A DNA stretch of 40,638 nucleotides from Parcubacteria group bacterium GW2011_GWC2_42_12 (GTDB lineage: Bacteria; Patescibacteriota; Patescibacteriia; Patescibacteriales; GWC2-42-12). Location: assembly GCA_000997945.1 (NCBI GenBank), contig LCCP01000008.1, forward strand, positions 1 through 40,638. Direction: 5' to 3'. Position 1 is the stretch's first letter, and each line of letters begins with the position of its first letter. The position numbers and the translations under genes are program-made. Below, one piece after another: positions 1 through 40,638 of the stretch. The notes beneath the pieces are model-generated. The model saw only the letters and a list, made by a program, of their open reading frames with translations, was not told the origin of the DNA and ran no database searches.

Positions 1-117
1 TTAACTTCTAAATTATTAATTTAAGAGGAGAGGGATTAACCTTCTTCTCTTTTTTTTATTCAATATGGCGTTTTTCAAAAACCACAAATTTGATCTAAAA
101 GAGGAAAATTTATGAAT

Positions 118-360
118 TCATTTGCTCAATTACCGAAGAAACATCTCTGGTAGTTTCCGGCAAAACCGAGGCCGAGGCTAATCTGACAATCAACGGCGAA
201 AATGTTTTAAGCGACAAAAACGGCTATTTTTCCCAGTCCATCAATTTAAAAAATGGCCTTAACAAAATTATCATAACTGCCAGTAAGAGATATGGCCGAG
301 ACAATACGATTTACCGAGAAGTTCTGGTAAAAGATTCTATCCCCCTTCAAAAGGGGGATT
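118..360 (+). pseudogene. Remnant of an Ig-like/glucodextranase-type surface domain protein
   Basis: Frame reads ...EFICSITEETSLVVSGKTEAEANLTINGENVLSDKNGYFSQSINLKNGLNKIIITASKRYGRDNTIYREVLVKDSIPLQKGD*; no start codon after the upstream in-frame stop; 3' end lies in a palindromic repeat. Confidence 0.55.
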
Positions 361-408
361 AAAGGGGTTAAAAAATTAACCTCCCCTACCCCTCCTTTTG
401 AAGGAGGG
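340..408. repeat. G/C-run palindromic repeat (family D, copy 1)
   Basis: cccccttcaaaaggggg ... cccctccttttgaaggaggg; same style as 24599-24700 and 34672-34786. Confidence 0.6.
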
Positions 409-515
409 CATGCTGTTGCCAACAAATAAAAAATGGTTTATCATAAATATAATAAGGGGGTTAACTATGCCTCTTTTTAATTTATTGATTTTTTACTAAA
501 ATATAATCTAAAAAT

Positions 516-1556
516 ATGGACAATAAGACTAAAACCGAAAAAGACAATGGCGAGCCCACTGAAAAAACTCAAGCCGTCAATTCCGCGGTTGAGCAAATTA
601 AGAGTAAATTCGGCGACGGCGCGATTATGAAATTCGGCGACACCATAAAATCGGATGTTGATGCCGTGCCCACCGGCTGTTTATCGCTAGACATTGCTTT
701 GGGCATTAACGGCGTGCCGCGCGGCCGGATTATTGAAATCTTCGGACCCGAGGCCTCGGGCAAAACCACTCTAGCCCAGCATATTATCGCTGAAGTGCAA
801 AAACTCGGCGGCATCGCGGCTTTTATTGACGCCGAGCACGCGCTAGATCCGGAATATGCTTCTAAAATCGGCATCAACATCAAAGAGCTCCTAATCAGCC
901 AGCCGGACACTGGTGAGCAGGCCTTGGAAATACTTGAAACCTTAGTCCGTTCTAACGCGGTTGATGTGGTAGTAATTGACTCAGTAGCCGCCTTGGTACC
1001 GCAAAAAGAAATTGAAGGCGATATGGGCGACTCGCATATGGGACTGCAGGCCCGGCTGATGAGCCAGGCCTTGCGCAAATTGGCCGGCATCATCGCCAAA
1101 ACCAAAACCGTGGTTATTTTCATCAACCAAATCCGCATGAAAATCGGCGTTTTCTTCGGCAATCCGGAAACTACTACCGGCGGCCTGGCCTTAAAATTTT
1201 ATTCTTCAGTCAGAATTGAAGTCCGAAGAGCGGCGCAGATTAAGCAAGGCGATAGGATTATCGGCAATCGGGTAAAATGTAAAATTGTTAAAAATAAAGT
1301 GGCCGCGCCTTTCCGCGCTTGTGAATTTGATATTATGTATAATGAAGGTATTTCCATTTCCGGCGACCTGCTGGACACGGGCGTAATTTATAATATCATT
1401 AATAAATCCGGCAATTCCTATAACTACGGCGACATAAAATTGGGCGTGGGCCGGGAAAACGCCAAGAGCTTCTTGCGCGCCGATAAAAAACTGATGAAAG
1501 AAATCAGAAAACGCGTCTTAAGCGAAGCCGGAGCTAAAGAAGTGGAAGAAAAATAA
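516..1556 (+). CDS. recA: Recombinase RecA
   Basis: Walker [38 protein letters not shown] motifs; full length. Confidence 0.98.
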
Positions 1557-1584
1557 AGGTCAGAAATCGTTGATTTTACATCAA

Positions 1585-1615
1585 AAGCCCCGCCACATTA
1601 TGGCGGGGCTTTTAT
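1585..1615 (+). terminator. recA intrinsic terminator
   Basis: gccccgcc-acattat-ggcggggc followed by tttt. Confidence 0.85.
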
Positions 1616-1666
1616 CATTTCAAATTCACTATTTATTATAATATTAGTAATTTATTATAACTTTAA

Positions 1667-1695
1667 TTGATTCTTTATAAAACTTATGCTATTAT
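1667..1695 (+). promoter_or_regulatory. Sigma70-type promoter for putative sRNA
   Basis: TTGATT (1667-1672), 17-nt spacer, TATTAT (1690-1695). Confidence 0.6.
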
Positions 1696-1701
1696 GCTAC
1701 C

Positions 1702-1826
1702 AATGATATTTGTGAGGGCTTCGGCTCTCCCGCGGTTAAATACATAAAACCGCAGACAAATATCAGGCTAAAAAAAGTTTTCACTGCGTTTCAGGGTCTC
1801 CCTCATGGAAGACTTTTTTTATTTTT
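1702..1826 (+). ncRNA. Putative structured small RNA with three-way junction and 3' terminator
   Basis: Outer stem GATATTTGT(1705-1713)/ACAAATATC(1756-1764); inner hairpins GAGGGC-TTCG-GCTCTC and GCGGTT/AACCGC; then AAAAAAAGTTTTC...GGAAGACTTTTTTT. Confidence 0.5.
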
Positions 1827-1853
1827 TCAGGCTATTCTATTTTATCCATGATC

Positions 1854-2207
1854 CTATATTCCAAAATGCTTCTTTAAATAATATTTTATTGCGGAAACAG
1901 ATTTAACATTTATTTTCCCGATAATCTTTGAAAAACTGCGGTAATCAAACGAGGTTATGCAATATACTTTTGCCACCGAGTCAATTCTTAATTTATTTTC
2001 TTGATTCGCCGGAATTAAAATATCATCTCCGGCAAGATTGCCGGATTGAGAGGTAAGAGGAATAACCGTGACTAAATTTGATTTGTTTAGCTGCTCGTTT
2101 AATTGTATAACTATCGCCGGCCTTTTATCCTGATATTCGTGACCGACGCTCGGGTCAAACTTAGTCCAAACGATATCGCCAAACCGCAAATCTCCTTTTT
2201 GAATCAT
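1854..2207 (-). CDS. MazF/PemK-family toxin-like protein
   Basis: GDIVWTKFDPSVGHEYQDKRPAIVIQ ... VTVIPLTS pattern of PemK/MazF; 4-nt overlap with upstream repressor. Confidence 0.85.
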   Translation of the reverse strand: MIQKGDLRFGDIVWTKFDPSVGHEYQDKRPAIVIQLNEQLNKSNLVTVIPLTSQSGNLAGDDILIPANQENKLRIDSVAKVYCITSFDYRSFSKIIGKINVKSVSAIKYYLKKHFGI

Positions 2208-2950
2208 AATTTTTCATAATAATCATAATCCACTTTAGAAATAGGACCAATTTCTTTTAAAATATCTTTGCCTGATTCATTTCTCATAAATGGAACCTCG
2301 TCAGGTTTTTTCATAACATCAACTACTTTGCCGCAGACCAGATAATTGGAATAGTCATCAGCATGAATATAGATCGGCGGCAGATCAAGCATAGATTCGG
2401 ACATTAAAATTATTTGCTGGCTTTTTTTGTCAATCATTATTTTTTTTATATTTGCCAAACCGTCAATTATCGAAACCACATATTCTCCGTTTGAAGGGAT
2501 ACCTTCTTCCTTCTCCGCTATCACATAATCTCCTTCCTCAATGGTTTTGCCATTAACATTCGCCCGATTCATTGAATCGCCTACGGCCCTTAAAACAAAT
2601 AAATTATCTAATCTGTTTTTAAATTTATCACCCAAAATTTTTAAAGACACTTTTAAATAGCCTTCAATTTTCTGATCAGCAAAAGTCAAAGCCTCCCCGC
2701 AATTGGCCGAACCGACAATCGGTAGGGAAACAATCTTTGACTTTTTATCAATGCCACCGACAGCGGGCCTCAATATCTTGCCGTCACCGCTTACGAGCAA
2801 AAGCCCTTTTTCCATAAGTTTATCAAGGTGGTGTTTTGTTTTTTGAGGACTGCCCGGCTCATTTATCAACTCCCCGATTTTCCTTAAAGTAAAATCGGCC
2901 AAGTTATGTTCTTTGGCTAAATTTAGCAGTTTTTGTTGGATTATGTGCAT
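2204..2950 (-). CDS. LexA/UmuD-like S24 self-cleaving repressor
   Basis: N-terminal winged-helix-like region; GDSMNRA (Ser) and ANIKKI (Lys) of S24 peptidases; candidate Cys-Gly cleavage site in SANCGE. Confidence 0.85.
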   Translation of the reverse strand: MHIIQQKLLNLAKEHNLADFTLRKIGELINEPGSPQKTKHHLDKLMEKGLLLVSGDGKILRPAVGGIDKKSKIVSLPIVGSANCGEALTFADQKIEGYLKVSLKILGDKFKNRLDNLFVLRAVGDSMNRANVNGKTIEEGDYVIAEKEEGIPSNGEYVVSIIDGLANIKKIMIDKKSQQIILMSESMLDLPPIYIHADDYSNYLVCGKVVDVMKKPDEVPFMRNESGKDILKEIGPISKVDYDYYEKL

Positions 2951-2982
2951 AGCATAGTTTGATAAAGATAGGTTATATAGGA

Positions 2983-3011
2983 ATTATATATCTTTTTACA
3001 CTTCTTGTCAA
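2983..3011 (-). promoter_or_regulatory. Consensus promoter of the repressor-toxin operon
   Basis: Minus strand TTGACA (3011-3006), 17-nt spacer, TATAAT (2988-2983). Confidence 0.75.
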
Positions 3012-3041
3012 CAGTTTTGACACAGCGTAATAGTTGACAAG
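3004..3041. promoter_or_regulatory. Operator-like inverted repeat between divergent promoters
   Basis: CTTGTCAAC (3004-3012) / GTTGACAAG (3033-3041); also TGTCAA-N5-TTGACA at 3006-3022. Confidence 0.6.
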
Positions 3042-3061
3042 ATTTTTACTTTTGTTATATT
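3034..3061 (+). promoter_or_regulatory. Promoter for the divergent 45-aa ORF
   Basis: TTGACA (3034-3039), 16-nt spacer, TATATT (3056-3061). Confidence 0.65.
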
Positions 3062-3148
3062 GATAACAGGGTACTTTTCTCGCTCCTCGGAAGCGAGCTA
3101 ATTAACTAAATCCGAATCCGGGGCGTGGATCATTTAATCTTTGATTTT

Positions 3149-3286
3149 ATGGCAAAATCAAAAACTTTTCTTGTTGGCCGTAAAGCTAATAAAGGAACTT
3201 TGGTCAGCGTTGAATACGCACGAGCTCATAAAAAAAGTTGTATTGTAGAAAGAATGCCGAAAAAGGGATTTGGCGATACAAATTAG
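3149..3286 (+). CDS. Small basic protein, 45 aa
   Basis: MAKSKTFLVGRKANKGTLVSVEYARAHKKSCIVERMPKKGFGDTN*; below the ORF-track cutoff; strong promoter upstream. Confidence 0.55.
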   Translation: MAKSKTFLVGRKANKGTLVSVEYARAHKKSCIVERMPKKGFGDTN

Positions 3287-3389
3287 TAATTAAAAGCCAA
3301 ATAATGGTTAAATAAAGTTTGGTACAAATTGTACAACTCACCTAAGTAGGTTTTAAAGATTGTACATGGTATATCTCCTTATTAAACCA

Positions 3390-3418
3390 TAAAGCCCGTC
3401 AATAAAAGACGGGCTTTA
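3390..3418. terminator. Bidirectional hairpin terminator
   Basis: aaagcccgtc-aataaaa-gacgggcttt. Confidence 0.75.
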
Positions 3419-3427
3419 AAATTATCG

Positions 3428-4111
3428 CTAATTACTAGTCTCTTGCTCTGGGACACAGAATGGTTTAAATAATGGCAATTTTGAACTAATGTATTGATTA
3501 CTACATCTCATAAAAATATTTAAATTTAACAAATTTTTCTTTTCTCCTTCTAGATAAAATTCTATTTGTGGCTTAAAAATAAAATAGAATTTATTATCCT
3601 TCTTGAGCCATTTTAATAAATCTGAAATAACCGGTCCGCCCAATGGGATGTTCACTTTTTCTCCCACAGATAAAGGAAAATTATCGCTCGGTATATCAGG
3701 TGTAACATTTAATATAATATGCCCATAAGAAGAATAAACTAATAACCTTTTTAATGAAATTAACAATTTAAAATTACCACAATTTTCAATTTCAGCGATA
3801 GCTCTCATTTTGTCAATCTCTTCTAAATTAACATCGCCGTTATTTTCTAAAGGTTCTATCGCTTTATCCTGAGAATCATAGTATAAAAAACGAACATCAT
3901 TAAAACACAATTTGGGTTCAGTTTTATCAGGAACTAAAATGGAATGATTTTTATTCGACGGCTCAAGTTTAAAATTCATAAAATTAAACTCTGTAAAGCG
4001 CCACCCGAGAAAATACAAATATATTACGATAAACCCTCCAATTAACAATAAACAAAATATAACGATGTGTTTACTGCGAATTTTATTAATAATATTTTTT
4101 ATTTTAATCAT
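3428..4111 (-). CDS. Hypothetical protein with N-terminal TM segment
   Basis: IVIFCLLLIGGFIVIYLYFLGW; 4-nt overlap with the methylase ORF. Confidence 0.65.
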   Translation of the reverse strand: MIKIKNIINKIRSKHIVIFCLLLIGGFIVIYLYFLGWRFTEFNFMNFKLEPSNKNHSILVPDKTEPKLCFNDVRFLYYDSQDKAIEPLENNGDVNLEEIDKMRAIAEIENCGNFKLLISLKRLLVYSSYGHIILNVTPDIPSDNFPLSVGEKVNIPLGGPVISDLLKWLKKDNKFYFIFKPQIEFYLEGEKKNLLNLNIFMRCSNQYISSKLPLFKPFCVPEQETSN

Positions 4112-5790
4112 ACTTTTTCAATAATTGCTATTTCCTCCTCCGTCAATCCATACAGCTCATAAACTTTTTGATCTATTTCTTTATCGGTTTTTTCTATTTC
4201 TTCTTTAACTTCATTATATTCTTTATCGTCCATAATCGGATCTAATTTTTGCAGTTTTTGATTCAAATCTATTACTTCATTAACTTTTTTAACTACCTTC
4301 GCAATTTCATTCTTAGAAGGTACTATTATCGGCAGTTGCTTTAACTGCGGTGATCCGATACGAAGATAACCTCCTGCAAGAGATAACGATTTAAAAATAT
4401 TTTTATAAATAAAAGTTATTAATTTACTATTTAATATCCCTAAAATAAATTTTATATCAACTCTTTCACTCTCAACTATAGTAGTAGATTTCCCGGCCAA
4501 ATAAACTCCTTTTTCGTCTAAATAGCACTCAAATTTTTTAACCATCCCTGCTATTACAATTTTCTGTTTATATGATTCCTTATATCTCCTCGGGAATGTT
4601 TTTTCCAAATCTTTTTTTAGGACGATTGGCTTTAAATAACTTTGTTTTATATATTGAGTTTTTCCTTTATCCCACAAAGAAACATATCTATCAATGGTTC
4701 CTGTATTAATAAATTTAAAATAGTCATCTATTTTATTATCTTTTAAATCAAAGATAATATTTTTTATCTCGTAGGCCTCGCTGACAGTAGCGGCACCATG
4801 GATATTACATAGTTCCTCCAATTTCTTTGAGCTGCTCATTATTCGCTCTATAAAATTAACATTTTCATTATAATTAAATATAGTAGACCAGCTATTTTTA
4901 AAATTATTTAAAAACTCTTGTTTTACAGAACTTTTATTTTCTAAAACTACTTGTCCGTCAACTTCCTTATAAATATTTACACTAAATTGATGTTGATTGT
5001 TCGGTTTGTCTTTTTTTATAATAATTACGATTGGATAAACGCTGGCCCCAAAAACCTTAATATTGGAATAATCGTTAATTGATATTATCGAATATCTTTT
5101 AATAATTTCCCTAATTGATGCTGCATAGTCAGCTGATAAAAGTTTATTTGGCATAATCATGCCAAAATATCCTCCTGATTTAAGTAGGTCCAACCCTCGT
5201 TGAATAAAAACACAAAATATATCCCAATTTCCTTTCGCACTTTCATATTCGTCTGAACAATAAATTCTAAAATTTTTATCAATTTTTACAATTTCCTCTG
5301 AATCAATATATGGCGGATTGCCGATTATTACATCAAACCCGCCCTGCTTAAAAACCGAAGCAAATTTTTCCTGCCAATTAAACGGCTTTTTATCTTTCCA
5401 TTTTTCACCGAAATATTTCTTTAATTCCTCCTCGCTTCCTGAAATTAAGGAATTGCCGCATTCTATATTGTGGCCTAAGTTAGGCAGAAGTTCGCGTTTA
5501 ACCAAAACTTTTAATAATAAATTCAATTGCGCGATTTCCACGGCTTCTTGATCTAAATCCGCGCCGTAAATATTTGAAGTTAAAATGCTTACTTTTCTGG
5601 CATAATTTTTCATATCATCCGCGTCCAACTCATTATTTTCCCGTTTAATATGGTTATCCAAAACTTCAAAGGCCTTGATTAAAAACGAACCTGAACCGCA
5701 AGCCGGATCTAAAATTTTAATTTTTGAGGCTTCAAAACCAGATTTTCCTTTTAATAATTCGCCTAAAGTATTTTTTACGATATAATCCAC
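4108..5790 (-). CDS. Type IIG (Eco57I-like) restriction-modification enzyme, methylase/specificity part
   Basis: DPACGSGSFL and GNPPY motifs; frame stays open upstream to 5985, so the listed GTG start lies inside the conserved YYTPRYIVDYIVKNTLG segment. Confidence 0.85.
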   Translation of the reverse strand: MDYIVKNTLGELLKGKSGFEASKIKILDPACGSGSFLIKAFEVLDNHIKRENNELDADDMKNYARKVSILTSNIYGADLDQEAVEIAQLNLLLKVLVKRELLPNLGHNIECGNSLISGSEEELKKYFGEKWKDKKPFNWQEKFASVFKQGGFDVIIGNPPYIDSEEIVKIDKNFRIYCSDEYESAKGNWDIFCVFIQRGLDLLKSGGYFGMIMPNKLLSADYAASIREIIKRYSIISINDYSNIKVFGASVYPIVIIIKKDKPNNQHQFSVNIYKEVDGQVVLENKSSVKQEFLNNFKNSWSTIFNYNENVNFIERIMSSSKKLEELCNIHGAATVSEAYEIKNIIFDLKDNKIDDYFKFINTGTIDRYVSLWDKGKTQYIKQSYLKPIVLKKDLEKTFPRRYKESYKQKIVIAGMVKKFECYLDEKGVYLAGKSTTIVESERVDIKFILGILNSKLITFIYKNIFKSLSLAGGYLRIGSPQLKQLPIIVPSKNEIAKVVKKVNEVIDLNQKLQKLDPIMDDKEYNEVKEEIEKTDKEIDQKVYELYGLTEEEIAIIEKV

Positions 5791-5985
5791 AATATATCTC
5801 GGAGTATAATAAATGCCTTGCGATTTTCTCTTGCCAGATTTTTTATCTTTTTCTTCCTGCTGAATCTGCCCTAAATATTGCTCATAAATACTGCCTAAAA
5901 TATCTGCGTTGATGGAAGAAAAATCATAGCGAACGCCTTTAGCGTTTTTATATAATTCCTTAATAATTCTGGCCAGCAGTTCATC

Positions 5986-6849
5986 TTAATATACCAGCGC
6001 GTCGCAAATGGCCGGCTCAAATAATTTGCTATTATAGCCAGCGTCATAATCCTTAAACAATTTTTTCATTTCTTCGGCCAAATTTATTTTGCCCTTGCCG
6101 TCTTCCCAATTTCTAACTATTTCTCTTAATTTTTCTCCTTCTATATTTCGGTCTTCGGTCGTCCTAATAAATATCAACCTGTCTAAAAGCCGTTGCACGC
6201 TCTCGGCAGTTTGCTTATCAGTTAAATTTTTATCGCTGTTCCAACCTTTTAAATCATTAAACAAAAATGTCCGCCATTTTACCAAATCATCGGCTAATAA
6301 TTTATCAACCGCCTCTCTTTTTGGTTTTTTAAAATTGGCTTCCGCGTATTTATCCAACTCGCCTTTGGCCATTGATTGCTTGGACAACCACCACAATTTC
6401 TCATCTTCCAAATAATTTTTATAATTTATCTCAAAAATTAAACTCCTCTCCGCGTCCGGCTCGTCCCACTCGGCGCTATATACCTTTATGCCCTCAAAGT
6501 CGGTTAAAACCGCCCAGGGTACGCTTTTGTGCCAAGCATAAGAAATGGCTTGCTCGCCATGCTTAGCTTCTCTTAAATCCACACTTGGCTTCTTAGCCTC
6601 AACAAAAAATTTAATAACATCGTTAACATGAAAAGCATAATCAGCGCGTCCGCCGGAGACCTGCGTTTCCGAAGTAACTTCATTATTGGAATAATTATTA
6701 TAAACATCCCAGCCCAAGGCCTGAAATAAAGGTAAAATAAAATCTTTGCAAGTCATTGACTCATTTTTTTGCCTAAATTCAGCTGCCGTAAGGCCGACGA
6801 ATTTAACTACCAAACGCTCAATTTGTTGTTTACCTTCTTGTTTATTCAT
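5986..6849 (-). CDS. Type IIG restriction-modification enzyme, N-terminal nuclease part (split from downstream ORF by TAA)
   Basis: GRADYAF...KFFVEAKK nuclease motif; same frame as 4108-5985. Confidence 0.8.
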   Translation of the reverse strand: MNKQEGKQQIERLVVKFVGLTAAEFRQKNESMTCKDFILPLFQALGWDVYNNYSNNEVTSETQVSGGRADYAFHVNDVIKFFVEAKKPSVDLREAKHGEQAISYAWHKSVPWAVLTDFEGIKVYSAEWDEPDAERSLIFEINYKNYLEDEKLWWLSKQSMAKGELDKYAEANFKKPKREAVDKLLADDLVKWRTFLFNDLKGWNSDKNLTDKQTAESVQRLLDRLIFIRTTEDRNIEGEKLREIVRNWEDGKGKINLAEEMKKLFKDYDAGYNSKLFEPAICDALVY

Positions 6850-6892
6850 ATCTCCACCTTATCATCTCTCTGCCAATATTTCAACTTTACAA

Positions 6893-6926
6893 AAATAAAA
6901 AAACACCCAATTTTGCGGGGGTTTTT
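6893..6926 (-). terminator. Hairpin terminator after efp
   Basis: aaaaaacaccc-aattttgc-gggggtttttt. Confidence 0.6.
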
Positions 6927-6957
6927 TATTCGCTAAATTTTTTATATTCACTCAAAT

Positions 6958-7530
6958 TCACGCCTGCTCCCGTCCGACATATTCTCCGCTATCCGTATTA
7001 ACTACCACCATTTCGCCTTCGCTGATAAACATGGGCACATTTATTTGCGCGCCGCTTTCCAGTTCCACTGTTTTAGTTACGCTGCCGGCCGAGTTGCCTC
7101 TGACCCCGGGCGGAGCGCTAATAACTTTCAAACCGACTTTAATCGGCAATTTTAATGAAACCGGCTGATCCTGAAAATATAAAATATCCGCGTCCGTATT
7201 TTCTTTTAAATACCTTATTTTATCACCGATCAGTTCCAAAGATACGCTAAACTGCTCGTAGGTTTCATTATTCATAAAGCAAGCTTCACCTTCGGTTTTA
7301 TATAGATAGTTGGCTTTTCTGGTTTCGGTCTCGGCCTCTTCAACCTTGTCGTTATCAACATAAGCCATTTCCAGAATACTGCCGGTAATCAAGTTCTTCA
7401 ATTTGGTCTTTAAAACCGGCCGGCGCTGCGCCATCTTCAAATGGTCTGTTTTTAGGACAACATAGGGCTGGCCAGAAATTTTTATTAAAACGCCTGGTTT
7501 AATTTCATTCATGTTTAACATAAGATTCAA
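6958..7530 (-). CDS. efp: Elongation factor P
   Basis: Start probably internal at MNEIKPGVLIKISGQPYVVLK; VSAPPGVRGNSAG region and C-terminal OB domain typical of EF-P. Confidence 0.95.
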   Translation of the reverse strand: MNLMLNMNEIKPGVLIKISGQPYVVLKTDHLKMAQRRPVLKTKLKNLITGSILEMAYVDNDKVEEAETETRKANYLYKTEGEACFMNNETYEQFSVSLELIGDKIRYLKENTDADILYFQDQPVSLKLPIKVGLKVISAPPGVRGNSAGSVTKTVELESGAQINVPMFISEGEMVVVNTDSGEYVGREQA

Positions 7531-7601
7531 CTTCAGCCGGGACAGCCGCGACGGCTACCCTCTTTTATATTTAATTTTACCTACTAGCTTTTAATTACTT
7601 A

Positions 7602-7746
7602 CAGAACTTATGCGCTTAAAAAATATCTATTAAGGCAGTTGGCTTATATTAGTAATTTTTGAAGTGAGGACTGTTTGAGCGAAGCGAGTTCCGCAACGAA
7701 AAAATAACTAATATAAGCCAACTGCTAATAAACTGCGTAAGTACTG
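7602..7746. repeat. Palindromic dispersed repeat family A, copy 1
   Basis: ggcagttggcttatattagtaatttttgaagtgaggactgtttgagcgaagcgagttccgcaacgaaaaaataactaatataagccaactgc. Confidence 0.8.
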
Positions 7747-7968
7747 TTACTTATTAACAAAAGGTATGATGGCCATAACGCGAGCGCGCTTAATAGCGAC
7801 AGCCAATTTTCGTTGGTGTTTAGAGCAAGAGCCGGTTCTTTTCTTCGGTAAAATTTTACCGTAAGAATTAATAAAACTACGCAAAAAATTCGCGTCTTTA
7901 TAATCAACTTCTTTTAGATTATTAACGCAAAAATAACATTTTTTTTCTTTTTTTATTGTCTCTTCCAT
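7747..7968 (-). CDS. rpsR: 30S ribosomal protein S18
   Basis: CYFC..., ILPKKRTGSCSKHQRKLAVAIKRARVMAIIPF; rpsF-ssb-rpsR order. Confidence 0.96.
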   Translation of the reverse strand: MEETIKKEKKCYFCVNNLKEVDYKDANFLRSFINSYGKILPKKRTGSCSKHQRKLAVAIKRARVMAIIPFVNK

Positions 7969-8010
7969 AAATTGCTAAGTTCACTCCGCCGGCTGGCAGA
8001 TTCAGGTTAT

Positions 8011-8496
8011 TTAGAAAGGTATATTTTCCACCTTGATTTCTTCTTCGCCCTGGTTATCTTCCGCGGTCCCGGCCGCTTCTTCAACATTAATTACCGGTTC
8101 ACTGGGCATAGGCGGTTGGTCGTTTCGATCAACTTGGCTTCTGGCGCCGGCGCGATCAAGCATAATCATATTTTCGGCGACAATCTCCGTGCGGTAACGT
8201 TTAACGCTGTCTTGGCCGACCCAGTCTCTGGTCTGCAATCTGCCTTCAAGATAAACTTTCGCACCCTTTTTTAAATACTGACCACAAATTTCCGCTAATC
8301 GCGCCCAAGCGACAATATTATGAAACTCGGCTTTTTCATGCTTTTGACCGGATTGATCGGTCCAAACTAAATTAGTGGCCACGGAAAATGAAGCAACCGT
8401 CTTGCCATTAGGCGTCGTTCTAATTTCCGGGTCGCGAGTCAGAAAACCAATAATCATGGCTTTGTTTAAATTCATAAAAGTTGTCTTCGTCGCCAT
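8011..8496 (-). CDS. ssb: Single-stranded DNA-binding protein
   Basis: MNLNKAMIIGFLTRDPEIRTTPNGKTVASFSVATN; acidic tail ending ENIPF. Confidence 0.96.
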   Translation of the reverse strand: MATKTTFMNLNKAMIIGFLTRDPEIRTTPNGKTVASFSVATNLVWTDQSGQKHEKAEFHNIVAWARLAEICGQYLKKGAKVYLEGRLQTRDWVGQDSVKRYRTEIVAENMIMLDRAGARSQVDRNDQPPMPSEPVINVEEAAGTAEDNQGEEEIKVENIPF

Positions 8497-8555
8497 TCGG
8501 CTAACCGCGGAATGGCAACAAATTTATTATTAAAAGATTTAAGTAATAAAAATGA

Positions 8556-9086
8556 TTATAACAAATTATCCGTTTCCAAAATTTTATCAAGCTTTTCGTC
8601 CAAGTCTTTCAGGTCAACTTTATCTTTATCAGTCGCTTTGACGCTGGCTGGAGCGGTCTCGGCCGGCGCGGCGCGGCGCGTCAGAACTTTTTCTCTAGCC
8701 GATTTCTCTTCTTTGATGCTTCTGGCCGCGATCTTGGCCGCGATCTTCCTGTCCTGATCAATTTGTGCCTCGGTTTTTAACTCTTTTAAAACAACTTGCT
8801 GCCTTAAAATCTCACCGGTCATGCGCAGGGCATGATCAACATTAATAAGATTCACCCCAGGCATATCAAACTCAACTAAATTATAATAGCCGAAACGAAA
8901 ACCCTTGATCGGATAAGCCAATCTTTTTTTACCCAACTCAACGCTCTGGGTTATCTTGCCCTGATTGTTGGCAATCAAATTATTTACTTTTTCCATAATC
9001 GGCTTAATTTCTTCCGTACTGAATTTATTAGAAATTAAATAAAGCAGTTCATAATGGGGCATCTCCCCTGATTTTACTTTTGACAT
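8556..9086 (-). CDS. rpsF: 30S ribosomal protein S6
   Basis: YELLYLIS..., GKKRLAYPIKGFRFGYYNLVEFD; basic C-terminal extension. Confidence 0.93.
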   Translation of the reverse strand: MSKVKSGEMPHYELLYLISNKFSTEEIKPIMEKVNNLIANNQGKITQSVELGKKRLAYPIKGFRFGYYNLVEFDMPGVNLINVDHALRMTGEILRQQVVLKELKTEAQIDQDRKIAAKIAARSIKEEKSAREKVLTRRAAPAETAPASVKATDKDKVDLKDLDEKLDKILETDNLL

Positions 9087-9320
9087 AATTTGGTGTTTTT
9101 ATAATAAAATCCCGGATATTCTCTAATTCCCCGAAAAAATTCGGGGCAATACCGGGATTGAGAATACCTTTAGCCCAGTTCCAGTTTAAAAAACTGGGGC
9201 TTGGACTGCCCCTTTAAGCAGGAGCCTGGAAAAGGTTAAATATTAAATTGTGTTTTTACTTTATCATAAGCTTTTAAAAATTGCAAGAGCCAAACTCTTA
9301 TGCTAAAGTTTAATTAAAAT

Positions 9321-10469
9321 ATGAAATACTTTTTTATTTTGGGCTCTAACCCTACTTTATCATCAGCCGAATTAGCGGCTATTTTTGATAACACCAGCAA
9401 ACTATCTTTAATCCAGACTAACATTGTTATCTTAGAAACCGACCAGGAAATAATGGCTAACATTATTAAAAAAATTGGGGGGACAATAAAATTCGGTTTA
9501 ATTCATGATGAAATTAATCCTGGTAACACTAACGAAGTATTAAATGCGATAGCCGGTTTTGCCAAGCCGGAATCAAGCGAAGCAAAATTTATGTTCGGCC
9601 TTTCCAGCTATGGAAAAAATAAAACCAACCTTAAACCCTTGGCCATGGAATTTAAAAAATTGCTTAAAGAGTCTGGTATAAATAGCCGCTGGGTTATAAG
9701 CCGGGAGCCAACCTTGTCCAGCGTAGTGGTGGAACAAAATAAATTAACTACAGACAGGGGAGTGGAAATCACAATTATCCAATTTAATAAAAAACTGCTG
9801 CTCGGTAAAACTTTGGCTGTCCAGCCATTTAAAGAATTGTCGTTTCGCGATTACGGCCGCCCGGCTCGGGATGACCATTCCGGCATGCTGCCGCCTAAAC
9901 TGGCGCAAATCATGATAAATCTATCCGGCGCGACTAAAGCTAGCGTCATTCTAGACCCCTTTTGCGGCTCCGGCACGATTATAACCGAAGCTCTGCTGAT
10001 GGGCTATGGCCACATCATCGGCGCTGATATTTCCACCAAAGCAATTTCAGATACAAAAACCAATATCGCCTGGATAGAACAGAATTTTAAATCCAGGCCT
10101 GTAAACTTAAAATTATTAAACTCCGACGCTACGCAAATCTCAAAACATCTGGCGCCAAATTCAGTTGACGCCATTATCACCGAACCATATCTTGGCCCGC
10201 AACGAGGTTTGTTTAATTTGGAAAAAATTATCAGAGAACTAGAGCGATTATATTCTAAGAGTTTAGTCGAATTTAAAAAAATCTTAAAACCAAACGGTAA
10301 AATCATTATGATTTGGCCGTCTCCTGATTTGGCCGGCCTGAAAATTATTAATCCCATACCGAAAAATCTACAAACAAATATCTTTATCAAATTAACCAGC
10401 CGTCAAACCATTATTTATGGCCGCGAACAGCAGAAAGTTTGGCGGGAAATTATGGTATTGGAAAAATAG
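9321..10469 (+). CDS. Trm11/TRMG10-like RNA (guanine-N2) methyltransferase
   Basis: DYGRPARD, LDPFCGSGTIITEALLMGY, ITEPYLGP motifs. Confidence 0.75.
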   Translation: MKYFFILGSNPTLSSAELAAIFDNTSKLSLIQTNIVILETDQEIMANIIKKIGGTIKFGLIHDEINPGNTNEVLNAIAGFAKPESSEAKFMFGLSSYGKNKTNLKPLAMEFKKLLKESGINSRWVISREPTLSSVVVEQNKLTTDRGVEITIIQFNKKLLLGKTLAVQPFKELSFRDYGRPARDDHSGMLPPKLAQIMINLSGATKASVILDPFCGSGTIITEALLMGYGHIIGADISTKAISDTKTNIAWIEQNFKSRPVNLKLLNSDATQISKHLAPNSVDAIITEPYLGPQRGLFNLEKIIRELERLYSKSLVEFKKILKPNGKIIMIWPSPDLAGLKIINPIPKNLQTNIFIKLTSRQTIIYGREQQKVWREIMVLEK

Positions 10470-10484
10470 AATATACATATAAAG

Positions 10485-10638
10485 ACCGGGTATGGTTTTA
10501 GTTTTGAGCTTGCCGGCAAGCGGGCGCATACGAAATTGTTCGTATTTTTCTCTCAAAGAAAAATACCCAGATTTCGTCGGCCTTTAGCACTCGCGAAGGC
10601 GGGCGGAAAAACTAAAACCAGGCCCGGTCTTGGCTAAA
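10485..10638. repeat. Long imperfect palindrome
   Basis: aagaccgggtatggttttagtttt ... aaaactaaaaccaggcccggtctt with nested hairpins. Confidence 0.6.
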
Positions 10639-10663
10639 CTACTGTATGAGATCTATCGATTAA

Positions 10664-11671
10664 TCAAAAAATTACAAACATCCCCGTCCTGTATAACAGC
10701 TCGCCCTCGGCCTCAATAAACTTTTCGTAACCGATAACTTCAGCGCGAATAAAGCCCTTAGTAAAATCCGTGTGAATCACGCCAGCCGCCTCGGGCGCTT
10801 TAACGCCGCGCTTAACCGTCCAGGCCCGGGTTTCATCCGCTCCGGTAGTTAAAAAAGTAATTAAGCCCAAAATTTCGTAAGACGCTTTAATTAGTTTATC
10901 CAGCCCACTCTCGTTTAAACCCAGTTCCTTTATATATTCGGCCTGCTCGGCTTCGGGCAAATTAGCGATTTCCGCTTCAATCTTAGCGTCAATTCTTATA
11001 ACCTTGCCGTCCCACTCTGACTTAACCGGCAGCACAGAACCCGCGGCCGTATTCAAAACATAAATTATTGGTTTAATCGTTAATAACCCTAAAACCTTTA
11101 CTTCTTTCATTTCGTCTTCAGTTAAAACCAACTCGCGCGCCGCCTTGCCGGCCTCGAGTTGCGCCTTTAATTTTTCCAACAATATTTTTAAAGCCATCAT
11201 TTCTTTATTGCCGCTCTTAGCTTCTCTCCCTACTTTTTCCAATCTTTTTTCCACGGTAGTCAAATCAGCCAAAATTAATTCCAAATTGATGGTCTCGCGA
11301 TCGCTCTCCGGATCAATCTTGCCATTAACGTGAATAATATTATCATCTTTAAATTCGCGCGCTACTTCTAAAATAGCGTCGCACTCGCGTATATGGGACA
11401 AAAATTTATTACCTAGCCCCTCGCCTTCGGACGCGCCCTTAACCAGGCCGGCAATATCCACGAATTCAATGAAGGTCGGGATAATTTTTTTCGGCTTAGA
11501 AATCGCGGCCAGTTTCTCCAATCTTTCATCCGGAACTTTAACCACGCCCACATTCGGATCAATGGTGCAGAAAGGATAGTTAGACGCTTCGACATTCTTT
11601 TTAGTTAAGGCATTAAACAGAGTTGATTTACCCACATTGGGTAGACCAACGATGCCGATTGATAAAGACAT
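10664..11671 (-). CDS. ychF: Ribosome-binding ATPase YchF with altered C-terminus
   Basis: GIVGLPNVGKSTLFNALTKKNVEASNYPFCTIDPNVG; C-terminus frameshifted relative to the TGS consensus. Confidence 0.95.
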   Translation of the reverse strand: MSLSIGIVGLPNVGKSTLFNALTKKNVEASNYPFCTIDPNVGVVKVPDERLEKLAAISKPKKIIPTFIEFVDIAGLVKGASEGEGLGNKFLSHIRECDAILEVAREFKDDNIIHVNGKIDPESDRETINLELILADLTTVEKRLEKVGREAKSGNKEMMALKILLEKLKAQLEAGKAARELVLTEDEMKEVKVLGLLTIKPIIYVLNTAAGSVLPVKSEWDGKVIRIDAKIEAEIANLPEAEQAEYIKELGLNESGLDKLIKASYEILGLITFLTTGADETRAWTVKRGVKAPEAAGVIHTDFTKGFIRAEVIGYEKFIEAEGELLYRTGMFVIF

Positions 11672-11847
11672 AATAGAATATTAACTTATAGTTATATTTA
11701 GAACTTAACAGAGATTCAATAATTTTACAAATAATCAAGCTTGACTTTATGGCTAATTTTTCCTAATCTTACCGCACGGAGGGTAAAATTTGATCATTCA
11801 AAATTAAACCCTAAACTCCAATCAACCTTCAACCACAAAAGAACATC

Positions 11848-12474
11848 ATGAAAATAGCACGAGCGCTCTTGTCAGTATCAGACAAAACCGGTCTAGTTCC
11901 CTTCGCTCAAGTTTTGGCACAAGCCGGCGTGGAGCTTCTTTCTACGGGCGGTACGGCCAAAGCTCTGCGCGATGCCGGCCTAACGGTCAAAGACATCAGT
12001 GAACACACCGGTTTTCCGGAAATACTGGACGGCCGCGTCAAAACTCTGCATCCCAAAGTGCACGGCGGTCTGCTGTACATCCGCGGTAACGCCACGCACG
12101 AAGCCACCGTGGCACAACACGGCATCGCGCCGATTGACCTGGTGGTCGTCAACCTCTACCCGTTTGGGCAAACCGTTGCCAAGCCAGGCGCCACCCTGCA
12201 CGATGCCATCGAGAACATCGACATCGGCGGTCCGAGCATGCTCCGTAGCGCGGCCAAGAACCATGACAGCGTTACGGTTGTGGTGGATCCGGCCGATTAC
12301 GCCAGGGTCGCCGAACAAATTCAAGCGACCGGCGAAACAACCTTGGGCCTGCGTCGCAAACTAGCGGCAAAAGTATTCGCACGCACTGCCGCCTACGACG
12401 CCAAGATCGCCAATTACTGCCGATCTGTATTCGAGTTTGTATTCGAGGCTGAAATTGAGGGGAACAACCAGTAA
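11848..12474 (+). CDS. Stand-alone IMP cyclohydrolase (PurH N-terminal, MGS-like) domain
   Basis: [40 protein letters not shown]...[19 protein letters not shown]...[16 protein letters not shown]; no AICAR transformylase domain follows. Confidence 0.92.
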
Positions 12475-12521
12475 ACAGAGCTTCGTCGAGCGCTAGAATC
12501 CGCTCGACAGCGATTCGCCGC

Positions 12522-12556
12522 AGCCACCCGCCCCCAAGGCCGGTGGCTCTTTTTTA
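12522..12556 (+). terminator. Intrinsic terminator after the PurH domain
   Basis: AGCCACC/GGTGGCT stem then cttttttatg. Confidence 0.8.
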
Positions 12557-12634
12557 TGATATAATAAAAATACCGTAAATTATCCTGATGATTATAAAAT
12601 CTAAAAAATAAATCTGCTAATCTAATTAATAATT

Positions 12635-12889
12635 ATGAACAAACCGCTATTTTTATCTAAGATTAAAGAAGGCGAAGAAGTAGAAATTGTTACCATAAAC
12701 GCCGGAGCGCAGACAACGAAAAGATTAGCCGATCTGGGTTTAACTTCCGGAACCAAAATTAAAGTACTGCGCAAAGCTATTTCCGGCCCCTTAGAAATTA
12801 GAATTAGGGGCTCAAGGTTGGCTCTGGGCCGCGGATTAGCTAATAAAATAACCGTAAAAAGATACTTAGTATGCGCAACACCAAATTAA
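12635..12889 (+). CDS. feoA: FeoA-domain protein
   Basis: SH3-like FeoA pattern TKRLADLGLTSGTKIKVLRKAISGPLEIRIRGSRLALGRGLANKI; overlaps feoB. Confidence 0.88.
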   Translation: MNKPLFLSKIKEGEEVEIVTINAGAQTTKRLADLGLTSGTKIKVLRKAISGPLEIRIRGSRLALGRGLANKITVKRYLVCATPN

Positions 12890-14799
12890 ATATCGTTTTA
12901 GCCGGCCAAACCGATGTCGGTAAAAGTGTTATCTTCAATTATTTAACCGGCTTACATCAGCATATCGGTAAATGGTCGGGCCAGACTTTAGAAAGAGCCG
13001 AGGGCACCTTATATTACCAGGGCTATACCATGGATGTTTTAAATTTGCCTGGGATCAGCTCACTAACTAACTATTCAGCCGAAGAAATAATCTCGCGAAA
13101 ATATATCGCCGAACAAAAACCGGACTTTATTATTAATGTCGTAGACGCCACGCGCCTGGAAAAAAGTCTGCTTTTTACTTTGCAACTTCTAGAAATGGCC
13201 AGGCCGACGATTATCGGCTTAAACATGTTTGATCTGTCGGAGAAGAGGGGTCTGGAGATTAACTTATCTAAGTTGGAAAAAATTCTGGGTACGCCGGTCG
13301 TACCGACCATCGCTACCCAGGGCAAGGGCCTGACTAAAACTTTAGACCGGGGCATAGAATTATTAAAAGAGAAAAAAACTCTTAAACCGTTAAACTATGG
13401 CGCTGAAGTGGAGACCAGGCTAGAAAGATTAACCGCCGACTTAAAGAACATTAAATCGCCTTACGCGCCAAGGTGGTTAGCTATTAAACTTTTGGAAAGA
13501 GACAAAGAGGTTGAAAAGATAATCAAGCGAGGAAATCCCGTCCTATTAAAAGAAGCTGAAAATTTATGCCAAGAGCTAGAAGAAATCCATGGCCATGATT
13601 CTTCAATAATTATCGCCGGCGAGAGATGCCTCTTAGTCGCGCAAATCATCGCTAAGGTTTTAAAAACCAGCGAATCAAAAAAAATCAGTTTTAACGAAAA
13701 AATAGATAAAATCACCTGCCACAAAATTTGGGGCTACCCAACCATGGCCGCCGTTTTAGGGATAGTCTTCTTTGCAATTTTTAAATTCGGTAATTTCATA
13801 TCCGCCTTCCTGGCGCGAATTTATTCCGGCTGGCCGGCGGCTTGGGAAAACTTCTTCGGTCATTCGGCCTGGAGCGCCCTAAGCTGGTCGGCGATTGAAT
13901 CGGCTCTAGCACTATTAGACCTGGCTCTACCATTTATTATTCCTTTCTACATATTTTTATTTTTATTGGAAAGCTCCGGCTATCTGGCTAGGGTATCCTT
14001 CTTAATGGATAACTTAATGCATAAAATGGGCATCCACGGCAAGGCCTGCATCCCGCTAATTACCGGATTAACCTGCAATGTCCCGGCCTGCCTGTCTTGC
14101 CGCATGATGGAAACAGAAAGAGAAAAATTTATTACCGGTTTTCTTACCACCCTGATACCTTGTTCAGCTAAAACCATCGTGGTCTTCGGTTTAGTCGGCA
14201 AGTTCGTCGGTCTGGGCTGGGTTTTGGCGCTATATCTCTTTATTCTCTTCCTGGTCTTATTCTTAGGCAAACTAACCTCTAAAACCCTGCCCGGAGAGGC
14301 GGTGGAGCTGATTATGGAGATGCCGGATTATAAAATACCAAAAATTAAAACTATTCTTCTCCAAACTTGGTTTGGTCTAAAAGATTTTATTTTCATCGCC
14401 GCTCCTTTAGTAATCATTTTAGGCGTTATAATTAAAGCGGTCTCTCTGGCCGGCTGGTTGCCTCTGATTACTAGCTGGCTAAGTCCGATAGTGGTTGGCT
14501 GGCTGGGCTTGCCGGCCATTTGTGGAATCTTACTGATCTTCGGCGTCTTAAGAAAAGAATTAATTTTAGTCATGCTGGCCGGCTTATTGGGCACAACTAA
14601 TTTTGCTCAAATTCTGACTCCTGTGCAAATGATCGTTTTAGCTTTAGTCAGTCTGCTTTATTTTCCTTGCGTAGCCACCTTAGCCGTTTTCTGGCGGGAA
14701 TTCGGCTGGAAAAAAACCACCGCGGTTGTCGCCCTGGAACTATTTTTAGCCATCTTGCTCGGCGGCCTGGCCTATAGGATATTAGGGCTCTTCATGTAA
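12871..14799 (+). CDS. feoB: Ferrous iron transporter FeoB
   Basis: G1 AGQTDVGKS, DVLNLPGISSL, polytopic C-terminus with LITGLTCNVPACLSCR. Confidence 0.95.
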   Translation: MRNTKLNIVLAGQTDVGKSVIFNYLTGLHQHIGKWSGQTLERAEGTLYYQGYTMDVLNLPGISSLTNYSAEEIISRKYIAEQKPDFIINVVDATRLEKSLLFTLQLLEMARPTIIGLNMFDLSEKRGLEINLSKLEKILGTPVVPTIATQGKGLTKTLDRGIELLKEKKTLKPLNYGAEVETRLERLTADLKNIKSPYAPRWLAIKLLERDKEVEKIIKRGNPVLLKEAENLCQELEEIHGHDSSIIIAGERCLLVAQIIAKVLKTSESKKISFNEKIDKITCHKIWGYPTMAAVLGIVFFAIFKFGNFISAFLARIYSGWPAAWENFFGHSAWSALSWSAIESALALLDLALPFIIPFYIFLFLLESSGYLARVSFLMDNLMHKMGIHGKACIPLITGLTCNVPACLSCRMMETEREKFITGFLTTLIPCSAKTIVVFGLVGKFVGLGWVLALYLFILFLVLFLGKLTSKTLPGEAVELIMEMPDYKIPKIKTILLQTWFGLKDFIFIAAPLVIILGVIIKAVSLAGWLPLITSWLSPIVVGWLGLPAICGILLIFGVLRKELILVMLAGLLGTTNFAQILTPVQMIVLALVSLLYFPCVATLAVFWREFGWKKTTAVVALELFLAILLGGLAYRILGLFM

Positions 14800-14810
14800 A
14801 TTTAATAAAT

Positions 14811-14844
14811 AAAAAATCAGCTCTGTACCAGGGCTGATTTTTTA
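14811..14844 (+). terminator. feoB terminator
   Basis: aaaaatcagc-tctgtaccagg-gctgatttttt. Confidence 0.85.
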
Positions 14845-14931
14845 TTGACGGGAGCAAGTGGACGAGATTATAACTTTCTTCAAGGAATTAAAAGAGAATT
14901 ATTATATACCAAGTATCGGCTAAGTGGTTGT

Positions 14932-15423
14932 TCAATACAAATTTAGCTTTTGCCCAGGCTTTGCCTCCTCTATTTTCTCCCCCACCCTTTTTAACACTAA
15001 CTCAACATTATCCATCATAGTTTTTATTTCTGGCGGTGAAATATAAAATATGCCTCCGTATTCCATGCCGGTTCTCTTTTTACCAATCTTTTTTAAACTA
15101 GTATAGACTTTAAACATGCTTTCATCATCTAAAGTCAACCAAATGGTGTTTATCGCAGCCTCATGATGACCTTTCGTAGTTCCGCTTGTTCTATAACCGC
15201 ATAAGACTAACATCACCTCGCATAAAATTCTGAATGAGTTATACAGTTCGGCATAGGCGGATATATAAACGCTTTCATCGCCGTCATTGTTCATTAAAAA
15301 TCTTTTCGCATTCTTAAAGCGGGATGAAGCTATATTGTATCTTTTGGTAATTTCTTCAAAAGTAAATTCGATCTTTTCAATTTTTCCAGTTTTTTCAAAC
15401 TGGGTTAAATTTTCTAAATTCAT
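14932..15423 (-). CDS. HEPN-like protein
   Basis: Helical protein with SAYAELYNSFRILCEVMLVLCGYRTSGTTKGHHEAA, immediately downstream of and overlapping a nucleotidyltransferase. Confidence 0.6.
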   Translation of the reverse strand: MNLENLTQFEKTGKIEKIEFTFEEITKRYNIASSRFKNAKRFLMNNDGDESVYISAYAELYNSFRILCEVMLVLCGYRTSGTTKGHHEAAINTIWLTLDDESMFKVYTSLKKIGKKRTGMEYGGIFYISPPEIKTMMDNVELVLKRVGEKIEEAKPGQKLNLY

Positions 15424-15973
15424 CTAAGTTGCCTTTTAGCAATATCATTTTATTGCTAAAAATGTTATTTATAAAACTATTATTCGCAAATTTTTCAACT
15501 AATTCCTGTTTTTTATAAATATGATAATTAATATCTCGGCTGATTTTTGTCTCCAGCTTGGTTATTTCCTCAATAAAATTATCTTCGTTGACCTCCCCGA
15601 TAATAAATAAATCTATGTCGCTACCGCTATTGAATTTATCCGTTGCGAAAGAGCCGAAAATGAACGCCGTTTCAATGGTATCAATTTTTTCTATTATCTC
15701 TCTTAACTGCGCTTCAATCCCGATTGTTTTCGAGATCATCGCTTTAATCTCATTATATAGCTGATAATCTTTGTTTAACCAAAAAAACCGCATATTGCCA
15801 ATGCGCTCCTCGCATAAAATTCCATCACTAATCATTTTTTCAATATATCTTTGATAGTTGGCCGACTCTTTGCCTAAAATTTTTGCCGCCTCCGCCAGAT
15901 AGTATCTTTTATCGGGGTTGGAAAACATTAAATTTAAAATTTCGCCTTGCCCATTTTTTAAAAAATCCAGCAT
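15395..15973 (-). CDS. wHTH-nucleotidyltransferase (MNT-like)
   Basis: N-terminal winged helix; AFIFGSFATDKFNSGSDIDLFIIG matches GSFA..SDIDL. Confidence 0.85.
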   Translation of the reverse strand: MLDFLKNGQGEILNLMFSNPDKRYYLAEAAKILGKESANYQRYIEKMISDGILCEERIGNMRFFWLNKDYQLYNEIKAMISKTIGIEAQLREIIEKIDTIETAFIFGSFATDKFNSGSDIDLFIIGEVNEDNFIEEITKLETKISRDINYHIYKKQELVEKFANNSFINNIFSNKMILLKGNLDEFRKFNPV

Positions 15974-16007
15974 AGTAAAAAAATATTAATAAACCTTGTG
16001 TTAGGAG

Positions 16008-16037
16008 ATTATACAGGAGATATATACAATTTGTCAA
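16008..16037 (-). promoter_or_regulatory. Promoter of the MNT/HEPN-like operon
   Basis: Minus strand TTGACA (16037-16032), 18-nt spacer, TATAAT (16013-16008). Confidence 0.65.
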
Positions 16038-16432
16038 GGTAATTAAACATTTTGTTAAACTACTTAAACAATTTATGTATTTTATTTAATATTAGATAAA
16101 AAATATGGAAGATTTAGCTATTCTTATTATAACATTAAATCAATTTTTTAGAAAGGGCATGTAAAAAGCTAATATTAAATAAACTATTATAATATAACTG
16201 ACTTAAAAACCGTCTACGGAGCAACTTATCCCCAAAAAAACAAGATTTTCCTTGCCTGACATGAGTCGTCGAGATAATAATTAAAACCCCCGCGGGGCTA
16301 TAGGCCGGAGGCAACGGAAGTTATACGAGCCAAGAAACAATAGTTAGAGGAGAGAATTTTTGCAAACACTCATATTGTCGCCTGACTTGATTCTGTTGCA
16401 CGATCTATAGCCCGGCAGGGGCTTAAATATAT

Positions 16433-16666
16433 TTATATTATCAGGTTGTAGAGATTTTGAATTATGAGCAGTTTAAACATTCTGATCGGATGAATGGCAT
16501 TTTGCCCTCTAGGGGAATAACGGTCGGCGGCCTCCTCTTCCACAAACGACCAGTCAATCAGTTTATTCATTTTGACTAGCAGATGATCCTGATTGCGTTC
16601 AATAATGGGGTCGCAGGCGTATGAGCCGAACATTGAATTAGTAAACTGATCTTGCGGCTTGAACAT
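16433..16666 (-). pseudogene. Transposase N-terminal remnant (IS5/IS1182-like)
   Basis: LVKMNKLIDWSFVEEEAADRYSPRGQNAIHPIRMFKLLIIQNLYNL then premature end. Confidence 0.75.
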
Positions 16667-16888
16667 AGATTTTTGCGCTTAAAAATTAGTTAAAAAATGT
16701 TGTTTCTAACTTAATTTTAGCACAAAAATTTCTGTTTGAGATAAGGATAACTTAACAAAATTATTTAATTTTCAAAGTAGTTTTTACCCGGCAGGCAGGG
16801 TATTCTGCTACACCCTAAATATATAAGAGAAAAGAATGACAAAAAATATCTTGCCAGAAGATGCTTTGAAGATGGTTATGATCAGAAG

Positions 16889-17152
16889 GTGGACGGTTAT
16901 GATAAAGTATTTGAGAAAGTAGATCTAAGTAAGAATGGTCGCGACCATATTTATTTAATCGAAAAAGAAGGTGATAACAAAAAATTTTTTCGCATTGCAG
17001 ATTTATACACCTTAGGACAGCTAGGATACCCAAAGCCGTCAAGGAGTGAAGAAAAATGTTTTCATATTTCCGACGGATATACGATTGGTAAAGAAATCAA
17101 AATTTACAATATAATTTCAGAAATAAATGAGATCAGGAGGCTTAAAGATTGA
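16889..17152 (+). CDS. Hypothetical protein; open frame extends upstream of the listed GTG
   Basis: In-frame upstream ...REKNDKKYLARRCFEDGYDQK continuous with VDGYDKVFEKV. Confidence 0.4.
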   Translation: MDGYDKVFEKVDLSKNGRDHIYLIEKEGDNKKFFRIADLYTLGQLGYPKPSRSEEKCFHISDGYTIGKEIKIYNIISEINEIRRLKD

Positions 17153-17168
17153 TAGGTTACATTCAAGG

Positions 17169-17222
17169 TTGACTAAACATATCTAATTGGATATAATTGG
17201 ATATAGTTAATATGTCCAATTA
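17169..17222 (+). promoter_or_regulatory. Fic-gene promoter with operator-like repeats
   Basis: TTGACT (17169-17174), 17-nt spacer, TATAAT (17192-17197); TAATTGG at 17184 and 17194, TCCAATTA at 17215-17222. Confidence 0.65.
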
Positions 17223-17226
17223 AATT

Positions 17227-18321
17227 ATGGCTAAAAACACTAATAAAAAAACCGAAAAACACATCGCCTCGGACAATTTTTCCAAACGGATTGAAAATAT
17301 TCCGGCCGGTATTGTTTCTAAAATCGCCAAAATTGATGAACTAAAAGGACGATGGATCTCGGGCGCCCGCCTTAGCCCGCAAGTCCTGGGAAGATTAAAG
17401 CGGTCGGTTTTAATTACTTCAACCGGCGCCTCTACTCGTATTGAGGGCGCGCGCATGTCTGACGCTGATATTAAAAAATTGATGCGCGGTATTAGCATCC
17501 AAAAATTCACCAACCGCGACAAGCAGGAAGTCCGGGGCTATTATGAACTATTAGAAAATGTTTTTAATTCATGGAAAAATTTAAAATTTAACGAAAGCCT
17601 GGTTAAGCATTTTCACCAACAGCTCTTGCAATACGCCGACAAGGATCAAGGTCATCGGGGTCAATACAAAAAGGGCGAAAATAAAGTTCACATGATAGAC
17701 GAAGCCGGCCAGTCAATCGGCATTCTTTTTGACACCTCGCCCGCCTATCTCACCCCGGGTCAAATGTGCGATCTGACTGAATGGACGCAAAAAGCGCTAA
17801 GAGAAAACGAATATCATCCGCTATTGGTAATTGGAAATTTTTTGGTTGAGTTCCTGAAAATTCACCCCTTTACCGACGGCAACGGCAGATTGTCTCGCGT
17901 GCTGACAAATTTACTCTTACTGCAGGCCGGCTATTTATATATGCCGTATGTTTCGCATGAAAAATTAGTGGAAGATAATAAACCGGATTATTATATCGCC
18001 CTAAGAAGAAGCCAAAAAACTATCGGCTCAAAAGAAGAAAGCATCGCCGCTTGGCTGGATTTCTTTCTGGACATTTTTTTAAAGCAATCGCAAATGGCGG
18101 TAGAACTTTTGTCCAAAGAGAATATAGAAAAAATTCTGTCGGAAAAACAGCTTATCGTCTGGCAATACATTGAAAAGACAAAAGAAACCAGCACCGGCGA
18201 TATTATTGATAATACCAAGATAGCCAGGCCGACCGTTAAGCAGGCGCTGGAGGTTTTGCTTAAACTCAAAAGAATTGAAAGAATCGGACTGGGCAGAAGC
18301 TCAAGGTATAGAAAAATTTAA
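17227..18321 (+). CDS. Fic-family protein with N-terminal inhibitory motif and C-terminal HTH
   Basis: HPFTDGNGRLSR; TGASTRIEGARMSD; C-terminal winged helix. Confidence 0.93.
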   Translation: MAKNTNKKTEKHIASDNFSKRIENIPAGIVSKIAKIDELKGRWISGARLSPQVLGRLKRSVLITSTGASTRIEGARMSDADIKKLMRGISIQKFTNRDKQEVRGYYELLENVFNSWKNLKFNESLVKHFHQQLLQYADKDQGHRGQYKKGENKVHMIDEAGQSIGILFDTSPAYLTPGQMCDLTEWTQKALRENEYHPLLVIGNFLVEFLKIHPFTDGNGRLSRVLTNLLLLQAGYLYMPYVSHEKLVEDNKPDYYIALRRSQKTIGSKEESIAAWLDFFLDIFLKQSQMAVELLSKENIEKILSEKQLIVWQYIEKTKETSTGDIIDNTKIARPTVKQALEVLLKLKRIERIGLGRSSRYRKI

Positions 18322-18333
18322 AACATCAAACAT

Positions 18334-19227
18334 ATGAAGGAGGCAATTATTTACGTCCGCGTCTCATCCAAAGAGCAAAAACAGGAGGGATACTCTATCC
18401 CCGCTCAGAAAAAACTGCTGGCCGATTTCGCCAAGGCGAATGATTTTAAAATAGTAAAAGAATTTGAGGACGACGAAACCGCTAAAAGCGCCGGCCGGAC
18501 CGGCTTCGGCCAGATGATTGAATATGTAAAAGCCAATAAAGATGTTAAAAATATCCTCGTGGAAAAAACCGATCGGCTTTACCGTAATTTCAAAGACTAT
18601 GTCATTATAGACGAGCTTGATGTTACGGTTTTTTTAGTTAAAGAAAACGAGCAGATTGGCAAAGCGGCCAGCTCGCACCAAAAATTCATGCACGGCATAA
18701 AAGTTTTAATGGCCAAAAATTATGTTGACAACCTAAGCGAGGAAGTAAAAAAAGGGCAACGGCAGAAAGCGGATGATGGATTTTTTCCCGGCACGCCGCC
18801 GGTTGGCTACAAGCTGGAAAAAACCGAGGGCAAGAACGCGGCGGTCATTGATGAAATAAACAAGCAATTGCCGATCAAAATGTTTGAATATTACGCTACT
18901 GGCCTATATTCGCTTTTAGCCCTGGTCGCCAAAGTCAAAGCCGAGGGGCTAATGTCCGGCATTTATCCACACCATTCTAAGATGAAAATCTTAACCAAGG
19001 CCTCGGCCCATAGAATTCTGCGCAACCCTTTCTATTACGGCGATTTTATGTGGAACAAAAAAATCTACAAAGGCAAACATCAGCCGCTTATAGCCAAAGA
19101 GCTATGGAATAAAGTCCAAACTATGCTTAGCCGGTATGAAAACAAGAGCGGAGCCTATAAATTCCGCGATAATATCGCCTTATTTCCCTTTAAACGGCTA
19201 TTAAAGTGCGGCGGAATGCGGCCGTAG
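18334..19227 (+). pseudogene. Large serine recombinase, 5' part (frameshifted)
   Basis: AIIYVRVSSKEQKQEGYSIPAQKKLL; recombinase domain; ends at LLKCGGMRP* inside the zinc ribbon. Confidence 0.9.
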
Positions 19228-19863
19228 TATCACGGCTGAAAAGAAAATTAAGAAAAACGGCAAAGAATATACTTGCTACCGCTGTACAAAATTTAATACT
19301 AAGTGCCAGCAGAAGCCGGTTAATGAAAAGGACTTAGTGAAGCGAGTCCAAGACGCTCTCAATGGCCTTAAAGTGCCGGGTAAAACGCAAGACTTTATCA
19401 CCGAGGGTCTAAGGCTGTCTTTTAACCTTAAGCGCAACACCGAGGATGTTATCAAGCAAAATTTAGAAATCAAAAAAAACAGCTGGAAGAAAAAATGGAA
19501 ATTTTATATGACGACCGGTTAAACAAAATTATCACGCCGGAATTCTACGAAAAAAAATTCGCTGAATGCGCGGCCGAGGTAAAAGACTTGGACGAAAAAA
19601 TCAGCCGCTATACGCGGGCAAATATCAATTATTATATTTTAGGCACGCAAATTTTAGAACTCGTGAATAAAGTAGGCCGGCTATACAAAAATTCCAATCC
19701 GGGCGAAAAGCAAAGATTGATGAATTTTTTACTTTCGAACTCCACTTTGAAGGACGGAAAAATGCTAATCTCATACAAAAAACCCTTCGATTTAATCTAT
19801 CAAAGGGTCTCTCGTTTTGATTGGCGGGATGGACGGGACTCGAACCCGCGACCTCTGCCGTGA
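19228..19863 (+). pseudogene. Serine recombinase 3' parts in two other frames
   Basis: ECGRSITAEKKIKKNGKEYTCYRCTKFNTKCQQKPV... then MEILYDDRLNKIITPEFYEKKFAEC...; last residues are antisense tRNA. Confidence 0.8.
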
Positions 19864-19898
19864 CAGGGCAGCGCTCTAACCAATTGAGCTACCACCCC
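19822..19898 (-). tRNA. tRNA-Asp(GTC) with encoded CCA
   Basis: GGGGTGG acceptor, CTGCC-CTGTCAC-GGCAG anticodon arm, GGTTCGAGTCC T-arm, CCA 3' end. Confidence 0.95.
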
Positions 19899-19992
19899 AA
19901 CTTTTATATCGTTGGGATAAACTTTATAACAAAAAATCTCTTTGACGAGACTAAAAACATACTAACAAAATAACCTTTAACCGTCAACTTGT

Positions 19993-20778
19993 TTATTTTT
20001 TTGCTTCTCGCTGCCTAACCGCTTCAAACAGTACCACGGCCGCGCTAACCGAAACATTCAAAGAATCAATCTGGCCGCGCATACTTATTTTAATCTCCTC
20101 GTCGGCCGCCTTAAGCCACTTGGCGCTTAAGCCCTTATCTTCGGCGCCCATAACAATAGCGCAACCTGATTTATAATTGATTTCTGTATATTCTTTAGTC
20201 GCTTCGGGCGTTGCAGCCAATATCTTTATACCATTCTCTTCACAGAATTTAGCCGTCTCCTCAATTGAACTTAAAACCACCTTAACCGTAAAAACCGCGC
20301 CTTGGCTGGCGCGAATAACATTCGGATTATAAAGATCAGTTTTAAGATCATTAATTATCACCGCGTCCAGACCGATCGCGTCGGCCGTCCTTAAAATCGC
20401 GCCTAAATTGCCCGGCTTTTCCACGGCTTCTAAAACTACCAGAAGAGGATTGGCGCTTAAATTCAAATCCGCCAATTTATGCTCCCGGCTCTTAGCCACG
20501 GCCAGAAAACCATCAGGATTTTCCCGATAGGAAACTTTATCAAAAACTTTCTTAGCCACTTCAATAATTTTTTCTTCGTCAATCGCCAACTCTTGCTTAA
20601 TATATTCCGGAGAATAAATTAAATTCTCAATTTCCACGCCTGCTTTTAATGCTAGGCTGATTTCCCGATGGCCTTCAATTAAAAACAACCCTTGTTCTTT
20701 CCGCCCACGGCTAGAGTCGCGCAACTTAACGATATTTTTAATTTTTGGATTGACTAAACTATCAATTTTTAAAATCAT
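19993..20778 (-). CDS. TrmH/SpoU-family RNA 2'-O-ribose methyltransferase
   Basis: EAVEKPGNLGAILRTADAIGLDAVII, VMGAEDKGLS, SLNVSVSAAVVLFE. Confidence 0.93.
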   Translation of the reverse strand: MILKIDSLVNPKIKNIVKLRDSSRGRKEQGLFLIEGHREISLALKAGVEIENLIYSPEYIKQELAIDEEKIIEVAKKVFDKVSYRENPDGFLAVAKSREHKLADLNLSANPLLVVLEAVEKPGNLGAILRTADAIGLDAVIINDLKTDLYNPNVIRASQGAVFTVKVVLSSIEETAKFCEENGIKILAATPEATKEYTEINYKSGCAIVMGAEDKGLSAKWLKAADEEIKISMRGQIDSLNVSVSAAVVLFEAVRQREAKK

Positions 20779-20789
20779 ATAATTAATTT

Positions 20790-20956
20790 AGGACCTACGC
20801 GTTTAAAAAATAATTTTTTATTCGGGTTAGGCGGTTGGCTGGAATTAGCAATTTTTGAAACGAGGACTGACCGTTGGGCCGACCTTTTCTCCGTTTACAT
20901 CCGTAGCGAAAAAATTGCTAATTCCAGCCAACCGCCATTTAATCGCGTAAGTCCTG
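20790..20956. repeat. Palindromic dispersed repeat family A, copy 2 (divergent)
   Basis: ggacctacgcg...ggcggttggctggaattagcaattttt...aaaaaattgctaattccagccaaccgcc...cgcgtaagtcct. Confidence 0.75.
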
Positions 20957-21168
20957 AATTAACTAATTTTTTATATATTCTTACGCAAATGCGTAAATCC
21001 TATAATTTATATTTTAAATGTTTAAACAACTGTTTGAATTATATCATAATTGTTGTTTTTTCCCCCACCCGCCCCCAAAAAAAGGCAACGCCCAGCCCCA
21101 GTTTAAGAAACTGGGGCTGGGCGAAAAAAGGGGCCCGTTCCGGATACAAATTCATCTAGATAAATACT

Positions 21169-22656
21169 TTAAAACAATTTATTATCTCTGCCCCGACCGG
21201 GTTGATAATCCTTATCATCGGTTAATTTATCTTCAGCTTCAGTTTGCGCCCGCCGTTCTTTAACCAACTCGCGATTTACCCATAACAACCAGGCGACTAC
21301 GCCAAGGAGAAATAAAATAAATAAAATCAAATCTAATTTTAATCTGCCCTGGTTCTCTTTGCCTTCATTAATCATGCCCCGATCGCTCTTAGTTTCCGCT
21401 GTGCCGGTGCCGATTAAATTTTTCACCTTTTCCAGGGCCGCTGTTTCTTTATCTTTTAATTCCTGCTTAATAGTTCTTTCTTTTTCCGTGAGATTGGAAT
21501 TTATCGATTCTAATGTCTCTGGCGCCATAACCGGTTCTGGAGTTGGCTTGACTGGCCGAGCGACGGCCTTCTCTATAACCGCGCCTGAACTTTCGGAAAT
21601 AACTACCGGTTCGGATTTAATTTCAGACGCCCTTGGCGGTTCTTTAATCTTGGCTATTGCCTCTTTCTTCTCTTCCTCGGCTGATTGGGCGATGGCGGAA
21701 TTCTTGGTGGAAAAATCTACTATATTTGACCGGCTGCTGGCTTTACCGCGCTTATCTACGGCCACGGTATAAACCGAATGCGCGCCCCTAGTTAAAGCCA
21801 CGGCTGGCTTGTAAGCAAAATTGGCTGTGCCGCTTAAATGATTTTTCGCTAACAATTCACCGGCGTACTTTTTGTCTATATAAATCTTTATTCTAGAATC
21901 ATTCTTGGCTAGACCGACTATGAAAGGGCGGTTAACAGAGGTTTCTCGGTTGGCTACCGGTTTAAAAATCGTCGGCGCCGGCATGGGCAATTCAATGTTA
22001 AAATTTAAAGTATTGGATTCTAAACTAGATTGCTCGCCGCTTAAGGCCTGGGCCTGGATTTTATGCCAGCCGCGGTTTAAATTTAGGGTCGGCCGATAGG
22101 CGAAATTCGCCGTGCCGCTATCATCTCTTAAAACACCGGTTGCACCGTTATAGACGCCGTCAATAAAAATTTTAACTAAAGAATTATCTCTGGTTAAGCC
22201 GGTGATCAGCGGTTTTAAATTGGCCGTAGCGGTTTTTTCGTTAGGCGCGATTAAAATCGGCGCTGGCACGATATTAACTGTAAATTTTATTTCGCTGGTT
22301 GGCGCGGATAAGACTAAAGAAGTTCTATCTTGAGCCACGGCCATCACTACATGGCTGCCCTCGGCTAATGTCTGAATTAAATCAGACTGAAAACGCCAAT
22401 TTAGCTGAGCCGCCGACTCGGCTCTGGCAGAACCTAAGCGACTAAAGGTTGTCTCCGCTCGACCGACAAAATTTCCATCCAAATAAATCAAAATTTCGCT
22501 ATTGGCCGGCGCCGTCCCGGTTAGAGACAAAGATTCTTGCGCCAGCAATTTAATAATTTTTGGCGCAATTACCTCGGCTTGCGCTTCGGCTGAAAAAATT
22601 ACGATAAAAAACAAAACCAGACCGATATTTAATAAGCTCTTTAACGCTTTAGCCAT
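21169..22656 (-). CDS. Secreted/anchored protein with tandem Ig-like repeats and C-terminal TM
   Basis: Signal-like N-terminus; repeated units with SGTANFAYRPTLNLNRGWHKI / SGTANFAYKPAVALTRGAHSV; TM LILFILFLLGVVAWLLWV. Confidence 0.8.
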   Translation of the reverse strand: MAKALKSLLNIGLVLFFIVIFSAEAQAEVIAPKIIKLLAQESLSLTGTAPANSEILIYLDGNFVGRAETTFSRLGSARAESAAQLNWRFQSDLIQTLAEGSHVVMAVAQDRTSLVLSAPTSEIKFTVNIVPAPILIAPNEKTATANLKPLITGLTRDNSLVKIFIDGVYNGATGVLRDDSGTANFAYRPTLNLNRGWHKIQAQALSGEQSSLESNTLNFNIELPMPAPTIFKPVANRETSVNRPFIVGLAKNDSRIKIYIDKKYAGELLAKNHLSGTANFAYKPAVALTRGAHSVYTVAVDKRGKASSRSNIVDFSTKNSAIAQSAEEEKKEAIAKIKEPPRASEIKSEPVVISESSGAVIEKAVARPVKPTPEPVMAPETLESINSNLTEKERTIKQELKDKETAALEKVKNLIGTGTAETKSDRGMINEGKENQGRLKLDLILFILFLLGVVAWLLWVNRELVKERRAQTEAEDKLTDDKDYQPGRGRDNKLF

Positions 22657-22698
22657 GTTATAAATTTACCAGCCTCCTCTAAATTAATTTTTCTTTAG

Positions 22699-22910
22699 TA
22701 GGGCTTGGGGGGAAGGAGGTATCGCTGAATGCTCTTTCGGATATAAATTTTCACAATTTCGAGGAAATTTTTTATAAAATTTTTGGGGCAATATACTATT
22801 GACGAAAAAATTCTAGATAAAAATTTACCGAAATTTGGAAATTTAGACCGAATACGGCATTCAGCGATACCTCCAAAAATTAGCTAGGCCGATTTTTCCC
22901 CCAAGCCCTA
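22699..22910. repeat. Long palindromic element family B, copy 1
   Basis: tagggcttggggg...ggaggtatcgctgaatgc ... gcattcagcgatacctcc...cccccaagcccta. Confidence 0.8.
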
Positions 22911-23060
22911 TAAGAAAATTTTAAAAAATCACTGCAATCTAAAGCAGTGATTCCAGTTTAGCGGTTGAATTTCAATCTCGTCAAGTGGGTAGTTGGTTAA
23001 TAAAATGTGGCTAAAGACCAACAATTTGTGAATAAAGCTGTGTAAAAATAGTGATAAAAC

Positions 23061-23450
23061 TTATATTATGTCTTGGAAATGCTTTATTCTGGCGGTTTTT
23101 TTCAGACGATCAATGTCCACGGTAATTAAATCGGCCCTAATATTATCCGCAGATATTTTATAATTTTTAATAAACATCTCAATCCCCCGCCTAAACCGCT
23201 CTGATTTGGTAAAGGCAAAAGCGTCCTCGGCCAAACCATAGATTTGGCTGATTCTGGTCTTTACTTCAACAAAAATAGTAAGATCATGCTTGCTCGCCAC
23301 AATATCAATCTCCTGATAACTCAACTTAACATTCAAATCAATAATCTTATAGCCACGGCTAATTAAATAATTTTTGGCTAAAGTCTCGCCAAATTTTCCT
23401 ATTCTTTGATTATGACTCATAAAAAATAATGGGCTTGATAGGCCCATCAC
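23061..23450 (-). CDS. YraN/UPF0102 family protein
   Basis: RIGKFGETLAKNYLISRGYKIIDLNVKLSYQEIDIVA...FVEVKTR. Confidence 0.9.
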   Translation of the reverse strand: MMGLSSPLFFMSHNQRIGKFGETLAKNYLISRGYKIIDLNVKLSYQEIDIVASKHDLTIFVEVKTRISQIYGLAEDAFAFTKSERFRRGIEMFIKNYKISADNIRADLITVDIDRLKKTARIKHFQDII

Positions 23451-23469
23451 AATGCTTGTCTGAATAAAT

Positions 23470-23579
23470 AGTTTAGGGCGATAATATTTGTTTTTCGTTT
23501 AAGATGAAATTTGGGCGATTTTTGAAAAAATCGCTACAATTTCATATGCGCTCAAAACAAACATTATCGCCCTAAACTC
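23470..23579. repeat. Palindromic element family C, copy 1
   Basis: gtttagggcgataatatttgttt ... aaacaaacattatcgccctaaac. Confidence 0.75.
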
Positions 23580-23589
23580 TAACAATCCA

Positions 23590-23979
23590 TTATGGTATAT
23601 ATTTATTAAATTCTTTCTCTTTTTCCAACCGCGCCTTCTTTTGCGGTATTCTAATGATTGTTCTATAAATAAAAAACAACCAAACTGCCAAACTAATGCC
23701 CCAGAGTAAAAACCAAAAACGAGCCGAGAGAAACGGCACCATTTCATAATTAAAAAAGGTTAAAACCAACCCAATAATAGCGTTAGTCAGAAAAAAATAG
23801 TATAAACTATTCCACAGCCCGGCATATAAGCTTTTAACCCATCTTTTTTTACCGATGCCGGCCACAACGGCTAAAATAATCAACCAGAGAATGAAACCTA
23901 AAACAATTTTCAATGAAAAACCGATAAAAACCCCTGGCCTTAAATTAAACCAAAAATTTAAGGTTAAGAAATTCCCCAT
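23590..23979 (-). CDS. Hypothetical membrane protein
   Basis: Several hydrophobic segments. Confidence 0.65.
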   Translation of the reverse strand: MGNFLTLNFWFNLRPGVFIGFSLKIVLGFILWLIILAVVAGIGKKRWVKSLYAGLWNSLYYFFLTNAIIGLVLTFFNYEMVPFLSARFWFLLWGISLAVWLFFIYRTIIRIPQKKARLEKEKEFNKYIP

Positions 23980-23982
23980 AAA

Positions 23983-24537
23983 TTAAAGTTTCACATAAAT
24001 TAAGCCATAATGATACTGACCGGCCTCAAATTCTTCCTCGGGGCGCAAGCCAAATTTCTTAGCTCCGTTATCAACAAATTCTTTCTTTATCCTTTCTTCG
24101 GGTGGCGGACCGAAGGGCGCGGCGACATTCTTCCATTCCACAACTATCAACCTGCCATTTTTCTTCAACAATCTAACCGCTTCTCTTAAAATTTCCATCC
24201 GTTTATGAGATTGATGCAAAGTATTAATTAACAGGCCAACATCCAAACTGCCGGCTTCTATTCTGGTTGCGCCAAAGATTTCTAAATTACTCCAAACTGT
24301 TTTAATATTAACTAAATTTTCTGAACGCGCCCGCTTATTAATTGTTTCTAGAGCGGTTCTTAAAATATCAACCGCGTAGACCACGCCTTTCTTGCCCACC
24401 CGGCCGGCCGACGGAAAAACAAAATGGCCTGACGAGCCGCAGCCCAAATCAGCCACTCTGATTTTTTCTTCAACCCGCGCCTTATCCAAAATCAAATTAG
24501 CGTCAATCAAGCTGCTGCCGCCTATTGGTCCTAACAT
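23983..24537 (-). CDS. Class I SAM-dependent methyltransferase
   Basis: VADLGCGSSGHFVFP, VYAVDI, GRLIVVEWK. Confidence 0.85.
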   Translation of the reverse strand: MLGPIGGSSLIDANLILDKARVEEKIRVADLGCGSSGHFVFPSAGRVGKKGVVYAVDILRTALETINKRARSENLVNIKTVWSNLEIFGATRIEAGSLDVGLLINTLHQSHKRMEILREAVRLLKKNGRLIVVEWKNVAAPFGPPPEERIKKEFVDNGAKKFGLRPEEEFEAGQYHYGLIYVKL

Positions 24538-24598
24538 ATAAAAGCATTATTATTTTATGACTTCATTATAAAATATTTTCTACTTTAAAACAAGCTCG

Positions 24599-24700
24599 CC
24601 CCCTTTAACAAAGGGGGCAGGGGGATTTATAATTTTATATCCGCGGTATAAATCCCCGCTCCTCCCTTCGGTCGGAGCCGCCCCTTTGTTAAAGGGGCTT
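24599..24700. repeat. G/C-run palindromic repeat (family D, copy 2)
   Basis: gccccctttaacaaagggggcaggggga ... gcccctttgttaaaggggc. Confidence 0.75.
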
Positions 24701-24706
24701 ATCAAT

Positions 24707-25327
24707 TTATTTAACCCGATTAAAACTTAACCGATGAATCGGGCAAGGACCACATTGCTTTAATCTTGCCAAATGATATTTTGTGCCATAGCCCTTGTGT
24801 TGGCTAAAACCGTAATTCGGATATAGTTTATCAAAATCCAACATCAGCCGATCTCTGGTTACTTTAGCGATAATGGAAGCCGCCGCAATCGTAAAAATTC
24901 TCTGATCGCCCTTAACAAAAGGTTGCTGGGGCGTTGAACAATTGGGCATTTTAATTGATCCGTCTACTATTAAAAAATCCGGTTTATTTTTCAGAGAGCT
25001 AATCGCCTTCTTCATGGCTAAAAATGCAGCTTGCAAAATATTTATCCGATCAATGGTTTTATGATCACAAACGCCCACGCCCACCTCAATAAAATGTTTT
25101 TTAATCAACTCAAATAACAATTCGCGTTTCTTGGCTGTTAATTTTTTTGAATCATTAACTTCTTTCAACTCATCATTCAGGCAAAAATTAGCCCTAATAA
25201 TCACGCAAGCGGCTACCACCGGCCCGGCTAAAGGCCCGCGTCCGGCCTCGTCCAAAGCGCCGATTATTTTATAGCCCTGTTCAAATATTTTTTTCTCTTC
25301 GGTTAAATCAAAATCCAACATAATCAA
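24707..25327 (-). CDS. rnhB: Ribonuclease HII
   Basis: GALDEAGRGPLAGPVVAACVI; SIIAKVTRDR. Confidence 0.96.
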   Translation of the reverse strand: MIMLDFDLTEEKKIFEQGYKIIGALDEAGRGPLAGPVVAACVIIRANFCLNDELKEVNDSKKLTAKKRELLFELIKKHFIEVGVGVCDHKTIDRINILQAAFLAMKKAISSLKNKPDFLIVDGSIKMPNCSTPQQPFVKGDQRIFTIAAASIIAKVTRDRLMLDFDKLYPNYGFSQHKGYGTKYHLARLKQCGPCPIHRLSFNRVK

Positions 25328-25374
25328 TGACCATTTGATAAATAAAAAATCGTAAAAGCAGGGGTGTTTTATCT

Positions 25375-25848
25375 TTATTTTAATCCTTGTAAAAATTCAT
25401 AGCTTGCTTGTATTTCTACTTTAAAGTCTTCATCTTTAGACTCTTTATAATATTCGATAAGTTTAGCAAAAAAATTCCTCCTATATTCTAAATATTCTTG
25501 TCTGATTTCTTCAGACATTACTGCCAATTCCCGTTTTAATGCTTCTACGCATCTCCCTTTTACGCCTTTTAATTCTGTAAATTCAACAATTTCATGAATC
25601 AATTGTGGGGCTCTAAACTTTTCAGGAACATCTTCTGAAATAAAAAGATGTTCTCCGTTTGGGTAACCCAAAAACCCAGGCAGCGTTGGCGCCAATTCCC
25701 TTTTTAAAACTGTATAGGGGAATTTTTTGCCTCCATGCTCTATTTCGTTTGTCGCAACCTCGTTAGTTCTGATCCAGTCTGGGCGCGTGTCTAGTGTTGG
25801 CTCTTTTTCCATAATTATAAAATTAAAAAATGATTTACCCCGCCGCAA
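25375..25848 (-). CDS. Hypothetical protein; start probably MEKEPTLD at 25812
   Basis: Open frame with LIHEIVEF segment. Confidence 0.6.
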   Translation of the reverse strand: MRRGKSFFNFIIMEKEPTLDTRPDWIRTNEVATNEIEHGGKKFPYTVLKRELAPTLPGFLGYPNGEHLFISEDVPEKFRAPQLIHEIVEFTELKGVKGRCVEALKRELAVMSEEIRQEYLEYRRNFFAKLIEYYKESKDEDFKVEIQASYEFLQGLK

Positions 25849-25920
25849 GCGGACGGGGTAAATGACTAATAAAATTTTATTTCAGCTAACTGCCACTAAC
25901 TGCATAAATCCTATAATTTA

Positions 25921-26832
25921 TTATTTCCTATTCTGTAAATATTTATAAGCCGACAAGGCCGCGACCGCGCCCTGGCCGCAGCCGATGATAATTTGCTTGA
26001 ATTCGCTTTGCGTGACATCGCCGGCCGCGAACATGCCAGCAAGACTGGTTTTACCGCTTAGGTCCACAATAACCTGCCCTTTACTATCCCTTTTAACCAA
26101 ATCTATCACTAAATCAGTTTCCGGCTCATGACCAATTTCCACAAACAAGCCATTTACTTCTAATGCTTTAGTTTTTTGGTTAACTATATTTATTACTTTT
26201 ATTTTTTCCAGCTTATTTTTGCCTAATATTTCAATAATTTCACTATCCATCATGATTTTAATATTCTTTTTGTCTTTAACTCTATCCGCTAAAATTTCAA
26301 ACCCCTTGAATTTTGATTTTCTATAAATTAGATAAACCAGACTGGCGATCTTAGACATGACCCCAGCCGCGTCCAAGGCCGCATTGCCGCCGCCAACCAC
26401 AGCCACGGTTTTCTCTTTAAAAAATAATCCATCACAATTAGCGCAATAACTGATGCCTTGACCAATTAATTCTTTTTCATTAGGCAAGTTCAAAGATTTT
26501 GGCGCCAACCCCATGGCTATAATCACGGTTTTAGTATCATATTTTCCCTTGTTTGTTCCAACCGCAAAATTACCATTGTCCAGTCTGGTGATTTTATTTA
26601 CTCCTTCCGACCGTATTTCCACGCCAAAACTCCTGGCCTGTTCCAACATGTTATTGGCTAAATTTGGCCCTTTTATTGACTTTATACCTGGATAATTTTC
26701 TATATCAGAGGTCCAAATAACCTGGCCACCAATATTCTTAGAAATAACCAAAGTCTTCATCATGCGCCTTGAGGCATAGATAGCGGCAGTTAGACCGGTT
26801 GGCCCAGCGCCGATAATTATAGTATCAAACAT
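25921..26832 (-). CDS. trxB: Thioredoxin reductase
   Basis: IIGAGPTGLTAAIYASRR, CANCDG redox motif, AAGDVTQ. Confidence 0.93.
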   Translation of the reverse strand: MFDTIIIGAGPTGLTAAIYASRRMMKTLVISKNIGGQVIWTSDIENYPGIKSIKGPNLANNMLEQARSFGVEIRSEGVNKITRLDNGNFAVGTNKGKYDTKTVIIAMGLAPKSLNLPNEKELIGQGISYCANCDGLFFKEKTVAVVGGGNAALDAAGVMSKIASLVYLIYRKSKFKGFEILADRVKDKKNIKIMMDSEIIEILGKNKLEKIKVINIVNQKTKALEVNGLFVEIGHEPETDLVIDLVKRDSKGQVIVDLSGKTSLAGMFAAGDVTQSEFKQIIIGCGQGAVAALSAYKYLQNRK

Positions 26833-26924
26833 ACTTTTTTATTAATTTTAAATTAAAAAAATACTGTATTTATCCACAATGTTTACACTTAGAGCGTTTT
26901 GGCTAATATTAAATAACCATCATT

Positions 26925-26997
26925 AGTAAAGTCCACAGGAATGTGGACTTATCTACTTAACTTAAAAAAAAGTAAAGTCCACAGGAATGTAGACTTA
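26925..26997. repeat. Tandem duplicate hairpins
   Basis: agtaaagtccacaggaatgtggactta (26925-26951) and agtaaagtccacaggaatgtagactta (26971-26997). Confidence 0.8.
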
Positions 26998-26999
26998 AG

Positions 27000-27314
27000 T
27001 CATTCGCTTTTATCAATCAACCGTATCAACTCTTCCTTATCACAATACCCGGCCTTCTTAACAGCCACTTTACCATTCTTAAATACCAAGAAGGTTGGAA
27101 TGCTCATAACATTATATTTAGAAGCAATCTCTTGATTTTCATCAATATTCAATTTACCAATCTTGACCTTCTTGTCTTTATATTCATTAATTATTTCGTC
27201 GATGATCGGTGCCATCATCTGGCAAGGACCGCACCAGGGCGCGAAAAAATCAACTAAAACTAGGCCGGCATTATCTTCGACTTCTTGCTTAAAGTTATCT
27301 TTGTTAAATATCAT
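27000..27314 (-). CDS. trxA: Thioredoxin
   Basis: VDFFAPWCGPCQMMAPIIDEI. Confidence 0.96.
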   Translation of the reverse strand: MIFNKDNFKQEVEDNAGLVLVDFFAPWCGPCQMMAPIIDEIINEYKDKKVKIGKLNIDENQEIASKYNVMSIPTFLVFKNGKVAVKKAGYCDKEELIRLIDKSE

Positions 27315-27407
27315 ATCTTTTAGTTCTAAATAGAACGATTATTAGATTAACTTAAAAAATTCCTTGACAGAACGATTCGAGATACGCTTCGTGTATAACT
27401 GGATAAA

Positions 27408-27743
27408 TTAATATAATTGACCACCTACTATTGCCTTATCAATATCAGGAACAATAAGAATACATTCTTTGTTACTGTCTGGTACGCCTAAAGTAAGAAC
27501 CTCGGATAAAAATGGACCTATTTGTCGTGGAGGAAAATTTACTATTCCTAATACCAACTTACCTCGCAGTTGCTCCTTCGTGTAATGTTTTACCAGTTGC
27601 GCGCTTGAAGTCTTAACGCCAATTTCACCGCCAAAATCAATTTTAAGTTTATAGGATGGTTTCTTTGCTTCTAGAAAATTTTCCACTCCAATAATTTTAC
27701 CCACTCTTATATCTAATTTTTTGAAATCGTCGTATGTTGCCAT
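27408..27743 (-). CDS. CsaA-like / EMAP tRNA-binding domain protein
   Basis: LDIRVGKIIGVENF...YKLKIDFG...GKLVLGIVNFPPRQIGPFLSEVLTLG. Confidence 0.88.
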   Translation of the reverse strand: MATYDDFKKLDIRVGKIIGVENFLEAKKPSYKLKIDFGGEIGVKTSSAQLVKHYTKEQLRGKLVLGIVNFPPRQIGPFLSEVLTLGVPDSNKECILIVPDIDKAIVGGQLY

Positions 27744-27766
27744 AGATATTTGGAATTTGTTATAAG

Positions 27767-27837
27767 TGGACCTAGGGAGAATCGGACTCCCGCCTCATCC
27801 ATGCCATGGACGCGTAATGCCACTTTACTATAGGCCC
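27767..27837 (-). tRNA. tRNA-Ala(GGC)
   Basis: GGGCCTA/TAGGTCC acceptor with G3:U70, CGTCC-ATGGCAT-GGATG anticodon arm; no encoded CCA. Confidence 0.88.
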
Positions 27838-27993
27838 ATTTTATACAAAATTTATGACAAAATTATATTTAACATTAGCCAAACTACTTAAAACTTTCCT
27901 TTAATCTTAGCCAAAATTCTATTATTTAATCTAATATTAGCTAAAGTTTTAACATATTTTTAATCTACTAAATTTAAAATTATAAATCTTATG

Positions 27994-28065
27994 TGTCCCC
28001 ACCAAGAATCGAACTTGGGTCTAGGGCTTAGGAGTCCCTTGTTCTATCCACTGAACTATGAGGAC
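27994..28065 (-). tRNA. tRNA-Arg(CCT)
   Basis: GTCCTCA/TGGGGAC acceptor, loop CTCCTAA, T-arm CAAGTTCGATTCTTG. Confidence 0.9.
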
Positions 28066-28084
28066 GTCAGGCGAGTCGGGCGGG

Positions 28085-28105
28085 TATCCACTGAACTACG
28101 AGGGC
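28085..28105 (-). pseudogene. 5' fragment of a second tRNA-Arg
   Basis: GCCCTCGTAGTTCAGTGGATA, 19/21 identical to the 5' end of the adjacent tRNA-Arg. Confidence 0.6.
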
Positions 28106-28228
28106 AAAAAAATATTTACCGCCATTTCAGTCGCGGTTAAAGACTAAAAATTAATCGCTGTAAACTATGTTAAATTTATGATAACTTAATTATTTTGTTT
28201 TGACAAACCTCTAAGCATCGCCTAAGAT

Positions 28229-28320
28229 TAAGGGGGTTATCACTGAATATTCTTGCGAGCATAAATTTTCATAATTTGAGGAAATTTAGACCGCAGACGA
28301 CCTTCGGAGATAGCCCCGAA
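28229..28320. repeat. Family B element, shortened copy 2
   Basis: ggttatcactgaatattcttgcgagcataaattttcataatttgaggaaatttagaccg, similar to 22717-22850. Confidence 0.65.
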
Positions 28321-28357
28321 ATAGTTAAATTCTATAATAACACTAACGATATATTCT

Positions 28358-28750
28358 ATGTTCAACAAGCAAAGTCAAGGAGGAACATCAAACGAATTTG
28401 AAACTGTCATCGGCCTTTCAGTTAAAGTCAAAGGTGACTTTAACGCTCAGGGGAATGTCATTGTGGAAGGCATGGTTGACGGTAATCTAAAAACCGCCGG
28501 TAATTTAGAGGTGGGAGAAAAAGCTAAAGTGACAGCCAACATAGAAGCTAGAGAGGCTAAAATCGGCGGCGAGATCAGGGGCAATGTTAAAATCAAGGGC
28601 TTCTTAGAAATCACTGCCGCGGCCAAAGTCTTTGGCGATATTGAAGCCGCCGCCATTTCGATTGAACGCGGAGCGACTTTCAACGGCAAATGCGTCATGC
28701 CAACCGGAGTAGAGGACATCAAAAAAATAAACAAAGAAAAACTAAATTAA
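28358..28750 (+). CDS. Bactofilin family protein
   Basis: IGLSVKVKGDFNAQGNVIVEGMVDGNLKTAGNLEVGEKAKVTANIEAREAKIGGEIRGNV. Confidence 0.93.
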   Translation: MFNKQSQGGTSNEFETVIGLSVKVKGDFNAQGNVIVEGMVDGNLKTAGNLEVGEKAKVTANIEAREAKIGGEIRGNVKIKGFLEITAAAKVFGDIEAAAISIERGATFNGKCVMPTGVEDIKKINKEKLN

Positions 28751-28768
28751 TTAGCAATAAATGACTAA

Positions 28769-28919
28769 AGACGGCCGAACAAAGTTTTTGTTTTTTCTCT
28801 TAAAACAAAATTTGAGTATTTTTTTTCAAAATTATTTTATATTAAAGATAGGTTGAATAATTTTAAAAAAAATAATACAATTTTGTCTGCGCTCAAAAAC
28901 AAAACCTTTGTCCGGCAAA
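28769..28919. repeat. Palindromic element family C, copy 2
   Basis: caaagtttttgttttttctcttaaaacaaaattt ... caattttgtctgcgctcaaaaacaaaacctttg. Confidence 0.65.
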
Positions 28920-28946
28920 ACTAATCAATCAAAAACTGTCTGAAAC

Positions 28947-29696
28947 ATGAACATTTTTATCTACGATTCTTTCTTGAATCAAAAAAAATACGACCGCCTG
29001 CTGGCGAAGATAGAAACCAGAATTACTGATCTAGGATTAAATGGCAAGATTTCCCGCTTAAGCTTAATGAGAAATATCGGCGACACGGTTGAAAATGAAC
29101 TTAAACGAGGCGCTAAAACCATTATTGCCGTAGGTAATAATGAAACTGTCAATCAGATAATTAACTCTTTAGCCGGTAGCGCCGTACCCCTAGGTATCAT
29201 ACCGATTGGAGAGGAAAATAACGATATCGCCCGCGGATTGGGCATTGAATCGGTTGATCAGGCCTGCGCTGTTTTGTCGGCTCGGCTCTTGGCTCGACTG
29301 GATTTAGGGCTGGCTAACCAAACCTATTTTCTAAGCAGCGCCGCCATAGAGAATCGAGGCACAATAGTTGATATGAGCGACGATTACACGGTTGAAACCA
29401 CTAAAACCGGACTAATTCATGTCCTTAATTTGGCTAACCCGAAAATCAAGCTGCCGCCAAAAGTTAAAATTGCGCCTGACGACGGAATTTTAGAATTAGT
29501 TATTAGCACCCAGAACAAAAAAAACCTCTTTGCTAAACCAGACGACCAATCAATCTTTAAAATTAAAAAAATTGTTATTAACAACCCTAAGACCAAGTTA
29601 GTTCTAGACGGCGCCGTCTCCATAACCACGCCGGCAACTATCACAGTAGTCAAGCAAAACTTAAATGTTATAGTTGGCAAGAATAGAAATTTTTAA
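28947..29696 (+). CDS. Diacylglycerol/lipid kinase-like catalytic domain protein
   Basis: IIAVGNNETVNQIINSL...VPLGIIPIGEENNDIARGLGI. Confidence 0.78.
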   Translation: MNIFIYDSFLNQKKYDRLLAKIETRITDLGLNGKISRLSLMRNIGDTVENELKRGAKTIIAVGNNETVNQIINSLAGSAVPLGIIPIGEENNDIARGLGIESVDQACAVLSARLLARLDLGLANQTYFLSSAAIENRGTIVDMSDDYTVETTKTGLIHVLNLANPKIKLPPKVKIAPDDGILELVISTQNKKNLFAKPDDQSIFKIKKIVINNPKTKLVLDGAVSITTPATITVVKQNLNVIVGKNRNF

Positions 29697-29723
29697 ATTT
29701 GCAAAATTTGCACAAAATTTTAT

Positions 29724-30440
29724 TTATATCTTCTCTTTCTGCTTAAACAGATACATCTGCTGCAAGGCGGTTAAAACCGTGGTTACCAGCCAATAGAGAG
29801 CCAAACCGCCCGGGAAGGTCATGCCGATGACCACGGTTAGAATCGGCATCATATAGAGCATCTGCTTATTCATGATAGTCATCATATCCTCGTCTTTAGC
29901 GCCAGGAGTTTTAACTTCCGGCCGCTTAGTAACCATCATCTTGGCTTGCCAAAACTGGGCTGCGCCGGCCAAAACCGCTAGAACCAAATTGGGCTTTGCT
30001 AAATTAATAAACCCTAAAGAAATCGCATTAATTGTTCCGGGATTATAAATAAAAGAGTAGATATCGTTCAGCGCCTGATTACTTAAACCGTCTCTAAAAA
30101 CGATAAAAACCGCCCAAAGAAAGGGGAGTTGAATTAAGAGGGGCAAACAAGAAGAAAATGGATTAACCTTTTCCTGCTTATACAGTTGCATCATGGCTCG
30201 CCCTTGTTCCTCTTTATTATTAGCATATTTCTTTTTAAATTCATCAATTTTCGGCTGCAAAGTCTGTAAGGACTTCTGCGATTTGATTGATTGCTTTGAT
30301 AAAGGCAATAAAATCAGCTTAATAATCACGGTCATGGCGATAATGGCTAAGCCAATATCATGACCCGGGATGACATTATACAAAAAAACCAATAAATTTA
30401 AAATTGGTTCATAAAAAATTACATGGAAAAGTTGAGTCAT
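29724..30440 (-). CDS. yidC: Membrane protein insertase YidC
   Basis: LAIIAMTVIIKLILLPLSKQSIKSQKSLQTLQPKIDEFKKKYANNKEEQ. Confidence 0.96.
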   Translation of the reverse strand: MTQLFHVIFYEPILNLLVFLYNVIPGHDIGLAIIAMTVIIKLILLPLSKQSIKSQKSLQTLQPKIDEFKKKYANNKEEQGRAMMQLYKQEKVNPFSSCLPLLIQLPFLWAVFIVFRDGLSNQALNDIYSFIYNPGTINAISLGFINLAKPNLVLAVLAGAAQFWQAKMMVTKRPEVKTPGAKDEDMMTIMNKQMLYMMPILTVVIGMTFPGGLALYWLVTTVLTALQQMYLFKQKEKI

Positions 30441-30464
30441 ATATAATAATTTACCTAGAAATCC

Positions 30465-30713
30465 TTATTTCACCGGATCAAAACCGCCTGAATTAAACGG
30501 ATTACATCGTAAAACTCGCCAAAAGGCCTTAACTCCGCCTTTAAAAAGTCCATATTTTTCTACTGCCTGAATCGCGTACTCCGAGCAAGTGGGGGAAAAA
30601 CGGCAAAAGCCATGCGGATAAAAAAATTTAAAGATACCATGGTCAAAAGAAAGCGTTTTTTGGTAAACTTTTAAAATTTTTACCGCTAAATAGCGCGGGT
30701 AAAATTTAAACAT
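30465..30713 (-). CDS. yidD: Membrane protein insertion efficiency factor YidD
   Basis: [50 protein letters not shown]. Confidence 0.96.
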
Positions 30714-30720
30714 AACGCTA

Positions 30721-31062
30721 TTATTTAAAAATTTTCAATTTCGTAAAAATTCTCTCCAATTCACCTGCCACGATTTTATATTCCTGATTTATAAAACAGG
30801 GCCGAGCCATAATCGCTAAATCAAGGCCTGATTTTAACTTTTTGTCCAGCCCTCTTATCGCTTGTTTAATTCGCCTTTTCAATTTATTCCTTTCTGTGGC
30901 TTTTTTGCTAACCTTAGAACTAATTACAATACCAAAACGGTTAAAATCTAACTGATTAGCTAAAATCATCGCGCCAAGAAATTTAGTGTAATAAGGTCGG
31001 CCTTGCTTAAAGACTTTCTCAAAATCTTTTTGTTTAACTAAGCGATGCGATTTGACTAGCAT
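30721..31062 (-). CDS. rnpA: Ribonuclease P protein component
   Basis: [29 protein letters not shown]. Confidence 0.95.
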
Positions 31063-31163
31063 ATTGTTATTAGAAAGAAAATGCTAAAAAAATACTCAAA
31101 TTTCATCTTAAGTCCAAAATCACCCTCCTGCCCCAGCTACTTGCGCATGTTTATATAAAACGC

Positions 31164-31301
31164 TTATTTACTTAATCTTTTTCTCCCCTTGGCCCTTCTT
31201 CTTTTTATAACGGCGCGGCCATTCTTGGTCAGTCTTCGCTTTCTAAAACCATGTTTTCTCTTGGCTCTCTTTTTATTTGGTTGATAAGTTCTTTTTGGCA
31301 T
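31164..31301 (-). CDS. rpmH: 50S ribosomal protein L34
   Basis: [45 protein letters not shown]; upstream extension in the ORF track is spurious. Confidence 0.96.
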
Positions 31302-31374
31302 AAATAATTTAAAAAATAATTTTTTTATCTCTAACCAACATAACATTTAAACCGCCTCAAGTCAATTAAAACTC

Positions 31375-31394
31375 TTTTCCACTCTTTATTCACA
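31375..31394. promoter_or_regulatory. DnaA-box-like pair upstream of dnaA
   Basis: TTTTCCACT (2 mismatches) and TTATTCACA (31386-31394). Confidence 0.4.
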
Positions 31395-31546
31395 GCTTGT
31401 AAACTTTTTCTCTGTTTTCTATTTATTTTTTTACTGTTATAATTGCCCTAGTCGCCTAACAAGAGATCCCTCGCTCTTCTCGGGACGAGAACATTGAATA
31501 GTTATTCAACATTCTCGATTTGACTTTCGCAAAAAATGTTATATTC

Positions 31547-31653
31547 AGGACTTACGCGCTTAAAAAATATTTTTCAGGGCAGTTGGCTGAAGTTAGTAAT
31601 TTTTTCGTTGCGGAACTCGCTTCGCTCAAACAGTCCTCACTTCCGTAAGTCCT
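31547..31653. repeat. Palindromic repeat family A, copy 3, inverted core
   Basis: 31592-31643 is the exact reverse complement of 33389-33440. Confidence 0.85.
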
Positions 31654-31745
31654 AATATTATTAAATAAATCCCGCGCTAAATCTGGCGCGGACGCAAACT
31701 ACTTCTTTTGGTGGCTGATAGTTTAAATCACAATCTCCCCGGCTT

Positions 31746-33092
31746 ATGAATAATGAACAGCTTTGGCAAGCGATTTTAGGCGAAATTGAGTTAAGCTTAT
31801 CCAAGGCCAATTTTACCACTTGGTTTAAAAACACTTTTATCTCTTCCCTGGAAAACAGTCGAGTAATTATTTGCGTACCCAACACCTTTACTAAGGCCTG
31901 GCTAGAAAAAAAATATCATAAAGAGATCGCTAACGCCTTTAAAAATATCGGCTCCGTGGAAATTAAAGAAATCTTATACAAAGTTGAAACCAAAAAAGAG
32001 TCGCCGGCTGACAACTTTATTAAAAAAGTCAAAACTGAAAATATTATAGAAAACAAGCCAAAGACCATTAACCGTTTTGGCCTGAATAACCGCTATATTT
32101 TTGACACCTTTATTGTCGGCAAGAACAACGAGCTGGCGCACGCGGCTTGCCAGGCGGTAGCGGCCAATCCCGGTCACGCCTATAACCCGCTTTTTATCTA
32201 TGGCGGCGTCGGGCTGGGAAAAACCCACCTCTTACAAGCCATTGGCCACGAATTATCCAAAAAAACTGATAAAATACTCTATGTTTCTTGCGAGAAATTT
32301 ACCAATGATTACATTCAGGCCGTCAGAAGCGGCCAGGCCAAAGATTTTAAAGACCATTATCGGAACGTGGACTTATTGCTAATTGATGATATCCACTTTA
32401 TGGGGGGCAAAGACGGCACTCAAGAAGAATTTTTTCATACTTTTAACGACCTGCACCAAACTAACAGGCAAATTGTAATTTCTTCCGATCGTCCGCCTAA
32501 AGCCATCCCCGCCCTGGAAAAACGGCTCTTATCACGCTTCGAATGGGGTATGATCGCTGATATTGGCGCCCCGGACGTTGAGACCAGAATCGCTATCTTA
32601 GAAACTAAGTGTCGTGAAAAAAACTATCAGCTTGATAAAGAAATTTTGGCTTATATTGCGAACAATATTACTTCTAACATCCGTGAATTAGAGGGTGCCT
32701 TAAACCGTCTAATCGCTTATTATGAATTTAACAACTCTTTGCCGTCAATCCAGTCAACTAAAAATATTTTAGCCGGTATTATTTCTAACTTTCAATCTAA
32801 GTCGACTACGGCTAAAACCATAATTGAAGCCGTCTCAAAATTTTTCGACATTAATTTAAAAGATATAACCGGCCAAAGCCGCAAAAAAGAGTTGGTGGTG
32901 CCCAGGCAAATCGCCATGTTTTTAATGCGCAAAGAAATTAATTCATCTTACCCGTCAATCGGCCAAGAACTAGGCGGGCGAGATCATACCACCGCCATGC
33001 ACGCCTGCAACAAGGTGGCTAAAGAATATCAAGAAGATGAAAGGGTAAAACAAAAAATTGATTCTATCAAACAATTAATTTATAGCAGTTAA
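31746..33092 (+). CDS. dnaA: Chromosomal replication initiator DnaA
   Basis: NPLFIYGGVGLGKTHLLQAIGHE, LLIDDIHFMGGK, GGRDHTTAMHA. Confidence 0.98.
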   Translation: MNNEQLWQAILGEIELSLSKANFTTWFKNTFISSLENSRVIICVPNTFTKAWLEKKYHKEIANAFKNIGSVEIKEILYKVETKKESPADNFIKKVKTENIIENKPKTINRFGLNNRYIFDTFIVGKNNELAHAACQAVAANPGHAYNPLFIYGGVGLGKTHLLQAIGHELSKKTDKILYVSCEKFTNDYIQAVRSGQAKDFKDHYRNVDLLLIDDIHFMGGKDGTQEEFFHTFNDLHQTNRQIVISSDRPPKAIPALEKRLLSRFEWGMIADIGAPDVETRIAILETKCREKNYQLDKEILAYIANNITSNIRELEGALNRLIAYYEFNNSLPSIQSTKNILAGIISNFQSKSTTAKTIIEAVSKFFDINLKDITGQSRKKELVVPRQIAMFLMRKEINSSYPSIGQELGGRDHTTAMHACNKVAKEYQEDERVKQKIDSIKQLIYSS

Positions 33093-33156
33093 TAATTTGC
33101 TGAAAGGTTGTGGCTAGGTCGTTAATAAATTTAATGGCTGGCCCTGGATTCGTTTT

Positions 33157-33330
33157 TTATGCACAATCAACCAGCAAAATAATTTAGCTTATCAACACCG
33201 CGGACACACTAAAAATATTAAGATTTAACGCGACCTTACTAATTTTTTCATAGAACCTAAACTTATTAACTCTCTTGTTGTTATTATTGTTGCTATATTA
33301 TAGTTATATAATTAATTAATAATCTCCCCA
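33157..33330. other. Candidate oriC: DnaA-box-like sites and AT-rich stretch
   Basis: TTATGCACA (33157-33165), TTATCAACA (33189-33197), then AT-rich tract around 33285-33330, between dnaA and dnaN. Confidence 0.55.
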
Positions 33331-33342
33331 TTTAATCCAGCT

Positions 33343-33440
33343 AGGACTTACGCGGTTGATTAGCAGTTGGCTGAAGTTAGTAATTTTTGAAGTGAGGACT
33401 GTTTGAGCGAAGCGAGTTCCGCAACGAAAAAATTACTAAC
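33343..33440. repeat. Palindromic repeat family A, copy 4
   Basis: aggacttacgcgg...gcagttggctgaagttagtaatttttgaagtgaggactg... Confidence 0.85.
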
Positions 33441-33474
33441 GTATTATTAATTTTAAAAAGCGGGGATAATTTTT

Positions 33475-34602
33475 ATGAAGATATTTAGTTTACAAGAAAA
33501 TTTAAAGCAGGGTTTAGCTTTAGTTAGCCATGTGGCGGGTAAAAATATCAATTTACCAATACTTAATAATGTTTTAATTAAGGCCGGAGCAGGTAAAATT
33601 AGGCTAATGGCGACTAATTTAGAAATTGGCATTATTAGTACGGTGAGAGGAAAAATTGAAACAGAAGGAGCGTTTACGGTTAATGCCAAAATAATCTCCG
33701 ACTGTGTCGGACTCTTGTCTAATAAAAAAATTGAGCTAAATCAAACAAACAACGATCTTGCCGTAAGTTGCGAAAACTATCAAGTGAAGATTAAGGGCCA
33801 GTCGGCCGAAGAATTTCCTTTAATACCAGAAGTTGATAGAAAAAATTATTTTAGCGCCCAGGCCGGCGCGGTTAAGGGCGCAATTTCTCAGGTAATTTTC
33901 GCCACTTTATTAAGCGAAGCTCGGCTGGAGCTGTCTGGCGTGCTTTTTGTTTTTTCCGGCAACTCCTTAACTATCGTCGCGACCGACAGTTATCGCTTAG
34001 CCGAAAAAAAGATTCAAATTAAATCTAATAATGAAGAAGAAAAAAGAGTTATTGTGCCGGCAAAAACCCTGCAAGAGTTGCTAAGAGTTTTGTCGGTAAA
34101 TTTAGACGATGAAGTAGAGGAAAATAACAAAGAAATAAAATTTTACCTTTCTGACAACCAAATTTTATTTATTTACGGTTCGACTGAATTAGTTTCTCGG
34201 CTGGTTGAGGGCCAATATCCGGACTATCAGCAGATTATCCCGACTACCAGTAAAACTAAAATTATAATTGACCGGCAGGAATTAATTCGCGCCGTAAAAA
34301 TAGCCTCTTTATTCTCTAAAACCGGCATTAATGATATTAATTTAGATTTTCCCTTAAGCAAGAACCAGGTGGTGGTTTCCTCGATATCCGGCCAGACTGG
34401 AGAAAATATAACCAAGCTGGAAGCTAAGGTGACGGGCGATGAAAATAGCCTGGTGGTTAATTATCGTTATTTACTTGAGGGCTTGAGTAATGTTGAAAAG
34501 GAAATGATTAAAATCGAAGTCATAGACGGGAATACGCCTTGCCTTGTCCGGCCGGAGCAGGATGAAAGCTATTTGTATATTATTATGCCGATCAAGCAAT
34601 AA
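33475..34602 (+). CDS. dnaN: DNA polymerase III beta subunit
   Basis: Three-domain clamp; VATDSYRLAEK; LLEGLSNVEKEMIKIE; ends SYLYIIMPIKQ. Confidence 0.96.
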   Translation: MKIFSLQENLKQGLALVSHVAGKNINLPILNNVLIKAGAGKIRLMATNLEIGIISTVRGKIETEGAFTVNAKIISDCVGLLSNKKIELNQTNNDLAVSCENYQVKIKGQSAEEFPLIPEVDRKNYFSAQAGAVKGAISQVIFATLLSEARLELSGVLFVFSGNSLTIVATDSYRLAEKKIQIKSNNEEEKRVIVPAKTLQELLRVLSVNLDDEVEENNKEIKFYLSDNQILFIYGSTELVSRLVEGQYPDYQQIIPTTSKTKIIIDRQELIRAVKIASLFSKTGINDINLDFPLSKNQVVVSSISGQTGENITKLEAKVTGDENSLVVNYRYLLEGLSNVEKEMIKIEVIDGNTPCLVRPEQDESYLYIIMPIKQ

Positions 34603-34631
34603 AGCAAGCAAGCGGAAAAATAAGAAAACAA

Positions 34632-34669
34632 CAAAAAACCGCTTAACGAATTTTAGCGGTTTTTGTATT
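34632..34669 (+). terminator. dnaN terminator
   Basis: aaaaaaccgct-taacgaatttt-agcggtttttg. Confidence 0.8.
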
Positions 34670-34671
34670 TT

Positions 34672-34786
34672 GCCCCTTTAACAAAGGGGCCGCCTTGCAA
34701 GGCGGGGGATTTAATTATTCTCCCCAGCGCCAACTTACTATAGAGGGCGGCAGAAATCCCCCGCACCCCCTTTATTAAAGGGGGCT
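34672..34786. repeat. G/C-run palindromic repeat (family D, copy 3)
   Basis: gcccctttaacaaaggggccgcc ... ccccctttattaaagggggc. Confidence 0.75.
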
Positions 34787-37741
34787 AATCGCCGGCGTAG
34801 AAGTCGCGCTAGCTGGCATTTCTTTAATTGTGATATTAATTTCAGCGCTCTTGGCGGTTTGTTTTTGCCAGCCATGCGCCTCGGCGAAGAGCTTGTATGA
34901 TCCGGGGGCTAAAATAGTATTGAGCGAACCAGACGCGATTTTGTCTTTAATTTGGGCCTGGCCAATTTGTTTTACCTTGCCGGCCGAGTCTTTATAATAG
35001 AAAGTTGCGCCGGCAGTTTGCTCCGGATTAGTGATAGCGGCTTTAAGCGTTAGCGGGAAGTCGTATTTGATAAAATTAGCGTCAGCCGCGGGCTGGATTA
35101 AGCTAATTTTGATTTTGGTTTTTTCCGGTTCAGGATTTCGCGCTAAATTAAATTCAATTTTTTGCTCGCGGCAATTATCAACGGCATCGCAAACGCGCAC
35201 GGTCAGGCCGTGAAAGCCGTTATTTAAAAAATTAACAGATTTATTAAGATTAAAAGGGCTGGCGGCTATGGTATCAAACAAATAGCCGTCGATATAATAT
35301 TCCGCTCGGCTAACGCCGTTCGTGGCCGTGGCGCTGATTCTAACTTCCAGGGTCTGGTTAGCAATGGTTTGGTTGTTAGCGGGATAATCAATTGACATCA
35401 CTGGCTCGTAGCCGGGCCGGTGCACATTATCAAATTCGGTCGGCGGCAAAGAATTAACCAGACCTTGTTTTTTTGCCCAAGCCGCGACCGCGTCTTCCCA
35501 GGGCTTAAATTGCGGGTCGCTTGCTGGGTTCGTTGGCGCCGGACCAGTCGGGTCGTCTTTATCAACATAATAAAGAATATCGTGCGGCTGTTTGAATTGT
35601 TTTTCTGCGACAGCGCTTGGCGGCGTGAATTCATTAGCCAGATAGCCGGAGAATTTATCAATCTTGACGGTAGCGGCGCCGTCAATCGCGCCGTCTAAAA
35701 CCGGTTTGCCGGTTTTTAATAAATCGGGCGCGTTAAAATATTCAATCGGCGTATTGCCCAGGACTCGGTCCATATAATCATGCCAGATTGGCGCCGCCAC
35801 GACCGAGCCGTCGGCGCCGCGCTTCATTTCTTTATTATTGTTATTGCCCACCCAGACGCCGGTGACGATTGACGGCGTATAACCAATAGTCCAGGCATCG
35901 CGGTAGTCGTTAGTAGTGCCGGTTTTGGCCGCTACGGGCCGCGAGCCCAGAGTTAGAAAATTGTTTGCGCCAAAGATATAGCTTCTGGCTGAATTATCCG
36001 CCAAAACGCTATTAATCAGGCGCGCGATATTACCGTTTAAAATTCTTTCTTCTTGGTCTTTAAATTCTTCCAAAATTTTGCCGTCTTGGTCTTCGATTTT
36101 TAAAATGAAGGCCGGTGGACGCTTCAACCCTTCGCGCGCGAAAGCGCTAAAAGCATTGGCGTGTTCCAATAATTTTACTTCACCGCCGCCTAAAACCAAG
36201 GACAGGCCGAAACGATTTTTATCGTTAAGCGTGGTATAGCCAAGGTTTTGCGCTAAGCCGATAACATTATTAATGCCGGTTAAATAGATGGTTTTAACCG
36301 CCGGTATATTTAAGGAACCGGCTAAGGCCTGCCTAATCGTTACCGGGCCATGTTCTTTTGCATCATAGTTGTGCGGTTCATACGGTTTGGCCGGGTCGGT
36401 AGAAAAATTAGTTACCACATCATAGAGCACAGTCTCGGGCGTATAGCCCTTAATAAAGGCGGCTGCGTAGACAACGGGCTTGAAAGATGAGCCCGGCTGC
36501 CTGGGCTGAAGCGCGACATTTACCTGGCCGTCAATCTCGTTGTTAAAATAGTCCCGCGAGCCCACCAGAGCCAGGACTTGCCCGGTTTTGGGATCAAGCG
36601 AAACTAAAGCCGCGTTAGTGGCTTGGTAGTTTTTTTCATTCAGCGCGGTTTTTTCCTTAATGACTTCTTCCGCGATTTTCTGTTTATATAAATCCAGAGT
36701 GGTATAGATTTTCAAACCGCCTTGTTCGATGGTTTTTTCGCCGTATTTATCGGCCAGCAACTCTTTGATATACATGACGAAATGCGGCGCTAGCATATTT
36801 TCCGATGGCGCCTTAAAGATTAGCTCGGTTTTTTTTGTCGCCTCCGCCTGATCTTTAGTAATATAGCCGTATTTGGCCATTAAATCTAAAATATATTTCT
36901 GTCGAGCAATGAGCAAATCTTTATTCGGCCCGTATGGCGAGTAGCGGCTGGGGGCTTGCGGAATGGCGGCTAGTACGGCCGACTCGGCCAAATTTAAATC
37001 GCGCGCGCTTTTACCGAAAAATCTTTGGCTGGCGGCTTCCACGCCGTAGGCGGTTGAACCGTAGGGAATTTCATTAAAGTACATTTGCAGGATTTCATCT
37101 TTAGAGAATTTTTTTTCCAAGCGATAGGCCAAAATGATTTCTTTGATTTTCCTGGTATAGGTTTTTTCGGTGGTTAAGATGGAATTTTTAACGAACTGCT
37201 GGGTTAAAGTTGAACCGCCGCCGGTTTTGCCAAAAAGAACATTTGTTACCAGAGTTCTGAAAATGGCCCAGAGACTAAAGCCGCCGTGTTTATAGAAGTC
37301 TTTATCTTCTATGGAAATAGTAGCGTTTTTTAGAGTTTCGGGCACATCTTTTAAACTGATCAGGGTGCGTTTTTCCGCGCCGTGGATATCGTAAAGCACG
37401 GTCGTGCCGGTGCGATCATATATTTTAGTGCTTTGCGCCACCTGGCGTTCCATCAGGCGGTTGGGGTCGGGCAGGTCGTGAGTTAGCCGCAGGTAGGCAA
37501 AAAAGCAAACCAGCAAAAAAACCAGCCAACCATAAAATAGGGCTTTAGCCAGCTTTACTCTAGAAAATGGTTTTTTGGTTTTCCCGGCGTATTCTTTTAT
37601 TTTTCCGCCACGGCTAAAACCGGCCGAAGTTTTCCGCCTTTTGTTGAGGAAATATTTTTTTTTGGCGTGGCGCCAACTTTGGGGAGATTTTATGCCGCGG
37701 GAAGAATAGGAAATGGCCATAGTTATTTTTTTACTCTCCAA
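34775..37741 (-). CDS. Class A penicillin-binding protein (PBP1A-like) with C-terminal Ig-like extension; start probably MAISYSSRG
   Basis: EDKDFYKHGG, GGSTLTQQFVKN, SSFKPVVY, AAKTGTTNDYRDAW. Confidence 0.95.
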   Translation of the reverse strand: MESKKITMAISYSSRGIKSPQSWRHAKKKYFLNKRRKTSAGFSRGGKIKEYAGKTKKPFSRVKLAKALFYGWLVFLLVCFFAYLRLTHDLPDPNRLMERQVAQSTKIYDRTGTTVLYDIHGAEKRTLISLKDVPETLKNATISIEDKDFYKHGGFSLWAIFRTLVTNVLFGKTGGGSTLTQQFVKNSILTTEKTYTRKIKEIILAYRLEKKFSKDEILQMYFNEIPYGSTAYGVEAASQRFFGKSARDLNLAESAVLAAIPQAPSRYSPYGPNKDLLIARQKYILDLMAKYGYITKDQAEATKKTELIFKAPSENMLAPHFVMYIKELLADKYGEKTIEQGGLKIYTTLDLYKQKIAEEVIKEKTALNEKNYQATNAALVSLDPKTGQVLALVGSRDYFNNEIDGQVNVALQPRQPGSSFKPVVYAAAFIKGYTPETVLYDVVTNFSTDPAKPYEPHNYDAKEHGPVTIRQALAGSLNIPAVKTIYLTGINNVIGLAQNLGYTTLNDKNRFGLSLVLGGGEVKLLEHANAFSAFAREGLKRPPAFILKIEDQDGKILEEFKDQEERILNGNIARLINSVLADNSARSYIFGANNFLTLGSRPVAAKTGTTNDYRDAWTIGYTPSIVTGVWVGNNNNKEMKRGADGSVVAAPIWHDYMDRVLGNTPIEYFNAPDLLKTGKPVLDGAIDGAATVKIDKFSGYLANEFTPPSAVAEKQFKQPHDILYYVDKDDPTGPAPTNPASDPQFKPWEDAVAAWAKKQGLVNSLPPTEFDNVHRPGYEPVMSIDYPANNQTIANQTLEVRISATATNGVSRAEYYIDGYLFDTIAASPFNLNKSVNFLNNGFHGLTVRVCDAVDNCREQKIEFNLARNPEPEKTKIKISLIQPAADANFIKYDFPLTLKAAITNPEQTAGATFYYKDSAGKVKQIGQAQIKDKIASGSLNTILAPGSYKLFAEAHGWQKQTAKSAEINITIKEMPASATSTPAISPL

Positions 37742-38451
37742 AATAAATATTTTATCATTGTCGCAAGGATAGAAATACCGTAAGTAGAGCTTCTTAGAAA
37801 ACCAATCACCGAAGCTTCGGGGAAATATTTAGTTGGTATGGGGATTTCTTTAATTTTAAGACCCGCCTTTTTCATTTGGACAATTATTTCCGTGTCAAAA
37901 ACAAAATTATTAGAATTTTTCATAAAAGGTACCAACTTCAAGGTTTTTCTGCTGTATGCCCTAAAACCCGAATGATATTCGGTCAGGTTCAGACCGAGAA
38001 CCGTATTTTCAATAGCTGTTAAAAAAATATTGGCGGCGAATTTCCAATAAGGCATGCCGCCTATAATGGCGTTTTTGGGGGTCATCATTCTGGAGCCGAA
38101 AACTGCGTCGGTTTTACCGTCAGAAAATTTTTGTATTAATTCGGGGATCAACTTCGGGTCATATTGATGATCGGGATGAACCATTATCACGATATCGGCG
38201 CCGTAGCCAAGCGCCTTTGTATAGCAAGTTTTTTGATTGGCGCCGTAGCCGCCGTTTTTTCTATGTACAAAAGTTTTTAATCCCAGGATCTTAGCCAGTT
38301 CAGCGGTGCCGTCGTCACTGGCATCATCAACTAAAATAATATCGTCTACCCATTCCATCGGCAAATCATCCAAAGTCTTTTTTAATGTCTTCGCGGCGTT
38401 GTAAGCAGGTAAAACTACAATAATTTTTTTATCACCGGTCAGCTTGCTCAT
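37723..38451 (-). CDS. Family 2 glycosyltransferase (dolichyl-phosphate-mannose synthase-like)
   Basis: VVLPAYNAAKTLKKTLDDLP, ILVDDASDDGT, HPDHQYDP. Confidence 0.92.
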   Translation of the reverse strand: MSKLTGDKKIIVVLPAYNAAKTLKKTLDDLPMEWVDDIILVDDASDDGTAELAKILGLKTFVHRKNGGYGANQKTCYTKALGYGADIVIMVHPDHQYDPKLIPELIQKFSDGKTDAVFGSRMMTPKNAIIGGMPYWKFAANIFLTAIENTVLGLNLTEYHSGFRAYSRKTLKLVPFMKNSNNFVFDTEIIVQMKKAGLKIKEIPIPTKYFPEASVIGFLRSSTYGISILATMIKYLFWRVKK

Positions 38452-38688
38452 AATTTATATGGATAGCGATAATTCAAATTATTTACTGGCGAAATTTATG
38501 TTGGAATATAAAAATTATAACAGTAATTAGAAGAAAAATCAATTTTATCCTGTTAAAGTCTATTCCAAAGCTTAATTATTTTTTGCCTAAAATTACTCTT
38601 TGTGATATTTTGAAGATAGAAAATCAAACAGTTTGCTAGATGATTTCTGGCGCTTGAAATCGGATATTAATTTATCAATTTAACCCCA

Positions 38689-40260
38689 ATGAGATTATTT
38701 AAAAGCTTATTTTTTAAATCAGCCATGGTCTTTTTGTTTTTTTTCTTTTTGTTTTTTTTTACGCACTTATTAAATGGCCAATTTATTTCGAGTGATGACC
38801 CATATTATCATGCTAAGCACGCTCTTCTAATAGAGCAAAGCGGTGAAATTAATCTCGTTGAGCCGTGGCTGGAATTTCATTTTCTTAATTTTGCTCCGGC
38901 AGACTATTGGTGGGGTTTTCATTTAGGCATGGCTATATTTATACACTGGTTCGGTTTATTTTTAGGCGTTGAGATTTTTGCCAGCATCTTGGCGACCTTG
39001 GTTTTTTTAATTTTTTATTTAATCCTAAACGAGTTAAGGGTAAAATATCCGTTGGCGTGGCTTTCCTTCTTATTTTTTTCTTCCACAGCTTTTATTTATA
39101 GATTACTCTTGGAAAGGCCGCATCTTTTGGCGATAATGGTTCTGCCTTTGGCTTTTTTGCTCTTGGTTAAGAAGAAGAATTTTTGGCTATTTATTTTGTC
39201 TTTGTTTTACGCCCTTAGTTATGTTTTAGCGCCGTTGATAGTATTACAGACATTGATTTATTTGGCTGTGGATTTTTATACTAATAAACGAGTTAATTTA
39301 AGGCCGTTAATCGCTTCAACTGCCGGCATTTTAGCCGGTGTAATTATTCACCCGAATAGCTTGAATTACCTTTATGGCATGTTTACGCAAAATTGGCTGG
39401 TTTTATTTTTAAGACTGACCGGCGTTAATTTGGGTATCGGCAGCGAGGTGCAGCTGGCTAGTTTTTTTACCTTTTTGAACCTTAACTTTTTAACTTTATT
39501 ATTTTATATTTTGGCCGCGACTTTGTTTCTATCCTTAAAGAGAGTTGATAGAGAGTCGACTGTAAATATTTTTTTATTCTTATGTTCAAGCTTTTGGCTA
39601 TTGGTAACCTTGTTGGTGCCGCGCGGGGTAGAATATTGGCTACCTATCACTTTTATTTTCGCCGCAGTTATGTTCAGCGATTTTTCGGCCGGAGAAGGGT
39701 TTGAGCAAGCTAAAGATTGGCTGGTTGATAGAATAAACTTTAAAATTATTGGTTTTTTTCTAATTAGCCTTTTGGCTTTAGTCGTTTTTTATAATTTAGG
39801 TAATGTTTTTTATAATTTATATTATGATAAGACGGGCGAGATTAGCGCGAATTACGAGCAGGCCAATATTTGGTTAAAAGCTAACACGGTTGAAGGTTCC
39901 CTCGTGTTTTATAATAATTTTAGTATGTGGCCGATGATGTTTTTCTACAATAATTACAATCATTATATCATTGGCATGGATCCGACATCAACATATGAAT
40001 ACAACAAACAAACCTATTGGTTGTGGCGCAATATTTCTTTTCAGGGCCTATCTTGCGATAAGCCGAGCCCATGTTTTGATATTAGTCCGCGTGATCAAGT
40101 TAAATTAGTGCCCCTTACCATTAAGACCGTTTTTCGCTCTAAATACGCGGTAGTGTCAAATTATGAGAACAGTAATTTAATTAAAACTTTAAATAATCTT
40201 AAAGCCCAGGTTCGGCTGGTTTTTAAGAATAAGGACTTACTGATTTACGAGATGAGATAG
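38689..40260 (+). CDS. Polytopic GT-C-like membrane glycosyltransferase candidate
   Basis: Many TM segments; SSDDPYYHAKHALLI in the first luminal loop resembles STT3/PMT acidic motifs. Confidence 0.7.
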   Translation: MRLFKSLFFKSAMVFLFFFFLFFFTHLLNGQFISSDDPYYHAKHALLIEQSGEINLVEPWLEFHFLNFAPADYWWGFHLGMAIFIHWFGLFLGVEIFASILATLVFLIFYLILNELRVKYPLAWLSFLFFSSTAFIYRLLLERPHLLAIMVLPLAFLLLVKKKNFWLFILSLFYALSYVLAPLIVLQTLIYLAVDFYTNKRVNLRPLIASTAGILAGVIIHPNSLNYLYGMFTQNWLVLFLRLTGVNLGIGSEVQLASFFTFLNLNFLTLLFYILAATLFLSLKRVDRESTVNIFLFLCSSFWLLVTLLVPRGVEYWLPITFIFAAVMFSDFSAGEGFEQAKDWLVDRINFKIIGFFLISLLALVVFYNLGNVFYNLYYDKTGEISANYEQANIWLKANTVEGSLVFYNNFSMWPMMFFYNNYNHYIIGMDPTSTYEYNKQTYWLWRNISFQGLSCDKPSPCFDISPRDQVKLVPLTIKTVFRSKYAVVSNYENSNLIKTLNNLKAQVRLVFKNKDLLIYEMR

Positions 40261-40285
40261 CCGGTTTAGATGAGTCGCCGACTTA

Positions 40286-40314
40286 GGGAAACCCTTGTTT
40301 TATAAGGGGTTTAT
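40286..40314 (+). terminator. Hairpin terminator
   Basis: aaaccctt-gttttat-aaggggttt. Confidence 0.55.
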
Positions 40315-40468
40315 GGCTATTTTTACAATTTGCTTGTTTAGTGGCAATTTGTTAACTTACGAGATAGTTTGCGAGTTTGTTGACTGTTTTAGTCGGGGGG
40401 GTATAATATAAGCAATAATACATTTAGGCAAACGCCCAATTAAAATTTTGGGCTTTGCGGAAAAATTA

Positions 40469-40546
40469 TGAAAAAGATTTTATTATTCTGTTTACTAGCT
40501 ATTCTGCTTTTACCCTTGGCGGCCAGCGCGGGAGTTACCGCATAGC
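40469..40546 (+). pseudogene. Signal-peptide ORF ending at once; probable decayed secreted protein
   Basis: MKKILLFCLLAILLLPLAASAGVTA*; another frame continues SYRIAVQNPTNPLKTLTRIKIGWVESGS*. Confidence 0.4.
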
Positions 40547-40638
40547 TGTCCAAAATCCCACAAATCCCCTGAAAACATTAACCAGAATTAAGATTGGCTG
40601 GGTTGAAAGCGGCAGCTAACTCATAGCGCCAAGTTTGG

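What the first reader, a model, noticed from the sequence alone, without database searches (positions are those of the whole stretch)
1854..3286. LexA/UmuD-type repressor in operon with a MazF/PemK toxin, divergent from an unlisted 45-aa protein: candidate damage-responsive toxin module
Seen: the S24 repressor (2204-2950) and MazF/PemK ORF (1854-2207) overlap by 4 nt, and no ordinary antitoxin gene is present. An unlisted ORF (3149-3286) is transcribed away from the same control region. recA is 0.3 kb upstream of this cluster. Known: S24 repressors self-cleave when stimulated by RecA-ssDNA, and MazF/PemK toxins are usually paired with a DNA-binding antitoxin. Inference: the self-cleaving repressor may take the antitoxin/autoregulator role, or the 45-aa protein may be the antitoxin, linking toxin activation to DNA damage.
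Basis: partly seen in the sequence, partly recalled or inferred. Interest (0 to 1): 0.72.

Follow-up and report, generated by a model that had tools for sequence, protein, structure and literature searches.

The report
LexA-like repressor doubles as MazF antitoxin
In a tiny-genome bacterium, a DNA-damage-type (LexA-like) self-cutting repressor carries a short swappable tail that sits right before an RNA-cutting toxin gene in many relatives, so the repressor most likely is the toxin's antidote and could tie the toxin to DNA damage; binding and triggering are not yet shown.

Summary
In detail: a LexA/UmuD-like S24 repressor gene (2204-2950, -) overlaps a MazF/PemK toxin gene (1854-2207, -) by 4 nt, with no ordinary MazE. 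The key feature is at the repressor's C-terminus: residues 215-248 are a 34-residue add-on ('...DILKELGPISKEEYDYYENL') absent from close S24 relatives. Tail-bearing S24 genes are followed directly by MazF in 15 of 16 cases, tail-less ones in 0 of 15 (p=6e-8). The same tail ends an unrelated antitoxin type, XRE-HTH+Panacea, always before MazF (12 of 12), whereas 35 tail-less Panacea proteins have no MazF and mostly precede RelE-like ORFs. On the MazF tree the two partners are shuffled at random. So the tail is best read as a portable MazF-neutralising segment, and S24 and Panacea as interchangeable regulator/sensor modules. The S24 cleavage site (Cys84-Gly85) and Ser126/Lys169 dyad are invariant, and an inverted repeat covers the divergent promoters. 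DNA-damage triggering is plausible but untested. The 45-aa ORF is not the antitoxin; recA is merely the neighbour at a recA/efp insertion site. New variant of type II toxin-antitoxin; neutralisation and RecA response need the bench.

The parts
1854..2207 (-). MazF/PemK-type endoribonuclease toxin, 117 aa
   Evidence: PF02452 E=3.4e-20; AF2 pLDDT 88, Foldseek to MazF structures E~1e-9; R29 and T52 align with E. coli MazF R29/T52, R29 invariant in 9 homologues, T52 T or S
2204..2950 (-). LexA/UmuD-like S24 repressor with C-terminal antitoxin tail, 248 aa (proposed antitoxin/autoregulator)
   Evidence: PF00717 and TIGR00498 matches; AF2 model matches LexA, including LexA bound to a RecA filament
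2753..2950 (-). N-terminal winged-helix DNA-binding domain of the S24 protein (residues 1-66)
   Evidence: AF2 helices 3-14, 22-28, 35-47, pLDDT 76-88; full-length Foldseek matches to LexA
2309..2722 (-). S24 autoproteolytic domain (residues 77-214)
   Evidence: Pfam 77-210; tail-less homologues end here
2696..2701 (-). Predicted self-cleavage site Cys84-Gly85
   Evidence: Cys-Gly invariant in all 24 S24 proteins aligned; type as in UmuD (own knowledge)
2573..2575 (-). Catalytic Ser126
   Evidence: invariant
2444..2446 (-). Catalytic Lys169
   Evidence: invariant
2207..2308 (-). C-terminal tail (residues 215-248): proposed MazF-neutralising segment, predicted helix pair 221-234/239-247 at low confidence
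   Evidence: shared with XRE-Panacea and 93-aa proteins before MazF; protein-level conservation; AF2
2204..2207 (-). ATGA stop/start overlap (translational coupling)
   Evidence: same overlap in most homologous loci
3005..3040 (.). Inverted repeat TTGTCAA-n22-TTGACAA, putative operator between the divergent promoters
   Evidence: only 3 such sites in the whole genome, control 0; TGTCAA upstream of 12/15 tail-S24 genes versus ~1 in shuffles
2983..3011 (-). Sigma-70-like promoter of the S24-mazF operon (TTGACA-17-TATAAT)
   Evidence: 12/12 match

Best explanation
This is a two-gene type II toxin-antitoxin module. The toxin is a MazF-type RNase. The antitoxin is a LexA/UmuD-like repressor whose N-terminal winged helix binds the operon's own operator and whose last ~34 residues bind and block MazF, as the C-terminal tail of MazE does. 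The tail is a portable neutralising element: the same tail-MazF cassette is also carried by XRE-HTH+Panacea proteins, so S24 and Panacea are interchangeable regulator/sensor modules. Shown here: domain make-up, coupling, tail-MazF linkage, partner swapping, intact self-cleavage site, inverted-repeat operator candidate. Inferred: that the tail binds MazF, that the repeat is the operator, and (least certain, about 0.45) that RecA-stimulated cleavage at Cys84-Gly85 after DNA damage removes repression and, once the tail fragment is degraded, frees MazF.
For: Tail-less S24 relatives end at residue ~214; tail-bearing ones have MazF directly downstream in 15/16 versus 0/15 (Fisher p=6e-8). The same tail on XRE-Panacea proteins: MazF follows in 12/12, while 35 tail-less Panacea proteins in the order have none and mostly precede RelE/ParE-like ORFs (4/4 versus 0/35, p=1e-5). 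A third, unrelated 93-aa tail protein also precedes MazF (L132). All 10 tail-class MazF genes in the order have the tail upstream; the other MazF-family genes seen either have an RHH-type MazE or are longer solo genes. On the MazF tree, partner type changes 8 times versus 8.9 in shuffled labels. The S24 body tree needs only 2 tail changes versus 10.6. Tail codons vary as freely as expected, so the protein is what is conserved. Cross-type tail and MazF distances correlate, r=0.23, p=0.006. Cleavage site and Ser/Lys dyad are invariant. The MazF model's best match is a MazF bound to a fragment of its antitoxin. Kurata et al. 2023 showed such linear, terminally appended neutralising elements in Panacea antitoxins and proposed Panacea as a sensor (PMC10440598).
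Against: No binding or toxicity data. The tail has no significant match to any Pfam family or PDB chain, so its likeness to the MazE tail is functional inference. G050 has S24-tail followed by RhuM-Fic instead of MazF, although G135 has S24-tail, MazF, then RhuM-Fic, suggesting loss of MazF. Several short tail-only ORFs have no MazF (G003, G037, G082, G324, G383). Tail and MazF distances do not correlate within the Panacea group. Cleavage would leave the tail on the C-terminal fragment, so cutting alone need not free the toxin.
Confidence: 0.75

Rival explanations
1. The tail is not a toxin-binding element but a shared degradation tag or other regulatory tag on antitoxins; the S24 body or another protein neutralises MazF.
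For: Tail-only ORFs without MazF exist; one tail-S24 is followed by RhuM-Fic, not MazF; antitoxins are commonly protease targets (own knowledge).
Against: A general antitoxin tag should also occur on antitoxins of other toxins, but 35 tail-less Panacea proteins, many with RelE-like partners, lack it and all tail-bearing Panacea proteins have MazF. RHH-MazE antitoxins lack it.
Confidence: 0.12
2. A toxin-antitoxin module as described, but its S24 domain is not a DNA-damage switch: autocleavage is vestigial, RecA-independent, or answers another cue.
For: The putative operator occurs at only three places in the genome, so this is a local autoregulator, not the SOS repressor. The genome has other LexA-like proteins. 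Panacea replaces S24 freely without any known link to DNA damage. Cleavage would not separate tail and toxin.
Against: Cys-Gly, Ser and Lys are invariant in all tail-bearing proteins. The tail-less sister group G051/G047/G029 is divergent from a Y-family polymerase, like umuDC. Foldseek matches include RecA-bound LexA.
Confidence: 0.35
3. The 45-aa divergent protein is the antitoxin and the S24 protein only regulates transcription.
For: It shares the control region and has a strong promoter-like site.
Against: Homologues in only 5 of 98 genomes, none beside a tail-MazF pair except in the window; other tail-S24-MazF loci, such as G007 with a GIY-YIG gene in that position, lack it.
Confidence: 0.03
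4. The tail is conserved at the nucleotide level as a translation-coupling or ribosome-binding element for mazF.
For: The ATGA overlap lies at its end in most loci.
Against: Synonymous codons differ at 50% of shared residues versus 52% expected by chance; tail-only ORFs keep the protein sequence without mazF.
Confidence: 0.03

Closest known systems
MazEF / PemIK type II toxin-antitoxin systems
   Same: MazF-fold toxin with the key Arg/Thr positions, upstream overlapping antitoxin gene, DNA-binding domain plus C-terminal segment.
   Different: Antitoxin DNA-binding part is a LexA-like winged helix plus S24 autoproteolytic domain, not AbrB/MazE, Phd or RHH; the tail is unrelated in sequence to known families.
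Panacea (PanAT) toxin-antitoxin systems with linear neutralising elements (Kurata et al. 2022, 2023; PMC8832971, PMC10440598)
   Same: Regulator/sensor domain plus exchangeable neutralising element; the very same tail-MazF cassette is carried by XRE-Panacea proteins in related genomes.
   Different: S24/LexA domain replaces XRE-Panacea; neither paper mentions LexA or S24; the MazF tail is not one of the elements named in the passages read (Phd-C, PAD1, ZBD).
LexA / UmuD S24 autoproteolytic regulators
   Same: Winged helix, Cys-Gly cleavage site, Ser-Lys dyad, inverted repeat over its own promoter; tail-less relatives beside a Y-family polymerase.
   Different: Extra C-terminal tail and MazF partner; below the NCBIfam LexA cut-off; no sign of a genome-wide regulon.
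SOS-induced toxin-antitoxin loci such as yafNO, tisB/istR, symE (own knowledge)
   Same: Possible coupling of a toxin to DNA damage.
   Different: There an external LexA controls transcription; here the LexA-like protein would itself be the antitoxin.
Xre/HipA-annotated S24-LexA-like proteins in Campylobacter (PMC7826846)
   Same: An S24-LexA-like protein listed as a possible antitoxin.
   Different: A database label that the authors themselves treat as doubtful; other toxin; no tail described.

Membership tests
MazEF/PemIK type II toxin-antitoxin | MazF/PemK-fold toxin | tested here: met
   PF02452 above cut-off; AF2/Foldseek MazF
MazEF/PemIK type II toxin-antitoxin | Catalytic Arg and Thr of MazF kept | tested here: met
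   R29 and T52 align with E. coli MazF; R29 invariant, T52 T/S in relatives
MazEF/PemIK type II toxin-antitoxin | Adjacent, overlapping antitoxin gene conserved with the toxin | tested here: met
   4-nt overlap; 15/16 tail-S24 genes with MazF
MazEF/PemIK type II toxin-antitoxin | Antitoxin of the MazE/AbrB, Phd or RHH kind | tested here: not met
   Only Peptidase_S24 in Pfam; relatives with RHH-MazE have a different MazF class
MazEF/PemIK type II toxin-antitoxin | Antitoxin binds and neutralises the toxin | not testable with these tools
   No complex prediction possible; only linkage evidence
LexA/UmuD S24 autoproteolytic repressors | N-terminal winged helix plus S24 domain | tested here: met
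   PF00717; Foldseek LexA full length
LexA/UmuD S24 autoproteolytic repressors | Ala/Cys-Gly scissile bond and Ser/Lys dyad | tested here: met
   C84-G85, S126, K169 invariant
LexA/UmuD S24 autoproteolytic repressors | NCBIfam LexA equivalog score | tested here: not met
   60.3 bits versus cut-off 110.95
LexA/UmuD S24 autoproteolytic repressors | RecA-stimulated self-cleavage | not testable with these tools
   needs in vitro assay
LexA/UmuD S24 autoproteolytic repressors | Control of an SOS regulon through dispersed operators | tested here: inconclusive
   TTGTCAA-n-TTGACAA found 3 times in the genome, none at a recognised repair gene
Panacea (PanAT) systems | Panacea domain PF13274 in the antitoxin | tested here: not met
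   no match in the window protein; present in tail-bearing relatives
Panacea (PanAT) systems | Separate neutralising element appended to the sensor domain | tested here: inconclusive
   tail-MazF linkage fits; neutralisation not shown

The most novel reading that the evidence does not exclude
A LexA-family autoproteolytic protein is itself the antitoxin of a MazF RNase through a transplantable C-terminal neutralising tail, and RecA-driven cleavage after DNA damage activates the toxin; the same cassette is swapped between S24 and Panacea sensor modules, which implies that Panacea, too, is a cue-sensing switch.
Probability: 0.4. Interest if true: 0.8.

Novelty: new variant of a known kind. Interest (0 to 1): 0.62.

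Why it matters
It would be a toxin-antitoxin system whose antitoxin carries a built-in DNA-damage sensor, in tiny-genome bacteria whose stress physiology is hardly known. Because the same tail-MazF cassette is joined in nature to either an S24 or a Panacea module, it gives a direct test of an open proposal, that Panacea is a sensor of an unknown toxin-activating cue: swap the modules and compare the triggers. The short tail is also a candidate modular inhibitor of MazF.

Tried and rejected
45-aa ORF as antitoxin: rejected on neighbourhood. recA linkage: rejected as an insertion-site effect. Tail as nucleotide-level coupling signal: rejected by codon comparison. Tail homology to known families: no significant Pfam or PDB match. 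Tail in viral contigs: none found. Tail-MazF cassette exchanged as one block between G000 and G007: only partly; nucleotide identity drops within the tail's last 8 codons (S24 body 82%, tail 77%, mazF 59%). Two early tail extractions were mis-anchored and were corrected; the correlation result held. First try at the named-genome scan failed for lack of conserved columns and was repeated with closer sequences.

Full report
What is there. On the minus strand of the window, an S24 repressor gene (2204-2950) runs into a MazF/PemK gene (1854-2207) with a 4-nt ATGA overlap; both family assignments are solid. No MazE-type gene is present. A 45-aa ORF (3149-3286, +) is divergent. recA (516-1556, +) is convergent with the toxin gene, 297 nt past its end. 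Records of relatives name Falkowbacteria, Magasanikbacteria, Portnoybacteria, Gribaldobacteria, Giovannonibacteria and other Patescibacteria, so the host is taken to be a Patescibacterium.

The repressor has an extra tail. In 98 related genomes the S24 homologues come in two lengths: about 215 residues, ending with the S24 domain, and about 248 residues with a C-terminal extension. Searches with the extension showed it at the end of quite different proteins. The consensus is xxDxLxxxxxASAxDxLKxLGPISKEExDYYxNL. It was found in 14 of 111 genomes of the order, 23 of 381 sampled from the class (weakest hits doubtful) and 7 of 380 sampled from the phylum, four of those seven being the window genome or genomes already in the class set. 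No viral contig carried it, and no Pfam family or PDB chain matches it significantly.

The tail goes with MazF. Three architectures carry it directly before a MazF gene, usually with the same overlap: S24 repressors (16 loci, 15 with MazF; the MazF is frameshifted or interrupted in G202, G792 and G044), XRE-HTH+Panacea proteins (12 of 12, the tail itself being cut short in G094), and a 93-aa protein without known domains in a Giovannonibacteria genome. Two controls support specificity. Tail-less S24 homologues have no MazF downstream (0/15 versus 15/16, p=6e-8). Tail-less Panacea proteins of the same order have none either (0/35 versus 4/4, p=1e-5); most precede RelE/ParE-like ORFs, including one in the window's own genome. 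The single short MazF match beside a tail-less Panacea gene (L170, 21 residues, E=8e-4) lies in a RelE-like ORF and was counted as chance. Conversely, the MazF-family genes of the order that were read fall into three classes: those with an RHH-type MazE, longer solo genes, and the tail class, where all 10 have the tail upstream. The p-values treat related loci as independent, so they overstate the certainty.

Partner swapping. On the MazF tree, S24, Panacea and other partners are mixed as if at random (8 changes, shuffled 8.9), and MazF identity within and between partner types is equal (0.48, 0.46, 0.47). The S24 bodies cluster by tail, with two changes versus 10.6 in shuffles, consistent with about two acquisitions. 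Between the window and G007 the S24 body is 82% identical in nucleotides and mazF only 59%. Tail and MazF distances correlate across partner types (r=0.23, p=0.006) but not within the Panacea group, so co-evolution evidence is weak. Codon comparison shows that the tail is conserved as protein.

The switch. In 24 aligned proteins the Cys-Gly site, the serine and the lysine of S24 autoproteolysis are invariant (window C84-G85, S126, K169). The AF2 model is of moderate quality (pLDDT 65), with a confident winged helix and a tail of two predicted helices; its best structural matches are LexA proteins, including RecA-bound LexA. A tail-less sister group (G051, G047, G029) lies divergent from a Y-family polymerase, like umuDC. 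Upstream of S24 genes, TGTCAA in inverted orientation to the -35 box is found in 21 of 25 against 1.4 in shuffles; in RHH-MazE genes, 1 of 10. The full inverted repeat occurs at three places in the genome: this operon, the tail-less XRE-Panacea/RelE-like operon, and near an FTR1-like permease gene. This fits local autoregulation rather than a global SOS regulon. Some Panacea promoters carry the repeat half too (5 of 12), so it may partly reflect palindromes built around a -35 box.

How it most likely works. Full-length S24-tail protein represses the operon and holds MazF through its tail. Kurata et al. (2023, PMC10440598) showed for Panacea antitoxins that neutralisation can lie in an appended element and proposed that Panacea senses a cue. 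Here the same slot is filled by S24, whose known cue in other proteins is the RecA filament. After DNA damage, cleavage would lift repression and, if the tail-bearing fragment is then degraded, free MazF. The last two steps are inference; the tail stays on the C-terminal fragment, so fragment stability decides the outcome.

The 45-aa ORF is a small gene with homologues in 5 of 98 genomes, but never beside another tail-MazF pair. recA and efp are convergent neighbours with under 400 bp between them in 17 of 21 genomes where both lie on one contig; the window has 5.4 kb inserted there, and G005, G017 and G027 have smaller inserts. G037 also has tail genes beside recA and efp. recA proximity is therefore no evidence for function.

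Novelty. Searches of the paper library found no report of an S24/LexA-like antitoxin with a MazF tail. The two Panacea papers mention PemK/MazF partners but not LexA or S24; the 2009 survey of type II systems has no 'S24' in its text; a Campylobacter survey lists an S24-LexA-like protein under Xre/HipA but doubts it. Most subscription papers and preprints were not searchable. I rate it a new variant of a known kind.

Noticed in passing
window 4108-5790 and 5986-6849 (-): A type IIG restriction-methyltransferase gene split in two ORFs; the intact 904-aa version lies next to the S24-MazF pair in G007 (L034:1611-4325), so the two systems may travel together.
   Followed up: partly
L147:1056-2507 (own genome C5): A LexA-like protein fused to a DNA methyltransferase (483 aa). 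S24 hits in open frames of 488-520 aa in G002, G006, G011, G017, G033, G075 and G076 suggest that such fusions are common in this order.
   Followed up: no
L147:9540-10328 and downstream: Own-genome XRE-Panacea protein without the tail, followed by a RelE-like ORF, with the same TTGTCAA-n-TTGACAA repeat at its promoter.
   Followed up: partly
L031:2940-3086, L062:1495-1653, L065:44-259, L070:1426-1599, L075:1498-1668: Short ORFs consisting mostly of the tail with no MazF beside them; possible orphan antitoxins (anti-addiction) or remnants. The one in L065 sits behind a RelBE-like pair next to recA.
   Followed up: partly
L035:4727-5713: RhuM-Fic protein directly overlapping an S24-tail gene in G050; in G135 (L067) it follows MazF. 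Possible toxin replacement or MazF loss.
   Followed up: partly
window 14932-15973 (-): Gene pair (nucleotidyltransferase-like plus small partner) matching PADLOC candidate system PDC-M05 A/B.
   Followed up: no
window 17227-19227 (+): Fic protein (SoFic-like) followed by a serine-recombinase-like ORF, a likely mobile segment.
   Followed up: no
window 11848-12474 (+): ORF that reads like a PurH N-terminal fragment and looks G+C-richer than its surroundings; possible recent transfer or assembly chimera (by eye only).
   Followed up: no
L081:1498-1749: 83-aa protein with a DUF7695 start and a weak version of the tail at its end; no MazF seen.
   Followed up: no
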